A stretch of 64,000 nucleotides of DNA from Xenophilus sp. E41 (GTDB lineage Bacteria; Pseudomonadota; Gammaproteobacteria; Burkholderiales; Burkholderiaceae_C): assembly GCF_003671765.1 (NCBI RefSeq), contig NZ_QPIB01000005.1, positions 321,731 through 385,730 on the forward strand, in the 5' to 3' direction. The notes beneath the pieces are model-generated. The model worked only from the letters and a program-made list of their open reading frames with translations. It ran no database searches and had not been told where the DNA came from. A program made the translations under genes and the position numbers. Shown in pieces: positions 1 through 64,000 of this stretch (its first letter is position 1; each line of letters begins with the position of its first letter).

Positions 1-935
1 CCGTCGGCGACGAAGGAGCGCAGGCCGGCCCAGGTGCGCGTCGGGCGGCGGATGACGAGCGTGCTGACTTCCTCGAGCTTGTGGATCGCGATCGCGATGT
101 CGAGCTCCTCGGGCTGCACGTCCTGCGGCGGCACGGGGTCGGCGTTGGCCGGCGAGCCGAGCAGCATTCCGGCGTCGGGCTTGAAGTACCAGTCCTCGTC
201 GGCGCCGATGGCCATCGGCCAGCCGGCCGTGTCGAGGTCCCGCGGCGGCTCGAAGACGAAGGCGGAGCGCCGACGCGCTTCGATGCCCAGCGGCTCAGCG
301 CCCGCAAGCTGGGCGATGGCGTCCACCCAGGCACCGGCGGCGTTGAGGACGACCGGCGCTTCATAGGTGGCATCGCCCGCGTCGACGCGCCATCCGGTGC
401 CGGTGTGCGTCATCGCATGCACTTCGGCGTCGCAGACGAGCCGCCCGCCGTGGCGGCGCATGCCGCGAAGGTAACCCTGGTGGATGGCGTGCACGTCCAT
501 GTCCGCGGCGTCGGGTTCGAACACGCCGCCGATGAGCGGCTCCGGCCGCAGCACCGGCAGCATGGCGTGCGTCTGCTGCGGGCTCAGGCGTTGCGCGCGG
601 TCGGTCACGCTGCGCAGCACCTCCCAGTGCCGCTCCAGCAGGGCCTCCTGGCCGCGAGTGCCGACGAACACGGCGCCGCGCGGCGAGAGCAGGGGGTGCT
701 CGCTGAAGCCCGCGGGCGGGGCCTGCAGGAAGGCGCGGCTGGCCATCGTGAGCGCGCGCACCTGTGCGGTGCCATAGCTTTCCATGAAGAGTGCCGCTGA
801 GCGGCCGGTGGAGTGATAGCCCGGCTGGCTCTCGCGCTCCAGCAGCACCACGCGGCCGTGGGGTGCAAGCCAGTAGGCGACCGAGGCGCCGGCGATGCCG
901 GCCCCGATGATCAGGAAATCGACGTTCTCGGTCAT
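1..935 (-). CDS. dauA: FAD-dependent D-amino-acid dehydrogenase, DauA-like (C-terminus cut by window edge)
   Basis: The gene reads leftwards from ATG at 935 and runs off the window in frame, so 311 codons are visible and perhaps 60-65 are missing. The N-terminus carries a Rossmann FAD motif GAGIAG at residues 11-16, then ERE and HSTGRSAA at about 33-48. Later blocks include HQGYLRG, LNAAGAW, RRSAF, PDAGMLLGSPANADP and TWAGLRSFVADG. This order matches, from memory, Pseudomonas aeruginosa D-arginine dehydrogenase, which oxidises D-Arg/D-Lys to 2-oxo acids and passes electrons to the respiratory chain. The divergent XRE-cupin gene is its probable regulator. Family is confident; the exact D-amino-acid substrate is inferred. 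Confidence 0.85.
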   Translation of the reverse strand, partial: MTENVDFLIIGAGIAGASVAYWLAPHGRVVLLERESQPGYHSTGRSAALFMESYGTAQVRALTMASRAFLQAPPAGFSEHPLLSPRGAVFVGTRGQEALLERHWEVLRSVTDRAQRLSPQQTHAMLPVLRPEPLIGGVFEPDAADMDVHAIHQGYLRGMRRHGGRLVCDAEVHAMTHTGTGWRVDAGDATYEAPVVLNAAGAWVDAIAQLAGAEPLGIEARRRSAFVFEPPRDLDTAGWPMAIGADEDWYFKPDAGMLLGSPANADPVPPQDVQPEELDIAIAIHKLEEVSTLVIRRPTRTWAGLRSFVAD

Positions 936-995
936 GTTGCTTGCGTGGCTGGGTACCGGTGCGTGTGAAGGCGTTGGCTGCGCAGTCTATTCATG

Positions 996-1092
996 AATTT
1001 GCAGATACGCAAAAGATTCGAGCGGCTGTTCTTCGGGGTTTCCACTCTTTCTTTTGGTGCATTTGCGTTTTCGCAATTTGCAGATACGCAAA
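996..1092. promoter_or_regulatory. Candidate operator: 18-bp direct repeat, each unit holding an inverted repeat
   Basis: The sequence aatttgcagatacgcaaa occurs exactly twice, at 996-1013 and 1075-1092, 79 bp apart. Each copy contains TTTGC-N6-GCAAA. A further palindrome TTGCG-TTTT-CGCAA lies at 1063-1076 and overlaps the second unit by two bases. The sites lie between the divergent dehydrogenase (start 935) and XRE-cupin gene (start 1168), where a local autoregulated repressor would bind. Binding is inferred. Confidence 0.6.
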
Positions 1093-1167
1093 CTCCGGGC
1101 CAGCCTCGTGCACCGGATGCGCGCCGGTGCAACTTCCGCTGGCAGAATCCGCGCAAACGCGCCGACC

Positions 1168-1878
1168 ATGACAAGCCCCCGGAAAAACTCATCCAAAGCC
1201 GCGGCAGGCGCCCCGCCGTCCGACGCCAACACGCTGGACCGCGTGGCATTCGGCAAGCGCCTGCGCGCGGCGAGAAAGCAGTTCGGGTGGACGCTGGCGC
1301 AGGTGGCCGAGCAGTCGGGCGTGTCCATCACCACGATCTCGCGCGCGGAGCGCGGCCAGCTGGCGCTGAGCTACGAGAAGTTCTCGGCGCTCGGTCGCAC
1401 GCTGCGCATGGACATGGGCGCCATGTTCGCCCAGGCGGGCACGCAGGCGCGCCGCTTCGACCGGCCGATCGTGACGCGGGCGGGGCAGGGCGTGACCTAC
1501 CGGGGCCTGGCCTTCTCCTACCAGTTCCTCGGCACGCAGGCCATCGGCAAGCAGATGAGCCCGATCGTGGGCACGGTGCACGCGCGCAGCATCAACGGGC
1601 CCGAGGACTACGCGCGCCACGACGGCGAGGAATTCGTCTACGTGCTGGGCGGCGAGGTCGAGGTGCACTTCGAGGACGGCGAGGTGGTGCGCCTCGCGCG
1701 CGGCGACATGCTGTACTTCGACAGCCGCATCGGCCACGCCTATGTCACCGTCAGCCGGCAACTGGCCCGCGTGATCGGGGTGTGCACGAGCGAAAGCAAC
1801 CTGATGCTGTCCGCGCGTGCCGGCGGCGTGGTCGAGGCCCCGTCCCCGGCCGCGCCGGCGCGGCGCGGCCGGCGCTGA
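1168..1878 (+). CDS. XRE-family transcriptional regulator with C-terminal cupin domain
   Basis: A 236-residue protein. Residues about 28-85 form an XRE helix-turn-helix (FGKRLRAARKQFGWTLAQVA, then SGVSITTISRAERG). Residues about 150-205 form a small cupin barrel (HDGEEFVYVLGGEVEVHFED, then RGDMLYFDSRIGHAY), which in this family senses a small-molecule ligand. The start at 1168 is chosen over upstream in-frame codons because residues from there fit the family and upstream codons lie in the repeat-rich control region. It diverges from the D-amino-acid dehydrogenase, suggesting control of D-amino-acid catabolism. It converges with the acyl-CoA ligase gene, with only 4 bp between their stops. Confidence 0.85.
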   Translation: MTSPRKNSSKAAAGAPPSDANTLDRVAFGKRLRAARKQFGWTLAQVAEQSGVSITTISRAERGQLALSYEKFSALGRTLRMDMGAMFAQAGTQARRFDRPIVTRAGQGVTYRGLAFSYQFLGTQAIGKQMSPIVGTVHARSINGPEDYARHDGEEFVYVLGGEVEVHFEDGEVVRLARGDMLYFDSRIGHAYVTVSRQLARVIGVCTSESNLMLSARAGGVVEAPSPAAPARRGRR

Positions 1879-1882
1879 AGCC

Positions 1883-3544
1883 TCAGGCCTGGCCCGCCGC
1901 CTCGGCCTGCAGTTCCTTCTTCGACAGCTTGCCCACCGCCGTCTTGGGCAGCTCGGAGCGGGCCTCCATGGCCTGCACCATCTCGTGCTTGCCCAGGTAG
2001 TCGGCCAGGAAGGTCTTCAGTTCGGCCAGCGTGGGCGGCGTGGCGCCGTCCTTGAACTTGATGAAGGCCTTGGGCGACTGCCCGCGGTAGGCGTCGGGGA
2101 TGCCGATGACGATGACCTCTTCCACGGCCGGATGGCGGTGGATGGCCTCCTCGATGTTGCGCGGGTAGACGTTGAATCCGCCGCAGATCAGCATGTCCTT
2201 GGTGCGGTCGACGATGTAGACGAAGCCGTCGTCGGTCATGTAGCCCACGTCGCCGGTGCGCAGGAAGCCGTCGGCCGTCATGGCCTCGGCGGTGGCGTCG
2301 GGCCGGTTCCAGTAGCCGGCCATCACGTTGGGCCCGCGAATGCACAGCTCGCCGCGTTCGCCCGGTGGCAGCTCGCGCTGGTCCTGCAGGTCGATCACCT
2401 TGACGTCCACGCCCGGCACCGGAATGCCGCACGAGCCCGGCCGGTAGTGGCTGAAGCCCGGCGATGCCGTGGCCATGGTGCAGGTCTCGGTCATGCCCCA
2501 GCCTTCCTGCAGGCGGCACTGGGCCATGCGCACGAAGTTCCGGTAGACCTCCGCGGCGATCGGCGCGCCGCCGGAATTGCAGAACTTCAGCGACGACAGG
2601 TCGATGCGCTCGATGTCCGGATGCCCGGTGAAGGCCACATACATCGTCGGCACGCCGAGGAACACCGTCGTCCTGCGCAGGGCGAACTCGCGCAGCACCG
2701 TCTCCAGGTCGAAGCGCTGGTGCAGCGAGAGCTCGGCACCGATCGACAGGCCGAACAGCATGTTCACGACCAGCGCATAGATGTGGAAGAGCGGCAGCAC
2801 CGCGAGGAAGCGTTCCTCGCCCCCGGCCAGCGTCTTCGAGGCGACGAGCGTGTGCCACACCTGCGAGACGGCGGCGCTGAGGTTGGCGTGCGTGAGCATC
2901 GCGCCCTTGGGCTGCCCGGTGGTGCCGCCGGTGTACTGCAGCACGGCCACCTCGCGCATGATGTCGGCAGGCACGTGGGGCGCGGCGATCGGTGCCGCGG
3001 CCAGCAGCGCCGCGAAGGGCACGCGGGCGGCGCCCGGCACCAGCGCATCGGCCGTGGTGGGCGACGCGGGGGCGCCGAAGTCCGCCGCCGTGGCCACGAC
3101 CAGGGTGCGCAGCGGCGGCTGCGCCGCGATGGCCTCCATCTTCTGCAGCAGCTCGGGCTGCTCGAAGGTCACCATCACCGTGGTCTGGCTGTCCTCCACC
3201 TTGTGGCGCAGCGTGTGGCCGGCATCGAGCGGCGAGTAGTTCACCACGGTGCCGCCGGCGCGCAGCACGGCGAAGAAGGCCACGATGTACTGCGGCACGT
3301 TGGGCAGGTACAGGCCCACGTGCACCCCGGGGCCCACGCCCAGACGCCGCAGGCCACCGGCCACGCGGTCGATGTGGGCGGCGAGTTGGGCGTAGTCCAG
3401 CCGCAGATCGTCGTAGCGCAGCGCGGTGTTCGCGGGCCAGCGCTGCACCGCGGCGTCCAGCAGGGCGCCGAGGGGCGCCAGCCGCAGCGGTGCCTCCCAG
3501 CTCGTGCCGGGCGGGTAGCTTTTCAGCCAGGGGCGGGCGGTCAT
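1883..3544 (-). CDS. AMP-dependent (long-chain) acyl-CoA ligase
   Basis: A 553-residue ANL-superfamily adenylating enzyme that activates a carboxylic acid with ATP and CoA. The P-loop-like motif YTGGTTGQPKG lies at about residue 204, GWGMTETC at about 349, and the hinge/A8 region DRTKDMLICGGFNVYP at about 440; a C-terminal lysine occurs in the PKAFIKFKDG to KLSKKEL region. The length is typical of FadD-like ligases. It follows a branched-chain-type binding protein gene with a 4-bp gap, so the two form an operon. This pairing suggests use of an imported aromatic or branched acid rather than ordinary long-chain fat, but the substrate cannot be read from sequence. Confidence 0.88.
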   Translation of the reverse strand: MTARPWLKSYPPGTSWEAPLRLAPLGALLDAAVQRWPANTALRYDDLRLDYAQLAAHIDRVAGGLRRLGVGPGVHVGLYLPNVPQYIVAFFAVLRAGGTVVNYSPLDAGHTLRHKVEDSQTTVMVTFEQPELLQKMEAIAAQPPLRTLVVATAADFGAPASPTTADALVPGAARVPFAALLAAAPIAAPHVPADIMREVAVLQYTGGTTGQPKGAMLTHANLSAAVSQVWHTLVASKTLAGGEERFLAVLPLFHIYALVVNMLFGLSIGAELSLHQRFDLETVLREFALRRTTVFLGVPTMYVAFTGHPDIERIDLSSLKFCNSGGAPIAAEVYRNFVRMAQCRLQEGWGMTETCTMATASPGFSHYRPGSCGIPVPGVDVKVIDLQDQRELPPGERGELCIRGPNVMAGYWNRPDATAEAMTADGFLRTGDVGYMTDDGFVYIVDRTKDMLICGGFNVYPRNIEEAIHRHPAVEEVIVIGIPDAYRGQSPKAFIKFKDGATPPTLAELKTFLADYLGKHEMVQAMEARSELPKTAVGKLSKKELQAEAAGQA

Positions 3545-3548
3545 GCGT

Positions 3549-4781
3549 TCAGGCCCCGGCCGGGCGCTTCATGTCGCACTGGCTGGGCACCACGAGCGAC
3601 TGCGCGGGCGAGACGGACTCCTGCACGAAGCCCTGGTCGGTGCCGTCGAAGCCCTTCTTCACCTTCTTGCCGTCGGCGGTCTGGTTCGTGTAGACGAGCT
3701 GCGAGGACAGCAACTGGTGGTCGGCCTTGCGCATCGTGATGTCGCCGACGAGGGACTTGTAGCTGAGGTCCTCCAGCGCCAGCGCGATCTTCGTGGGATC
3801 GGTCGACTTCGCCTTGCGCACGCCCTGGGCCAGCAGTTCGGTCGCCACCGACAGGCGGGCCAGGTAGAAGGGTTCCTTGTACCGGGCCTCGAAGGCCTCG
3901 GCCTGGGCCGCGAGCACGGCGTTGTCCGAGCCCGGGTACCAGTCGCCCACCATGCTGAGCTTGACGGTCTTGGCCGCCTGCAAGGCGATCATGGTCGACT
4001 TGTTGGCGCTCGAATGGGTCAGGATGCGCAGCTTGTAGCCGGCATCGCCCGCGGCGCGGATCACCAGCGCCATGTCGTTGCCCCAGTTCCCCGAGACCAC
4101 GGTGTCGGCCCCGGCCGCGCGCATCTTGGCGATGTAGGGCGCGAAGTCCTTCACCGTGCCGGTGGGAAAGAAGTCCTCGCCGACGAACTGCAGGTCGGGT
4201 CGCGCCTCGGCCAGGATGGTCTTGCCATAGGCTGTCCACTGGCGGCCGAAACTGTAGTCGGGGTTGAGGAAGTAGACCTTCTTGATGTCGGGCGTCTTCT
4301 TCACGAAGTCGCCCATGGCCTTCATGCGCATCGGCACCTGCGCGTCGGTCAGGAAGTGCCAGAACGAGCACTGCTTGCCCACCAGGTCGGGGTCGTAGCC
4401 GCCGTAGTTGAAGACCAGCACCGCCTTGTCGGGGTTGCGTTCGTTGTTGCGGTTGGCGGCGGCCACGACGGCCGACACGGTGGCCGAGCCGCCACCGACG
4501 AAGACCGCCTTCACCCCGGCCCCCACTGCCGCCTGCAGCGCGGCCTGGCTCTCCTGCGTCGAGAGCTTGTTGTCGTAGGCCAGCACTTCGAGCTTGATGC
4601 CGTCGATGCCGCCCTTGGCGTTGATCTGGTCGGCGGCGAAGCGCAGGTGGTTCTGGAAGATCTTGCCGACGTCGGCCATGGGGCCGCTGAGCGGGTCGAT
4701 CATCGCGATCTTGAGGGTCTCCTGGGCGTGCGCGGCAAAGGCGGCAGCGAAGGCCACAGCGCACAGCGTCTTCTTGAACAT
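3549..4781 (-). CDS. ABC transporter substrate-binding protein, branched-chain amino acid type (Peripla_BP_6)
   Basis: A 410-residue periplasmic protein with a Sec signal peptide (MFKKTLCAVAFAAAFAAHA, cleavage near residue 19-20) and a LivK-like fold: IAMIDPLSGPMADVGK, then LRFAADQINAKGGIDG, then VGGGSATVSA. Comamonadaceae carry many such binding proteins, and ligands are often aromatic or carboxylic acids rather than Leu/Ile/Val. No permease or ATPase gene is adjacent, so it must share an ABC transporter encoded elsewhere. It is the first gene of the operon with the acyl-CoA ligase, which suggests binding of an acid that the ligase then activates. The 179 bp upstream should hold the operon promoter. 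Confidence 0.88.
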   Translation of the reverse strand: MFKKTLCAVAFAAAFAAHAQETLKIAMIDPLSGPMADVGKIFQNHLRFAADQINAKGGIDGIKLEVLAYDNKLSTQESQAALQAAVGAGVKAVFVGGGSATVSAVVAAANRNNERNPDKAVLVFNYGGYDPDLVGKQCSFWHFLTDAQVPMRMKAMGDFVKKTPDIKKVYFLNPDYSFGRQWTAYGKTILAEARPDLQFVGEDFFPTGTVKDFAPYIAKMRAAGADTVVSGNWGNDMALVIRAAGDAGYKLRILTHSSANKSTMIALQAAKTVKLSMVGDWYPGSDNAVLAAQAEAFEARYKEPFYLARLSVATELLAQGVRKAKSTDPTKIALALEDLSYKSLVGDITMRKADHQLLSSQLVYTNQTADGKKVKKGFDGTDQGFVQESVSPAQSLVVPSQCDMKRPAGA

Positions 4782-4918
4782 GCGAGCGATTCCTTGAATG
4801 AAAGGTCAGGGGAAGCGCGGGCAGTGTCGGTACGCATGGCGCGCACCTGCAGTCAATTGAGCGACTGCGCAGACGGCGTCGAAGTCATGTGCGTGACTGA
4901 CGGCCACGTGGTAGCGCG

Positions 4919-4950
4919 GCACGCGTACGCGTACGCGTACGCATGCGCGC
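4919..4950. repeat. 32-bp alternating purine-pyrimidine tract with ACGCGT tandem units
   Basis: Three perfect ACGCGT hexamers from 4921 are followed by ACGCAT and GCGCGC. The whole tract from 4919 to 4950 alternates purine and pyrimidine without a break, a sequence type prone to left-handed DNA under negative supercoiling. It lies upstream of the binding-protein gene and just past the stop of the small gene at 4961. Confidence 0.7.
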
Positions 4951-4960
4951 CGCGTCGCGC

Positions 4961-5239
4961 TCAGCCCTTGGGCGGATGCACCACCGGGTCGAGCAGTTGC
5001 CGCGTCTGCTTCAGGCTGGCGTTCAGCAGGCTGTCTGCCGCCGCTGCGCGGTCGCTCGCCCCTTCGATCGCAGGACGCAGGGCGCTCGCCAGCGCCACGT
5101 TGACGGCGCCGACCACCGAGGGCAGCAGCTCGCGCAGGGGGAGTTCGCCCAGCGCCTCCATGCGGCGGACGATGAGTTCGAAAGCCTCGTGGCCGACCTC
5201 GTTGACGAACTGGTGGCGGTCTTCGGCGGGGATGGTCAT
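4961..5239 (-). CDS. Conserved-looking hypothetical protein, 92 aa
   Basis: The start at 5239 is chosen because AAGGAC lies about 6 nt upstream of this ATG; the frame is also open further upstream but without a ribosome site. The protein begins MTIPAEDRHQFVNEVGHEAF and is predicted mostly alpha-helical and soluble, with no signal peptide or membrane segment. It shows runs such as LPSVVGAVNVALASALRPAI and a C-terminal VVHPPKG. I do not recognise a family. It sits between the GFA-type gene and the binding-protein operon on the same strand, with gaps of 56 and 179 bp, so it is probably a separate unit. Confidence 0.6.
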   Translation of the reverse strand: MTIPAEDRHQFVNEVGHEAFELIVRRMEALGELPLRELLPSVVGAVNVALASALRPAIEGASDRAAAADSLLNASLKQTRQLLDPVVHPPKG

Positions 5240-5295
5240 GGGTGTGTCCTTGTGGATGGTTCGTTGGAGAGGCAACGCCACATGCGTGCAGGGCT

Positions 5296-5712
5296 TCAGC
5301 CTGCGCCCATGTGGCCGTCGTACTGGGGCAGGTCGTCGGTGATGGTGAACCACGGCGCCTTCGAGCCCACGAAGATGTGCGCGCTGGGCCGCAGGCCGGG
5401 CGCATCGATCAGCGTGCCGAGCGTGACGTGCACGACCGCGCCGTCGCGCACTACCGAGTACAGCAGCGAGCCGCAGCGCGCGCAGCGCATGTCGAAGTTG
5501 CCTTCGCCGCCGTGGCGCAGCATCGCGTCCTCACCCTGCGTGACGCGCAGGCGCTCGCGCGCGATGCCGGCGAAGGGCTTGAACGCGGCGCCGGTGGCGC
5601 GGCGGCAATCGCCGCAATGGCAGTTCAGCGCATAGTCGAAGGCGTCGTCGACCACGTAGTGCACGGCGCCGCAGCAGCACCGGCCTGCCAGCGTGCGCGG
5701 CGACTCAGCCAT
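5296..5712 (-). CDS. GFA / CENP-V family zinc protein
   Basis: A 138-residue protein of the glutathione-dependent formaldehyde-activating (GFA) fold. Zinc-binding cysteines appear as CCCG at residues 12-15, CHCGDC at 31-36 and CARCGS near 77-82, the standard order for the family. Most members have no proven reaction; formaldehyde-glutathione activation is the archetype. It stands alone between a 92-aa unknown gene and the transglutaminase-like gene, all on the minus strand. A dispersed intergenic repeat occupies the 81 bp upstream of its start, so its own promoter is either inside that repeat or absent, with read-through from upstream. Confidence 0.85.
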   Translation of the reverse strand: MAESPRTLAGRCCCGAVHYVVDDAFDYALNCHCGDCRRATGAAFKPFAGIARERLRVTQGEDAMLRHGGEGNFDMRCARCGSLLYSVVRDGAVVHVTLGTLIDAPGLRPSAHIFVGSKAPWFTITDDLPQYDGHMGAG

Positions 5713-5727
5713 GGCGGGCGTGGGCCT

Positions 5728-5788
5728 TCAAGCCAGAATGGGCTGCAGCCCGCGCCACGTCTGCGCGAGCAGCTATGAAAGTCATGGC
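5728..5788 (+). repeat. Dispersed ~60-nt intergenic repeat, copy A
   Basis: It shows the family order: CAAGCC near the 5' end, GGGCTGCAGCCCGCG, a short GC hairpin, then AGCAGCTATGAAAGTCATGGC, whose ends GCTAT/ATGGC form the terminal stem with one G.T pair. The element is read on the plus strand although both flanking genes are on the minus strand. Related copies lie at 10203, 27565, 31784, 35164 and 59965. Confidence 0.7.
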
Positions 5789-5793
5789 GTCGC

Positions 5794-6693
5794 TCATTTG
5801 CGGCGGCGGCGCGTCACCTTGACCACCACGTCCATGCCCTCGTAGGCGTCGGCCTCGCCGAACCAGCTGCCGCTGATGGGCGGCGCGAAGGCCGGGTCGC
5901 GCGCGACGCCGACGCGGATGAGGCGGCCGCTGCCCATGAGGTTGTTGGTGGGATCGAAGGCGACCCAGCCCGCGCCCGGCAGGTAGGCCTGCAGCCAGGC
6001 ATGGGTGGCGCCGGCGCCCACGATGCTCTCGCCGGGCTCCTGCACGCCGGTGTCGAGCATCGCGTCGTAGAGGTAGCCCGAGACGAAGCGCGTGGCGATG
6101 CCCAGGCGGCGCGCGGCCTCCATCATCAGCAGCGCGTAGTCGCGGCAGCTGCCGCCGCCGACGGCGAGCGTTTCCAGCGGCGTCTGCGTGCCTTCCTCGT
6201 CGCGCGCCTGGTAGGTCAGGCTCTGGTTGATGTGGGCGTTCATGCGCGTGAGCGTCTCGCGCGTGCTGTTGGGCTGGTCGCTGTGCAGGAACTGGTGCGC
6301 CCAGCGGATCAGCGTGCCGTCGGGGTCGTCGTGGTGCGGGCGCAGGTAGTGCTCCAGGTCCAGCCGCTCCTGCATCGAGTAGGCGAAGGGCAGGAACTCG
6401 GCGGCGGGGTCGAGCTGCAGCTGGTCCTCGGGCGAGGGCACGTGCTCGATCGTGAACGAGCAGGCGATGGTGAGCTCGGTGGCCGGCCCCTGCGGCTGCA
6501 CCAGTGCGACCGAGTTGGAGTGCGGGTCCTGGATCATGCGCACGTGCGCCTGCGGGCTGACCTGCAGGTCGGTGGCGAGCACCCGCAGGTCGTGACTGTC
6601 ACGCGGACGGAACATCACCCGGTGCTGCCCGAAGCTCACCGGCTCCCGGTAGCGGTACGTGGTGGTGTGCAGGATGTCGTAGTGGGTCGCCAT
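5794..6693 (-). CDS. Transglutaminase-like cysteine protease-fold protein with bacterial N-terminal domain
   Basis: A 299-residue protein. Residues 1-95 form the beta-rich bacterial transglutaminase N-terminal domain (YDILHTTTYRYREPV). The papain-like core holds the catalytic triad: Cys183 in GGGSCRDYALLM, His231 in GATHAWLQAYLPG and Asp247 in WVAFDPTNN. There is no signal peptide. In related genomes such proteins sit with circularly permuted ATP-grasp and alpha-E proteins, proposed to modify peptides, but those partners are not here. A basic tail (VTRRRRK) ends the protein. Biochemical role is unknown for this family; fold and active site are well supported. Confidence 0.87.
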   Translation of the reverse strand: MATHYDILHTTTYRYREPVSFGQHRVMFRPRDSHDLRVLATDLQVSPQAHVRMIQDPHSNSVALVQPQGPATELTIACSFTIEHVPSPEDQLQLDPAAEFLPFAYSMQERLDLEHYLRPHHDDPDGTLIRWAHQFLHSDQPNSTRETLTRMNAHINQSLTYQARDEEGTQTPLETLAVGGGSCRDYALLMMEAARRLGIATRFVSGYLYDAMLDTGVQEPGESIVGAGATHAWLQAYLPGAGWVAFDPTNNLMGSGRLIRVGVARDPAFAPPISGSWFGEADAYEGMDVVVKVTRRRRK

Positions 6694-6735
6694 GGCGGGG
6701 ATTGTCGTCGGGCTGCCGTGCAGCGCCGGTGGTTT

Positions 6736-8607
6736 TCAGGTGCGCACGCGCGCAGTGTCGAGCGCCCGCGCCAGGTTGGCGGCGACCGGCAGCGGCTCGC
6801 CGTGCCAGCGTGCGGCCAGCAGTTCGGCGCACAGGGCCGCGAAGCTCAGGCCGCGCGAGCCCATCGCGGTGCTGACCCACAGGCCCGGGGCGGCGCCGGG
6901 CACCGGGCCGACCAGTGGGCGGCGGTCGGCCGAGGCGCAGCGCACGCCGGCCCAGGCCTGCAGTTCGCCGCGTGCCGCCTGTCGGCGCGCGAGGGCGGCC
7001 ACACCGGGGTGCAGGCGGTCCAGGCGGTCGAGGTTGAACTCGGTGTCTTCAGGGCGCAGATCCCGCGCGTCGTCACCGGGCGAGAAGGTCGAACCGCTGA
7101 GCCAGCGCGGGCCACCCGGCAGCGGCGCCGCGGGCACCAGGTGCCCGTCGCCGTTGAGCGGCACGGTGGGCAATCCGGTGCGGTCACCGTCCGCCGGCAT
7201 CGGTCCGTGCACGAGCTGGCCGCGCACAGGCTGCAGGGGCAGCGTGCCGGCGAGCAGCGAGCGCGTGCCGTGGCCGCCCGCGAGCACCAGGCGATCGCCC
7301 TCGGCGAGCACGGCGCCCTCGGCATCGAGCGCCTGCCAGCGACCGTCGCAGGTCGAGACCACCCGCGCGACATGCGCGCGGCCGACGAAGCGCACGCCCG
7401 GCGTGGCCAGCCAGGCCGCCACCAGCGCAGCCGGGCGCACCCAGCCGGCCTGCGCGTGCCAGAGGGCGGGTGTGTCCGGCGGCAGGGCGGCGCGGGCGCA
7501 TTGCGCGGCATCGGCAGTCCAGGAGTCGTTGGCGCCGCCGGCCTGCCAGCCGGGCGGCAGGCGCAGGGCGGCAGCGTTCGGGCGCCGTTCCAGCACGCCT
7601 TCGCACCGCCACTCGGTGCCGGCGCTGGCGGCCAGCAGCGACTGCACCTGCTGCCAGCCCAGCCGCGCGCCCGCGCGGGTCAGGCGCGAGAGCAGGGCGT
7701 CGTCGGGCGACACGTGCGGCGCCAGCACGGCCGCGGGGGCGCCCGACGCGCCGGCGGCCGGTGCCTGCGCGGCGTCGAGCACGGTCACGCGCCAGCCGCG
7801 CCGTGCCAGGCTGGCCGCCACGGCCGCACCGGCGAGGCCCGCGCCGACCACCACGCATTCGCCGGGGGCTGCCACGCGCTGCGGATCGGGCGGCGGCCGG
7901 CGCGGCTGCCAGGCCGGGGTCCAGCGGCCCCGCAGGCAGTCGCGCTTGGGCGGAAGACCTGGCGCCTTCTCGACCACGAAACCCAGCGGTGCCAGCGCGT
8001 CGCGCACGGCGCGCGCAATGGTCCAGGTCCCGATGCCGGTGCCCGGCCGCGCGAAACGCGCGACCGCCTTGAGCACCTCGGGCGTCCACATCTGCGGGTT
8101 CTTCTGCGGGCTGAAGCCGTCGAGGAAGAGGCTGTCCGCCTCGAAGGGCTGCAGCGCGCGCAGCATCGGCTGCACCTCGCCCACGCACAGCGTGAGCATC
8201 ACGCGGCCGCCGTCGAACACCAGCCGGTGGCAGCCCGGCAGCAGCCCGTGCCACTGCGCGGCCAGCTCGGCGCCCAGCGCGGCGAGGGCCGGGCCCTGTG
8301 CGGCGGCCGCGCGCAGCAGGTCGGCCGCGGACACCGGGTAGGCCTCGACCGAGACGAAGTGCAGCAGGCCCGGCCGCGCGGGATCGTCGCGCCAGGCCTG
8401 CCAGCTTGTCAGGAAATTGAGGCCGAGGCCAAATCCGGTTTCGAGAATCCGCCATTGCGGCGCATTCGCCCAGGCGCCGGGCAGGGCGCAGCCGCCCAGG
8501 AACACATGGCGGGCCTGGGCAACGGCGCCGGCTTCGGAGTGGTAGCCCTCCTGGAAGCGGGCGCTGAAGGGGCGGCCGTCAGGGTGCCACTCGACGGGTT
8601 CGGTCAT
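6736..8607 (-). CDS. mnmC: Bifunctional tRNA 5-methylaminomethyl-2-thiouridine biosynthesis protein
   Basis: A 623-residue two-domain protein that finishes mnm5s2U at wobble position 34 of tRNAs for Lys, Glu and Gln. The N-terminal half is the SAM-dependent methyltransferase (ETGFGLGLNFLTSWQAW near residue 55, then DSLFLDGFSPQKNPQMW near 170). From about residue 250 an FAD oxidoreductase follows (VVVGAGLAGAAVAASLARRG, later GSRGLSFA), which removes the carboxymethyl group of cmnm5s2U. Length and domain order are as in the E. coli enzyme. It lies 90 bp downstream of yggX on the same strand and is probably co-transcribed or read through. Confidence 0.93.
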   Translation of the reverse strand: MTEPVEWHPDGRPFSARFQEGYHSEAGAVAQARHVFLGGCALPGAWANAPQWRILETGFGLGLNFLTSWQAWRDDPARPGLLHFVSVEAYPVSAADLLRAAAAQGPALAALGAELAAQWHGLLPGCHRLVFDGGRVMLTLCVGEVQPMLRALQPFEADSLFLDGFSPQKNPQMWTPEVLKAVARFARPGTGIGTWTIARAVRDALAPLGFVVEKAPGLPPKRDCLRGRWTPAWQPRRPPPDPQRVAAPGECVVVGAGLAGAAVAASLARRGWRVTVLDAAQAPAAGASGAPAAVLAPHVSPDDALLSRLTRAGARLGWQQVQSLLAASAGTEWRCEGVLERRPNAAALRLPPGWQAGGANDSWTADAAQCARAALPPDTPALWHAQAGWVRPAALVAAWLATPGVRFVGRAHVARVVSTCDGRWQALDAEGAVLAEGDRLVLAGGHGTRSLLAGTLPLQPVRGQLVHGPMPADGDRTGLPTVPLNGDGHLVPAAPLPGGPRWLSGSTFSPGDDARDLRPEDTEFNLDRLDRLHPGVAALARRQAARGELQAWAGVRCASADRRPLVGPVPGAAPGLWVSTAMGSRGLSFAALCAELLAARWHGEPLPVAANLARALDTARVRT

Positions 8608-8697
8608 GGGGGAGCGGAGGAGGGCGAGGCGCCGGCAGTGCTCGCGGCGCGGGCCGTCAAGGCGCCGGCGTGCAGGTGCGCGCGCCGGCTCGGGGCG

Positions 8698-8976
8698 TCA
8701 GGCGCTCGGCGGCACGTACCCCTGCGCCACGTCCGCGCCATCGCCGAAGAAGTGCTTCTCCATCTGGCGCGCCAGGTACTGGCGGGCACGCTGGTCCGCC
8801 AGGTTCAGGCGGTTCTCGTTGACCAGCATGGTCTGCTGCTTGAGCCAGGCGGCCCAGGCTTCCTTGCTGACGTTCTCCCAGATGCGCTTGCCCAGCTCGG
8901 TGTGGGGCGGGTAGGGGGGGAGATCGAGCCCTTCGGCCTCTCGGCCGAGCTTGATGCAGTGGACCATGCGTGCCAT
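8698..8976 (-). CDS. yggX: Probable Fe(2+)-trafficking protein YggX
   Basis: A 92-residue cytosolic protein with hallmark YggX segments: [18 protein letters not shown] at the N-terminus, [20 protein letters not shown] in the middle and [11 protein letters not shown] at the end. The Cys at residue 7 and the length match the family. YggX is known to protect iron-sulfur clusters and aid resistance to superoxide in enteric bacteria. The divergent gene on the right is the sulfate-binding protein at 9129, with an AT-richer 152-bp region between them that should hold both promoters. Confidence 0.95.
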
Positions 8977-9128
8977 TGCGGTGCCTCTTCGGTGTGGGTG
9001 GGCGGCGGGCGCTGGGCCGGCCGCTTAGTTGATTTCGCTATTTAGAACTGAAAACTCGGTCGTTCCAGTTTCTTTATGCGTTCTTGAGAATGCAAGGCAT
9101 CGACGTTATGCCTTTTTCGAGCACAAAC

Positions 9129-10172
9129 ATGAACCTCCGCCGCGACTTTATCAAGCTTTCCCTGCTGGCCGCCGCGGCCTCGGGCCTGACCCTGACGGCA
9201 TCGTTGCCGGCCGTGGCGCAGGTGCAAGGCAACACCGTCAACCTGCTCAACGTCTCCTACGACCCGACGCGCGAGCTCTACGTCGACTACAACAAGGCCT
9301 TCGCCAAGTACTGGAAGGGCAAGACCGGCCAGGACGTGGTGGTCAAGCAATCGCACGGGGGCTCGGGCAAGCAGGCGCGCTCGATCATCGACGGGCTGGA
9401 AGCCGACGTCGCCACGCTGGCGCTGGCCGGCGACACCGACGCGCTGGTCAGCCACGGCGGCCTGGTCAAGCCCGACTGGCAGAAGCGCCTGCCGCACAAC
9501 AGCTCGCCCTACACCTCGACCATCGTGTTCCTGGTGAAGAAGGGCAACCCCAAGGGCCTGAAGGACTGGGACGACCTGGTCAAGCCGGGCGTGCAGGTCA
9601 TCACGCCAAACCCCAAGACCTCGGGCGGCGCGCGCTGGAACTACCTGGCGGCCTGGGAATTCGCCAAGCGCAAGTACGGCGGTGATGCCAAGGCAAAGGA
9701 CTTCGTCGGCAACCTGTTCAAGAACGTGCCGGTGCTCGACACGGGCGCGCGCGGCAGCACGATCACCTTCGTGCAGCGCGGCGTGGGCGACGTGCTGCTG
9801 GCCTGGGAGAACGAGGCCTTCCTGGCGCTGAAGGAGTTCGGTCCCGACAAGTTCGAGATCGTCGTGCCCTCGATTTCCATCCTGGCCGAGCCGGCCGTGA
9901 CCGTGGTCGACAAGTTCGCCGACAAGCACGGCACCCGCGCGGTGGCCGAGGAATACCTCAAGTACTGGTACACCGACGAAGGACAGGACATCGCCGGCCG
10001 CAACTACTACCGCCCGACCGCCGACAAGGCCAAGGCGAAGTACGCCAACCAGTTCCCCAAGCTGGCGCTCTTCACCATCGACGAGGCCTTCGGTGGCTGG
10101 ACGCAGGCCGACAAGGCGCACTTCGCCGACGGCGGCAGCTTCGACCAGATCTACACCAACAAGCAGAAGTAG
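9129..10172 (+). CDS. sbp: Sulfate/thiosulfate ABC transporter substrate-binding protein (stand-alone copy)
   Basis: A 347-residue periplasmic binding protein. The start at 9129 gives a Tat-like signal ([15 protein letters not shown]) cleaved near AVAQ at residue 31; longer in-frame starts at 9084 and 9108 would bury it. Family motifs include [26 protein letters not shown] and [19 protein letters not shown], which binds sulfate through main-chain NH groups. No CysTWA genes follow, so it must work with the transporter encoded at 48218-51255 or elsewhere. It opens the sulfur island and is separated from ssuE by a dispersed repeat. Sulfur-limitation control through CysB is expected but not visible. 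Confidence 0.92.
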
Positions 10173-10202
10173 GTCGCGGCATGCGGGGGCCGGAGTGGCC
10201 TC

Positions 10203-10260
10203 TGCCATTGATTCCATGGCTGGTAGCGCTCGTCCGGCGGGCGCTGCAGGCCGATTTCGT
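10203..10260 (-). repeat. Dispersed ~60-nt intergenic repeat, copy B (compensatory stem change)
   Basis: Read on the minus strand it runs GAAATCGGCCTGCAGCGCCC, an AGCGC/GCGCT hairpin, then GCCATGGAATCAATGGC. The terminal stem here is GCCAT/ATGGC instead of the usual GCTAT/ATAGC, so both sides changed together. It fills the space between sbp and ssuE and is inverted relative to both genes. Confidence 0.75.
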
Positions 10261-10283
10261 CCCTAATCTCCTGAGAGCGTCCG

Positions 10284-10871
10284 ATGTCTGTGCTGTTGCT
10301 GGCGGGTAGCCCGTCCTCGCCGTCGCGGTCCACCGCGCTGCTCGACGCCGTGGCCGACCGGCTGGCGCGCCGCGGCGTGGCCACCGACGCGCTGGCCGTG
10401 CGCGACCTGCCGGCCGCGGCCCTGCTGGCGGCCGACACCAGCCACCACAGCGTGCAACTGGCCGTCGACCGCATCGCGAAAGCACAGGCCATCGTCGTGG
10501 CCACGCCGGTCTACAAGGCGGCCTACAGCGGCCTGCTGAAGGTCTTCCTCGACCTGCTGCCGCAGACCGCACTGCGCGGCAAGGCCGTGCTGCCGCTGGC
10601 CACGGGCGGCAGCCCGCACCACATGCTGGCGCTGGACTACGCGCTGCGGCCGGTGCTCAACGCGCTGGGTGCGCGGCACATCCTGCCCGGCGTCTACGCG
10701 AGCGATGCCCAGGTCACGCTCACGCCCGAAGGGGCCTACCAGTTGCAGGTCGAGCTGTTCGACCGCCTCGCCGAGGCCGTCGACACGCTGGCGGCCGAGG
10801 GGTTGAAGCTCGGCCCGCGCGCGGCCGCCTTCGAGCCGGTGCACTTCTCGCAGGTGCGATGTAGCGTGTGA
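10284..10871 (+). CDS. ssuE: NAD(P)H-dependent FMN reductase SsuE
   Basis: A 195-residue flavodoxin-fold reductase that supplies FMNH2 to the alkanesulfonate monooxygenase SsuD. The N-terminal phosphate-binding loop is LLAGSPSSPSRSTALLDAV, and the FMN-contact region VVATPVYKAAYSGLLKVFLD is characteristic of SsuE, as is LPLATGGSPHHMLALDYALRP. Length matches the family (about 190 aa). It is the first gene of the ssu cluster but is parted from the first ssuA by 121 bp that holds a GGCAAGG/CCTTGCC hairpin at 10951-10970 without a T-run, so transcription may continue or may be attenuated there. Confidence 0.93.
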   Translation: MSVLLLAGSPSSPSRSTALLDAVADRLARRGVATDALAVRDLPAAALLAADTSHHSVQLAVDRIAKAQAIVVATPVYKAAYSGLLKVFLDLLPQTALRGKAVLPLATGGSPHHMLALDYALRPVLNALGARHILPGVYASDAQVTLTPEGAYQLQVELFDRLAEAVDTLAAEGLKLGPRAAAFEPVHFSQVRCSV

Positions 10872-10992
10872 GGCGAGGGCGGCCTCGCGCCGCCGCCTGC
10901 GCCTCGCGCTTCTCCACCCTCCCGCATTCCCTCCGCGCGGCCCGCTGCGCGGCAAGGGCAGAGCCTTGCCCGAAGAAACACGCTGAACCGCC

Positions 10993-12015
10993 ATGCCTCC
11001 CATCCTCACCGACCACTTTCCTGCCGCACAACCGCGATCGCGCCTGCAGGTCTTCATCGATTTCCTCGTCGCCCTCGTGCTGGTGGCGGCGATCGCGCTC
11101 GTCAGTTCCTTCCTCGTCGCCACCTCGGCGCACGCGCAGGCCGCCAAGGAACTGCGCATCGGCTACCAGAAGTCGGCCAGCCTGTTCGTGCTGCAGAAGG
11201 CGCAGGGCACCCTGGAGAAGCAGCTCGCCCCGCTGAACGTCGGCGTGAAGTGGGTCGAGTTCCCGGCCGGGCCGCAGCTGCTCGAAGGCCTGAACGTCGG
11301 CGCCGTCGACGTCGGCTTCGTGGGCGAGGCGCCGCCGATCTTCGCCCAGGCCGCGGGCGCCAAGTTCGTGTACATCGGCTTCGATCCTGCCGCACCGCGC
11401 GCCGAGGCGATCCTGGTCAGCAAGGATTCGCCAATCCGCACGGTGGCCGATCTCAAGGGCAAGAAGGTCGCGCTCAACAAGGGCAGCAATGTGCACTTCC
11501 TGCTCGTCAACCAACTGGAGAAGGCGGGCCTGAAGCTCGGCGACATCCAGCCCGTGTACCTCGCACCCGCCGACGGCCGCGCCGCCTTCGAGAGCAAGGC
11601 CGTGGACGCATGGGTCATCTGGGACCCGTTCCAGGCCGCCGCCGAGAAGGCGATCGGCGCGCGCGTGCTCGCCGACGGCACGCCCGGCGTGGTCAACAAC
11701 TACCAGTACTACCTGGCCGAGCGCGGCTACGCGCAGAAGAACCCGAAGGTCATCCAGGCGCTGTTCGACGACGCGGTGACACAGGGCATCTGGCTCAAGA
11801 AAAACCTGCGCCAGGCGGCCGAGCTGATCGCGCCGCTGCAGGGCCTGCCGGTGGACGTGGTGGAACTCGCGCTGCGCCGCTACGAGTTCAACGTCAAGCC
11901 GATCACCCGCGAGGTGGCGGCCGACCAGCAAAAGATCGCCGACACCTTCTACGAGCTCAAGCTCATTCCGAAGGCCATCAAGGTGAGCGACGCCGTGTTG
12001 CTCGGCCAGCCCTGA
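10993..12015 (+). CDS. ssuA: Aliphatic sulfonate-binding periplasmic protein SsuA, paralogue 1
   Basis: A 340-residue binding protein of the SsuA/TauA family. It has an unusually long N-terminal part with a hydrophobic segment (FLVALVLVAAIALVSSFLVA) ending near AHAQ at about residue 49. The mature domain starts ELRIGYQKSASLFVLQKAQG and contains [18 protein letters not shown] and [18 protein letters not shown], typical of the family. It delivers alkanesulfonates to the SsuBC transporter. Two more ssuA genes follow in the same operon; this copy shares more of its C-terminal end (KLIPKAIKVSD) with the ancestral form of the third. Ligand differences are unknown. Confidence 0.92.
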   Translation: MPPILTDHFPAAQPRSRLQVFIDFLVALVLVAAIALVSSFLVATSAHAQAAKELRIGYQKSASLFVLQKAQGTLEKQLAPLNVGVKWVEFPAGPQLLEGLNVGAVDVGFVGEAPPIFAQAAGAKFVYIGFDPAAPRAEAILVSKDSPIRTVADLKGKKVALNKGSNVHFLLVNQLEKAGLKLGDIQPVYLAPADGRAAFESKAVDAWVIWDPFQAAAEKAIGARVLADGTPGVVNNYQYYLAERGYAQKNPKVIQALFDDAVTQGIWLKKNLRQAAELIAPLQGLPVDVVELALRRYEFNVKPITREVAADQQKIADTFYELKLIPKAIKVSDAVLLGQP

Positions 12016-12040
12016 GAAGCACTCCGACGGAGAAATTGCC

Positions 12041-13006
12041 ATGACCCTGCACCCATCCCTGTCCCGCCGCGGCCTGCTCAAGGGGGCCGCCGCGCTCGCG
12101 CTGCCCGCCGTGGCCGGCGCACCGGCCTTCGCCCAGGGCGCCGCACGCGAACTGCGCATCGGCAACCAGAAGGGCTACCTCAGCCTGCTCAAGGGCCGCG
12201 GCGCGCTGGAGCAGCGCCTCGCCCCGCTCAAGGTGTCGGTCAAATGGACCGAGTTCACCGCCGGCCCGGTGCAGCTGGAAGCGCTGAACGTCGGCTCGAT
12301 CGACTTCGGCGACGTCGGCGAGGCGCCGCCCATCTTCGCGCAGGCTGCCGGCGCGCCGCTGGCCTACGTGGCGGCCACCGTGCCGCGCCCGCAGTCCGAA
12401 GCCGTGCTGGTGCCCAAGGGTTCGGCCATTCGCAGCGTGGCGGATCTGAAGGGCAAGAAGGTCGCCTTCAACAAGGGCAGCAACGTCCACTACTTCCTGG
12501 TCAAGCTGCTGCAGAAGCACGGGCTGCAGTACGCGGACGTGAACGCCGTCTTCCTGCCGCCGGCCGACGCGCGCGCCGCCTTCGAGAAGGGCTCGATCGA
12601 CGCCTGGGTCATCTGGGACCCCTTCCTCGCCGCGGCCGAGAAGTCGCTCGATGCCAGGGTGCTGGCCGACGCCACGGGGGTGGTGGGCAACCGCGCCTAC
12701 TACTTCTCGTCGCTCGACTACGCGGCGAAGAACGCAGACGTGATCAAGGTGCTGATCGAGGAGCTCGACAAGGTCGACCAGTGGGGCAAGGACCACCGCG
12801 GCGAACTCGCGGGCGAGCTGGCGCAGATCTGGGGCCTGCCCAAGCCGGTGGTCGACGTGTCGATCGGGCGTTCGCAGTTCGGCACGGGGCCGATCACCAA
12901 GGCCATCCTGGGCGAGCAACAGCAGATCGCCGACACCTTCTTCGATCTCAAGCTGATCCCCAAGCGCATCAACGTGCTCGAGGCGGCGGCCCCGGGCCTG
13001 GCCTGA
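12041..13006 (+). CDS. ssuA: Aliphatic sulfonate-binding periplasmic protein SsuA, paralogue 2
   Basis: A 321-residue SsuA-family binding protein with a Tat-like signal ([19 protein letters not shown], cleavage near AFAQ at residue 31). The mature part shows [38 protein letters not shown] and [20 protein letters not shown], then ends [20 protein letters not shown]. It lies 25 bp after paralogue 1. The Tyr-Gln-Lys of most SsuA N-termini is Asn-Gln-Lys here, hinting at a changed ligand pocket. It is probably one of three alternative receptors feeding a single SsuBC transporter. Confidence 0.92.
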
Positions 13007-13017
13007 GGATCGAACGC

Positions 13018-13230
13018 ATGAGTTCCCGTTTCGCCGTTCCATCCTCGCCCGCCCAGCAGGCGCTGCGCGTGCTGGGCGTCACCGTGGTCGCCTGGGGCAT
13101 CAAGCTCCCTTCGGCCCATGCCGTGGCCCGCCGCGCGCCGCACGGCTACGTGCCGGCGCGGGCGCTGCGCCGGCTGGCCGCGGCGGGCGCCATCGCGCCA
13201 CCGGCGCGCCTTCTCGCGCATTCCTGGTAA
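13018..13230 (+). CDS. Small hypothetical protein in the ssu operon, 70 aa
   Basis: An ATG at 13018 is preceded by GAGGA about 8 nt upstream and opens 70 codons between ssuA paralogue 2 and ssuD, with gaps of 11 and 20 bp. The product begins [20 protein letters not shown] and is basic and Ala/Arg-rich, with a moderately hydrophobic stretch [18 protein letters not shown]. No family is recognised. Operon spacing and a ribosome site argue for expression; the Arg/Ala-rich tail resembles random high-GC coding and argues against. It could be a small transport or assembly factor or a non-functional remnant. Confidence 0.45.
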
Positions 13231-13250
13231 GCGCAAAGGACTTTGTTCCC

Positions 13251-14429
13251 ATGCAGATCTTCTGGTTCCTTCCCACCCACGGCGACAGCCGCTACCTCGG
13301 CAGCACCGAGGGCGCGCGCCCGGTCGACCTGGCCTACCTGCAGCAGGTGGCTGGCGCCGCCGACACCCTCGGCTACGAAGGCGTGCTCATTCCAACCGGC
13401 CGCTCCTGCGAAGACCCGTGGATCGTCGCGTCCAGCCTCATCGGCGCGACGAAGCGGCTGAAGTTCCTGGTCGCGGTGCGGCCGGGCCTGCACCAGCCGG
13501 CGCTGGCTGCGCGCATGGCCGCCAGCTTCGACCGGCTGTCGGGCGGGCGCCTGCTGGTCAACCTCGTCACCGGCGGGGACCGCGCGGAGCTGGAAGGCGA
13601 CGGCGTGTTCCTCGACCACGCCGCGCGCTACGAGCAGTCGGCCGAGTTCATCCGCATCTGGCGCGAGATCATCGCGCGCAGCCACGAGGGGCAGGCCTTC
13701 GACTACGACGGCCGGCACCTGCAGGTCAAGGGCGCCAAGCTGCTGTTCCCGCCGGTGCAGAAGCCGCACCCGCCGGTGTGGTTCGGCGGCTCGTCCGAGG
13801 CCGCACACGAGCTCGCGGCCGAGCAGGTCGACCGCTACCTGACCTGGGGCGAGACGCCCGACGAGGTGGCCAAGAAGGTCGCCGACGTGCGGGCGAGGGC
13901 GGAGGGCAAGGGCCGCCGCGTCGAGTTCGGCATCCGCCTGCACGTGATCGTGCGCGAGAGCGAGCAGGAGGCCTGGCAGGCCGCCGATTCGCTCATCAGC
14001 CGCGTCGACGATGCGACCGTGATCCGGGCGCAGGCCGCCTTCGCCAACATGGATTCGGAGGGACAGCGCCGCATGGCCGCCCTCCATCGCGGTGGCGCCA
14101 ACCGCAGCCGAGAGGCACTCGAGATCAGCCCGAACCTCTGGGCCGGCGTGGGCCTGGTGCGCGGCGGTGCCGGCACGGCCCTGGTCGGCAGTCCCGAGCA
14201 GGTCGCCGCCCGGATCGAGGACTACGCCTCGCTGGGCATCGACGCCTTCATCCTCTCGGGCTACCCGCACCTGGAGGAGGCCTACCGCTTCGCCGAGCTG
14301 GTGTTCCCCCTGCTGCCGCGGCGCGTGCAGCAGCGCCTGGGTGGATCGGGCAGTGGCTCGCTCACCGGCCCCTTCGGCGAGGTCGTCGCCAACGTCGACG
14401 CACCGTCGCGCCTGCGCGCGCAAAGCTAG
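13251..14429 (+). CDS. ssuD: FMNH2-dependent alkanesulfonate monooxygenase
   Basis: A 392-residue bacterial-luciferase-fold enzyme that uses FMNH2 and O2 to split C1-C14 alkanesulfonates into aldehyde and sulfite. Diagnostic parts are [20 protein letters not shown] at the start, [17 protein letters not shown] with the conserved Cys near residue 54, [19 protein letters not shown], and [14 protein letters not shown]. The C-terminal part contains [20 protein letters not shown]. Length is close to the E. coli protein (381). It lies between the small gene and ssuC, whose ATG is 2 bp past its stop. SsuE supplies the reduced flavin; sulfite goes on to assimilation. Confidence 0.96.
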
Positions 14430-14431
14430 TC

Positions 14432-15316
14432 ATGTCACACACCCCCAGTCTTCGCGCACTTCGTGTCGCTTCGCCAACCCCCTTGCAGGGGGCAACGCCA
14501 GCGGCCCGGCCAAGCCGGTTCCGCGGCGTTCCTGATCTTCGCATTCTGGCGTCGGCATTCGCCCACCGCCTCGTCCCCTGGCTCGTGCCCATCGGCCTCA
14601 TCGTCGCCTGGCAGATCGCCTCGTCGCTGGGCTGGCTGTCCACCCGCGTGCTTCCCGCTCCGATCGACGTGGTCAAGGCCGCGTGGTCGCTCACGGTGTC
14701 GGGCGAGCTCTGGACGCACGTCAAGGTCAGCGCCGGCCGTGCGCTGCTGGGCCTGGCCATCGGCGGCGGTGCCGGGCTGGTGCTGGGGCTGCTCACCGGC
14801 TCGGTGAAGTTCTTCGAGACGCTGCTCGACTCCACCATCCAGATGGTGCGCAACATCCCGGCGCTGGCGCTCATCCCGCTGGTGATCCTGTGGTTCGGCA
14901 TCGACGAGACGGCCAAGCTGTTCCTCATCAGCGTGTCGGTGTTCTTCCCGATCTACCTCAACACCTTCCACGGCATCCGCAACGTCGACCCGCAGCTCAT
15001 CGAGATGGGCCGCACCTACGGGCTCACGCGCTGGCAGCTGTATCGCGACGTGATCCTGCCCGGCGCGCTGTCGTCCATCCTTGTGGGCCTGCGCTTCTCG
15101 CTGGGGCTGATGTGGGTGATCCTGATCGTGGCCGAGACCATTTCGGCGCAGGCCGGCATCGGCTACCTGACGATGAACGCCCGCGAGTTCCTGCAGACCG
15201 ACGTGGTGCTGGTCGGCATCCTGCTCTATGCGCTGCTGGGCAAGCTGGCCGACGTGTTCGCACGGGCGCTGGAGCACTGGTGGCTGCGCTGGCATCCCGG
15301 CTACCAGGCGAAGTGA
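14432..15316 (+). CDS. ssuC: Alkanesulfonate ABC transporter permease SsuC
   Basis: A 294-residue inner-membrane permease. About six membrane segments are visible, including LVPWLVPIGLIVAWQIASSL, LLGLAIGGGAGLVLGLLTG and ILVGLRFSLGLMWVILIVAE. The EAA loop that docks on the ATPase is GRTYGLTRWQLYRDVILPGA. The start at 14432 follows the ssuD stop by 2 bp. The first 35 codons are odd: they are encoded by a hairpin-rich repeat (14434-14535), so this N-terminal tail differs from normal SsuC and is repeat-derived. A later start is possible, but no convincing one with a ribosome site is seen. Confidence 0.93.
   Translation: MSHTPSLRALRVASPTPLQGATPAARPSRFRGVPDLRILASAFAHRLVPWLVPIGLIVAWQIASSLGWLSTRVLPAPIDVVKAAWSLTVSGELWTHVKVSAGRALLGLAIGGGAGLVLGLLTGSVKFFETLLDSTIQMVRNIPALALIPLVILWFGIDETAKLFLISVSVFFPIYLNTFHGIRNVDPQLIEMGRTYGLTRWQLYRDVILPGALSSILVGLRFSLGLMWVILIVAETISAQAGIGYLTMNAREFLQTDVVLVGILLYALLGKLADVFARALEHWWLRWHPGYQAK
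14434..14535 (+). repeat. Hairpin-rich leader repeat forming the 5' coding end of ssuC
   Basis: The order is ACACCCCCA, then CTTCGCGCACTTCGTGTCGC, then the hairpin CCCCC-TTGCA-GGGGG, then CCGGC-CAA-GCCGG. The order CACCCCCA, TTCGCG, GTCGCT or ATCGCT, then a C-run/G-run hairpin recurs at 51258-51338 before dsbB, so the two are likely related. It is translated in frame as the SsuC N-terminal tail. Confidence 0.6.
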
Positions 15317-15326
15317 GGACGCAGCC

Positions 15327-16559
15327 ATGAAGAACATCCTTCGACCCACCCGCCGCGAGGCGCTCGGCATGGCCGCGGCGCTGGCCACCGGAGCCGCCTG
15401 GGGGCAGGGGGCCGCCGCTCAGACCGTGCGCATCGGCTACCAGAAGTCCTCCACGCTCGTCGCGGTGCTCAAGATCCAGGGCACGCTCGAGAAACAGTTC
15501 GCGCCGCTGGGCGTCAAGCCGAGCTGGCACGAGTTCACCAGCGGTCTGCCGCTGCTCGAGGCGCTCAACCTCGACAACGTGGACGTCAGCGCCGACGTGG
15601 CCGACACCGTGCCGGTGTTCGCGCAGGCCGCGGGCGCCAAGCTCACCTTCGTCGCGCAGGAGGCGCCGTCGCCCACGGCGCAGGCGATCCTGGTCAAGGC
15701 CGACTCGCCGCTGAAGACGCTGGGCGACCTCAAGGGCCGCAAGATCGGATTCGCCAAGGCCGCGGGCGTGCACTACCTGCTGCTGGCGGCGCTGGAGAAG
15801 GCCGGCCTGTCGTTCAAGGACATCGAACCGGCGTACCTCACGCCCGCCGACGGCCGGGCCGCCTTCGAGCGCGGCGCCATCGACGCCTGGGTGGTGTGGG
15901 ACCCTTTTCTTTCGGCCGCCGAACGCCAGTCGGGCGCCCGCGTGCTCGCCGACGGCACCGGGCTCGCGTCCTACCAGCGCTACTACCTGGCCAGCACCCG
16001 CTTCGCGCGCCTGCAGCCGCAGGTGCTGGGCGTGCTGTACGCCGAGCTCGAGAAGACCGGCCGCTGGGTCAAGCAGAACCCGCGCGACGCGGCCGCGCTG
16101 CTGGCGCCCTTCTGGGGCCTGGACGCCGCCATCGTCGAGCAGGCCAACGCCCGCCGCAGCTATGCCGTGCGCCCCGCCACCCGCGAGGTGATCGGCGAGC
16201 AGCAGCGCATCGCCGATGCCTTCTTCGCCGAGAAGCTGCTGCGCAGGAGCCTGTTCAGTGTCTCCAAGGGGTCGCGTTGGGGCGCAATCGGGATGCGCGT
16301 GGTGCCCGGTCGCGCCGCATGGGCTCATGCCCATGCAAGCGGACGGGTGCCGCGCGTGCCCGATTTCGCCCCAACCCGAAGGGCAGCCGCCTTGCCGGGC
16401 GTCCTGCGGCGTTGCAGCGCTTGCTCGCAGATTACTGCGAGCGGCGCACTGCGCCTTGCACGCCACCCGGCAAGGTGGCTGCGCGACCCCTTGGAGACAC
16501 TGAACAGGCTCCAGGCGGTGGACGCGCTCGACATCGACCTGTTCAAGCCGCCGGCCTGA
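15327..16559 (+). CDS. ssuA: SsuA paralogue 3 carrying an 89-codon in-frame repeat insertion
   Basis: The reading frame gives 410 residues, against about 321 for its relatives. The Tat-like signal is [15 protein letters not shown], with cleavage near AAAQ. Family blocks are [40 protein letters not shown] and [20 protein letters not shown], up to [12 protein letters not shown]. There the 267-bp inverted-repeat element (16246-16512) is inserted, keeping the frame, after which [14 protein letters not shown] ends the protein. Without the element the join would read KLLRKAVDALD, aligning with KLIPKAIKVSD of paralogue 1. The start at 15327 lies 10 bp past the ssuC stop with GAGGA upstream. Whether the extended protein still folds is unknown. 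Confidence 0.9.
16246..16512 (+). repeat. 267-bp structured element with 31-bp perfect terminal inverted repeats, copy 1
   Basis: Positions 16246-16276 are the exact reverse complement of 16482-16512 (31/31). The inner conserved tip reads TGTTCAGTGTCTCCAAGG. Two long internal hairpins peak at GCATGGGC-TCAT-GCCCATGC (16317-16336) and GCTCGCAG-ATTA-CTGCGAGC (16423-16442). The element encodes no transposase. Length is exactly 89 codons, and at least two plus-strand frames run through it without a stop. The second copy is at 41148-41414 in the opposite orientation. Confidence 0.9.
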
Positions 16560-16654
16560 TCGCCATGAAACCCGCCACCCGCCACCTGCGTGCCTTGTCG
16601 CTCTTCACCGAGTACGGCGCCTGGGAGGCGGCGGCCACCTGGAGTCCCGAACCC

Positions 16655-17503
16655 ATGAGCGCTGTCATCGACACCCCTGCCGTCCCCGACGCGAGCGCCT
16701 TGCCGATCGCCGGCGGCGTGAAGCTGGAGGCCCGCCACCTCGTCAAGCGCTACGGCGAACGCGAGGTGCTGCGCGACACGCAGCTGGCCATCGCGCCCGG
16801 CGAATTCATCGCCATCGTCGGCCGCAGCGGCTGCGGCAAGAGCACGCTGCTGCGCCTGATTGCGGGGCTGGAAGCGGCCAGCGGCGGCCAGCTCGTCACC
16901 GACGGCAAGCCCGTGGATGGCCTGCACGACGACACGCGCATCATGTTCCAGGAGGCGCGCCTGCTGCCCTGGAAGCGCGTGCTCGACAACGTCACGCTGG
17001 GGCTGCCGGCCGAGGCGCGAGGGCGCGGGCGCAAGGTCCTGGCGCAGGTCGGCCTGGCCGATCGCGAGAACGAATGGCCGGCGCGCCTGTCGGGCGGCCA
17101 GCGCCAGCGCGTGGCCCTGGCCCGTGCGCTCGTGCATCACCCGCGGCTGCTGCTGCTCGACGAGCCGCTGGGCGCACTCGACGCGCTCACCCGCATCGAG
17201 ATGCACCGCCTCATCGAGGGCCTGTGGCAGCAGCACCGCTTCACCGCGTTGCTGGTCACGCACGACGTGCAGGAAGCCGTCGCTCTGGCCGACCGCGTGA
17301 TCCTGATCGAGGACGGCCGCATCGCGCTGGACGAGCGCATCGCGCTGGCGCGCCCGCGCTCGCAGGGCGACGCGGCCTTTGCGGCGATCGAGAAACGCAT
17401 CCTCGACCGGGTGTTGCAGAAGCCCGCGGCCGACAAGGCCGAACCCGCCAACGATGCCCACTGGCCCGACTCGCCCGCGCACACGCTGCGCTGGGCCGTG
17501 TGA
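16655..17503 (+). CDS. ssuB: Alkanesulfonate ABC transporter ATP-binding protein SsuB
   Basis: A 282-residue ATPase of the nitrate/sulfonate/taurine class. Walker A is GRSGCGKST near residue 55, the Q-loop is [10 protein letters not shown], the signature [15 protein letters not shown], and Walker [13 protein letters not shown], followed by the H-loop VTHDV. The start at 16655 is chosen because GGAG lies 10 nt upstream and the protein then has the expected length; an in-frame ATG at 16565 would add 30 unrelated residues. A C-terminal extension ([17 protein letters not shown]) follows the core. It energises SsuC for import of ligands delivered by the three SsuA proteins. Confidence 0.93.
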
Positions 17504-17537
17504 GCGTGTTGTTGCCCAACCCCTGAAAGGAAGTCGC

Positions 17538-18827
17538 ATGTCCAAGGACTGGAAATTCGAGACCCTGTCGGTGCACGCCGGCTACAGCCCCGATCCGACC
17601 ACGCGCGCCGTGGCGCCGCCCATCTACCAGACGGTGGCCTATGCCTTCGACTCGGCGCAGCATGGCGCCGACCTGTTCGACCTCAAGGTGCCGGGCAACA
17701 TCTACACCCGCATCAACAACCCGACGCAGGACGTGCTGGAACAGCGCGTCGCGGCGCTGGAAGGCGGCATCGCCGCGCTGGCGCTGGCCTCCGGCCAGGC
17801 GGCCGTGACCTACGCCATCCAGACCATTGCCGAAGCGGGGGACAACATCGTCAGCAGCACGGCGCTCTACGGCGGCACCTACAACCTGTTCGCCCACACG
17901 CTGCCGCAGTTCGGCATCACCACGCGCTTCGCCGACCATCGCGATCCGGCCAGCTTCGAGCCGCTGATCGACGCGAAGACCAAGGCCATCTTCGTCGAGT
18001 CGCTGGGCAACCCGGCCGGCAACATCACCGACATCGCCGCGGTGGCCGCCATCGCGCACAAGCACGGCGTGCCGCTGATCGTCGACAACACGGTGCCCTC
18101 GCCCTACCTCAGCCGGCCCATCGAGCACGGCGCCGACATCGTGGTGCACTCGCTCACCAAGTACCTCGGCGGCCACGGCACCAGCATCGGCGGTGCGATC
18201 GTCGATTCCGGCAGGTTCCCCTGGGCGCAGCACAAGGAACGCTTCAAGCGCCTGAACGAGCCCGACGTGAGCTACCACGGCGTGGTCTACACCGAGGCGC
18301 TGGGACCGGCCGCCTACATCGGCCGGGCGCGCGTCGTGCCGCTGCGCAACACCGGGGCCGCCATCTCGCCCTTCAATGCCTTCCAGATCCTGCAGGGCAT
18401 CGAGACGCTGGCGCTGCGCGTGGACCGCATCAGCGACAACGCGCTGGCCGTGGCGCGCCACCTCCAGCAGCACCCGGCCGTGAAGTGGGTCAACTACGCC
18501 GCACTGGAAGACCACCCGGACCATGCCCTGGCGCAGAAGTACCTGCGCGGCAAGGCCAGCGGCGTGCTCACCTTCGGCATCGGCAGCGGCCGCGCGGGCG
18601 GCGCGCAGTTCCTCGATGCGCTGAAGCTCTTCACGCGGCTGGTGAACATCGGCGACGTCCGCTCGCTGGCCACGCACCCGGCGTCGACCACGCACCGCCA
18701 GCTTTCGCCGGAAGAGCTCGCCAAGGCGGGCGTCACGGAAGACACGGTGCGACTGTCGGTCGGCATCGAGCACATCGACGACCTGATCGCGGACCTCGAC
18801 CAGGCGTTGAAGGCGGCGTCCGCGTGA
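17538..18827 (+). CDS. metY: O-acetylhomoserine sulfhydrylase (O-acetylhomoserine aminocarboxypropyltransferase)
   Basis: A 429-residue PLP enzyme of the Cys/Met metabolism family. The start at 17538 has AAAGGAAG upstream. Motifs are [49 protein letters not shown], and the PLP lysine K208 in [13 protein letters not shown]. The long insert with [15 protein letters not shown] is typical of MetY rather than cystathionine enzymes. It makes homocysteine directly from O-acetylhomoserine and sulfide. It lies 34 bp downstream of ssuB, so sulfur released from sulfonates can be fixed by a gene of the same operon. Confidence 0.95.
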
Positions 18828-18878
18828 GCACGCGGCATACGAATTCCTAGCAAACCACTCACCCAACAAGGAACCATC

Positions 18879-19094
18879 ATGACCATCCAGGCCATCAACG
18901 TGCGCAACCAGTTCAAGGGCAAGGTCCGCGAGATCATCCGCGGCGACGTCGTCTCCGAAGTCGACGTCGAGACGCCCTGGGGCATCGTCACCTCCGTCAT
19001 CACCACGCGCTCGGTGGACGAGCTGCAACTGAAGATCGGCTCCGACGTCGTCGCGCTGGTCAAGTCGACCGAAGTGTCGATCGCCAAGCTGTGA
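18879..19094 (+). CDS. Mop-like molybdopterin-binding (TOBE domain) protein, 71 aa
   Basis: A single TOBE domain: AINVRNQFKGKVREIIRGDV, then VVSEVDVETPWGIVTSVITT, ending VGSD-like VALVKSTEVSIAKL. These small proteins form hexamers that bind oxyanions such as molybdate, and similar domains also occur on sulfate/molybdate ABC ATPases. The upstream sequence AAGGAACC fits a ribosome site. It lies 51 bp after metY in the sulfur operon, which suggests a link to oxyanion (sulfate or molybdate) homeostasis, perhaps buffering molybdate against sulfate uptake. That role is inferred. Confidence 0.88.
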   Translation: MTIQAINVRNQFKGKVREIIRGDVVSEVDVETPWGIVTSVITTRSVDELQLKIGSDVVALVKSTEVSIAKL

Positions 19095-19128
19095 GGCGCG
19101 GGGGAGGGCGCGGGCGATACTGCGCCCG

Positions 19129-20022
19129 ATGCCTTCTCCCGCGGGCCGCACGCCGGCCGCCTTCGTTCCCTTTCTTGCCGTGCTGGGCGCCGTCACGGCG
19201 CTGGGCCTGGGCACCTCCTGGGCCAAGCACGCCCTGTTCCCGGCCATCGGCGCCCAGGGCACGACAGCCCTGCGCGTGGGCTTCTCGGCGCTGTTGCTGC
19301 TGCTGATCTGGCGGCCCTGGCGCCGACCGCTGCGGCCCGGCGACGCACGCGCCGTCGTGCTCTACGGCGCCACGCTCGGGCTCATGAACCTGAGCTTCTA
19401 CATGGCGCTGCGCACCATCCCCTTCGGGCTGGCGGTGGCCATCGAATTCGCGGGGCCGCTGACGGTGGCGGTGCTGTCCTCGCGCCGCACGGTCGACTTC
19501 GTCTGGGTGGCGCTGGCCGCCTCGGGCCTGGCCTTGCTGCTGCCTCTGGGCATCGGTGACAGCCGGCTCGATCCTGTCGGCGTGCTGTGGGCACTCGCGG
19601 CCGCGACCCTTTGGGGCCTGTACATCGTTTTCGGCAAGCGGCTGGGCCATCTGCATGCCGGCCACTCGGTGGCGCTGGGCCTGAGCGTGGCGGCATTGGT
19701 CGTGCTGCCGGTCGGCGTGTGGCACGCCGGCGCTGCGTTGCTGGCGCCTAGCGTGCTGGCCGTGGGCCTGTGCGTCGCCGTCATCTCCAGTGCGATCCCG
19801 ATCTCGCTCGAGATGGTGGCGCTCAAGCGCCTGCCCAAGGAGGCCTTCGGCATCATGATCAGCATGGAACCCGCCGTCGCCGCGCTGCTCGCGCTGGGTC
19901 TTCTGGGCGAGCGGCTGAGCGTCACCCAGTCGCTGGCCATCGCGCTGGTCATGGGGGCGTCGGTGGGTTGTGCCATCACGGCGCGTGCCCGGCCCGCGGC
20001 GGTAGAAGGCCTGACGACCTGA
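19129..20022 (+). CDS. EamA-family exporter (RhtA-like)
   Basis: A 297-residue membrane protein with about ten hydrophobic segments arranged as two EamA repeats (for example LAVLGAVTALGLGTSWAKH, then WVALAASGLALLLPLGIG, then LSVTQSLAIALVMGASVGC). The block LGLMNLSFYMALRTIPFGLA followed by VAIEFAGPL closely resembles RhtA, the threonine/homoserine exporter. It begins 34 bp after the TOBE gene and may be the last gene of the sulfur operon; homoserine-derivative export beside MetY would make sense, but the substrate is not provable from sequence. Confidence 0.85.
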   Translation: MPSPAGRTPAAFVPFLAVLGAVTALGLGTSWAKHALFPAIGAQGTTALRVGFSALLLLLIWRPWRRPLRPGDARAVVLYGATLGLMNLSFYMALRTIPFGLAVAIEFAGPLTVAVLSSRRTVDFVWVALAASGLALLLPLGIGDSRLDPVGVLWALAAATLWGLYIVFGKRLGHLHAGHSVALGLSVAALVVLPVGVWHAGAALLAPSVLAVGLCVAVISSAIPISLEMVALKRLPKEAFGIMISMEPAVAALLALGLLGERLSVTQSLAIALVMGASVGCAITARARPAAVEGLTT

Positions 20023-20099
20023 GCGTGGGCGCGAGGCGCCCGTGTCGCGCCACTGACTGAAGAATGCGCCTCGCGTGTGCACGAGCGGCGCCACCCGAC

Positions 20100-20828
20100 T
20101 CACGCAACCATGCCGCCATCGACATGCAGATCGGCGCCGCCGACATAGCTGCTGTCGTCGCTCGCGAGGAACAGGGCGGCGTTCGCGATCTCGTCCGGCT
20201 GTCCGAGTCGCCTGAACGGAATCCGGTCGGTCAAGGTCTTGCGCAGGTCGTCGCTGACGCCGTCGAACATCGGCGTGTCGGTCGGTCCCGGGCTGAGCGT
20301 GTTCACGCGGATGCCCCGGCCGGCCAGCTCGTGGGTCCAGGTCCGGGCATACGAGCGCACCGCGGCCTTGGAGGCCGAGTAGGTGGCGTACCCGGGGTTG
20401 GCGATGGTCCCGGCGATCGAGCCGACCAGCACGATCGATCCGCCCTCCGTCATGAGCCGCGTGGCACGCTGGACGGTCAGGACCATCGCACGCACGTTCA
20501 GGTCGAAGGCGCGGTCGATGTGCGCCTCGGTGGTCTCGTCGAGGGTGGCGTGTTCGGCGACGCCGGACGAGGTGACCAGCACGTCGAGCCGGCCGGCGCG
20601 CTGGGCCAGGGTGCTGAACAGCCGGTCGAGGTCGGCGGTGGTGGTGATGTCGGCCTGGACCGCTTCGGCCCCGTGGCCGATCTGGGAGAGCGCCTGGTCC
20701 AGCTGCATCTGCCTGCGGCCGGCGATGAAGACCTTGGCGCCTTCGGCGGCGAAGCGCCGGGCGATAGCCAGGCCGATGCCGCTGCTGCCGCCGGTGACGA
20801 GCGCGGTCTTTCCACGAAGTTTCGACAT
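20100..20828 (-). CDS. SDR-family oxidoreductase
   Basis: A 242-residue classical short-chain dehydrogenase. The start at 20828 gives MSKLRGKTALVTGGSSGIGL with the NAD(P)-binding TGxxxGIG near residue 12-19. The catalytic residues are Ser in VLVGSIAGT and Tyr/Lys in YATYSASKAAVRSYA. The usual NNAG is replaced by SSGVAEHATLDE, a common variant in this subgroup. RxP and DGG near the end (LHVDGGMVA) complete the fold. It diverges from an HxlR regulator with a perfect palindrome between them, so it is likely the regulated target. Substrate unknown; an arginine in RRQMQLD after beta-2 suggests NADPH. Confidence 0.9.
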   Translation of the reverse strand: MSKLRGKTALVTGGSSGIGLAIARRFAAEGAKVFIAGRRQMQLDQALSQIGHGAEAVQADITTTADLDRLFSTLAQRAGRLDVLVTSSGVAEHATLDETTEAHIDRAFDLNVRAMVLTVQRATRLMTEGGSIVLVGSIAGTIANPGYATYSASKAAVRSYARTWTHELAGRGIRVNTLSPGPTDTPMFDGVSDDLRKTLTDRIPFRRLGQPDEIANAALFLASDDSSYVGGADLHVDGGMVA

Positions 20829-20870
20829 GGGAACTGTTCCTGCATGAGTGGGTCGGCCCCGCATGATGCA

Positions 20871-20922
20871 TTTCGTATATCTAGTGTCAATTACGCACCT
20901 GATCTATGCTAGATATACGAAA
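20871..20922. promoter_or_regulatory. Perfect 14-bp inverted repeat, probable HxlR operator
   Basis: TTTCGTATATCTAG at 20871-20884 and CTAGATATACGAAA at 20909-20922 are exact reverse complements with a 24-bp spacer. The right arm runs into the ribosome site (AAGGAAAG) of the HxlR gene, and the left arm lies 43 bp from the SDR start, so one bound regulator could control both divergent genes. Confidence 0.8.
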
Positions 20923-20932
20923 GGAAAGCGTC

Positions 20933-21295
20933 ATGCCTCAAGACGTCGCGGCCGTGCTCGCTGAAATCAACAGCACGAAGCCGGTGCTCGAACAGATCGC
21001 CAGCAAGTGGTCGGTTCTGGTGCTGGCCGTTCTTTGCGAGCAGCCATCGCGCTTCAACGCGATCAAGCGCCGCCTCGATCCGATCACCCACAAGGCGCTG
21101 ACCGAAGCATTGCGCCGCCTGGAGAGAAACGGCCTGGTCGACCGAAAGGTGCTCGCCACCTCGCCCGTGGCCGTGGAATATTCGATCACCCCGCTGGGGC
21201 GCACGCTGCAGCAGCCCTTCGAAAGCCTGATCCGCTGGGCCCAGCAGCACGGCGGTGAACTGACGGCTGCGCAGTCGGCGCGTGAGCGTCAGTAA
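20933..21295 (+). CDS. HxlR-family winged-helix transcriptional regulator
   Basis: A 120-residue regulator. The start at 20933 follows AAGGAAAG; an in-frame ATG at 20906 lies inside the operator spacer and is less likely. The core is WSVLVLAVLCEQPSRFNAIK, RRLDPITHKALTEALRRLER and a wing region NGLVDRKVLATSPVAVEYSI, the standard MarR-like/HxlR layout, ending with LGRTLQQPFESLIRWAQQHG. The N-terminal redox Cys found in some HxlR proteins (HypR, QorR) is absent; the only Cys is in the recognition region (VLCEQ). It probably represses itself and the SDR gene. Confidence 0.92.
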   Translation: MPQDVAAVLAEINSTKPVLEQIASKWSVLVLAVLCEQPSRFNAIKRRLDPITHKALTEALRRLERNGLVDRKVLATSPVAVEYSITPLGRTLQQPFESLIRWAQQHGGELTAAQSARERQ

Positions 21296-21423
21296 GACCG
21301 CGACCTGGTCCGGCCCGGCCTGAACGGATCAAAGCTTCTTTGGCGCGCGATGGCTCGCCGCGGTCTGCGAGGGGGATGGTGTCAGCCGATCCGTACCCGG
21401 GCCATCGACGCCCCCCGCGCCAG

Positions 21424-22056
21424 TCATGAACTCGGGCCGGCGTCCCGCATCGCGCGCGCCGTCGCTGTGTCGCCGCGAGCATCTAGCGTGCCGGCTGCCC
21501 CCAGCCGGTCGCGTTCGTCGCGGTTCTGGCTCAGCTTGACCTTGCCTTCGAGCGAGGTGAGCTCGACGCGGATCGCGACGATGTGCCGCAGCAGTTCGTC
21601 GACGAACTCGGGCGCGGAGTCGCCCATCTTCCAGGGCTGCGGCTCCTGGGCTTCATGGCGCCGCGTCAACCGGGCCACGATGCGGCGCACCGAGCGCTCG
21701 TCCTCGTCGATGACGAGCGTGCCGTGGGCGTGCACCACCTCGTAGTTCCAGGTCGGCACCAGGCGGTGCGTCTCGTGCTTGCTCGGGTACCAGCTCGGCG
21801 AAATGTAGGCCTGCGCACCGCGGAAGACGACCATGACGGGCGTGCCGGTGGGGCAGCGCTGCCACAGCGGGTTCGCGCGCGCGACGTGGGCGTGCAGGGT
21901 GCCGTGCGGACCTTCGCCGGGCTCGTACTCGAAGGGGATGTGGTCGGCGTCGAAGCGGCCGTCGTGCGAATGGACCAGCATGCCCAGCGGATGCTCGCGC
22001 ATGATGCGCGCCAGGGCGTCAGGCCGGGTTTCTGCGAAATGGGCGGGGATGTACAT
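21424..22056 (-). CDS. FMN-binding negative transcriptional regulator, PaiB family
   Basis: A 210-residue protein. The start at 22056 gives MYIPAHFAETRPDALARIMR, the conserved PaiB N-terminus. Further blocks are HPLGMLVHSHDGRFDADHIP, FRGAQAYISPSWYPSKHET and VPTWNYEVVHAHGTL, the FMN-binding split-barrel. PaiB was described in Bacillus as a repressor of sporulation and protease genes; in proteobacteria its role is not established. It stands alone, with 128 bp to the HxlR gene (convergent) and a possible small-RNA region on its other side. Confidence 0.92.
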   Translation of the reverse strand: MYIPAHFAETRPDALARIMREHPLGMLVHSHDGRFDADHIPFEYEPGEGPHGTLHAHVARANPLWQRCPTGTPVMVVFRGAQAYISPSWYPSKHETHRLVPTWNYEVVHAHGTLVIDEDERSVRRIVARLTRRHEAQEPQPWKMGDSAPEFVDELLRHIVAIRVELTSLEGKVKLSQNRDERDRLGAAGTLDARGDTATARAMRDAGPSS

Positions 22057-22199
22057 CGGGGGAACGGCGGTGGGTGGGGCCCGACAGTGTGCGCGAATTC
22101 CTGCGCCGCCGATGCGCCTGAGCGCCGGCGTCGTACGGAACGGGTGACGCGTTTGATGTCGCACTTCCTACAGGCGGCGCGCCGCATGGCCGTAGATTG

Positions 22200-22373
22200 A
22201 TTCTGCGGTCGACGAGACGTCCCGGGCTCCAGCGATGCGACGAGCGACACCGGATTCCGTGCATCGTGAAGGGGATGCCCGCCACGAAGCCAGCAAACCG
22301 ATGCACGCACGGCAGCGCGCCGGGGATGATCGACAGCCGTGAGAGGGCGCCCCCGAAGGGCGCCCTTTCTTTT
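22200..22373 (+). ncRNA. Candidate structured small RNA or leader ending in an intrinsic terminator
   Basis: The 409-bp gap between paiB and the next gene has no supported protein, but its plus strand ends in a strong terminator (22344-22373). Upstream of that lies a nested fold: GTGCA/TGCAC outside, TCGTG/CACGA inside, and GGG-GATG-CCC at the tip (about 22260-22305). This looks like a transcript of roughly 170 nt. The 5' end is a guess from a TAGATT box near 22193; no good -35 box is seen. It could be a free small RNA or an attenuating leader of the operon at 22466. Confidence 0.35.
22344..22373 (+). terminator. Intrinsic terminator upstream of the acyl-CoA-dehydrogenase-like operon
   Basis: AGGGCGCCC at 22344-22352 pairs perfectly with GGGCGCCCT at 22358-22366 over a CCGAA loop, followed by TTCTTTT. 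It faces rightwards, so it ends a plus-strand transcript that starts in the gap, not the paiB message. Confidence 0.85.
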
Positions 22374-22465
22374 GGCGCGGCGCACCGGGAGGCGGGCGAT
22401 CGCCTACAGGCCGGGGTGCTGCCGGCCGACCGGCGAGTGCGCTGTCGGGCCGCACCATCGGCGCA

Positions 22466-23476
22466 ATGGTTTCATCTACTCCCGCGGACCCGGTCGCAGC
22501 CTTGCGCGAAGCGCTCGGCCGCCCGCTCTCGCTGGCCGACCTGGTCGATGCCGGCCTCGACCGCCTGCCGCGGCCCGGCAGCGGCGCCACGCTCGAGCGG
22601 TGGCGGCGGCTGGCCCAGGTGGCAGCCCACGATCTTTCGCTCGTCAAGCTCTTCGAAGGCCACACCGACGCGCTGGCGATCCTGGCGGAACTGGGCGGCG
22701 CACCCGCGCCCTCCGGCAGCCGGTGGGCGACCTGGTGCGCGGAGCCGCCGGACGCGCGTCTGCTGTTCGAGAGCGCCGGCGACGGCTACCGCCTGCGCGG
22801 CACCAAGGCCTGGTGCTCCGGCGCGGCCCAGGTGACCCATGCGGTGGTCAGCGGCTGGAATGCCGACGGCGAACCCTGCCTGGCCACGGTCGCGATGGAC
22901 GCCCCGGGCGTGACGGTCACCGACACCGGCTGGCAGGCCGTGGGCATGGCCGGCAGCGCCAGCGTCGACGTGCGCTTCGACGGCGCAGCGGCCCTGTCGC
23001 TCGGCCGGCCCGGCGACTACACGCGCCGGCCCGGCTTCTGGCAGGGCGGGGCAGGCATCGCCGCCTGCTGGTGGGGCGGGGCCTCCGGAATCGCGGCCAT
23101 GGTGCGCGAGAAGGCAGGCAGCCGCAGCGACCCGCACCGGCTGGCGCATGTGGGTGGCATCGACACGGCGCTGGCGTCCAGCGCGGCCTTGCTGCGCGAG
23201 TGCGCGGCCTGGATCGATGCGCATCCCGAGGCGAACGCCCAGGCCTGGGCACTGCGCGTGCGCCTGGCCGTCGAGGACGCCGCCGAATCCGTGATGCGCC
23301 ACGCGGCCCGCGGCCTCGGCGCCGCCCCCTTGTGCCGCGACGCGCGCTTCGCACGCGCGATGGCCGACCTTCCCGTCTTCATCCGCCAGAGCCATGCCGA
23401 GCGCGATCTCGCCGCGCTCGGCGCCCTGGCGCTGGACGCCGACCCCCAAGAGGAGAGCTTCGCATGGCAGCTGTGA
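22466..23476 (+). CDS. Acyl-CoA-dehydrogenase-like flavoprotein
   Basis: A 336-residue protein of the acyl-CoA dehydrogenase fold. Recognisable parts are LFEGHTDALAILAELGG near the N-terminus, a central beta-domain with GYRLRGTKAWCSGAAQVTHA followed by VTVTDTGWQAVGMAGSASVD, and a C-terminal helical part ending with MADLPVFIRQSHAERDLAALG. It is shorter than usual (380 aa), and the standard catalytic Glu is not obvious, so activity on CoA esters is unproven. It overlaps the PIG-L gene by 13 bp and heads a tightly coupled operon with a deacetylase and methyltransferase. Confidence 0.82.
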   Translation: MVSSTPADPVAALREALGRPLSLADLVDAGLDRLPRPGSGATLERWRRLAQVAAHDLSLVKLFEGHTDALAILAELGGAPAPSGSRWATWCAEPPDARLLFESAGDGYRLRGTKAWCSGAAQVTHAVVSGWNADGEPCLATVAMDAPGVTVTDTGWQAVGMAGSASVDVRFDGAAALSLGRPGDYTRRPGFWQGGAGIAACWWGGASGIAAMVREKAGSRSDPHRLAHVGGIDTALASSAALLRECAAWIDAHPEANAQAWALRVRLAVEDAAESVMRHAARGLGAAPLCRDARFARAMADLPVFIRQSHAERDLAALGALALDADPQEESFAWQL

Positions 23477-24228
23477 TCGATCGCACCATCCACCCCGGCC
23501 GGGGCACGCCGGAGGACGCGTGGATGGCCTGCGCCGCGCTGCGCGATGCGCCACCCACCAGCGCGGCCCAGCTGGTGCCGATGCGCTCGCGTGCCGTGGT
23601 GGTGGCGCCCCATCCCGACGACGAGGTGCTGGCCGTCGGCGGCCTCATGTCGCAGCTGGCGCGCGCCGGCAGGCGGCTGGCGCTGGTGGCCGTGACCGAC
23701 GGCACCGCCAGCCACCCCGGCTCGCGCCAATGGCCCGCCGAACGGCTGGGTCAGGAACGGCCACGCGAGCAGGCGAGGGCGCTGGCACGCCTGGGCGTCA
23801 CCGATGCCGAGATGCACCGCCTGGCGCTGCCCGACGGCGGCGTGCAGCGCCTGTACCTCGACCTGGCAGAGCGTCTGGTGCAGCTCTTCGACGAGGACGA
23901 CGTGGTCTTCACCACCTGGCGCATGGACGGCCATCCCGACCACGAGGCGGTCGGCCATGCCTGCGCCTGGGCGGCGGCGCGCACCGGCGCGCGCCTGGTC
24001 GAGGTGCCCGTCTGGGGCTGGCACTGGGCCCGCCCCGACGACCCCCGCCTGCCCTGGCACCGCGCCCGCCGGCTCGAGCTGGACGAGGCGACCGTGCAGC
24101 GCAAGTGCGCCGCGCTGCAGGCCTTCGAGAGCCAGCTGCGACCCGATGCCTCGACCGGCGCCGCGCCGATCCTCGATCCGGGCTCGGTGGCGCGGGCCGC
24201 ACGCCCCTTCGAGCTGATGTTCGCGTGA
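23464..24228 (+). CDS. PIG-L family (LmbE-like) N-deacetylase
   Basis: A 254-residue zinc hydrolase. The zinc motif PHPDDE lies in VVVAPHPDDEVLAVGG near residue 47, and the third ligand region is WRMDGHPDHEAVGHACAWAA near 155. Relatives remove acetyl groups from GlcNAc-bearing small molecules (MshB, BshB) or GPI precursors. The start at 23464 lies inside the previous gene, and its stop overlaps the GTG start of the methyltransferase, so the three are translationally coupled. The substrate is unknown; no glycosyltransferase gene is present next to it. Confidence 0.9.
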   Translation: MAAVIDRTIHPGRGTPEDAWMACAALRDAPPTSAAQLVPMRSRAVVVAPHPDDEVLAVGGLMSQLARAGRRLALVAVTDGTASHPGSRQWPAERLGQERPREQARALARLGVTDAEMHRLALPDGGVQRLYLDLAERLVQLFDEDDVVFTTWRMDGHPDHEAVGHACAWAAARTGARLVEVPVWGWHWARPDDPRLPWHRARRLELDEATVQRKCAALQAFESQLRPDASTGAAPILDPGSVARAARPFELMFA

Positions 24229-24839
24229 GTGCGCAGGCTTCCTCGCTTCCCGCGTACTTCGACTCGCTCTACGGCGCAGCCGACGACCCCTACGGCGTGC
24301 GCAGCCGCTGGTACGAGGCCCGCAAGCGCGCGCTGCTGCTGGCCAGCCTGACGCGGCCGCGCTACCGCCGCGCCTACGAGCCCGGCTGCGGCACGGCCGA
24401 GCTCACGGCCGCCCTGGCCGAGCGCTGCGAGCGCGTGCTGGCCAGCGACTTCAACGCCCACGCGGTCGATGTCGCACGGCGCCGCACCGCGGACCTGCCG
24501 CAGGTGCGCGTCGAGCGTCACGCGCTGCCGCAGGACTGGCCCCGTGCCGACGGGCCCTTCGACCTCATCGTGCTGGGTGAGATCGGCTACTTCATCGAAC
24601 CCGAGGCCTGGGCCGCGGTGGCGCGTGCCTGCCTCGCCTCGCTCGCGCCGGACGGCGACCTGGTGGCCTGCGACTGGCGGCCCGACTTCGCCGAGCGTCG
24701 GCAGTCCACGCAGGCCGTGCACGCGGCGCTGGAAGGCCTGGGCCTGCGGCGCCTGCTGCGGCACGAGGAAGACGACTTCGTGCTGCAGCTGTGGTCGCGC
24801 GATGCGCGCTCGGTGGCGGCGCGCGAAGGCATCGGCTGA
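24225..24839 (+). CDS. NodS-type SAM-dependent methyltransferase
   Basis: A 204-residue class I methyltransferase starting at GTG 24225, which overlaps the stop of the PIG-L gene (GTGA). The N-terminus SLPAYFDSLYGAADDPYGV and WYEARKRALLLASL resemble NodS, the N-methyltransferase of Nod-factor backbones. Motif I is AYEPGCGTAELTAALAERC, motif II LASDFNAHAVDVARRR, and FDLIVLGEIGYFIEP follows. NodS acts on a deacetylated glucosamine end, which fits the deacetylase just upstream. Actual substrate is inferred to be an amine produced by that enzyme. Confidence 0.88.
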   Translation: MSAQASSLPAYFDSLYGAADDPYGVRSRWYEARKRALLLASLTRPRYRRAYEPGCGTAELTAALAERCERVLASDFNAHAVDVARRRTADLPQVRVERHALPQDWPRADGPFDLIVLGEIGYFIEPEAWAAVARACLASLAPDGDLVACDWRPDFAERRQSTQAVHAALEGLGLRRLLRHEEDDFVLQLWSRDARSVAAREGIG

Positions 24840-24850
24840 GGAGGACCGCC

Positions 24851-25459
24851 ATGGGCACCAAGGCAGCATCCAGGCGCAACGGCGCCCTGGCCGACGGGCC
24901 GGCAGCAGGCGGTTGGGCCCTGCTCGTGGTCGACATGATCAGCGCCTGGGACTTCCCCGACGCCGAGAAGCTGCTGCCGGGCGCGCAGGCCATCACCCGG
25001 CCGCTGGCGGCGCTGTGCCGACGGGCGCGCGCGGCGCACGTGCCGGTGATCTACGCCAACGACAACCGGGGCCGCTGGCGCTCGGACTTCCCGTCGCTGG
25101 TCGAGCAGTCGATGGCCCAGGGCGGGGCGGGTGCGGCCATCACGCAGGCGCTGATGCCGGAGCCTGAGGACTACTTCGTGCTCAAGCCGCATCTCTCGGG
25201 TTTCTCGGGCACGCCCTTGGCCCTGCTGCTGCAGCACCTGCAGGCCAAGCGCATCATCGTGACCGGGGTTGCCAGCGACCAATGCATACTGGCCACCGTG
25301 GCCGACGCGCGCATGCATGCGCTGGAAGTGACGGTGCCGCGCGACTGCGTCGCGACGCAGACGGCACGGCGCCAGGCGATGGTGCTGGAGCAGTTCGAGA
25401 CGGTGTTCCGCGTGGCGACCACGCCCGGCTCGCGCATCCGCCTGCCGGCCCGCCGATGA
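24851..25459 (+). CDS. Isochorismatase-like cysteine hydrolase
   Basis: A 202-residue hydrolase. The start at 24851 has GAGGA upstream. The catalytic triad of the family is visible: Asp in [10 protein letters not shown], Lys in [13 protein letters not shown] and Cys in [17 protein letters not shown]. Relatives hydrolyse isochorismate, nicotinamide or N-carbamoyl compounds. It lies 11 bp after the methyltransferase gene and 13 bp before nadE. The neighbouring NAD synthetase makes a nicotinamidase-like or NAD-salvage role worth considering, but the zinc-site His pattern of nicotinamidases is not evident. Confidence 0.88.
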
Positions 25460-25472
25460 AGGATTTCCGTTT

Positions 25473-27554
<2,082 letters not shown>

Positions 27555-27564
27555 GGCCGAACTT

Positions 27565-27624
27565 GCAAGCCGAATCGGCCTGTAGCCCCGCGGGTCCTGC
27601 GCAGGCAGCTATGGATTCGATAGC
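27565..27624 (+). repeat. Dispersed ~60-nt intergenic repeat, copy C (supplies a stop codon)
   Basis: It follows the family order: TGCAAGCCGAATCGGCCTG, TAGCCCC, a CCTGCGCAGG palindrome, then GCTAT-GGATTCG-ATAGC. On the minus strand its last part is read as the C-terminal codons and TAG stop of the lipoprotein gene ending at 27609, so the repeat overlaps a coding end. Confidence 0.75.
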
Positions 27625-28040
27625 GTCGCGGCGCGCTGGACCACCGGCGTGATGCGCTCGCGCACCACCGGCAGATGCGGATCGACCGAACACACGACGA
27701 TGCGGTGCACAGGGCGTGCCGCATGCTCCAGCGCCAGGCGCACGCGACGCGGCGCGCCTTCCGCGCCCGGCACGAGCGGCAAGGCGAAGTCCGTCAGCTT
27801 CACGCCGTCGGCGTCGTAGGCCCAGGCGCGTGGCTGTCCTGCCGTCGCATCGGCCGACGCGGGAATGAACGCGCAACTCGGCCCTTCAGCGGCGCGGCTG
27901 CCACAGTCCTGCAACTGCCAGGGCTCCGGGCACATGGCGATCTCCACCGTGGGCGCGGCCGGCGGCTCGGCGGGGGTGCATGCCACCGCACCGAGCAGCA
28001 GCAGGCCCCCCAGCATCGCGGACGAAGAGCAGCGCGTCAC
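27609..28040 (-). CDS. Hypothetical lipoprotein, 143 aa
   Basis: The frame is taken from GTG 28040, which overlaps the stop of the upstream gene (GTGA), a sign of coupling. A short hydrophobic signal MLGGLLLLGAVACTP has a Cys that fits a loose lipobox (AVAC). The mature part has paired cysteines (MCPEPWQLQDCGS, GPSCAFIP, VVCSVDPHLP) and a beta-rich feel with YDADGVKLTDFALP. No family is recognised. The last five residues (TLSNP) and the stop are encoded by dispersed repeat copy C, so the natural C-terminus has been replaced or extended. Confidence 0.6.
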   Translation of the reverse strand: MTRCSSSAMLGGLLLLGAVACTPAEPPAAPTVEIAMCPEPWQLQDCGSRAAEGPSCAFIPASADATAGQPRAWAYDADGVKLTDFALPLVPGAEGAPRRVRLALEHAARPVHRIVVCSVDPHLPVVRERITPVVQRAATLSNP

Positions 28041-28399
28041 GATACGGGCAGCACCGCCAGCGCGCGCAGGCCATGGTCGGTCGCGCGGAAGACGCCGCTC
28101 ACGTCCTCCTCCTCGATGAAGCCGTAGCGCAGCAGGGCCTGCACGGTGGGCGTGGGAAAGGCAACGACCTGCTGCGCGTTGGCCGCGTCGACGCCGCGCA
28201 ATCCGCCCCTGGCGATCCGGCGACCGGCGCTCAGGGCGCTGAGGGCGGCCCGCTGCAGCGGGCGCAGTGCGGGGGTCGGGAGCGGGCCGGTGTCGGCGCC
28301 GCTCCAACGCCTCGGGGCCGGCGAGGCGGAGGGCCGCGCCTGCGCGGGGCGGGCTTCGTCGGGGTGCGATGGCGCGCCGGAAGGCGGGGACGTGGACAT
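28037..28399 (-). CDS. Hypothetical protein with Pro/Ala-rich N-terminus, 120 aa
   Basis: ATG at 28399 opens 120 codons that end by GTGA overlap with the lipoprotein gene. Residues 1-50 are low-complexity and rich in Pro, Ala and Arg. The C-terminal half looks folded: NAQQVVAFPTPTVQALLRYG followed by FIEEEDVSGVFRATDHGLRA reads like a winged-helix or PadR-like end, but this is only an impression. The overlap with the next gene supports expression of both. No family is recognised. Confidence 0.5.
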   Translation of the reverse strand: MSTSPPSGAPSHPDEARPAQARPSASPAPRRWSGADTGPLPTPALRPLQRAALSALSAGRRIARGGLRGVDAANAQQVVAFPTPTVQALLRYGFIEEEDVSGVFRATDHGLRALAVLPVS

Positions 28400-28497
28400 G
28401 CCGCCATCCCACACCGGGCCCACGGCCGGTCGTGCCGGAGAAGAACGTAACTTGATGTCAGCGCTGTTGCAGCCCCGGGCGGGCGAGGAAGGCAGGC

Positions 28498-28797
28498 TCA
28501 GCGTGCGGTAGCGGCGGCGGCAGAGCGCGCGAGCGTCTCGAGGTCGCCGTCCTTCGCCAGTTCGGCGGTCGCCGGTGCCAGCCCCTCGCCGCAGACCACG
28601 GCCGCCATCGCCTTGCGCGGGCACAGGCCCATGCAGCGCGTGCGCAGCAGCTTCACCTTGCCCGGGCCCTCGGCGACCAGGTGCTTGAGCTGGCGCAGCG
28701 CCGGCTTGGCGGCCAGCGACCTGGGGCCGTTGTCGCGCTTCTCGCAATCGGTGCACAGCAGGATGAGCCGGGAGAAGCGCGCGGGTTCGAGGTCCAT
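28498..28797 (-). CDS. Small four-cysteine protein, possibly a [2Fe-2S] thioredoxin-like ferredoxin, 99 aa
   Basis: The start at 28797 gives MDLEPARFSRLILLCTDCEK. Four cysteines occur as CTDC near residues 15-18 and CMGLC near 55-59 (LLRTRCMGLCPRKAMAAVV), similar in spacing to thioredoxin-fold [2Fe-2S] ferredoxins, where the cluster sits near the surface. A divergent hybrid kinase gene starts 173 bp away, and that frame is open further upstream on this strand without a ribosome site. Cofactor binding is inferred from spacing alone. Confidence 0.6.
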   Translation of the reverse strand: MDLEPARFSRLILLCTDCEKRDNGPRSLAAKPALRQLKHLVAEGPGKVKLLRTRCMGLCPRKAMAAVVCGEGLAPATAELAKDGDLETLARSAAAATAR

Positions 28798-28970
28798 GCC
28801 GGCATTGGGCCATGCGCATGCCGGCGCGCATGCAGGCCGAGGCGCCGAGTGGGCGCAGCCCGGGCGCCGGGGCACCTGCATCGCTGCTGCACAATGCCGC
28901 CGGAGGGCCCCGGACCCGCCGCCCCGGCGAGCATCCCGGCGTCCCGACGCCAACCCCCTCGAGGAGACGC

Positions 28971-31778
28971 ATGCGCCGCATCATCACGATGCAGGGCCGC
29001 CTGATGTTGATCGCATCGGTGGCCATCCTGCCGCTGGCACTGGTGTGCGGCGCGGCGCTCGACGCGCTGTTCCGGTCGCAGTACGCGCAGACCGACGCCT
29101 CAACGCTGGGCGTGGCGCGGGCCGTCGCCACGGCCGTGGACAGCGAGTTGCGCCTGACCATCGCCACGCTCGACGCACTGGCCCTGACCGAACCCCTGGG
29201 CGCGACCACGCCGGAGGGCCTGGACACGGCCCGCGACCTGGCGTCCGCGGTGCGCCGCTCGCATCCCGAGTGGGCAGCGCTGCTGCTCGCGGCGCCCGAC
29301 GGGCGCGTGCTCTTCAACACCGAGCGCGGCGCCGGCCAGGCGGTGGACCGGGTGGTGGAGCGGGACAGCCTGGACCAGGTGCTGCGCACCGGCCAGCCCG
29401 CCGTGGGCGCGATGGCGCCCGGGCCCTATGCGGGCCGCACCGCCTTCGCCGTGCGGGTGCCGGTGCAGCGCGAGGGCGCCACGCGTTATGTCCTCACCGC
29501 CGTGGTGCTGCCGGAGGCGATCACCGGCGTGCTCCAGCGCCAGCGCATTCCCGAGGGCTGGACCGTCTCGGTGTTCGACTCGCGCGAGCGCCGCGTGGCG
29601 CGCAACGTCGACGAGGCGCGCCTGCGCGGCAGCCCGCCGAGCGACAGCCTGAAGAAGATCCTGGGCGAGATGGGCGACCGGCGCGACGCCGTCGGCCGGT
29701 CGATCAACGTCGAGGGCGTGCGCTCGCAGACAGCGGTGGCGCGCATGGAATCCACGCCCTGGTTCGTGGTGATCGGCGTGCCGCTGTCGCTGGCGGAGGC
29801 GGCGTTCCGCCGCGGCCTGCTGGCCTACGGGGGCGGGCTGCTGTTCTCGCTGCTGCTGGGCGGGCTGGCCGCGTGGTGGATATCGCGCGGCGTGACCCGC
29901 CCCATCGCGCGCCTGGGCCAGCAGGCCGGCGCGCTGGGCCGCGGGCAGGCGCTGGCGCTGGAGCCTTCGGGCGTGCCCGAGGTGGATGCCGTGGCCAGGG
30001 CCCTGGAGGCCGCCGCCGCCCAGCACCGGCTCAGCGAGGCCGAGCGGGAGAAGCTGCTGCAGGCCGAACAGCAGGCGCGCGGCACGGCGCAGGCGGCCGA
30101 GCAGCGCCTGGCACGCCTGGTGCGGGCCAGCGCGGCGCTGTCGCATTCGCTGGAAGAGGAGTCGACCCTGGCGGCCATCGCGCAGGTGATCGTGCCCGAC
30201 GTGGGCGACCTCTGCCGCATCGACCTGCTCGACGAGCATGGTGTGCTGCAGCGCAAGCTGACCCATCACTTCGACCCGCAACGCACGGCCGCCATCGCCC
30301 ACATGGTGACCATGCGCCAGGCGCCGTCCGATGCGCCGGGCTCCTTCCCCTGGGCCATCGCCACCGGGCAGACCTTCCTGCGCAACATCGACGATTCGGA
30401 CCTGCCCGGCGCGCTCGACCCGCAACTGCGCGAGTTCGTGCGTGCGCTGGGCGTCACGGCGGGCTGCATCGTGCCGCTGGTCGCGCGCGGCCGCACCATC
30501 GGCGCCATGGCCGTGCTGCAGGCCGAGTCCGGGCGGCGCTTCTCGGCCGACGACGGCACGCTGATCCAGGAAGTGGCGCAACGCGCCGCGCTGGCCCTGG
30601 ACAACGTGCGCCTGCTCGCACAGGCGCGCACCGCGCAGAAGGCGGCCGAGGATGCCAACCAAGCCAAGGACGAATTCCTCGCCATGCTGGGCCACGAACT
30701 GCGCAACCCGCTGGCGCCGATGGCGCTGGCGCTGCAGCTGATGCAGCGGCGCGATGCGCAGGCCTTTCCGCGCGAGCGGCAGATCATCGACCGCCAGGTG
30801 CGGCACCTCTCGCGCATGGTGGACGACCTGCTGGACGTGTCGCGCATCGTCTCCGGCAAGATCGTGCTGCGGCCCGAGACGGTGGACCTGCGCGACGTCG
30901 TCGCGCGGGCGCTGGAGCTGACCCTGCCGGCGCTGCAGCAGCGCGGCGAGATGCCCGAGGTGAAGCTGCCGGCCGAGCCGGTGCTGGTGCATGGCGATCT
31001 GTTGCGGCTGGCCCAGATCGTGGGCAACCTGCTCAACAACGCCGCCAAGTTCACCGACCCCGGCCGCGCGATCCGGGTGGTGCTGGCGGTCGATCCCTCG
31101 GCACGCGACCCGCAGGCGGTCCTGCAGGTCATCGACGAGGGCATCGGCATCGCGCCCGATCTGCTGCCGCAGGTCTTCGAACGCTTCGTGCAGGGCCAGC
31201 AGCCGCTGCAGCGTGCGGCGGGCGGGCTCGGCCTGGGCCTGGCGATCGCGCAGAGCCTCGCGCGGCTGCACGGCGGCGCCATCGGCGTGCGCAGCGACGG
31301 CGTGGGCCAGGGCAGCACCTTCGAGCTGCGCCTGCCGCTGCTGATGGGTGCGGAGGTGGCCGTGGACGCCGCCGAAGCGCCGCCCGCGCCGACCCGCACG
31401 CTTGCGCTGCTGGTGGTCGACGACAACCGCGACGCGGCCGACGCGCTGGCGAGCTGGCTCGAACTCGAGGGCCACCGGGTGCGCACCGCCTACTCGGCCG
31501 AGGAGGCGCTCGCGGCGCTGGCCGAGGCGCCGGCCGACGGCGCCGTCGTCGACATCGGGCTGCCCGGCATGAGCGGCCACGAGCTGGCGACGCAGCTGCG
31601 CGGCCAGCCGGCAACGCAGGCCATGGCGCTGATCGCGCTCACCGGCTACGGCCGCGAGGCCGACCGCCGCAAGGCGCTGGGTGCGGGCTTCGACGACCAC
31701 TTCGCCAAGCCGGCGCAGGTGGAGATCCTGCTGGCGCGGCTGGTGGAGCTGGATGGGCAGCGGCGCGCGCCGGCGTGA
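28971..31778 (+). CDS. Hybrid sensor histidine kinase (periplasmic sensor, HAMP, GAF, HisKA, HATPase, REC)
   Basis: A 935-residue membrane kinase; the start at 28971 has GAGGAG upstream. Order: membrane segment at about 12-32, a periplasmic sensor to about 275, a second membrane segment (GGGLLFSLLLGGLAAWWIS), HAMP-like linker and coiled coil, a GAF domain at about 385-545, then the phosphorylated His575 in MLGHELRNPLAP. The ATPase has NLLNNAAKFTDPGRAIRV and GLGLGLAIAQSLARLHGG. A C-terminal receiver has Asp861 in VVDIGLPGMSG, with LTGYG and KP after it. No separate regulator or output gene is adjacent, so its partner is elsewhere. Confidence 0.93.
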   Translation: MRRIITMQGRLMLIASVAILPLALVCGAALDALFRSQYAQTDASTLGVARAVATAVDSELRLTIATLDALALTEPLGATTPEGLDTARDLASAVRRSHPEWAALLLAAPDGRVLFNTERGAGQAVDRVVERDSLDQVLRTGQPAVGAMAPGPYAGRTAFAVRVPVQREGATRYVLTAVVLPEAITGVLQRQRIPEGWTVSVFDSRERRVARNVDEARLRGSPPSDSLKKILGEMGDRRDAVGRSINVEGVRSQTAVARMESTPWFVVIGVPLSLAEAAFRRGLLAYGGGLLFSLLLGGLAAWWISRGVTRPIARLGQQAGALGRGQALALEPSGVPEVDAVARALEAAAAQHRLSEAEREKLLQAEQQARGTAQAAEQRLARLVRASAALSHSLEEESTLAAIAQVIVPDVGDLCRIDLLDEHGVLQRKLTHHFDPQRTAAIAHMVTMRQAPSDAPGSFPWAIATGQTFLRNIDDSDLPGALDPQLREFVRALGVTAGCIVPLVARGRTIGAMAVLQAESGRRFSADDGTLIQEVAQRAALALDNVRLLAQARTAQKAAEDANQAKDEFLAMLGHELRNPLAPMALALQLMQRRDAQAFPRERQIIDRQVRHLSRMVDDLLDVSRIVSGKIVLRPETVDLRDVVARALELTLPALQQRGEMPEVKLPAEPVLVHGDLLRLAQIVGNLLNNAAKFTDPGRAIRVVLAVDPSARDPQAVLQVIDEGIGIAPDLLPQVFERFVQGQQPLQRAAGGLGLGLAIAQSLARLHGGAIGVRSDGVGQGSTFELRLPLLMGAEVAVDAAEAPPAPTRTLALLVVDDNRDAADALASWLELEGHRVRTAYSAEEALAALAEAPADGAVVDIGLPGMSGHELATQLRGQPATQAMALIALTGYGREADRRKALGAGFDDHFAKPAQVEILLARLVELDGQRRAPA

Positions 31779-31783
31779 GATTC

Positions 31784-31846
31784 CAGAGCCAAGTCGGCCC
31801 GCAGCCCGTGTCCGGCGAGTGCAGGATGCTATCGAAAAGATAGCAA
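31784..31846 (+). repeat. Dispersed ~60-nt intergenic repeat, copy D
   Basis: GCCAAGTCGGCCCGCAGCCC is followed by a GC-rich middle and GCTAT-CGAAAAG-ATAGC with a perfect 5-bp stem. It lies between the convergent kinase and sulfatase genes (stops at 31778 and 31860), where it could act as a two-way terminator, although no T-run follows directly. Confidence 0.75.
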
Positions 31847-31859
31847 CCGGTCCCTTGTC

Positions 31860-33512
31860 TCAGTCCGTGAACGAGCGCACCGCCATCGGCAGCGTCGGCG
31901 CTTCCCAGCGGTAGCCGGCGGCCAGCACGTCGCGCTCGGTGCGCAGGCCGTTCCAGCGCAGCGCGAGCAGGTCGGCCAGCGTCCAGGCGGCCCAGTCGGC
32001 GCGGAAGGGGCGCAGGGCCGCCTCGGCGGGCGGCGCGGCCTCGGCCGGCGGCGGCTGGTTGCGCCACACCAGGGCGGGGATGCGGTAGCCCGACTCGGTG
32101 CTGGGGCTGTGGCCGGCGCGGTCGCTGCCGTGGCCCACTTCCTGCCCGTGGTCCGACAGGTACATCCAGGCGCGGTAGCCGTCGGTGCGGCCCACGGTGC
32201 GGGTGAGTTGCAGCATCTCGCCCACCACGAAGTCGTGGTACAGCAGTGCGGCGTCGTACTCCTGCCGGAAGCGCCGCACCCAGGCGGAACGGCCGCTCTT
32301 CGCCATGTCGGATTCCACGGCGTCGACCTCGTCGTCGAAGGGGTTCTGGCCCGGCGGGAAGCGCAAGGTGTAGTGCGGGTGCGCGCCCAGCAGGTGCACG
32401 ATGATCAGCTTGCGCTCGGCCGGGTCTTCCAGCGCCTCCTGCACGCAGTCCAGCAGCTCGCTGTCGAGCGAGGCGCTGGCGCGGCCGGGGGTGCGGTTGA
32501 CGATGTCGACCACGTCGGCCAGGCGTGCATGCTGCTGCTCGATGGCGACGTCGTCGTGGTTGCTCATCCACCAGGTCTTGTAGCCGGCCGCGCGGGCCAT
32601 GGCCAGCAGGTGCTGTGGGTCTGCGCGGTCGGGCTCGCCGAATGCGAACAGGTTGCGCAGCGCGGGCAGGGTGCTGGCATCGACCGACCAGGCGTTGCGC
32701 AGCACCGTGAGCTGCTCGCCCAGCTGCCGCTGCTGCGCCTGCAGGCGCGGCGTGGTGGCGCGCCGGTAGCCGTACAGGCCCAGGTTGTCGCGGTTGATGC
32801 TGTCGGTGATGACCAGCACCACCGTCGACGGCCCCTCGCGCGCGATCACCGGTGCCGCGGCGCGGGCACGGGCCAGGGCCGCATCGCGCACGCGCTGCTG
32901 GTCGGCCCAGCCGGCACGCAGGGTGTCGAGCTGCGACTGCCAGCCGCTCCAGAACAGCACCGGGTGCAGGCGGCGCCAGGGCTTGCTCGCATAGGCCACG
33001 CCCGACAGCAGCAGCACCGCTGCCAGGCCGGCCGCGGCCCATCGCGACAGCCGCGCCGACGGGCCGCGCCGCCCGCGTGCCGCCAGCCGCCACGCGCAGG
33101 CCACCGCGGCCAGCACGGCCAGCAGCCACAGCAGCGCGGTGCGCCAGTGCATCGACAGGTATTCCGCGCTCTCGCGCGGGTTGGTGTTGGCGGCGGCGCC
33201 CAGCACCAGCGCGCCATCGGGCGCGGACTGGTAGGTGTCGAGCAGGTAGGCACGCACGACGCCGTCGAGCGCGAAGGCCAGGACCCACAGCGTGACGGCC
33301 GCCTGCCGCAGGCGGTGCATGCCGGCACTGCGCACCGGCCAGGACAGCCAGGCCAGCAGCGGCAGCGCCAGGACGAGCAGTTGCGCGACGCGCCGCCCGT
33401 CGTGGCCCAGCACGATCACGCTGGCCAGCAGGGCCGCCAGTGCGCCGAGCGCGGGCCAGAAGCGGCGTGAGGAGGCAGCCGGCGCCGGGCCGGTGGCGGG
33501 GAGGGTGACCAT
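31860..33512 (-). CDS. Membrane sulfatase-fold protein, phosphoethanolamine-transferase-like
   Basis: A 550-residue protein. The start at 33512 is preferred over an in-frame upstream ATG. The N-terminal 190 residues hold about five hydrophobic segments (for example LGALAALLASVIVLGH, WRTALLWLLAVLAAVACAW). The periplasmic domain begins VVLVITDSINRDNLGLYGYR, where Asp-Ser takes the place of the Glu-Thr nucleophile site of EptA, then YLSDHGQEVGHGSDRAGHS, the metal-binding end. Such enzymes move phosphoethanolamine onto lipid A or core sugar, or hydrolyse phosphate/sulfate esters. The Ser nucleophile makes the reaction uncertain. Confidence 0.85.
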   Translation of the reverse strand: MVTLPATGPAPAASSRRFWPALGALAALLASVIVLGHDGRRVAQLLVLALPLLAWLSWPVRSAGMHRLRQAAVTLWVLAFALDGVVRAYLLDTYQSAPDGALVLGAAANTNPRESAEYLSMHWRTALLWLLAVLAAVACAWRLAARGRRGPSARLSRWAAAGLAAVLLLSGVAYASKPWRRLHPVLFWSGWQSQLDTLRAGWADQQRVRDAALARARAAAPVIAREGPSTVVLVITDSINRDNLGLYGYRRATTPRLQAQQRQLGEQLTVLRNAWSVDASTLPALRNLFAFGEPDRADPQHLLAMARAAGYKTWWMSNHDDVAIEQQHARLADVVDIVNRTPGRASASLDSELLDCVQEALEDPAERKLIIVHLLGAHPHYTLRFPPGQNPFDDEVDAVESDMAKSGRSAWVRRFRQEYDAALLYHDFVVGEMLQLTRTVGRTDGYRAWMYLSDHGQEVGHGSDRAGHSPSTESGYRIPALVWRNQPPPAEAAPPAEAALRPFRADWAAWTLADLLALRWNGLRTERDVLAAGYRWEAPTLPMAVRSFTD

Positions 33513-33588
33513 GTGGGCCGGGATTCTGCCGAGCGGCCCGGTCCCGCCCGTCTCAATCACCCCGCAGCGGCCGGGGCATCGGCGGCGT

Positions 33589-34266
33589 TCAGCGCACGAA
33601 GCGATCGACCCAGCCCGTCACCCACGCCGCAAGCAAGGCCAGGTGCGCCACCACCGTCGCCGCGTACATGCGCAGGAACTCGGCCTTGCTGGACTTGTGC
33701 CGCAGGCCCTGCTGCGCCACGCGCGCGGCCGGCCAGCCGCCCAGCAGGGCGAAGAGATGCAGCGTGTTCTCGGGCGTGCGCTGCCGGCCGGCCTCGGCCG
33801 CGCGCTTGTCGATCCAGTAGGCGACGAAGGTGGCGAGGTTCAGCGCCGCGAGCGCGGCCACCAGCCAGGCGGGCAGGCGATGCGTTGACAGGCCGAATGC
33901 AAGCAGGGCCGCCCAGAGCAGCAACGCGACCCACCAGGCGGCGCCGAGGCGCGACGGCGCGCGAGAGCCGCCACGCCGGCGAGCCGCCGCAGGGCGCGCA
34001 TCGCCACCGCGCCGGGGCTCGCGCGTCGGGCCGGCGGATGGGCGACTCGACTGGGCAGCGGTGGCGCCCACGGGCTGCACGGCCATGGCGCGCGGCCCCT
34101 TGCCGCCGACCTCGATGCGCTCGAACTGCACGGCGGTGCCGACCTGCGGCTCGAAGCCGGCGCGCCAGTCGCGCACGTGGAAGAACACGTCCTGGCTGTC
34201 GCCGGTTCGGATGAAGCCGAAGCCGCGGGTGGCGTCCCACTGACGCACGGTGCCGGTGGACCTCAT
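33589..34266 (-). CDS. Cold-shock domain / DUF1294 fusion membrane protein
   Basis: A 225-residue protein. Residues 1-65 are a cold-shock nucleic-acid-binding domain (GTVRQWDATRGFGFIRTGDS, DVFFHVRD). A basic linker rich in Arg, Pro and Gly follows, then two hydrophobic helices (WWVALLLWAALLAFGLS, WLVAALAALNLATFVAYWID) and the DUF1294 signature YWIDKRAAEAGRQRTPENTL, then HLFALLGGWPAARVAQQGLR. Its ATG overlaps the stop of the CoA-transferase gene (ATGA), so the two are coupled. The function of this fusion is not known; RNA binding near the membrane is a reasonable guess. Confidence 0.88.
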   Translation of the reverse strand: MRSTGTVRQWDATRGFGFIRTGDSQDVFFHVRDWRAGFEPQVGTAVQFERIEVGGKGPRAMAVQPVGATAAQSSRPSAGPTREPRRGGDARPAAARRRGGSRAPSRLGAAWWVALLLWAALLAFGLSTHRLPAWLVAALAALNLATFVAYWIDKRAAEAGRQRTPENTLHLFALLGGWPAARVAQQGLRHKSSKAEFLRMYAATVVAHLALLAAWVTGWVDRFVR

Positions 34267-35144
34267 GTGGCGTCCGGTGCGAGCGTGTGCAGCGGGATGT
34301 CGCGCGCGTGTGCGAGCGCATCGAGCGCGGCGCGCGTCTGGCCCGCGAGCCAGGCGGCGATGGCGCGGTGCGTGGCGGCGTCGGCCATGTCGGCGGGCGG
34401 CATCCCGGCCGCATCGCACAGCCGCGCGGCGAAGTGCGGCTCCAGCGCCGCCACGGCCACGCGGCCATCGGCACAGGGGTAGACGCGGTAGCCGGCATGG
34501 GCACCGCCGACGGCGCCGGCCGGCACCGTCAGGCCCCAGGTGCGCGGCAGCGCGAGCCATTGCGCGGCGTCGTTCAGCGCCACCTCGTGGTGCACGCCGC
34601 GGCCGGTGGCGCGCGCCTGGATCACGGCCTGGAGCACGGCCTCGCTCGCGAGCAGGGCACCGCCCATGTCGGCATAGAGCGTGGGCGGTAGCGCGGTGCC
34701 GGTGACGAGGCCGGCGTCGGCCAGGTAGGTGAGGTCGTGACCCGGCTCCTCGGCGCGCGCGCCGGCGGCACCGACGATGGCCACCTGCGACAGCCGCGGG
34801 TGGCGGGCCTGCAGGGCAGCGCGATCGAGCCCGAGCTTGGCGAGCGCGGAGGGGCGGAAGGACGTCAGCAGCACGTCGGTGCGGGCCAGCGCCTCGTGCA
34901 GCGCGGCCTGGCCCTCGGGCTGTTTCAGGTCCACCGTGCGCACGTCGACGCCGGCGTGCAGCGCGGCATAGGCGGTGATGTTGTAGTGCCGCATGGGGTC
35001 GCCGGCCGGCGGCTCGAACTTGAGGCATTCGGCGCCCATCGCGCGGCAGCGCATCAGCGCCGCGGGGCCGGGAAGGTTGAGCGCGAGGCTCAGCACGCGC
35101 ACGCCGGCCAGCGGCTGGAAGGACGGGGGCGGGGCGTCGGACAT
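34263..35144 (-). CDS. CaiB/BaiF family (class III) CoA transferase
   Basis: A 293-residue protein, shorter than most family members (about 400). The N-terminus LAGVRVLSLALNLPGPAALM and RCRAMGAECLKFEPPAGDPM match the first Rossmann-like half, where the usual GP-A-LG motif is partly kept. The region with the catalytic Asp is EEPGHDLTYLADAGLVTGTA. Class III enzymes move CoA between acids without a ping-pong intermediate. It may act as an alpha-methylacyl-CoA racemase relative. It is divergent from an enoyl-type SDR at 35350, consistent with acyl-CoA catabolism. Substrate unknown. Confidence 0.88.
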   Translation of the reverse strand: MSDAPPPSFQPLAGVRVLSLALNLPGPAALMRCRAMGAECLKFEPPAGDPMRHYNITAYAALHAGVDVRTVDLKQPEGQAALHEALARTDVLLTSFRPSALAKLGLDRAALQARHPRLSQVAIVGAAGARAEEPGHDLTYLADAGLVTGTALPPTLYADMGGALLASEAVLQAVIQARATGRGVHHEVALNDAAQWLALPRTWGLTVPAGAVGGAHAGYRVYPCADGRVAVAALEPHFAARLCDAAGMPPADMADAATHRAIAAWLAGQTRAALDALAHARDIPLHTLAPDAT

Positions 35145-35163
35145 GCGGGGCGTCTCCTCGGGA

Positions 35164-35225
35164 TGCTATGAATTCGGTAGCTTCTCGCGCAGGCGGGGCG
35201 CGCGCTGCGGGCCCGTTCGGCTTGA
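35164..35225 (-). repeat. Dispersed ~60-nt intergenic repeat, copy E
   Basis: On the minus strand it reads TTCAAGCCGAACGGGCCCGC, a CGCG-bounded hairpin, then GCTAC-CGAATTC-ATAGC (one stem mismatch). Unusually for the family it lies upstream of both flanking genes, in a 205-bp divergent promoter region. Confidence 0.7.
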
Positions 35226-35349
35226 AACCTTGGAGGCGATTGTCGCCAGGGCGGCGCGGCGCGCGATGAGCCGGATTTGACAAGCGCCGCGGCGCCGCGC
35301 CCGCTAGCATGGCCCACGCATCGCTCGTTCACGATTCACAGGAGACACC

Positions 35350-36252
35350 ATGTTCGATTCCCAACTCATGCGCGGGCAGCGCATCCTCGTCACCGGCGGC
35401 GGCACCGGCCTGGGCAAGTCCATGGCCGAGCGGCTGCTCGGGCTGGGCTCCGACATCGCGATCTGCGGGCGCCGCCAGTCGGTGTGCGAAGAGACGGCTG
35501 CGCAGTGGCGCACGCAGTTTCCCCAACGGCGCATCGACACCTTCGGCGTCGACATCCGCGTGGCCGCAGCGGTGGAGGAAATGGTCGAGTCGCTGTGGCA
35601 GAGCGGCGGCCTCACCGGCCTCATCAACAACGCGGCGGGCAACTTCGTCTCGCCGACGGAGGCGCTGTCCTCGCGCGGCTTCGACGCCGTGGCCAACATC
35701 GTCTTCCACGGCACCTTCTACGTGACGCAGGCGGTGGGCAAGCGCTGGATCGCCGACACCCGCGCGGGCCGATGGAAGGCCGGCGACCCGATGCGCAGCG
35801 TGATGAGCATCATCACCACCTGGGTCGACAACGGCGGCCCCTACGTCGTGCCCTCGGCCATGAGCAAGGCCGGCATCGAGGTCATGACCAAGTCGCTGGC
35901 GGTGGAGTGGGCACGGTGGGGCGTGCGGCTGAACTGCATCGGTCCGGGCGAGATTCCCACGGAAGGCATGAGCAAGCGCCTGAACCCCGGCGAGGAACCT
36001 GGCGAGCGGACGAAGAAGGCGAATCCTCAAGGCCGCGTGGGCGAGATGCGCGAGCTGCAGAACCTGGCCACCTTCCTCATGGCGCCGGGCCAGTGCGACT
36101 GGCTCACCGGCCAGAGCATCATGATGGACGGCGGCCAGGCCCTGGCCACGGGCGGCAACTTCTACGAGCTGCGCCAGTGGAGCGACGCCGACTGGATGGC
36201 CGCGCGCGAACGCATCGAGGCGCAGAACCAGAAGGACAAGGCGCAGCGCTGA
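35350..36252 (+). CDS. SDR-family reductase, 2,4-dienoyl-CoA reductase-like
   Basis: A 300-residue short-chain dehydrogenase. The cofactor motif is ILVTGGGTGLGKSMAERLLG near residues 12-31, and the second block is LINNAAGNFVSPTEALSSRG, typical of peroxisomal-type 2,4-dienoyl-CoA reductases. The expected Tyr of YxxxK is not present: the segment reads YVVPSAMSKAGIEVMTKSLA, where Ser-x-x-x-Lys stands in its place, as is known for some dienoyl-CoA reductases. The end SIMMDGGQALATGGNFY is typical. It probably helps degrade unsaturated acyl-CoA. The ribosome site is AGGAGA. Confidence 0.88.
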   Translation: MFDSQLMRGQRILVTGGGTGLGKSMAERLLGLGSDIAICGRRQSVCEETAAQWRTQFPQRRIDTFGVDIRVAAAVEEMVESLWQSGGLTGLINNAAGNFVSPTEALSSRGFDAVANIVFHGTFYVTQAVGKRWIADTRAGRWKAGDPMRSVMSIITTWVDNGGPYVVPSAMSKAGIEVMTKSLAVEWARWGVRLNCIGPGEIPTEGMSKRLNPGEEPGERTKKANPQGRVGEMRELQNLATFLMAPGQCDWLTGQSIMMDGGQALATGGNFYELRQWSDADWMAARERIEAQNQKDKAQR

Positions 36253-36274
36253 GCCGCGCGGCGGCGCTGCCGCA

Positions 36275-37519
36275 TCAGCGCGGCACCGCCGCCGCGCCCA
36301 CCACCCGGGCGCGCCCGGCACCCGCGCCGGCCATGGCGAGCACGACGCCGATGGCGACGAAGAGCAGGGCGCTGGCGCGGAAGCTCCCCGTCCACGCACG
36401 CATCAGGCCGACCAGCATCGGCCCGGTGGCCGCCACGAGGTAGCCGACACCCTGCGCCATGCCTGACAGCTGCGCCGCGACGCGCGCGTCGGGCGAGCGC
36501 ATCACGATCAGGGTCAGCGCCAGCGCGAAGGTGCCGCCCTGCGCCACGCCGAGCAGCACCGCCCACAGCCACACCGTGGGCAGCGGCGCGAACATCGCGC
36601 CGAGCAGCGCCGCCAGCGTGAGCACCGTCAGGCCGACGGCCAGGCCGATCTGGTGGCGCTGGCGCTGCGCCAGTGCGGGGATGACCAGGCAGACGGGGAC
36701 CTGCACCAGCACCGACAGCGAGACGACGAAGCCGGCCGTCGCCGCTGCGAGTCCGCGCTCGCGCAGGATCGGCGCGAGCCAGCCCATCACCGAGTACGCG
36801 AGGGCCGACTGCAGGCCCATGAAGAAGGTCACCTGCCAGGCCAGCGGGTCGGTCCACAGGCCACGCACGCGGTAGTCGGCATCGCCGGGCTGCGGGCCGG
36901 CCGGCAGGGCGAAGGGCACCCACAGCAGCAGCGCCACCGCCGCGGGCACCGCCCAGATCGCCAGCGCACCGGCCCAGTCGGTGCCGAGTGCATGCTGCAG
37001 CGGCACGGTCATGCCGGCGCCGCTGGCCGCACCGCCGCACACGGCCATGGTGTACAGGCCCATCATCAGCGCCGGGCGGCGGTCGAAGTCGCGCTTGACC
37101 AGTGCCGACAGCAGCACGTTGGCCACCGCGATGCCCACGCCCGCGAGCGCCGAGGCCAGGAACAGCGCCGGCACCTGTGCCGTGCCGCGCAGCGCGGTGC
37201 CCGCCGTGATCAGCACCATGCAGGCCAGCAGCGTGCGCTCGATGCCCACCCGCCGCCCCAGCCAGGGCGCCACCATCGCGAAGGCGCCCAGGCAGATCAC
37301 CGGCAGCGTGGTGAGGGCGCTCGCCGTGGCGGCCGACATGCCGGTGCCGGCCACGATGTCGGGCAGCACCACCGAGAGGCTGGAGAACACCGGGCGCATG
37401 CTGAAGGCGATCAGCACGATCGCCGCACCGAGCATCAGCAGGCCGGCGCGGTCGCGGCCGGGGGCTGTGGGTCGGACAGGAGGGGCGGGGCGGGCGGGGG
37501 AAAGGTGATCGGCAGGCAT
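36275..37519 (-). CDS. MFS transporter, CynX/NimT (cyanate permease-like) family
   Basis: A 414-residue protein with about twelve hydrophobic segments. The first is LLMLGAAIVLIAFSMRPVFS followed by SLSVVLPDIVAGTGMS, a CynX/YeaN-type start. Later features are GRRVGIERTLLACMVLITAG and the loop KRDFDRRPALMMGLYTMAVC. CynX-family members are implicated in cyanate, 2-nitroimidazole or glucose-derivative transport; the substrate here is open. It converges with the dienoyl-CoA-reductase-like gene (22 bp between stops) and stands upstream of no obvious partner. Confidence 0.87.
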   Translation of the reverse strand: MPADHLSPARPAPPVRPTAPGRDRAGLLMLGAAIVLIAFSMRPVFSSLSVVLPDIVAGTGMSAATASALTTLPVICLGAFAMVAPWLGRRVGIERTLLACMVLITAGTALRGTAQVPALFLASALAGVGIAVANVLLSALVKRDFDRRPALMMGLYTMAVCGGAASGAGMTVPLQHALGTDWAGALAIWAVPAAVALLLWVPFALPAGPQPGDADYRVRGLWTDPLAWQVTFFMGLQSALAYSVMGWLAPILRERGLAAATAGFVVSLSVLVQVPVCLVIPALAQRQRHQIGLAVGLTVLTLAALLGAMFAPLPTVWLWAVLLGVAQGGTFALALTLIVMRSPDARVAAQLSGMAQGVGYLVAATGPMLVGLMRAWTGSFRASALLFVAIGVVLAMAGAGAGRARVVGAAAVPR

Positions 37520-37601
37520 GCGGCCGGCGATCCTGCCACAGGCACCACATCGGTGCAGGCGCGGGGCCGAAGCCCGCGCCGGCGGACGGGACGGCAGCGG
37601 C

Positions 37602-37853
37602 TCAGGCGCGCGGCCTGCCGGGCAGGTCGCCTTCCTTCAGCCGGCGGCCGACCAGCACCTCGCCCGTGTCGCGGTTGACGCGGCCCACCTGCGTGCCGTC
37701 GGCGAGGCGCAGTGCGCACTGCGCATCCTCGGTCGCCGGGCCGTCACCGGTCAGCTCGGCACTCACCGTGAGGCGCAGCGCCGGCGGGAACATCGACAGC
37801 GGATAGGTGCGGAACGCACGGCCCCACATCCAGCTTTTCTTCGGGTCTTGCAT
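37602..37853 (-). CDS. Hypothetical protein, 83 aa
   Basis: An 83-residue soluble protein starting MQDPKKSWMWGRAFRTYPLS and ending VGRRLKEGDLPGRPRA. The middle AQCALRLADGTQVGRVNRDT looks like a small beta-rich domain. Codon use fits its neighbours, and it is on the strand of msrA, 48 bp downstream of the msrA stop, so it may be the last gene of an msrA unit. No family is recognised. Confidence 0.55.
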   Translation of the reverse strand: MQDPKKSWMWGRAFRTYPLSMFPPALRLTVSAELTGDGPATEDAQCALRLADGTQVGRVNRDTGEVLVGRRLKEGDLPGRPRA

Positions 37854-37901
37854 GCGCAGAGTATCGGCATCCGCGGCGGGCGGCGGGCGCCGCCGTCGGG
37901 C

Positions 37902-38648
37902 TCAGCCCCTGGCCCGTCCGTGGAACAGCACCGGCGTCTCGCGGTAACGGTCCGGGAAGGTCTTCCTGAGGTTCTCGATCTTCGGCAGGTCGTTGACGAC
38001 GATGTACGGCTCGCCGGGGTTGCGCGTGAGGTAGTCCTGGTGATAGCCCTCGGCGGGGAAGAAGGGCTTGCCCGACTCGATCGTGGTGACGATCGGTGCG
38101 TCGAAGCTGCGCGCCCGGTCGAGCTGGGCGATGTAGGCCCTGGCGATGCGCGCCTGCTCCGCATCCTGGGCGAACACGGTCGAGCGGTATTGCGTGCCAT
38201 GGTCGGGCCCCTGGCGGTTCAACTCGGTCGGGTTGTGCGCCACCGAGAAGAAGATCTGCAGCAGCCTTCCATAGCTGACCTCTTGCGGGTCATAGGTGAT
38301 CTGCACGGCTTCCGCGTGGCCGGTGGTTCCCGAGCCGACGACCTCGTAGCGGGCCGTCTGGGGCGCACCGCCGGCGTATCCGGAGACCGCGTTGGCCACG
38401 CCCTTCACATGCTGGAACACGCCCTGCACGCCCCAGAAGCAGCCGCCGGCCAGCACGGCGGTCGCCGTGCTCGCGCCGCCCGGTGCGGCCGGGTCGTCGG
38501 CGGGCGGGGGAATGACGACGGCGCGTTCGGCCGCCATGGATGCGACCCCCCAGCCTGCCCATCCCAGCAGCGCGGCCGTACCGAGGAAGGCCGTGCGGCG
38601 TGTCCAGCCCGTGGCCGTGGTGGATCGTGTCGTCTCGTCGAGTCTCAT
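37902..38648 (-). CDS. msrA: Peptide methionine sulfoxide reductase A, exported
   Basis: A 248-residue protein. The start at 38648 follows AGGAAG. The N-terminus carries a Tat-like signal (TRRTAFLGTAALLGWAGWG), so this MsrA is probably exported to the periplasm, unlike the common cytosolic form. The catalytic Cys70 lies in AGGCFWGVQGVFQ; further blocks are GYAGGAPQTARYEVVGSGTT and HAEAVQITYDP, and a YHQDYL motif near the end. It reduces methionine-S-sulfoxide in oxidised proteins. It is divergent from cysE with 268 bp between, including a decayed dispersed repeat. Confidence 0.93.
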   Translation of the reverse strand: MRLDETTRSTTATGWTRRTAFLGTAALLGWAGWGVASMAAERAVVIPPPADDPAAPGGASTATAVLAGGCFWGVQGVFQHVKGVANAVSGYAGGAPQTARYEVVGSGTTGHAEAVQITYDPQEVSYGRLLQIFFSVAHNPTELNRQGPDHGTQYRSTVFAQDAEQARIARAYIAQLDRARSFDAPIVTTIESGKPFFPAEGYHQDYLTRNPGEPYIVVNDLPKIENLRKTFPDRYRETPVLFHGRARG

Positions 38649-38770
38649 GTGGATGCTTCCTTGGTGGGACGGGTGCCGCAGCGCGATCGCACTGCGTCTG
38701 TCTCGAGTTCGTGCCGCGATCCGCGAAGTTACACCCCGGAGTTCCCCCGGCCCTGCATCGATGACGACGA

Positions 38771-38815
38771 GGGCTGCAAGGCCGCGTCCCACCGGCGCGA
38801 GCAGCTATGCTTTCG
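38771..38815 (+). repeat. Decayed copy of the dispersed intergenic repeat (H)
   Basis: GGGCTGCA, a GC-rich centre and GGCGCGAGCAGCTATGC match copy A in order and spacing, but the terminal stem has been lost (GCTAT is followed by GCTTTCGGTC). It lies in the msrA-cysE divergent region, about 100 bp before cysE. The remainder of this region shows no other clear feature. Confidence 0.45.
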
Positions 38816-38916
38816 GTCCCAATTCGGGCCGCTGCGGCGCACGGCACTGCAGCGCCGGCAGGGCCGTGCGATGCTCGCCACCCACGAGCCCGACACCCAC
38901 ACGACAAGGCCTTGCC

Positions 38917-39837
38917 ATGAGCGCATTCCCCATCGAAGATATCGTCGCCTCGCTGCACCGCGTGCGGCACGACTGGCGCGAATCGCAGCAGCGCTCGCAG
39001 TCCGGCGGCGAACGCGAACTGCCCTCTAGGCAGGTCGTGGCCGAGCTGGTCGAGTCGCTGACCGGCGCGCTGTTTCCGATGCGCCTGGGCCCGACCGACC
39101 TGCGACAGGAGAGCGAGAACTTCTATGTCGCCCACACGCTCGACGCCGCGCTGCACCTGCTGCACGGGCAGGCCACGCTCGAGCTGCGGCACGAACTGCG
39201 CCACACCGCCTTCGACGCCGCGGCCGTGAGCGCCGATGCGCTGGCCCGCGCGCGCGACTTCGCGACGCAGCTGCCGGCCATCCGCGCGCTGCTCGACACC
39301 GACGTGATGGCCGCCTACCACGGCGACCCGGCCGCACGCAGCGTGGACGAGGTGCTGCTGTGCTACCCGGGCGTGACGGCCATGATCCACCACCGCATCG
39401 CGCACCCGCTGTACAAGCTGGGCCTCACGCTGCTGGCGCGCATCGTCGCCGAGCGCGCGCATGCGCAGACCGGCATCGACATCCACCCCGGCGCCACCAT
39501 CGGCCCGGGCTTCTTCATGGACCACGGCACGGGCATCGTGATCGGCGAGACGGCCGTGATCGGGCAGCGCGTGCGCCTGTACCAGGCCGTGACGCTGGGG
39601 GCGAAACGCTTCCCGACCGACGCCGAGGGCAACCTGCAGAAGGGCCTGCCGCGCCACCCCGTGGTGGAGGACGACGTGGTGATCTACGCCGGCGCCACCA
39701 TCCTCGGGCGCGTGACCATCGGCAAGGGCGCCACCATCGGCGGCAACGTGTGGATCACCGACGACGTGCCGGCAGGCGCCAGCGTGACGCAGGCCAGCCT
39801 GCAGAAGGCCAAGGGCAACCGCCCCGGCGACTGCTGA
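38917..39837 (+). CDS. cysE: Serine O-acetyltransferase, EpsC type
   Basis: A 306-residue enzyme making O-acetylserine, the carbon acceptor in cysteine synthesis. The N-terminal helical part begins MSAFPIEDIVASLHRVRHDW. The left-handed beta-helix shows hexapeptide repeats from about 180: TGIDIHPGATIGPGFFMDHG, then TGIVIGETAVIGQRVRLYQA, ILGRVTIGKGATIGGNVW. His/Asp catalytic residues are in IHPGA and MDHGTG. It is of the longer EpsC class common in betaproteobacteria, not the enteric CysE. It fits the sulfur-assimilation theme of the window. Confidence 0.93.
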   Translation: MSAFPIEDIVASLHRVRHDWRESQQRSQSGGERELPSRQVVAELVESLTGALFPMRLGPTDLRQESENFYVAHTLDAALHLLHGQATLELRHELRHTAFDAAAVSADALARARDFATQLPAIRALLDTDVMAAYHGDPAARSVDEVLLCYPGVTAMIHHRIAHPLYKLGLTLLARIVAERAHAQTGIDIHPGATIGPGFFMDHGTGIVIGETAVIGQRVRLYQAVTLGAKRFPTDAEGNLQKGLPRHPVVEDDVVIYAGATILGRVTIGKGATIGGNVWITDDVPAGASVTQASLQKAKGNRPGDC

Positions 39838-39966
39838 GCACGCGTGGCGCCGTCCGACGCCGGACGCTCAGCCCGGCGCACGCGAGGCCAGGCTGCCCGC
39901 CCGCAGGCCTGGCCGCGCAGCGGGCCTATCCTGGCGCCGTGTACATGGCGTCAGGAAGGAGTTTCC

Positions 39967-40167
39967 ATGGGCAATGACACCGATCTGCGGCGCTGGCAGC
40001 TGCGCTTTCGCTCCATCTTCCATCCGGGCCGGGGCTTCAGCTTCCCCTGCGACGCCGCCGGCCACGTCGACCTCGATGCGCTGAGCGAGCGCGCGCGCGC
40101 CAACTACTTCTATGCACGCGGCATGCTCGGCCGCGAGCTGCTGCCGCCGCAGGTCGAGCGCGCCTGA
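39967..40167 (+). CDS. Hypothetical protein, 66 aa
   Basis: The start at 39967 has AAGGAG about 7 nt upstream. The product begins MGNDTDLRRWQLRFRSIFHP and contains RGFSFPCDAAGHVDLDALSE and RARANYFYARGMLGRELLPP. It is soluble, with one Cys. Similar small proteins with GFSFPCDxxGxVDLDxLS are frequent in Burkholderiales, in my recollection, but no role is known. It lies 129 bp after cysE and converges with panE. Confidence 0.7.
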   Translation: MGNDTDLRRWQLRFRSIFHPGRGFSFPCDAAGHVDLDALSERARANYFYARGMLGRELLPPQVERA

Positions 40168-40191
40168 CGCGCGCCACCGGCTGCAGCCGGC

Positions 40192-41121
40192 TCAGGCGGC
40201 GGCGGCCGCGCGCTGCACTTCGTAGGTCTTGAGGTTGACGTAGGCGGCGCGGAGCATCGACGGCGACGCGAAGCCGGCCGGCGCACGCGCGAGCAGGTCG
40301 CCCAGGATCTGGTCGGCCTCGACGCGCGCGCCGCGTGCCATGTCCTTGTACATCGAGGCCGTCAGCGGCGAGCCGGCCTGCGTCACCGACGCGCGCGCCC
40401 GTTCGAGGGTGGCGGGCCGTGGCGCGAAGCCGTTGTGGGCCGCGATGGCCGCGCATTCGTCGACCAGTGCCAGGGCCACGTCGCTGCCGCCGGCCGCGTG
40501 CACCGCGCCGACACTGGCGCGCATGAGCGTGGTCAGTGCGGCGGCCGAGGCGATGAACAGCCACTTCTCCCACAGGTCCTGCAGGATGTCGTCGCTCAGC
40601 CGGTCGGTGAATCCCGCACCCTGGAACTGCGCGGCGATGGCCTCGACGCGGGCCGAACGGCCGCCGCTGCGCTCGCCGAAGGTCAGGCCGTCGAGGTCGT
40701 TGTGATGGACCACATGGCCCTGCGCGTCGAGCGAGGCGGAGATCATGCACAGGCCACCGAGCACCTTGTCGTCGCCGAAGCGCTGCGCAAGCCGGCCGAA
40801 GTGGGCCATGCCGTTGAGCACCGGCAGGACCGCGGTGTCGGGCCCCACCGCCGGCGCGATGGCGTCCATGGTCGGGTCGAGGTCGAAGGCCTTGCAGCTC
40901 ACCACGACGAGGTCGTAGGGGCCATCGATGTGCTCGGCCAGCACGTGGGGCGGCGCGTCGATCTGCAGGTCGCCCTTGGGGCTGCGCACGACGAGCCCGT
41001 CGCGCGCCAGTTGTGCCGCGCGCCCGGCGCGCACGAGGAAGGTGAGGTCACGGCCTGCGGCAAGAAGCCGCCCGCCGAAGTAGCCACCGAGCGCGCCCGC
41101 GCCCACCATCAGGATTCGCAT
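40192..41121 (-). CDS. panE: 2-dehydropantoate 2-reductase
   Basis: A 309-residue NADPH-dependent ketopantoate reductase of the pantothenate pathway. The start at 41121 is chosen because MRILMVGAGALGGYFGGRLL begins at the Rossmann motif; the frame stays open upstream only because it runs into the 267-bp repeat. The catalytic Lys is in VVSCKAFDLDPTM-like VVVSCKAFDL, or in DLWEKWLFIASAAAL, a family hallmark. Related proteins act on other 2-oxo acids, so the precise substrate is not certain. The repeat lies 26 bp upstream, so the promoter must be close to or inside it. Confidence 0.9.
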   Translation of the reverse strand: MRILMVGAGALGGYFGGRLLAAGRDLTFLVRAGRAAQLARDGLVVRSPKGDLQIDAPPHVLAEHIDGPYDLVVVSCKAFDLDPTMDAIAPAVGPDTAVLPVLNGMAHFGRLAQRFGDDKVLGGLCMISASLDAQGHVVHHNDLDGLTFGERSGGRSARVEAIAAQFQGAGFTDRLSDDILQDLWEKWLFIASAAALTTLMRASVGAVHAAGGSDVALALVDECAAIAAHNGFAPRPATLERARASVTQAGSPLTASMYKDMARGARVEADQILGDLLARAPAGFASPSMLRAAYVNLKTYEVQRAAAAA

Positions 41122-41147
41122 GAATTTGCCTTGCCGTCGAGGATGTA

Positions 41148-41414
41148 AGAACGTGTTCAGAGTCTCCAAGGGGTCGCGCAGCCACCTTGCCGGGCGGCCT
41201 GCAAGGCGCAGCGCGCCGCTCGTAGTCATCTACGAGCAAGCGCTGCAACGCCGCAGGCCGCCCGGCAAGGCGGCTGCCCTTCGGGTTGGGGCGCAATCGG
41301 GCCCGCTCAGCGCCCCGTCGCTTGCATGGGCATGAGCCCATGCGGCGCGCCGGGACACTGATCGCATCCCGATTGCACCCCAACGCGACCCCTTGGAGAC
41401 CCTGAACACGTTCT
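41148..41414 (-). repeat. 267-bp structured element with terminal inverted repeats, copy 2
   Basis: Terminal repeats at 41148-41178 and 41384-41414 match in 30 of 31 positions. The element is the reverse complement of the copy at 16246-16512 and has the same length. Its loops are GCTCGTAG-TCAT-CTACGAGC (41218-41237) and GCATGGGC-ATGA-GCCCATGC (41324-41343). The outermost six bases (AGAACG/CGTTCT) differ from those of copy 1 (GGAGCC/GGCTCC) but still pair. It fills most of the 404-bp gap between panE and the reductase gene at 41526; nothing else is seen there. Confidence 0.9.
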
Positions 41415-41525
41415 AAGGAGGGCGGATGATGCTCCGAAGCGGCCCGCGCTGCCGCTGCATGGTCATGCTCGGGCTCCCATAATGGTTGTCCCTCGATTGC
41501 CCTTCACCCATCGCCAGGAGCCCGC

Positions 41526-42080
41526 ATGAGCCAGTTCAAGATCGCCGTCGTCATCGGCAGCATTCGCCAGGATTCCTTCAACCGCAAGCTGGCCCTCGCG
41601 CTGGCACACCTTGCGCCGGAGAACTTCACCTTCGAGCATGTGCGCATCGACAACCTGCCGCTGTACAACCAGGACCACGACGGCAAGCAGGCCCCCGAGG
41701 TGCTCAAGCTCAAGAGCGAGATCGCGGCCGCGCAGGGCCTGCTGTTCGTCACGCCCGAGTACAACCGCTCGATTCCCGGCGTGCTGAAGAACGCGATCGA
41801 CCACGCATCGCGTCCCTATGGCCAGAGCGCCTGGGCCGGCAAGCCCGCCGGCGTGATCGGCGTGTCGGTCGGCGCCATCGGCACCGCGCTGGCGCAGCAG
41901 CACCTGCGCAACGTGCTGGCCTACCTCGACGTGCCCACGCTCGGCCAGCCCGAGGCCTTCATCCAGAACAAGGAAGACCTGTTCGACGACAAGGGCCACA
42001 TCGGCAACGAGGCGACCAAGCAGTTCCTCCAGGGCTGGGTGGACAAGTACGTCGCCTGGGTCAAGACGCACAACGGCTGA
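41526..42080 (+). CDS. NAD(P)H-dependent FMN reductase (ChrR/ArsH-like)
   Basis: A 184-residue flavodoxin-fold reductase. The phosphate loop is VVIGSIRQDSFNRKLALALA, the second FMN contact is FVTPEYNRSIPGVLKNAIDH, and GVIGVSVGAIGTALAQQHLR follows. Relatives reduce quinones, chromate or azo compounds and protect against oxidative stress. The ribosome site is AGGAG at 41516. It stands alone between repeat copy 2 and the convergent Cys-rich secreted protein gene. Chromate reduction is possible but unproven. Confidence 0.9.
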   Translation: MSQFKIAVVIGSIRQDSFNRKLALALAHLAPENFTFEHVRIDNLPLYNQDHDGKQAPEVLKLKSEIAAAQGLLFVTPEYNRSIPGVLKNAIDHASRPYGQSAWAGKPAGVIGVSVGAIGTALAQQHLRNVLAYLDVPTLGQPEAFIQNKEDLFDDKGHIGNEATKQFLQGWVDKYVAWVKTHNG

Positions 42081-42090
42081 GCGGCCTCGC

Positions 42091-43944
42091 TCACGGGTGG
42101 CCGTCCACCCGCATCTGGAACAGGAAGTAGGGCGGCATGCAGGCACCGCCGCTGTCCGATGCGAACAGCGGCCCGGATGGCTGGGCCACCTGCGTGCAGA
42201 CGTAGTCGTCGCGGCAGGCCTGGGCGGCGGAGCAGCGGCGCAGCTGCCCCGGCCGCGTGTGCCGCAGGCACTGCGCGAAGGGCTTGTTCCCGGCCAGGCA
42301 GCGGTTGAAGTCGTCCAGGATGGCGATCTGTCCGCACACGCCGTCCGCATCGCCCGGCTTGCACGCACCCGAGCACATGCCGCCCGGGAAGCCGACCGCC
42401 GTCTTCTCGCAGACGCCCGCGTCGCCGCACGACAGGCGCTGGCCGCGCAGCGCGCGGTCCAGGCGCGGATCGGCCCGGGGCGTGAGCCGGGCAGGCTCGC
42501 ACATCGCGCCGACGGCGGGGCGTTCGGGCATGCACACCCCCACGCTGCGATCGTGGCTGGCGCCGCCTTCGGCCTGGCAGCGCAGGCCCGCCCCGCAGCG
42601 CCAGCCCTCGAAGCCCGCATCGCCGAGACCGCAGGCCGCACCCATGCCGCCGGCCGGCCCGCCGTGCTCGGCCAGGGGCCGGAAGGGGTCCGCGCGGCCC
42701 TGGGCCAGCGTAGCGCTCAGGTAGGCGGCGCGGCGGACGAGTTCGTCCTGAAGGTGTGGCGAGTGGCCGACCGCGAGCGCGTTGCCGGGCGTGAAGGTGC
42801 GCGTCGCCTCGGGGCGGTCCTCGCCCAGCAGATGGAAGCCGGCGACGGCGCGACTCTGGTGGCAGCCGGCGCAGCTCAGGTCGTCGAGCCGGCGCAGCCA
42901 GGCGGCCGGCGAGCTCAGCGTGTGCGAACCCGGCACGGCCTGCCATGGCACCTGGCCGTAGAGCTGCACGAAGGGCCGGTTGGCCAGGCGGGCCAGGCCG
43001 CGCGGCGTGACCGACCGCGCCTCGGTGGCCAGGTAGCGCTCGGGAATGCGCAACTGGCCGCTGTCCAGGGCCTGGCGTTGCGACGGCTGTTGCAGCCAGC
43101 GCAGCAGGTCCTCGCGCAGGCGGGCGTCGGCCTGCAGGCGCGCGAGATCGGGCGTGTTCTCCAGCGGGCGTGCTTCGTAGCGGCTGTCCGTGGCATTCCA
43201 GCGGAAGGCACGCATCAGATATTCCGCATGGCCGCCCAGGTCGGGCCGCACCCCCGATGGCCAGCGCACGCTCTGCAGGTTGACGGCGATCTGCACGAGC
43301 CGCTGCCGTGCGAGGCGCTCGGGCGCGAGCGGGCCCTGCGGTGACAGCAGCCAGCGGCCGAGCGCCGGCTCGTCGAGCCCGGCCGGCGGCACCCACAGGC
43401 GCGCGGCGCCGGCGCAACCGCCCTGTGCGTCGGGCGGGTCGGCCCGCAACTCGACGCTCAGGGTCATCGGCAGGCGCGACTGCATCCGGGGTGTGCGGTA
43501 GGCCAGCCGGTACACGAGGCGGGTCTCGCCGCAGGCGCCATCGTGGAAGGCGCGGCGGTCCAGCCGGTTGACCACGCCCACGAGTTCGAAGAAGGCGTCC
43601 GGGCTGCGGAGCCAGCGGCTGTCGAAAAGCCGGTGCGCGTAGCGCGCGACGCCGACGCCGGCCTGTGGATCGACGCGCGCGATGGCAGCCACGCCCTCGG
43701 CCAACGGCGCCAGGACTTCCCGCCACCGTGGCGAGCGCGCCAGATTGCGGTTGTCGAGCAGCCCGTCGGCGCCGGGCGTCGCGTCGAAACAGCGCGCCAG
43801 GCCGGCGCCGGCGGTTTCCGCAGCCTGCAACGCGGCAGGCGCGGTGACGATCTGCAGGGGTTCATCCCCCCGTACCGGGCCTGCGATGGCAGTCGCCAGC
43901 ATCGACAGCCACATGCCTGCAGCCCAGAACGCTCTTTTTTTCAT
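42091..43944 (-). CDS. Secreted Cys-rich protein with a single c-type-haem-like CxxCH motif, 617 aa
   Basis: The start at 43944 follows GAGG; a Sec signal (FWAAGMWLSMLATAIAG) gives a periplasmic protein. Residues about 25-340 hold a novel-looking domain with AGLARCFDATPGADGLLDNR and VGVVNRLDRRAFHDGACGET. CAGCH at about residue 358 (DDLSCAGCHQSRAVAGFHLL) suits covalent haem attachment. The last 150 residues carry some twenty cysteines (GAACGLGDAG, WRCGAGLRC, CSGACKPGDADGVCG), in a pattern more often seen in myxobacterial surface proteins. It begins 151 bp before azoR's stop on the same strand, behind a terminator. Function unknown. Confidence 0.75.
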   Translation of the reverse strand: MKKRAFWAAGMWLSMLATAIAGPVRGDEPLQIVTAPAALQAAETAGAGLARCFDATPGADGLLDNRNLARSPRWREVLAPLAEGVAAIARVDPQAGVGVARYAHRLFDSRWLRSPDAFFELVGVVNRLDRRAFHDGACGETRLVYRLAYRTPRMQSRLPMTLSVELRADPPDAQGGCAGAARLWVPPAGLDEPALGRWLLSPQGPLAPERLARQRLVQIAVNLQSVRWPSGVRPDLGGHAEYLMRAFRWNATDSRYEARPLENTPDLARLQADARLREDLLRWLQQPSQRQALDSGQLRIPERYLATEARSVTPRGLARLANRPFVQLYGQVPWQAVPGSHTLSSPAAWLRRLDDLSCAGCHQSRAVAGFHLLGEDRPEATRTFTPGNALAVGHSPHLQDELVRRAAYLSATLAQGRADPFRPLAEHGGPAGGMGAACGLGDAGFEGWRCGAGLRCQAEGGASHDRSVGVCMPERPAVGAMCEPARLTPRADPRLDRALRGQRLSCGDAGVCEKTAVGFPGGMCSGACKPGDADGVCGQIAILDDFNRCLAGNKPFAQCLRHTRPGQLRRCSAAQACRDDYVCTQVAQPSGPLFASDSGGACMPPYFLFQMRVDGHP

Positions 43945-44037
43945 AGCACCTCGTGCCCATCCGGCGGGCCCTGGAGGCGCATTGTGCCGAGGCCCGGGGC
44001 GCAACCCATCCGCCTGCCGGCGCGCGGCCGGCGGCCG

Positions 44038-44070
44038 AAAAAAAGCCGCCGGCTCTGGTGGGCCGGCGGC
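44038..44070 (-). terminator. Intrinsic terminator of azoR
   Basis: On the minus strand, GCCGCCGGC (44070-44062) pairs with GCCGGCGGC (44053-44045) and is followed by seven T residues (44044-44038). It lies 26 bp past the azoR stop and separates azoR from the Cys-rich gene downstream. Confidence 0.9.
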
Positions 44071-44095
44071 GTGAGGGGGGAGGTGGACGGCGGGC

Positions 44096-44743
44096 TCAGG
44101 CGGCCAGCGTGGCCTGGTCCTGGTTGGCCGCCTGGGCGGTGGCCGTGGCAATCTCGGCGCGCGCCGCGGCGAGTGCCGCGGCCTTGGCTGCGTCGCCCAT
44201 TGCGAGGCCTTCGGCGCGCACGATGCGAACGTCGGTGATGCCGAAGAAGCCGAAGATGGTCTTCAGGTAGCTTTCCTGGTGTTCCATCGCGTTGCCGGCG
44301 TCGCTGGTGGAGTACATGCCGCCGCGGGTCGAGGCCACGATCACCGTCTTGCCGCCGGCCAGGCCGACGGGACCCTTCTCGGTGTACTTGAAGGTACGGC
44401 CGACCTGGGCGAGGCGGTCGATCCAGGCCTTGAGCTGGGTGGGCACCGAGAAGTTGTAGAGCGGGGCGCCGACGACGATCACGTCGGCTGCGAGGAACTG
44501 GCTCACCAGGCGCTCGGACACGGCGTTCTCGCGACGCTGCGCCTCGGTGGGTTCGGCCTGCAGGCCGGCCTTGATGCCGAGCGCGTCGGCGTTGAAGTGG
44601 TTGGGCGTGTCCGTGGCGAGGTCCAGCAGTTCCACCGTGGTGCCGGGGTGGCTGGCGCGCCATTCGGCCGTGATCTCGGCCGTGAGCTGGCGCGAGACGG
44701 AATTCGTGCCGAGGACGCTGGAATCGACTTGAAGCAGCTTCAT
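44096..44743 (-). CDS. azoR: FMN-dependent NADH-azoreductase
   Basis: A 215-residue flavoenzyme of the AcpD/AzoR family. The start at 44743 gives [20 protein letters not shown], with the FMN phosphate site at residues 8-18. Later blocks are [20 protein letters not shown], the second FMN site, and [20 protein letters not shown]. It reduces quinones and azo dyes with NADH by two-electron steps. It is divergent from a LysR regulator gene with a LysR-type box between them, which is a common layout for inducible quinone reductases. A strong terminator follows it. Confidence 0.93.
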
Positions 44744-44849
44744 GGGGAACCTCTTTCGTTGGGTGGTTGGCGTCGCCCCGTGGTAGTGGGTTCGAGGCGG
44801 CATGAGAATAAGTCTATGGGCGCACCAATCGGTCGATAAGAGGCCAAAA

Positions 44850-44870
44850 TAGCGACTCTTTGTCCCGCTA
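44850..44870. promoter_or_regulatory. LysR-type box TAGCG-N11-CGCTA
   Basis: TAGCG at 44850-44854 and CGCTA at 44866-44870 are exact inverted arms around 11 bases, the T-N11-A pattern of LysR regulators. It lies 18 bp before the lysR start and 107 bp before azoR, so the regulator could act on both. Confidence 0.7.
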
Positions 44871-44887
44871 CGAGAACAATCGAGCCC

Positions 44888-45829
44888 ATGCAAGACCTGA
44901 ACGACATGCTGTTCTTCGCCGAGGTGGCGGAGCGGGGCGGCTTCACGGCTGCCAGCAAGGCCTTGAACGTGCCCAAGTCGCGCCTGTCGCGGCGGGTCGC
45001 CGAGCTGGAAAGCGCGCTGGGCGTGCAGCTCCTGCAGCGCAGCACGCGGCGCCTGTCGCTCACCCCGGCGGGCGAGATCTACCTGCGCCACTGCATCGCG
45101 GTGCGCGACACGGCCGAGGCCGGCGCCGAAGCCGTGGCCCAGGTGCAGAAGGAGCCGCGCGGCACCGTGCGGCTGAGCTGCCCGGTGACGCTGGCGCAAA
45201 GCAGCGTGGGGCCGATCCTGCCCATCTTCATGAAGCGCCATCCGGGCGTCACGGTCGAGATGCGCGTGCTCAACCGCCCGGTCGATCCGGTGGAGGAGGG
45301 CGTGGACATGGCCCTGCGGGTGCGCGCCGAAATCGAGAACAGCGCCACGCTGGCTGCGCGCAGCTTCAGCCGCAGCCGGCTGCTGCTGGTCGCCGCGCCG
45401 GAGGTGCTGGCCCGCCGGCAGCCCTTGCAGGGGCCGGAGAACCTGGCCGGGCTGGATGCGGTCGCCATGTCGGCGGCCGATGCGCGCACCGGCACCCTGC
45501 TGGTGGGGCCCGACGGGCGCAGCTTCGTCTACACGCCCTTTCCACGCTACCTGGCCGACGACCTGCTGACCCTGCGCTTCGCGATCCTGCAGGGTGTCGG
45601 CGCCGGATTCATGCCCGACTACATGTGTCAGGACGACCTGCACGCCGGGCGGCTGGTCGAGGCACTGCCGGGCTGGCATCCGCCGTCGGGCATCGTCCAC
45701 GCGATGTACCCGCCGCGGCGGGCGCTGGTGCCGGCGGTGCGGCTGCTGCTGGACTTCTTCGCCGAGCACCTGCAGAAGTGCGACGACGAGCTGAACCACG
45801 GATCGAATCTGGTGGTGATGCCCGTCTGA
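44888..45829 (+). CDS. LysR-family transcriptional regulator (probable azoR activator)
   Basis: A 313-residue LysR protein. The N-terminal winged helix is [40 protein letters not shown], and [14 protein letters not shown]. The C-terminal sensor has [20 protein letters not shown] and a periplasmic-binding-fold end, with [14 protein letters not shown] near 240. The CrgA/AaeR-like lineage fits. It diverges from azoR with the box at 44850 between them, which suggests control of azoR in response to quinones or aromatic compounds; the inducer is inferred. Confidence 0.93.
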
Positions 45830-45840
45830 CGGGGGCCTGA

Positions 45841-45915
45841 GCTATCGATTCGATCGCAGCGCTTCAAGCGCTTATTCGGTCGGAAGCATATTCAAACAAG
45901 GAGATATTCGTTTGA
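45841..45915. promoter_or_regulatory. Region upstream of the peroxiredoxin operon: palindromes and probable promoter
   Basis: The 143 bp between lysR and the peroxiredoxin gene hold GCTATCGATTCGATCGC and an AGCGCTT/AAGCGCT hairpin at 45841-45872, which may be a decayed dispersed repeat. They also hold an inverted pair TCAAAC-N12-GTTTGA (45892-45915) in AT-richer sequence, a candidate operator near the likely promoter. Confidence 0.4.
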
Positions 45916-45973
45916 GATCGTAGGCGGGCTTTCGACAATCGCCGGTCCGATTTGATCCACAGGAGCGCGCGAC

Positions 45974-46615
45974 ATGGCCACCTTGCGACTGGGCGACACC
46001 GCCCCCGACTTCACCCAGGACTCGTCCGAAGGCCCGATCCATTTCCACGAATGGGCGGGCAATTCCTGGGTCGTGCTGTTCTCGCACCCGGCGGACTTCA
46101 CGCCCGTGTGCACCACGGAACTGGGCAAGACCGCCGCGCTGGGCGGTGAATTCGCCAAGCGTGGCGTCAAGCCGATCGCCATCAGCGTCGACCCGGTCGA
46201 CAAGCACAAGGAATGGATCGGCGACATCAACGAGACGCAGAACACCACGGTGAACTTCCCCATCCTGGCGGATGCGGACCGCAAGGTGGCCGAGCTCTAC
46301 GACCTGATCCATCCGAACGCCTCGGCGACGGCCACCGTGCGTAGCGTGTTCATCATCGACCCCAAGCACGTGGTGCGCGCCACCATCACCTACCCGGCGA
46401 GCACGGGCCGCAACTTCGACGAGATCCTGCGCGTGATCGACTCGCTGCAACTCACCGACAGCCACAAGGTCGCCACGCCCGCCAACTGGAAGGACGGCGA
46501 CGACGTGGTGATCATCCCCAGCCTGCAGGACCCGGCCGAGCTGAAGGAGCGCTTCCCCAAGGGCTGGAACGCCGTGCGCCCGTACCTGCGGCTGACCCCT
46601 CAGCCGAACAAGTAA
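45974..46615 (+). CDS. 1-Cys peroxiredoxin (Prx6 type)
   Basis: A 213-residue thiol peroxidase that reduces hydrogen peroxide and organic hydroperoxides. The peroxidatic Cys46 is in SHPADFTPVCTTELGKTAAL, the Prx6-class motif (PVCTTE), and no second conserved Cys is seen. A typical C-terminal extension includes TPANWKDGDDVVIIPSLQD. It begins an operon: 6 bp separate it from the hydrolase gene, which overlaps the sulfate-binding protein gene. Linking peroxide defence to sulfate uptake makes sense because cysteine demand rises under oxidative stress; such linkage is inferred. Confidence 0.95.
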   Translation: MATLRLGDTAPDFTQDSSEGPIHFHEWAGNSWVVLFSHPADFTPVCTTELGKTAALGGEFAKRGVKPIAISVDPVDKHKEWIGDINETQNTTVNFPILADADRKVAELYDLIHPNASATATVRSVFIIDPKHVVRATITYPASTGRNFDEILRVIDSLQLTDSHKVATPANWKDGDDVVIIPSLQDPAELKERFPKGWNAVRPYLRLTPQPNK

Positions 46616-46621
46616 AGCGCC

Positions 46622-47209
46622 GTGACGACCCCGGTCATCATCGTCCCCGGCTGGCGCGACTCCGGCCCCGGCCACTGGCAGAGCCTGTGGGCGGAGCGCA
46701 TGCAGTCGGCCCGCCGCGTGGTGCAGGACGACTGGGTGTCGCCCAAGCGGGAGGCGTGGGTCGGCGCGCTGGAGCGGCTCATCCTGGCGCAGGAACAGCC
46801 GGTGGTGATCGCCGCCCACAGCCTGGGCTGCATCGCCACGGCCCACCTGGGCGAAGCGGCCGCGTCGCGCGTCGCCGGGGCGCTGCTGGTGGCGCCCGCC
46901 GACCCGGAACGCCGCGCGGCGCTCAACGACTTCGCGCCCGTGCCTTATGCGCGGCTGCCCTACCGCAGCATCGTCGTCGCGAGCAGCAACGACCCCTTCT
47001 GCCCGGTGCGCCTCGCGGGGGCCTATGCCCGCGCCTGGGGCAGCGAATTCGTCCGGATGCAAAATGCCGGCCACATCAACGTCGATTCGGGACATGGCGA
47101 CTGGCCCCTGGGGCTGGCCCTGCTCGAGTCCCTGACGGACGCGCCCAGCCGCCTTTTCGAGGAGCGGGGAGCCGGGCGCCAGAGTTTCGAAACCTTCACA
47201 TCACCATGA
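46622..47209 (+). CDS. RBBP9/YdeN-family alpha/beta hydrolase
   Basis: A 195-residue serine hydrolase starting at GTG 46622. The nucleophile is Ser67 in VVIAAHSLGCIATAHLGEAA, the Asp is in VASSNDPFCPVRLAGAYA, and the His is in MQNAGHINVDSGHGDWPLG. The N-terminus VIIVPGWRDSGPGHWQSLW is typical of RBBP9 relatives. Substrates of this family are mostly unknown. It sits between the peroxiredoxin gene (6-bp gap) and sbp, whose start overlaps its stop (ATGA), so it belongs to the sulfur operon and may act there. Confidence 0.9.
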   Translation: MTTPVIIVPGWRDSGPGHWQSLWAERMQSARRVVQDDWVSPKREAWVGALERLILAQEQPVVIAAHSLGCIATAHLGEAAASRVAGALLVAPADPERRAALNDFAPVPYARLPYRSIVVASSNDPFCPVRLAGAYARAWGSEFVRMQNAGHINVDSGHGDWPLGLALLESLTDAPSRLFEERGAGRQSFETFTSP

Positions 47210-48213
47210 CATCGAGAATCAAGAACATCGCCGCCGCGCTCATCGTCGCCTCCTCGGCCATTGCCGGTTCGGCGTGGGCGCAGAACCAGCTGCTGAACGT
47301 TTCGTACGACGTGGCGCGCGAGTTCTACAAGGACTACAACGCCGCTTTCGTCGCGCACTACAAGAAGACGAAGGGCGTCGATGTGAAGATCGACCAGTCG
47401 CATGCCGGCTCGAGCGCCCAGGCCCGCGCGGTGGCCGACGGCCTCGATGCGGACGTGGTGACGATGAACACCAGTACCGACATCGAGTTCCTGGCCGACA
47501 AGGGCGTGGTGGCCAAGGACTGGGCCAAGCGCTTCCCCGACAACGCGGCACCGACCACCTCGACCATGCTGTTCCTGGTGCGCAACGGCAACCCCAAGGG
47601 CATCAAGGACTGGGAAGACCTGGTCAAGCCCGGTGTGCAGGTCGTGATCGTCAACCCCAAGACCGGCGGCAACGGCCGCTACGCCTACCTGGCCGCCTGG
47701 GGCTACGTGAAGAAGAAGGGCGGCACCGACGCCCAGGCCGCGGAGTTCGTGGGCAAGCTGTTCAAGAACGTGCCGGTGCTGGCGCGCGGCGGCCGCGATG
47801 CGACCACCGCCTTCCTGCAACGCAACATCGGCGACGCGCTGATCACCTTCGAGTCGGAGGTGGTGTCGATCGACCGCGAGTTCGGCGCCGGCAAGGTCGA
47901 CGCCGTCTACCCCAGCATCAGCATCCTGGCCGAGAACCCGGTCGCCGTGGTCGAGCGCACCACCGCCAAGAAGGGCTCGGGCGAGCTGGCCAAGGCCTAC
48001 CTCGACTACCTGTACTCGGACGAGGCGCAGGAGATCGCCGCCAAGCATGCGCTGCGCCCGCGCTCGCAGGCCGTGCTGAAGAAGCACGTCGCCACCTTCA
48101 AGCCGCTGCAGCTGTTCACGGTGCAGGAACTCTTCGGCAGCCTGAGCGAAGCGCAGAAGGTGCACTTCAACGACGGCGGCCAGTTCGACAAGCTCTACAC
48201 CCCCGGCCGATAA
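47206..48213 (+). CDS. sbp: Sulfate ABC transporter substrate-binding protein
   Basis: A 335-residue periplasmic sulfate receptor. The Sec signal is [20 protein letters not shown], with cleavage near AWAQ at about residue 25. The sulfate-binding blocks are [40 protein letters not shown] and [20 protein letters not shown]. It is followed 4 bp later by cysT. It resembles the stand-alone copy at 9129 across its length, but with DQSHAGS in place of KQSHGGS and a different signal type. It is the receptor of the CysTWA importer in this operon. Confidence 0.95.
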
Positions 48214-48217
48214 GTCC

Positions 48218-49105
48218 ATGACCAGTGCCGTTTCATCGGCGCTGCCGTCCGCGGCAGCGCCGATTTCGCGTGGCAGGGCCGGCGGCGCCAAGCGGGTGCT
48301 GCCGGGCTTCCACCTCACGCTCGGGTACACGCTGCTGTACCTGTGCCTCATCGTCCTCATCCCGCTGTCGGCGCTGGTCTTCAAGACCTTCACGATGAGC
48401 TGGGAGCAGTTCTGGGTGGCCGTCACCGCGCCGCGCGTGCTGGCCTCCTACCGGCTGACCTTCGGCGCGTCCTTCCTGGCCGCGCTGGTGAACCTGTTCG
48501 CCGGCCTGCTGGTGGCCTGGGTGCTGGTGCGCTACAAGTTTCCGGGCAAGAAGATCGTCGACGCTTTGGTCGACCTGCCGTTCGCGCTGCCCACCGCCGT
48601 GGCCGGCATCTCGCTCACGGCGCTGCTGGCCGGCAACGGCTGGATCGGCCAGTACCTCGAACCGCTGGGCATCAAGCTGGCCTTCACGCCTGCGGGCGTG
48701 GTGATCGCCCTCATCTTCATCGGCTTGCCCTTCGTGGTGCGCACGGTGCAGCCGGTACTCGAAGACACGGAAAAGGAACTGGAAGAAGCCGCCACCTCGC
48801 TGGGTGCCACGCGCTGGCAGACCTTCCGCCTGGTCATCCTGCCGTCGATCACGCCCGCGCTGCTGACCGGCTTCGCGATGGCTTTCGCGCGCGCCATCGG
48901 CGAGTACGGCTCGGTCATCTTCATCGCCGGCAACATGCCCATGATCTCGGAGATCACGCCGCTCATCATCATCGGCAAGCTGGAGCAGTACGACTACGCG
49001 GGCGCCACGGCGGTGGCGCTCGTGATGCTGGTCTTCTCGTTCCTGATGCTGCTGGTCATCAACGCCCTGCAGAGCTGGCAGCGCAGGCGGGGGGCATCGG
49101 CATGA
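48218..49105 (+). CDS. cysT: Sulfate ABC transporter permease CysT (CysU)
   Basis: A 295-residue inner-membrane permease with about six hydrophobic segments (for example [39 protein letters not shown]). The EAA-type loop is [20 protein letters not shown] followed by [40 protein letters not shown] is typical of CysT. It pairs with CysW as the heterodimeric channel. Its ATG lies 4 bp past the sbp stop, and its stop overlaps the cysW start (ATGA). Confidence 0.95.
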
Positions 49106-50004
49106 GCGGCGGCACGGGAATGCGTGCCCCGGTGCGGCGCGCGCAGGCGGGGACCACCGAATCGCCAGCCGTGCGCTGGACGCTGATCGGCCTGGCGCTG
49201 CTCTTCATGTTCTTCTTCCTCGTGCTGCCGCTGGCGGCGGTGGCGACCGAGGCGCTGCGCAAGGGCTGGGACGCGTACTGGGAAGCCCTGAAGGAGCCCG
49301 ACGCCTGGTCGGCGATCCGGCTCACGCTGATCGTCGCGGCGATCTCGGTGCCGCTGAACCTGGTGTTCGGCGTCGCGGCGGCCTGGGCCATCGCCAAGTT
49401 CGAGTTCAGGGGCAAGGCCTTCCTGACGACGCTGGTCGACCTGCCCTTCGCCGTCTCGCCTGTCGTGGCGGGCCTGATCTACGTGCTGGTCTTCGGCGCG
49501 CAGGGCTGGCTCGGCCCGTGGCTGGCGGCGCACGACATCAAGATCATCTTCGCCGTGCCGGGCATCGTGCTGGCCACCATCTTCGTCACCTTTCCCTTCA
49601 TCGCGCGCGAACTGGTGCCGCTGATGCAGGCGCAGGGCACGGACGAGGAGCAGGCCGCCATCGTGCTGGGCGCGAGCGGCTGGCAGACCTTCTGGCGCGT
49701 GACCCTGCCCAACATCAAGTGGGGGCTGCTGTACGGCGTGATCCTGTGCAACGCGCGGGCGATGGGCGAATTCGGCGCCGTGTCCGTCGTCTCGGGCCAC
49801 ATCCGCGGCCAGACCAACACCATGCCGCTGCACGTCGAGGTGCTCTACAACGAGTACCAGTCCGTCGCCGCCTTCGCCGTCGCTTCGCTGCTGGCCATCC
49901 TGGCGCTGGTGACCCTGGTCATCAAGACCGTGGCCGAATGGCGCCACGACCGTGAAATGAAAGCCATCTCCGAACTGCCGCCGGAGCGGCCGGCGGCGGG
50001 CTGA
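49102..50004 (+). CDS. cysW: Sulfate ABC transporter permease CysW
   Basis: A 300-residue permease. The start at 49102 overlaps the cysT stop by 4 bp. Hydrophobic segments include [20 protein letters not shown] and [20 protein letters not shown]. The coupling loop is [20 protein letters not shown] followed by [20 protein letters not shown]. The phrase [20 protein letters not shown] is diagnostic of CysW. A 147-bp gap with a long hairpin separates it from cysA, unlike the tight spacing of the rest of the operon. Confidence 0.95.
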
Positions 50005-50012
50005 GAGAACAC

Positions 50013-50135
50013 CGGACATCCGTACGCGAAGGGCGCGAAGGTTGCGCGAAGGTCGCGAAAAAGATATCAAAAGATAGTTTGTCTTCCTTTTGCGTTCTTC
50101 GCGAAATCTTCGCGTCCTTCGCGTACGGAAGTCCG
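50013..50135 (+). repeat. 123-nt imperfect hairpin of CGCGAAGG-like units between cysW and cysA
   Basis: The left arm from 50013 and the right arm ending at 50135 match as inverted repeats over about 47 positions with some seven mismatches, several of which would be G.U pairs in RNA. Each arm holds three to four units of CGCGAAG(G/A). The AT-rich loop includes AAAGATATCAAAAGATAG. It covers most of the 147-bp gap and would be transcribed with the operon. Confidence 0.85.
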
Positions 50136-50151
50136 CATCCAAGGAATCCCC

Positions 50152-51255
50152 ATGAGCATCGAAATTCGCAACGTCAACAAGCGCTTCGGCGATTTCCACG
50201 CGCTGCGCGACGTCAGCCTGAACATCGATTCGGGCGAGCTGTTCGCGCTGCTGGGCCCGTCAGGCTGCGGCAAGACCACGCTGCTGCGCATCATCGCGGG
50301 GCTGGAGACGGCCGACAGCGGCACGATCCTGTTCTCGGGTGAGGACACGACCGACGTGCACGTGCGCGAGCGCAACGTGGGCTTCGTGTTCCAGCACTAC
50401 GCGCTGTTCCGGCACATGACGGTGTTCGAGAACGTGGCCTTCGGCCTGCGCATCAAGCCGCGCGGCCAGCGCCCGAGCGACGCACAGATCAAGGCCAAGG
50501 TGCTGGACCTGCTCAAGCTGGTGCAGCTCGACTGGCTGGCCGACCGTTATCCCTCGCAGCTCTCGGGCGGGCAGCGCCAGCGCATCGCCCTGGCGCGCGC
50601 GCTGGCCGTGGAGCCCAAGGTGCTGCTGCTGGACGAACCCTTCGGCGCGCTCGACGCCAAGGTGCGCAAGGAACTGCGCCGCTGGCTGCGCCGCCTGCAC
50701 GACGAACTGCACGTCACCTCGATTTTCGTCACGCACGACCAGGAAGAGGCGCTCGAGGTGGCCGACCGCGTGGTGCTGATGAACGCCGGCCGCATCGAGC
50801 AGGTCGGCTCGCCGCAGGACGTGTGGGACCACCCGGCCAGCCCCTTCGTCTACGGGTTCCTGGGCGACGTCAACCTGTTCCACGGGCGCGCCCACCAGGG
50901 CGAGGTCGAGGTGCAGGGCGTGCGAATCGCTTCGTCCGAAGCCGATGCGGCCGAGGACGCGAAGGCGCTGGCCTACGTGCGCCCACACGACTTCGAGATC
51001 ACCCGCTTCGCGCCGGGCAGCGGGCACGCGCAGGGGATCGTCGCTACCATCGGCCGCGCCATCGTCGTCGGCCCGATCGCGCGCATGGAACTCGAACCTG
51101 TCGAACCGAATCCAGACAATCCTGGATCCGGCAACATCATCGAGGCGCAGATTTCCGCGCAGCAGTACCGTGACATGGGGCTGCGCGAGGGCGACACCGT
51201 GGTGGCCAGCCCGCGCAAGGCGCGTGTCTTCGTCGAACAAGGACTCGGGATATGA
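50152..51255 (+). CDS. cysA: Sulfate/thiosulfate import ATP-binding protein CysA
   Basis: A 367-residue ATPase. Walker A is GPSGCGKTT near residue 36, the Q-loop [20 protein letters not shown], the signature [15 protein letters not shown] and Walker [21 protein letters not shown]. The C-terminal half is a TOBE-like regulatory domain ([14 protein letters not shown]). The ribosome site AAGGA lies 7 nt upstream of ATG. It drives sulfate import by CysT/CysW with Sbp. An insert [15 protein letters not shown] is seen in the regulatory domain. The hairpin upstream could tune its level relative to the permeases. Confidence 0.96.
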
Positions 51256-51257
51256 CT

Positions 51258-51338
51258 TCACCCCCACGCTCATCGCTTCGCGTATCGCTGCCCCCCGAGG
51301 GGGCGCATCAGCACCTACGGGCGGCCGGGCGGTGCTGA
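51258..51338 (+). repeat. Hairpin-rich leader repeat abutting the dsbB start
   Basis: CACCCCCA, TTCGCG and ATCGCT lead to a C-run/G-run hairpin (CCCCC-CGA-GGGGG, about 51292-51304), then TCAGCACC (51308-51315) pairs with GGTGCTGA (51331-51338), whose last base is the A of the dsbB ATG. The first half resembles the repeat at the 5' end of ssuC. Confidence 0.6.
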
Positions 51339-51859
51339 TGAAATTCGTATTTGGCGCCCCGCGCCGCACCTACTGGCTCATCTGCATCGCCTGCGTGCTG
51401 ATGCTCGCCTTCGGCATGTACCTGCAGCACGTCGTGGGCCTCGAGCCGTGCCCGATGTGCGTGGTGCAGCGGTATGCCCTCGTTTTGATCGCGGTGTTCG
51501 CAGCACTGGCGGGCGCTACAGGCCGCATCGGCTTGCAAAAGACCTGGGGCGGCCTGGGCCTTCTGTTCGCCATCGGCGGGGCCTACACGGCCGCACGCCA
51601 GACCTGGCTGCAGTGGCACCCGCCGGAGTTCGCGAGCTGCGGCCGCGACATCTACGGGATGATCGAGACCTTCCCGCTGCAGCGCGCCATCCCGATGATC
51701 TTCAAGGGCAGCGGCGACTGCAGCAAGGTCGACTGGACCTTCCTGGGCCTGTCGATCGCCAACTGGTCCTTCATCTGCTTCGTCGTCTTCGGACTGGTCA
51801 TCCTGGGCCTGCTCGTCGGCCGTGGCAACCGGCCGGCCAAGCGCTTCGTGACGGCCTGA
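51338..51859 (+). CDS. dsbB: Disulfide bond formation protein DsbB
   Basis: A 173-residue inner-membrane protein that reoxidises DsbA and passes electrons to quinone. Four membrane segments are visible (for example YWLICIACVLMLAFGMYLQ, ALVLIAVFAALAGATG). The two redox pairs are Cys38-Cys41 in GLEPCPMCVVQRYAL and Cys101-Cys128 in EFASCGRDIYGMIE and GSGDCSKVDW. The start at 51338 gives the normal length, although no ribosome site precedes it; the start codon is touched by a hairpin. It follows cysA by 82 bp and is closed by a terminator. Confidence 0.93.
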   Translation: MKFVFGAPRRTYWLICIACVLMLAFGMYLQHVVGLEPCPMCVVQRYALVLIAVFAALAGATGRIGLQKTWGGLGLLFAIGGAYTAARQTWLQWHPPEFASCGRDIYGMIETFPLQRAIPMIFKGSGDCSKVDWTFLGLSIANWSFICFVVFGLVILGLLVGRGNRPAKRFVTA

Positions 51860-51900
51860 GCCCGACTGCAACTGCAGCTCCCACTGCAGGCGCAAGAAAG

Positions 51901-51922
51901 AACACCGCCCTCGGGCGGTGTT
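51901..51922. terminator. Intrinsic terminator between convergent dsbB and the ParA-like gene
   Basis: ACACCGCC and GGCGGTGT flank a CTCG loop, followed on the plus strand by TTTTCGTT and on the minus strand by TTCTTTCTT. It can end both the dsbB message and the opposite one. Confidence 0.85.
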
Positions 51923-51941
51923 TTCGTTGGAGCGGGTCGCT

Positions 51942-52634
51942 TCAGAGCGGCAGCGTGTCGAAGGCCGCATAGGCCTGCGCCAGCCAGCTCTTGACGCGCT
52001 GGCGCTCCAGCAGGCCCAGCGCGTCGGGGCCTTCCTTGTCGTTCACGGCCTTCCAGAAGCTGGTGTTGCGGTTGTCGATCTTGCGCATGCTGGCTTCCTT
52101 CAGGCGCGGCAGGGAGATGACCCGCGCGCCCTGGGCCGTGGCCTTGGCCAGCGACTGCGAGCCGAGCATGAGGCCGAAGTCGCTCCCGCGGCCGTAGTTC
52201 TGCACCACGATGTAGTTGGCGCGGCTGCCGAAGGTGTCGACCAGCTTGCCCAGGAGGTCGCTCGAATCGCGGCCGTCGTCCATCACGTGCCAGAAGTTCA
52301 CGTGCACGCCGATCTCGGCGAAGACGTCGAAGAGCTGCGATTCCTCGATCCAGCGCGCCAGCGGCGCCAGCGTCTGCGCCGCCATGTCGACGATCACGCT
52401 CTGCTGCGGGTTGTGCTCGAAGCCGTTGACCACCGTGTCCAGCCCTTCGAAGCTGTCCACCGCCACCGGCGAGGCGAAGCCCTCGTAGAAGCGGGTGAAG
52501 GAGTTGTGCGACCGGTCGGTGTCATAGCCGACGAAGGGCCGGCTGTGGTCGATGAAGTACTGGGCCAGCAGGCGCGAGGTGACCGACTTGCCGACGCCGC
52601 CTTTTTCGCCGCCGATGAAATTGAGTGAGCTCAT
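51942..52634 (-). CDS. ParA/MinD-like ATPase (mobilisation-protein type), orphan
   Basis: A 230-residue P-loop ATPase. The start at 52634 gives MSSLNFIGGEKGGVGKSVTS with the deviant Walker A KGGVGKS (signature Lys) at residues 11-17. The next block is AQYFIDHSRPFVGYDTDRSH followed by VIVDMAAQTLAPLARWIEES. It lacks a DNA-binding domain, and there is no parB or parS nearby, so it is not a chromosome-partition ParA. Similar proteins are annotated as mobilisation proteins in Burkholderiales. Its target is unknown. It ends at the shared terminator. Confidence 0.8.
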   Translation of the reverse strand: MSSLNFIGGEKGGVGKSVTSRLLAQYFIDHSRPFVGYDTDRSHNSFTRFYEGFASPVAVDSFEGLDTVVNGFEHNPQQSVIVDMAAQTLAPLARWIEESQLFDVFAEIGVHVNFWHVMDDGRDSSDLLGKLVDTFGSRANYIVVQNYGRGSDFGLMLGSQSLAKATAQGARVISLPRLKEASMRKIDNRNTSFWKAVNDKEGPDALGLLERQRVKSWLAQAYAAFDTLPL

Positions 52635-52713
52635 GGATGGGAGGGAAGAAGTCCGAAGGGTTGGAGGCGACGGCGCGGCGCGTGTGCACCGGCGTCGATG
52701 AAGCGCTTTGATT

Positions 52714-54015
52714 CTAGGAGCGGGCCCGTGACACGCTGTGCAGCAAAGTGTGTGCCGCCCAGCGCGCCTGCAGCCTGGCCTTCCAGGCGTCGGGCAGGGT
52801 GGACGCTTCGAGCATGGCCGGCCAGCGTGCCTTGGCGAGGCGGGCGGTCTCGGTGATGGTCTTGCGCACGAGCGGCTCGTGCAGGCCGGCCGAGAAGCAG
52901 AAGGCGCGCACGTTGGCCGGCGTGAAGAGCGTGCCGCGCCGCGCGGCCGGTGCGGTGCCGCGTGCGGGCGGCAGCAGCGGCAAGGCATGGCCTTCGGCGC
53001 CCTGCATGGCGGCGTAGGCCACGATGTCATAGGCGGGCGCGAGTCGCGGCGCGGTGCCCTCCGGGTACAGCACGCCGAAATTCTTCAGGTGCGCGTCGGG
53101 GTTGCCGAGCAGTTCGTTGACCACCAGCCGCCGGACCAGCTCGAGCACGGCCTCGTCGCCGAGCGTGGGGAAGGCGCGCATGGCCAGCGCCATCGCGAGG
53201 TAGCTGGCGCCGTACTTGTCCTGCGGGTCGATCGCGAGCACCTGCGCGAAGTCCTCGAAATGGATGCGGCGTGCGCCATCGCGGTCGAAGCGCGTCACGG
53301 CCAGGAACTCGGGCTCGTCGGGCAGCGCGTAGCTGTGCTCGGCGTGGATGGCCGAGAGCGGCGCCAGCTCGGCATGGCAGACCGTCACGCCGGCGGCTGC
53401 GGCCATCTGCAGCGAAAGCATCTCCAGCTGCGGCATGTGCGGCCTGCCGACCAGCGGCAGCTTGGCGATGACGCGCGTGCTGGTTCCGGCGCGCGTGCGT
53501 GCGGTGTAGCGCCCGCCCTGGCGCGCCAGCCCCAGCTTGGGCTGCACGCCCGACACCGAGATGCCCTGCGGCAGCGGGTTGGCCACCACCGACATCTCCA
53601 GCGCGTCCTGGTCCTGCGTCACCAGGCGCTGCAGGGTGGGGCGGTCGACCTCCACCGGCCGCGCGCTCACCGCGCCGGGCAGGTCGCCGCCGCAGGCCGC
53701 CAGCAGTTCGAAGTGGTCGTCCTCCCGGCAGCCGCGCAACTGCGCGATGTGGCTGCGCAGCACGCCTTCGGGCAGCAGGTTCTGGAACCAGGTGGGCAGG
53801 CGGCCGCCCTGGGCGTTGAAGAGCGGGTTCTTCAGGTCGGCCCACAGTGCGGACTGCGTGGCCGCATCGCTGGCGAGCATGGACAGCGACAGCACCGCCT
53901 CGGGCGGGCTGGCGACGATGGCCGGCTCGGCCACGAAGCGGCACAGGTCGCCGTACTGGAAGAGCTTGCCCCAGCGGCGCCCGCCGAGGGCGATCTCCAG
54001 GATCTTGACGTTCAT
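52714..54015 (-). CDS. hipA: HipA-family serine/threonine kinase toxin
   Basis: A 433-residue kinase of the HipA toxin family. The N-terminal part has LPTWFQNLLPEGVLRSHIAQ. The activation region is SVSGVQPKLGLARQGGRY, and the catalytic loop is LLGNPDAHLKNFGVLYPEG near residue 303, with the metal site in APAYDIVAYAAM. HipA of E. coli phosphorylates glutamyl-tRNA synthetase and causes persistence. It overlaps the antitoxin gene by 4 bp (ATGA), the standard hipBA layout. Kinase residues are intact, so it is likely active. Confidence 0.93.
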   Translation of the reverse strand: MNVKILEIALGGRRWGKLFQYGDLCRFVAEPAIVASPPEAVLSLSMLASDAATQSALWADLKNPLFNAQGGRLPTWFQNLLPEGVLRSHIAQLRGCREDDHFELLAACGGDLPGAVSARPVEVDRPTLQRLVTQDQDALEMSVVANPLPQGISVSGVQPKLGLARQGGRYTARTRAGTSTRVIAKLPLVGRPHMPQLEMLSLQMAAAAGVTVCHAELAPLSAIHAEHSYALPDEPEFLAVTRFDRDGARRIHFEDFAQVLAIDPQDKYGASYLAMALAMRAFPTLGDEAVLELVRRLVVNELLGNPDAHLKNFGVLYPEGTAPRLAPAYDIVAYAAMQGAEGHALPLLPPARGTAPAARRGTLFTPANVRAFCFSAGLHEPLVRKTITETARLAKARWPAMLEASTLPDAWKARLQARWAAHTLLHSVSRARS

Positions 54016-54347
54016 GGCGGGCTTCGGCGCGGGGCCGGCGCTGGCGTGGGCGGGCTGTCGGCATGCGCCGTCGCCAGCGCGTCGCCGATGCGCGTGCCCA
54101 CGGGCCGGTAGTCCGCGTCGCCCGCAGGCACGACGGCCGCGCCGAAGCCCTTGGGCACGAGCTGGAGTTCCATGTCCAGCGCATCGACCAGCGCCAGCAG
54201 CGACGACAGCTGCGGATTGCCCTGCGGCCCCAGCGCGTTTCGGATGGAGCGCTCGGTCAGGCCTGCGCGCTCGGCCACCTGCTGGCCCGTGAGGCCGAGC
54301 GCGTCGCGCTGGCCGGCCAGGCGCTGGAGAAGTTCCTTCTTGTCCAC
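54012..54347 (-). CDS. hipB: HipB-like XRE antitoxin
   Basis: A 111-residue helix-turn-helix protein that should neutralise HipA and repress the operon. The HTH is LLQRLAGQRDALGLTGQQVA, ERAGLTERSIRNALGPQGNP, LSSLLALVDALDMELQLVPK. A long flexible C-terminal tail (TPAPAPRRSPP) follows, unlike the short one of E. coli HipB. It lies before hipA with a 4-bp overlap. An AT-rich stretch at 54352-54390 with short palindromes upstream is the probable promoter and operator. Confidence 0.9.
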   Translation of the reverse strand: MDKKELLQRLAGQRDALGLTGQQVAERAGLTERSIRNALGPQGNPQLSSLLALVDALDMELQLVPKGFGAAVVPAGDADYRPVGTRIGDALATAHADSPPTPAPAPRRSPP

Positions 54348-54351
54348 GGAA

Positions 54352-54394
54352 ACATATTACCGTATTCGGATAAAAAGGAATTTAATTTCCGGAA
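54352..54394 (-). promoter_or_regulatory. Probable hipBA promoter/operator
   Basis: This is the most AT-rich stretch in the area. It holds CCG-TATT-CGGATA (54360-54372), reminiscent of the TATCC/GGATA arms of the E. coli HipB site, and a near-palindrome GGAATTTAATTTCC (54377-54390). It lies 5-47 bp upstream of the antitoxin start. Confidence 0.5.
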
Positions 54395-54431
54395 GCACCT
54401 CATGGGAAGCGCTGCATGATGACGACGCGTC

Positions 54432-55193
54432 TCAACGCTGGACCATCTGCAGAAATGGCCCCAGGCTGCCCATCAACCAGTTCTGGCTGAAGTCGAGTGC
54501 CGCGCGGCGGTATTTCTCGTCGGCCTGGGCGGCCAGCAGGTCGAGACGGCCGACCACCTTGGACAGTTCGCGGTCGACCACCAGGTTGCGACCACGGTCG
54601 CTGATCTCGGTCGACAGCAGCAGCGGACGGCCGTCGGGACCGGTGCGCGAGCTCAACAGCCACAGCGAGATCTCGAAATTGCGTGCCGCGCGGTAGGCGT
54701 TCTCGGCGCTCACGCCGTCGATCATGGTCTGCTGCCAGGTGTCGCCGTTGGCCTGCTTGAGCATCGCCGCCCAGCCCACCACCAGCGCGGCCACGCGGTC
54801 GCCCTGGTAGGCCGGTGCGGGTCCGGTCTCGAAGGCCATGCGCACGGCGTCGATGCTGGTGGCGCCGCGCAGTTCGGCCAGGGGCTTGTCGTTGTGGATC
54901 GCGTCCCAGGTGCGGGCAATCGCGTCGTCGGCGCTGGTGGCCCACTTGCGCCATTCGCGCGGGTTGCGGCGGTACAGCGACAGCTGCACGCGCTGCACCG
55001 ACTGCAGGTTGTCGCGAAGCGCCAAGTTGGCAATGCGGTTGGTGCCGGACTGCAGCCATTCGCGCCCCTCGTAAGGCTCGGCGCGCTGCGTGTCGGTGAA
55101 GGCGCCGCAGCCCGCGAGCACCGCGACCAGCGGCAGCGCCAGGCGGGCGCGAATGCGGCCGCGGGACGAGTGGGAGGGGACCGGGAAGCGCAT
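54432..55193 (-). CDS. Hypothetical lipoprotein, 253 aa
   Basis: A 253-residue protein with a lipobox VLAGC (ARLALPLVAVLAGCGAFTD) near residue 29. The mature protein is mostly helical: LRDNLQSVQRVQLSLYRRNP, NDKPLAELRGATSIDAVRMA, DRVAALVVGWAAMLKQANGD. The region GSLGPFLQMVQR ends it. It is divergent from smc, with 95 bp between starts, and ends 84 bp before hipB's start. I recall related outer-membrane lipoproteins in Burkholderiales without assigned function; a link to smc cannot be claimed. Confidence 0.8.
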   Translation of the reverse strand: MRFPVPSHSSRGRIRARLALPLVAVLAGCGAFTDTQRAEPYEGREWLQSGTNRIANLALRDNLQSVQRVQLSLYRRNPREWRKWATSADDAIARTWDAIHNDKPLAELRGATSIDAVRMAFETGPAPAYQGDRVAALVVGWAAMLKQANGDTWQQTMIDGVSAENAYRAARNFEISLWLLSSRTGPDGRPLLLSTEISDRGRNLVVDRELSKVVGRLDLLAAQADEKYRRAALDFSQNWLMGSLGPFLQMVQR

Positions 55194-55288
55194 ACCTGCA
55201 CGTTATCATCGCCCGGCCGGGCGGCAGCGCATCGCCGCGTGCATTTTTCCTTACAAATCAATACCTTGGCTGCAAAAGCCGATCCGCC

Positions 55289-58200
55289 GTGCGTCTCAAT
55301 TCGATCAAGCTCTCGGGCTTCAAGTCCTTCGCGGAACCCACCAACTTCATGCTTCCCGGCCAACTGGTCGGCGTGGTGGGCCCCAACGGATGCGGCAAGT
55401 CGAACATCATGGACGCGGTGCGCTGGGTGCTGGGCGAGTCGCGCGCCAGCGAACTGCGCGGCGAGTCGATGCAGGACGTGATCTTCAACGGCACGACCTC
55501 GCGCAAGCAGGCCAGCCGCTCCAGCGTGGAGCTGGTGTTCGACAACGCCGACCACCGTGCCGGCGGCCAGTGGAGCCAGTTCACCGAGATCGCCGTCAAG
55601 CGCGTGCTCACGCGCGACGGCACCAGCAGCTACTACATCAACAACCAGCCGGTGCGCCGGCGCGACGTGCAGGACGTGTTCCTGGGCACGGGCCTGGGCC
55701 CGCGCGCCTACGCCATCATCGGCCAGGGCACGATCAGCCGGATCATCGAATCCAAGCCCGAGGAGCTGCGCCTGTTCCTCGAGGAAGCCGCCGGCGTCTC
55801 CAAGTACAAGGAGCGCCGCCGCGAGACCGAGAACCGCCTGGGCGACACGCGCGAGAACCTCACCCGCGTCGAGGACATCCTGCGCGAGCTGGGCGCCAAC
55901 CTGGAGCGCCTGGAGAAGCAGGCCGAGGTGGCGGCCCGCTACAACGCGCTGCAGGCCGACGCCACGCGCAAGCAGCACCAGCTGTGGTTCCTCAAGCGCA
56001 GCGAGAGCGAGGCCGACCAGGCGCGCGTCAAGGCCGATGCCGACAAGGCGCTGAACGACCTCGAATCGCGCACCGCCGACCTGCGCCACGTCGAGGCCGA
56101 ACTCGAGACCATCCGCCAGGCCCACTACGGTGCCGGCGATCAGGTCAACCAGGCGCAGGGCAAGCTGTACGAGGCCAGCGCGGAGGTCGGCCGCCTCGAA
56201 GGCGAGATCCGCTTCGTGGTCGAGGGCCGCCAGCGCGTCGAGCAGCGCCTGGTGCAACTTGCCGAGCAGATCGGCCAGTGGGAAACGCGCCGCGCCGATG
56301 CCGAGGCCGAGATCGAGACGCTGGCGGGGCAGGGCGTCGATGCGGAGGAGCAGGGCGCGATCCTCGCCGCCCAGCTCGAAGAACACGACGCGCGCCTGCC
56401 CGAACTCGAAGACGCCCAGCAGCGTGCGCAGGACGAGGCCAACACGCAGCGCGCCGCGGTCGTGCAGATCCAGCAGCAGATCCAGGTGCTGGCCGCCGAC
56501 CAGCGCAACATCGAGGAGCAGACGCGGCAGCTCACGCAGCGCAGCGAACGCCTTCGCGCCGACCGCAACGCCCTGGCCGCGCCCGACGAGGCGCGCCTCG
56601 CGGCCCTGCAGGAACAGCTCGCTGCTGCCCAGGAAGCCGCGACCGAGGCCGACGCCCGCCTGCATGAACTGCAGGAGAGCGTGCCGCAGCTCGACGACGA
56701 CCGTCGCACGCGGCAGCAGGCCGTCAACACCGAGGGCGCGCGCCTGGCCGAGCTGTCGGCCCGGCTGGAAGCGCTCAAGGCGCTGCAGGAAAAGGTCAAG
56801 ACCGACGGCAAGCTCGCGCCCTGGCTCGCCAAGCACGGGCTGGACGGCCTGCAGGGCCTGTGGAGCCGCATCCACATCGAGTCCGGCTGGGAGAACGCCC
56901 TCGAGGCGGCCCTGCGCGAGCGCATGGGCGCGCTGGAGATCTCGCGGCTCGACATGGCGCGCGCCTTCGGCAACGACGCACCGCCGGCCAAGCTGGCCTT
57001 CTACAGCGCGCCGAGCGCCGCCGCGCCGTCTGCCGCGGGCGGGTTGCCGCGCCTGTCCGATCTGCTGCGCCTGAACGACGCCGGCCTGCAGGCGCTGCTG
57101 GCCGACTGGCTGCACGGCTGCCACACGGCCGAATCGCTGGAGGAGGCGATGGCCCAGCGCGAGCGTCTTGCGCCGGGCGAGGCGATCTACGTGAAGAGCG
57201 GCCATTCGGTCACCGCGCACAGCGTGAGCTTCTACGCCCAGGACTCCGAGCAGTCCGGCCTGCTGGCGCGCCAGCAGGAGATGGAGAACCTGGAGCGCCA
57301 GCTGCGCGCCCAGAACCTCATCGCCGACGAGGCACGCACCGCGCTGGTCCGCGCCGAGGCGGCGTATGCCGACGCTGCGTCCCGCCTGGTCACCGTGCGG
57401 CGCGAGGCGGCGGAGACGCAGTCGCGCGCCCACGAGCTGCAGGTCGAGACACTGCGCCTGTCGCAGCTGGCCGAGCAGACCCGCGCGCGCAGCGAGCAGC
57501 TCTCCGCCGACCTCGGCGAGGTCGATGCCCAGCTGGAAGAGCTGCAGGAGCGCCGCGTGGCGGCCGAGGGCCGCTTCGAGGAGCTGGACATGCAGCTGGC
57601 CGACAGCCAGGAGCGCCATGCCCAGCTGGAGGAGCGCGTGATCGAGGCCGCACGGCAACTGACGGCCGCCCGCGAGCAGCACCGCAGCCTGGAGCGCCAG
57701 TTGCAGGAGGCCGCCTTCTCGCAGCGCACGCTGGAGGCGCGGCGCGGCGAACTCAACCGCGCGATCGAGACCGCGTCGCAGCAGGCTGTGGCGCTGGCCG
57801 ACGAGCGCGAACGCGCCCAGGGCGAGCTGGCGCGTCTGTCGGACGCCGCGGCCCAGGCCGGCCTGCAGGACGCGCTGAGCCTGAAGCTCGAGCGCGAGCA
57901 GTCCCTCGCGGCGATGCGCAGCCAGTACGACGACCTCACGCTCAAGCTGCGCGCCAGCGACGAGCGCCGTCTGCAACTGGAGCGCGAGCTCGACCCGCTG
58001 CGCCAACGCATCACCGAGTTCCAGCTCAAGGAGCAGGCCGCGCGCCTGGGCTTCGAGCAGTACGCCCAACTGCTGGCCGATGCGCAGGCAGACCTGGACG
58101 CCGTGAAGCAGTCGATCGAGGACGACAAGGTGCGCCTCATCGGCCTGCAGGGCGAGATCGACCGCCTGCACCGCGAGGTGGCGGCACTTGGCCCGGTCAA

Positions 58201-58804
58201 CCTCGCGGCGCTCGACGAACTCACCAGCGCGCGCGAGCGCAAGACCTTCCTCGACGCGCAGTCGGCCGACCTGAACGAGGCCATCACCACGCTGGAAGAT
58301 GCCATCCGCAAGATCGACGGCGAGACGCGCGAGCTGCTCGGCGGCACCTTCAAGATCGTCAACGAGCACTTCAGCCGCATGTTCCCGGAGCTCTTCGGCG
58401 GCGGCAATGCCAAGCTCATCATGACCGGCGACGAGATCCTCGACTCCGGCGTGCAGGTCATGGCCCAGCCGCCGGGCAAGAAGAACCAGACCATCCACCT
58501 GCTGTCGGGCGGCGAGAAGGCGCTGACCGCCATCGCGCTCGTGTTCGCCATCTTCCAGCTCAACCCGGCGCCGTTCTGCCTGCTGGACGAGGTCGATGCG
58601 CCGCTGGACGACGCCAACACCGAGCGCTACGCCAAGCTGGTGACCAAGATGAGCGGGCAGGGCACGCAGTTCCTGTTCATCAGCCACAACAAGATCGCGA
58701 TGGAGATGGCCGAACAGCTGATCGGCGTGACGATGCAGGAGCAGGGCGTCTCGCGCATCGTGGCGGTGGACATGGAATCCGCCGTCACGATGGCGGAGAG
58801 CTGA
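55289..58804 (+). CDS. smc: Chromosome segregation protein SMC
   Basis: A 1171-residue chromosome-organising ATPase starting at GTG 55289. The N-terminal head has Walker A GPNGCGKSN at residues 31-39 and the Q-loop region after ESRASELRGES. Long coiled coils at about 170-500 and 680-1010 flank a hinge at about 515-630 (LDGLQGLWSRIHIESGWENA). The C-terminal head has the signature LLSGGEKALTAIALVFAIFQ and Walker B FCLLDEVDAPLDDANTERY. It works with ScpA/ScpB to condense DNA. It is followed by zipA and ligA, a known betaproteobacterial arrangement. Confidence 0.97.
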   Translation: MRLNSIKLSGFKSFAEPTNFMLPGQLVGVVGPNGCGKSNIMDAVRWVLGESRASELRGESMQDVIFNGTTSRKQASRSSVELVFDNADHRAGGQWSQFTEIAVKRVLTRDGTSSYYINNQPVRRRDVQDVFLGTGLGPRAYAIIGQGTISRIIESKPEELRLFLEEAAGVSKYKERRRETENRLGDTRENLTRVEDILRELGANLERLEKQAEVAARYNALQADATRKQHQLWFLKRSESEADQARVKADADKALNDLESRTADLRHVEAELETIRQAHYGAGDQVNQAQGKLYEASAEVGRLEGEIRFVVEGRQRVEQRLVQLAEQIGQWETRRADAEAEIETLAGQGVDAEEQGAILAAQLEEHDARLPELEDAQQRAQDEANTQRAAVVQIQQQIQVLAADQRNIEEQTRQLTQRSERLRADRNALAAPDEARLAALQEQLAAAQEAATEADARLHELQESVPQLDDDRRTRQQAVNTEGARLAELSARLEALKALQEKVKTDGKLAPWLAKHGLDGLQGLWSRIHIESGWENALEAALRERMGALEISRLDMARAFGNDAPPAKLAFYSAPSAAAPSAAGGLPRLSDLLRLNDAGLQALLADWLHGCHTAESLEEAMAQRERLAPGEAIYVKSGHSVTAHSVSFYAQDSEQSGLLARQQEMENLERQLRAQNLIADEARTALVRAEAAYADAASRLVTVRREAAETQSRAHELQVETLRLSQLAEQTRARSEQLSADLGEVDAQLEELQERRVAAEGRFEELDMQLADSQERHAQLEERVIEAARQLTAAREQHRSLERQLQEAAFSQRTLEARRGELNRAIETASQQAVALADERERAQGELARLSDAAAQAGLQDALSLKLEREQSLAAMRSQYDDLTLKLRASDERRLQLERELDPLRQRITEFQLKEQAARLGFEQYAQLLADAQADLDAVKQSIEDDKVRLIGLQGEIDRLHREVAALGPVNLAALDELTSARERKTFLDAQSADLNEAITTLEDAIRKIDGETRELLGGTFKIVNEHFSRMFPELFGGGNAKLIMTGDEILDSGVQVMAQPPGKKNQTIHLLSGGEKALTAIALVFAIFQLNPAPFCLLDEVDAPLDDANTERYAKLVTKMSGQGTQFLFISHNKIAMEMAEQLIGVTMQEQGVSRIVAVDMESAVTMAES

Positions 58805-58850
58805 ACTCCGCCCGTCCCACGGTCCTTTTTTCGCTCGCACAAGAATTCGA

Positions 58851-59960
58851 ATGAGCAATCTCACCGTCGCCCTCGCGATCCTCGGCGGCCTCGTGCTCGC
58901 CGCCGTCATCGGCTACAACACCTGGATGTCGCGCCGCAACGCGCCGCGCCAGCCCGACCGGGTGGAGGGCGACCCGCCGCCGACCGGCCATGGCGGCATC
59001 GAGCTGCCGGCCGGCAACGAGGAGCCGGTGCTGCATGTCGACCCGCACGAGGTGGCGAGCGCGGAGCGCCACGAGCCGCTCTTCGATCCCGACCTGCCGC
59101 CGCCGAATGCCCAGACCGCCGCGCAGCTGGTCGACCGCCGCGGCGGGCTCGATCCGCTGATCGACGTCATCGCGCCCGTGTCGCTCGACGCGCCGGTGTC
59201 GGGCGCCGCCGCGCTGGCGGCGCTGCCGCCGACGCGTCGCGCGGGCAGCAAGCCCATCGCCGTCGAGGGCCTGAACGAGCACAGCGGCCAGTGGGAGCAG
59301 CCCGTGGCGGGCCAGCGCTACCGCGCCTTCCAGGTTGGGGTGCAGCTGGCCAACCGCACCGGCGCGCTGAACGAAATCGAGTACTCCGAGTTCGTGGTCA
59401 AGGCGCAGGCCTTCGCCGATGCGGTGAACGGCGCGCCGGAGTTTCCCGAGATGCTCGACGAAGTGGCCCGCGCCCGCGAGCTCGACCAGTTCGCCAGCGG
59501 GCACGATGCGCAGCTCGCCTTCGTGCTGCGCGCGCGCCATGCGGCGTGGAGCCCCGGCTACGTGCAGCAGAACGCCGCGCGGCTGGGCTTCGTGCCGGGC
59601 ATGATGCCGGGCCGCATGGTCCTGCCCAACACCGACGCCGGCGCACCGCCCATCCTCGGCCTGAGCTTCGACACCCAGGCGGCGCTGGCCGACGACCCGG
59701 CCCAGTCCGCGATCCGCGAACTGGGGCTGAGCCTGGACGTGCCGCAGGTCGACCGCGGTGCCGAACCCTTCCTGCGCATGCGCGAGATCGCCGATGCGCT
59801 GGGCCGCGAGATGGACGGCGTGGTCACCGACAGCGACGGCCAGCCGCTGCGCGAAGAGACGATGGACGCCATCGGCGCCGACCTCGAGGAGCTCTACGAC
59901 ACGCTGGAGGAGCGCGACCTGGCGGCCGGGTCGTCGTTGGCGCGGCGCCTGTTCAGCTGA
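58851..59960 (+). CDS. zipA: Cell division protein ZipA
   Basis: A 369-residue division protein. An N-terminal membrane anchor (LTVALAILGGLVLAAVIGYN) is followed by a Pro-rich linker with PDLPPPNAQTAAQLV. The C-terminal FtsZ-binding domain covers about 120-340 (YRAFQVGVQLANRTGALNEI, EFVVKAQAFADAV, LGLSFDTQAALADDP). It tethers FtsZ to the membrane. The sequence is weakly conserved overall, but position between smc and ligA supports the call. The gap to smc is 46 bp. A dispersed repeat follows its stop. Confidence 0.9.
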   Translation: MSNLTVALAILGGLVLAAVIGYNTWMSRRNAPRQPDRVEGDPPPTGHGGIELPAGNEEPVLHVDPHEVASAERHEPLFDPDLPPPNAQTAAQLVDRRGGLDPLIDVIAPVSLDAPVSGAAALAALPPTRRAGSKPIAVEGLNEHSGQWEQPVAGQRYRAFQVGVQLANRTGALNEIEYSEFVVKAQAFADAVNGAPEFPEMLDEVARARELDQFASGHDAQLAFVLRARHAAWSPGYVQQNAARLGFVPGMMPGRMVLPNTDAGAPPILGLSFDTQAALADDPAQSAIRELGLSLDVPQVDRGAEPFLRMREIADALGREMDGVVTDSDGQPLREETMDAIGADLEELYDTLEERDLAAGSSLARRLFS

Positions 59961-59964
59961 GATC

Positions 59965-62177
<2,213 letters not shown>

Positions 62178-62299
62178 GGCCTGGATTTCTGAGCTTTACC
62201 TGACTTTTACCCCGCGTTACCCCGCGAATGGGAATTCAGGGTGGATCGTCGGGGTCCGACAGGCAAGGGCCTTCGGCCATTTCTTCAAGGAGCTGAGTC

Positions 62300-62725
62300 A
62301 TGAATCGTTCCCGAGTTCTCGCACTGGGCGGCGCCGCCGGCGTGCTGGCCCTGCTGGGCGGTTGTGTGGCTCCCGGCCCGACCGTCTACGGCGACTACCC
62401 CTACTACGCCACGCCCGCGCCGGTCTACGGCAGCCCGGCGTATGTCGACATCGACGTCTACTCGCGTCCTCGCTACTGGGGTGGCGGCTACTACCACGGG
62501 TATCGCGATGGCTACCGCCCCGGCTATCCGGGCTGGCAGGGCCCCGCGTACGGCGGCCGTCCGCCGGTCGCCGGCGTGCGTCCTCCGCCGCCGAACGTGC
62601 GTCCCGGCACGCCTCCGGTCGCGCGTCCGGGTGTGGGCGTGCTGCCTTCCGGCGCGCCGCGCGGGGCGCCGGGCCTGAGCCCGGGTGCCAGCTGGAGCCG
62701 CCCGTCGCATGGCGACGGCCCCTGA
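62300..62725 (+). CDS. Hypothetical Tyr/Gly/Pro-rich lipoprotein, 141 aa
   Basis: A 141-residue protein with a lipobox LLGGC (GVLALLGGCVAPGPTVYGDY) near residue 22. The mature protein is a low-complexity chain: VYGDYPYYATPAPVYGSPAY, then PRYWGGGYYHGYRDGYRPGY, then a Pro-rich end VRPPPPNVRPGTPPVARPGV. This resembles small surface lipoproteins of Burkholderiales. AAGGAG precedes the start. The 122 bp before it, after ligA, hold only short C-runs and no clear terminator. Function unknown. Confidence 0.8.
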   Translation: MNRSRVLALGGAAGVLALLGGCVAPGPTVYGDYPYYATPAPVYGSPAYVDIDVYSRPRYWGGGYYHGYRDGYRPGYPGWQGPAYGGRPPVAGVRPPPPNVRPGTPPVARPGVGVLPSGAPRGAPGLSPGASWSRPSHGDGP

Positions 62726-62749
62726 GGCCAGCCGCGCCACAATCGGCGC

Positions 62750-63289
62750 ATGACAGTCCGCGACATCCTCAAGATGGGCGACCCCCGCCTGCTGCGCATC
62801 GCGCAGCCGGTGGCCGCCTTCGACACCGACGAACTGCACCTGCTGGTGCGCGACATGTTCGAGACCATGCATGCGGTCAACGGTGCCGGCCTGGCGGCGC
62901 CGCAGATCGGCGTCGACCAGCAGCTGGTGATCTTCGGCACCGATGCGCCCAACCCCCGTTACCCCGAGGCACCCGTGGTGCCACGCACCGTGCTCCTGAA
63001 CCCGGTCATCGAGCCGATCGGGACCGAGGAGGAGGAGGGCTGGGAAGGCTGCCTGTCGGTGCCGGGCCTGCGCGGCGTGGTGCCGCGCTTCGCGCGCATC
63101 CGCTACACGGGCTTCGACCCCTACGGCGACCCCATCGACCGCACGGTGGACGGCTTCCACGCCCGTGTCGTCCAGCACGAGGTCGACCATCTGCTGGGCA
63201 AGCTGTACCCGATGCGGGTGCGTGACTTCAGCCGTTTCGGCTTCACCGAGGTCCTGTTCCCCGGCCTGGACGCGAGCGACGACGACTGA
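62750..63289 (+). CDS. def: Peptide deformylase
   Basis: A 179-residue metalloenzyme that removes the formyl group from new protein N-termini. The three motifs are [17 protein letters not shown] (motif 1), [13 protein letters not shown] with metal Cys101 (motif 2) and [17 protein letters not shown] with His143, Glu144 and His147 (motif 3). Length is as in E. coli. It is not next to fmt here, so it may be a second copy. It starts 25 bp after the lipoprotein stop and is closed by a hairpin. Confidence 0.96.
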
Positions 63290-63316
63290 TCCCTGCGCGC
63301 GCGAACTGCATGAAAA

Positions 63317-63339
63317 AACGGCCTGCGATGCAGGCCGTT
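63317..63339. terminator. Intrinsic terminator between convergent def and DoxX genes
   Basis: AACGGCCTGC and GCAGGCCGTT pair over GAT. On the minus strand a TTTTTT run follows, so it is a strong terminator for the DoxX gene; on the plus strand the tail (GTCATGTTT) is weak. Confidence 0.85.
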
Positions 63340-63363
63340 GTCATGTTTGCGCAGCGAATGCGT

Positions 63364-63759
63364 TCAGTTGAAGCGTCCGCCGATGCCGATGCGCCCGCCG
63401 CCGAGGAAGGCCACGGCCAGCGCCGAGAACAGGAACATGCCCTGCAGTTCGAGCGCCCAGCCGCCCTGGCCGTTGAGCGCGCCGAGGTCTTTCAGGTGCA
63501 CCAGCCACACAGCCACCAGCATGTTGATGACCACGACCCATGCAGCCGGTCGCGTGAACAGGCCGACGATGAGCAGCACGGGCGCCACGATCTCGCCGAC
63601 GTAGACCAGGTAGGCGGTGGCCGCCGGCAGGCCGTGCGAAGCGAGCATGCCGCCGATGCCGCCCACGCCCGTGTGCAGCTTGGCGATGCCGTGCAGCAGG
63701 ATGAGCACGCCCAGGGCGACGCGCAGGATCAGTTTGCCGAAGTCGTCGGATTTGGTCAT
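63364..63759 (-). CDS. DoxX-family membrane protein
   Basis: A 131-residue protein with four hydrophobic segments (LILRVALGVLILLHGIAKLH, AYLVYVGEIVAPVLLIVGL, AAWVVVINMLVAVWLVHL, LQGMFLFSALAVAFLGGG). The start at 63759 avoids an in-frame extension without membrane features. DoxX proteins are small subunits linked to thiosulfate:quinone oxidoreductase in archaea and to redox membrane complexes in bacteria. A link to sulfur use is possible but unproven. The promoter lies in the 168 bp before the gene at 63928. Confidence 0.85.
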   Translation of the reverse strand: MTKSDDFGKLILRVALGVLILLHGIAKLHTGVGGIGGMLASHGLPAATAYLVYVGEIVAPVLLIVGLFTRPAAWVVVINMLVAVWLVHLKDLGALNGQGGWALELQGMFLFSALAVAFLGGGRIGIGGRFN

Positions 63760-63927
63760 GTGTTTTTTCGTCAGCGGTAGTAGTTGGTCACGGGGCCGCA
63801 TGTTAGTGAAACTCGCGGCGCGGCGATACCGCGCGGCGACGCATAAGCAATGCACCCGGCTGTCTTTGGCAGCAGCGATGTGGCCCCCGTACACTGGCCG
63901 CGATCCTCAGTCACCGGAAGCACGCCC

Positions 63928-64000
63928 ATGACCCAACGCCCCCTGATTGCCCTCGCAGCCGGCGCCCTCGCGCTGGCGACGACCCTCGCTGCCGTTCCCG
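63928..64000 (+). CDS. Start of an exported protein (cut by the window edge)
   Basis: The last 73 bases encode MTQRPLIALAAGALALATTL followed by AAVP, a classic Sec signal peptide, with GGAAG about 10 nt before the ATG. Only 24 codons are visible, so the protein cannot be named. It is divergent from the DoxX gene. Confidence 0.55.
   Translation, partial: MTQRPLIALAAGALALATTLAAVP

What the first reader, a model, noticed from the sequence alone, without database searches (positions are those of the whole stretch)
16246..16512. Family of 267-bp non-coding elements with 31-bp terminal inverted repeats
Copies at 16246-16512 and 41148-41414 have exactly the same length, lie in opposite orientations, and have nearly perfect 31-bp inverted ends (31/31 and 30/31). 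Each holds two further long internal hairpins, so a single strand could fold into a three-armed cruciform. No transposase is encoded. The element is larger than REP or ERIC units and resembles a MITE, but no target duplication is seen. I do not know of a described family that matches it.
Basis: partly seen in the sequence, partly recalled or inferred. Interest (0 to 1): 0.85.

Follow-up and report, generated by a model that had tools for sequence, protein, structure and literature searches.

The report
Cloverleaf-shaped mobile DNA with swappable ends
Two copies of a short DNA that carries no gene and can fold like a cloverleaf turn out to be jumping elements of a widespread bacterial family that keeps the same size and shape while its ends differ and, in the cases checked, match different transposases.

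Summary
Each window copy is a 265-bp element (16247-16511; 41149-41413) flanked by 3-bp repeats (CAG; TAA). Its ends match those of ~845-bp IS5-family insertion sequences in a genome of the same genus, which duplicate TNA. Related genomes lack it at both sites. It is a MITE, mobilised in trans (inferred).

It is not a local oddity. 72 of 399 genomes of its bacterial family give DNA matches. A covariance model of one hairpin arm matches 117 of 369 genomes sampled across the class. Of 44 well-matching sites examined, 39 are bounded by strong inverted repeats; 37 of these are 264-277 bp long, and all 39 fold alike: a ~30-bp outer stem and two ~98-nt arms, mostly with a mini-hairpin between. End sequences of 57 members fall into about 20 groups; three groups match three different IS5-family transposons.

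Best reading: one conserved, shape-constrained core that travels on different transposases by exchanging its ends. Which protein or process needs the fold is unknown, and 17 end groups have no partner found. No Rfam family covers the members tested; ten literature searches found no description, but one possibly relevant paper could not be read.

The parts
16247..16511 (.). Copy 1 of the element, 265 bp (order on + strand: outer stem, arm B, mini-hairpin, arm A, outer stem)
16244..16246 (.). Left 3-bp direct repeat CAG of copy 1 (right one: 16512-16514)
16512..16514 (.). Right 3-bp direct repeat CAG of copy 1
16247..16275 (+). Left strand of the outer stem (terminal inverted repeat) of copy 1; right strand 16483-16511
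16276..16375 (+). Arm B of copy 1, 100 nt
16376..16382 (+). Mini-hairpin CCGAAGG of copy 1
16383..16482 (-). Arm A of copy 1, 100 nt, carries the conserved bulged motif; arm-model match 16383-16481, 84.6 bits
41149..41413 (.). Copy 2 of the element, 265 bp, opposite orientation
41146..41148 (.). Left 3-bp direct repeat TAA of copy 2 (right one: 41414-41416)
41414..41416 (.). Right 3-bp direct repeat TAA of copy 2
41178..41277 (+). Arm A of copy 2; arm-model match 41179-41277, 90 bits
41278..41284 (+). Mini-hairpin of copy 2
41285..41384 (-). Arm B of copy 2; matches the arm model in inverted sense (41285-41382, 40.1 bits, E 2e-7)
15228..16559 (+). ORF of an ABC-transporter substrate-binding protein (SsuA-like by my reading) interrupted by copy 1; it stays open through the element

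Best explanation
The two copies are MITEs: non-autonomous DNA elements cut and pasted in trans by IS5-family transposases that recognise the outer ~16-18 bp and duplicate 3 bp (TNA). Behind those ends lies a conserved core: outer stem, arm, mini-hairpin, inverted arm, a palindrome of palindromes whose dimensions (about 30 bp, 98 nt, 7 nt, 98 nt; about 268 bp in all) and bulged motif GCAAGGCGC...GCAACGCC recur in many families of the class, while the terminal sequences differ. Proposed working: the folded DNA (cruciform or single strand) is the conserved form. Because both ends pair in the fold, a change in one end can be copied to the other by template switching, so that the core can acquire a matched new pair of ends and travel on another transposase. 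SHOWN: 3-bp duplications; uninterrupted sites in relatives; IS ends equal to element ends for three end groups (for the window's group within one genome, for the other two between genomes); constant architecture; the two ends of one copy more alike than ends of different copies. INFERRED: transposition in trans, template switching as the cause, and that a protein or a step of replication needs the fold. My odds by step: MITE of IS5-type helpers 0.95; one superfamily with exchanged ends 0.8; DNA rather than RNA as the conserved folded form 0.55; template switching as the way of exchange 0.45. The confidence below is for the whole without the last two steps being required.
For: Direct repeats: 53 of 114 unique copies have identical 3-bp flanks, 52 of them TNA; shifted controls 0-4 of 114. 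Uninterrupted sites in relatives at both window positions. IS5-family ISs with the same ends and TNA repeats: 5 of 5 with both ends read, five more of five; transposase NF033580. Class-wide: 117 of 369 genomes match the arm model; 39 of 44 sites examined have end repeats above the null maximum, 37 of these 39 are 264-277 bp long; 39 of 39 fold into an outer stem and two arms, random-interior control 3 of 200; second arm found inverted in 28 of 42 loci. 57 elements fall into 20 end groups; IS5-family ISs found for three. Variable end columns match 94% within a copy, 77% between copies of one genome, 57% between genomes. No G-T over A-C excess in 88 pairs of 113 copies: 134 versus 145.
Against: 61 of 114 copies lack identical 3-bp flanks. 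12 of 20 element-bearing genomes searched, the window's own among them, show no relative of the helper transposase; its own three PF01609 genes lack these ends. 17 of 20 end groups have no IS partner found, though only held loci and three plasmid queries were searched, and two of the three partners lie in other genomes than the element. The arm alignment was built from 34 of 42 arms that had passed a motif-score cut, out of 73 arms, so its invariant motif columns are partly chosen. One pair column is G-T in 84 copies, the model-fitted class alignment shows G-T excess 159 to 38, and symmetric pairing gives uneven results in the window's family.
Confidence: 0.75

Rival explanations
1. Structured RNA: the element is kept because its transcript folds (RNase site, terminator, small RNA), and mobility is secondary.
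For: Very stable folds; pairing kept through double changes in 29 of 35 arm pairs; G-T excess in the model-fitted class alignment.
Against: No G-T over A-C excess with an alignment not fitted to a structure model (134 versus 145 in 88 pairs, one G-T-rich pair set aside), nor with symmetric pairing class-wide (157 versus 193). No Rfam match to the elements. This excludes best an RNA of one fixed strand; RNA from either strand is not excluded.
Confidence: 0.12
2. Pairing without function: the element is an ordinary MITE and the perfect arms are a by-product of template switching in long palindromes; size and fold are inherited, not selected.
For: Ends of one copy change in step, also in divergent copies of the own genome such as L371, 26 of 26.
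Against: The motif and unpaired columns are conserved: 37 of 89 columns unpaired in the model are at least 95% identical in 113 copies, though some of these can pair. Total length 264-277 bp in 37 of 39 class-wide members with about 20 kinds of ends is hard to expect without constraint.
Confidence: 0.25
3. Convergence: unrelated MITEs of several ISs arrive at the same shape because only that size and fold is tolerated or transposable.
For: Ends are unrelated between groups; arm sequences outside the motif vary widely.
Against: Arms from different end groups align almost without gaps, with a motif at a fixed place (arms chosen by motif score); the model finds class-wide arms at E down to 1e-18 and nothing else in the window below E 0.4.
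Confidence: 0.1
4. Kinship with the Correia elements (CREE/NEMIS) of Neisseria.
For: Short shared words (CAAGGCG, CAACGCCG); weak local alignments of 14 CREE stretches with the core, shuffle fractions 0 to 0.05 in the forward sense.
Against: No arm-model match at E up to 1 in four loci holding CREE; other ends (TATAGTGGATTAA) and lengths of 69, 106 and 155-156 bp in the 11 with both ends.
Confidence: 0.03

Closest known systems
Bacterial MITEs mobilised by IS5-family ISs (review PMC10969869, passages and outline seen)
   Same: Under 500 bp, terminal inverted repeats, short target duplication, no gene, ends shared with an IS.
   Different: Conserved internal cloverleaf of constant size across a class, and about 20 different kinds of ends on the same kind of core; GC-rich, not AT-rich.
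Correia repeat enclosed elements (CREE/NEMIS) of Neisseria (PMC5039591, passages seen)
   Same: Small, many copies, inverted ends, hairpin core.
   Different: 69-156 bp in those read here, other ends, no arm-model match.
REP/BIME palindromes (PMC3733652, abstract start in listing)
   Same: Dispersed palindromic repeats.
   Different: REPs are 20-40 bp by that abstract; these are 265 bp with target duplications.
MITEs of Polaromonas sp. JS666 (Mattes 2008, cited in PMC10969869; text not held)
   Same: Reported in a bacterium that I recall as a member of the same family; may be the same element in part.
   Different: Could not be compared.

Membership tests
Bacterial MITE | Terminal inverted repeats, under 500 bp, no transposase gene | tested here: met
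   265 bp, 29-bp paired ends
Bacterial MITE | Target site duplication | tested here: met
   Both window copies; 53 of 114 unique copies
Bacterial MITE | Insertion seen against uninterrupted sites | tested here: met
IS5-family-mobilised MITE | Ends shared with an IS5-family element of the same target duplication | tested here: met
   G013 ISs with the same ends and TNA repeats, NF033580
IS5-family-mobilised MITE | Helper transposase in the same genome | tested here: not met
   Not found in the window's own genome; present in G013
IS5-family-mobilised MITE | Transposition in trans demonstrated | not testable with these tools
   Needs a bench assay
Correia element (CREE) | TATAGTGGATTAA ends and Correia core | tested here: not met
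   Ends differ; no arm-model match in four CREE loci
REP/BIME | 20-40 bp palindrome | tested here: not met
   265 bp; size of REPs from PMC3733652 abstract
Any Rfam RNA family | Match at gathering score | tested here: not met
   Window and 20 loci with class- or order-wide members: no hit over an element; below gathering only weak miRNA-family hits
Catalogued MITE in ISfinder | Sequence match to a listed element | not testable with these tools
   ISfinder not available

The most novel reading that the evidence does not exclude
A single ancient superfamily of selfish DNA, spread over the class, is defined not by its ends but by a conserved folded DNA shape: a cloverleaf of fixed dimensions with a bulged GCAAGGCG/GCAACGCC motif in its arms. 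It changes transposase by rewriting both ends at once through its own palindrome, and the folded form is recognised by a common host or replication factor.
Probability: 0.4. Interest if true: 0.88.

Novelty: new variant of a known kind. Interest (0 to 1): 0.76.

Why it matters
MITEs are usually taken as stripped remains of one IS. A core that keeps size, fold and motif while its ends differ in about 20 ways suggests that some MITEs are lineages of their own that live off a succession of transposases. It also makes a testable case for DNA secondary structure as a conserved feature of bacterial chromosomes, and gives a name and a search model to many unannotated repeats in this class.

Tried and rejected
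RNA reading: disfavoured by the G-T versus A-C count (134 to 145 in 88 pairs of 113 copies, one column with 84 G-T set aside; 218 to 145 with it). Side results are mixed and told as found: the model-fitted class alignment gives 159 to 38, which I put down to fitting and to selection by the model; symmetric pairing of 36 class-wide elements gives 157 to 193 in the arms and 36 to 36 in the outer stem, but in the window's family arm A gives 154 to 267 and arm B, turned to motif sense, 353 to 242. I have no explanation for the last two.

Correia kinship: shared short words only.

Phage or plasmid carriage: no phage match; no plasmid match for the window copy; one plasmid record for another copy at E up to 1e-5, Comamonas odontotermitis NZ_CP083452.1; a short single-arm form on Cupriavidus basilensis pRK1-5. 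A weak hit on the C. metallidurans CH34 megaplasmid was read and showed no element. Five viral contigs for a strict core pattern. No E. coli match for one class-wide member.

IS partners for other end groups: three plasmid queries gave nothing useful; a scan of held loci gave two more partners.

Rows dropped: 13 of 133 loci without paired ends; copies under 250 bp and identical copies before the alignment, leaving 113 of 119; 3 class sites at contig edges, and 3 of the 20 regions (L373, L383, L386) not examined. Of the 39 sites with ends, L372 is the same place as L350, L343 is window copy 2 and L341 another member of its family. Wrong boundaries (L305, L308, L312, L315, L321) and wrong orientation of minus-strand loci were redone; L305 was dropped. 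In one search some minus-strand loci were printed at the wrong place and were not used.

Gene context by a crude ORF rule: 51 of 58 between genes, 7 possibly inside one; not pursued.

Literature, listings only. Passages: PMC9012009, PMC5039591, PMC10969869 (outline 67), PMC4853749. In these I saw no description of this element; the library lacks most subscription papers, and Mattes 2008 on Polaromonas JS666 was not held.

Full report
Observation. The limits shift by one base at each end, to 265 bp (16247-16511 and 41149-41413), flanked by CAG/CAG and TAA/TAA. A third close copy lies on another contig of the genome.

Mobility. From 133 loci of the own and related genomes, 120 copies have paired ends; 110 of the 120 are 265-270 bp long. 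Of 114 unique copies, 53 have identical 3-bp flanks, 52 of these TNA; shifted controls give 0 to 4. In the genus, 4 of 14 genomes, the own included, give DNA matches. By match coordinates the copy-2 site is uninterrupted in G001, G006 and G008, and the copy-1 site in G001, G006, G008 and G009 with 0 to 10 bases between the flank matches. The sequence was read for G001 at both sites and for G003, G004, G005, G007, G008, G010 and G012 at copy 1. G009 carries a 166-bp form lacking one arm at the copy-2 site.

Helper. All ten with both ends read (five, five, one of these from G078) have matching TNA flanks. The transposase is IS5 family (NF033580). The own genome has three PF01609 matches, none with these ends, and no relative of that transposase, so the window copies probably no longer move there. 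Of 20 genomes searched, 8 have a match to the transposase and 12 have none, among them the element-rich G201, G272, G397 and G403.

Spread. With window copy 1 as DNA query, 72 of 399 family genomes (48 of 141 genera) match at E up to 0.001; by my count of the listing 31 of the 399 have a match spanning at least 200 of the 267 bases; two candidates per genome were scored. The extracted copies include 21 from G201, 16 from G272 and 13 from G311 after removal of identical ones. With a copy from G201 as query, 35 of 399 order genomes and 7 of 369 class genomes match; the 31 order genomes outside the family match only within query 24-160, that is arm A.

Superfamily. Around those distant arm matches lie complete elements with other ends but the same size: 18 of 20 read are 264-287 bp, one is a 163-bp single-arm form and one 307 bp. 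Of 37 elements folded (20 of the window's family, 17 others), 34 have two arms of 96-105 nt. Thirty-four arms, chosen from 42 that passed a motif-score cut out of 73, align almost without gaps with 11 invariant columns; 29 of 35 predicted pairs show changes on both sides. A covariance model of the arm finds in the window nothing but the two copies below E 0.4. It matches 117 of 369 class genomes and 93 of 272 genera, at most 11 candidates scored per genome. I examined 44 of its best sites; 39 have end repeats scoring 14 or more, null maximum 11.5 in 183 places; 37 of the 39 are 264-277 bp long, the others 287 and 317. All 39 fold into an outer stem and two arms of 90-115 nt, 35 with a 7-8-nt mini-hairpin between; a control with random interiors gave 3 of 200. 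The second arm matches the model in inverted sense in 28 of 42 loci. The own genome holds two such divergent members, L370 and L371.

Exchangeable ends. Ends of 57 elements fall into 20 groups at a 75% cut. Three match ISs: the window group; TAGGGCGTGTTAACACTAATTTC, in L306 and in an 824-bp IS of G013 (L147); and GGAAACGCTGATTAAT, in L381 and in a 1.2-kb IS of G011 (L071). The last two encode IS5-family transposases; here element and IS come from different genomes. Seventeen groups have no partner found.

How it may work. Variable end columns match 94% within a copy, 77% between copies of one genome, 57% between genomes, so the two ends change together. Template switching between paired arms (recalled knowledge of quasipalindromes) would do this and would let a core acquire two matched new ends at once; selection for pairing is the alternative. 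The count of G-T against A-C gives no sign of an RNA of one fixed strand; mixed side results stand under Tried and rejected. The conserved motif and length speak for more than a by-product.

Known or not. No Rfam family covers the elements tested. Ten literature searches found no description. A review cites MITEs in Polaromonas in a paper that I could not read, so part of this family may already be in print. I rate it a new variant of a known kind.

Noticed in passing
window 15228-16559: Copy 1 lies in frame near the 3' end of a substrate-binding-protein ORF, which stays open through 89 extra codons to its usual C-terminus; against G001 the site without element and one repeat would be one base short.
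   Followed up: partly
G013 (Xenophilus sp. Marseille-Q4582): Very IS-rich genome: 96 PF01609 matches against 0-6 in the 13 other genomes of the genus set.
   Followed up: no
   Followed up: no
L237 2336-2451: Next to an IS of the helper type in G078 lies a further inverted pair with related ends about 116 bp apart, perhaps a still smaller element.
   Followed up: no
L355 1178-1361 and L366 1218-1310: Elements sit close to a cobalamin riboswitch and a t44 RNA respectively; effects on these leaders were not studied.
   Followed up: no
L324 (Cupriavidus basilensis plasmid pRK1-5): A short single-arm form with GGACCCTCTGCACGAATC ends on a conjugative plasmid, beside an IS481-family transposase gene.
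   Followed up: partly
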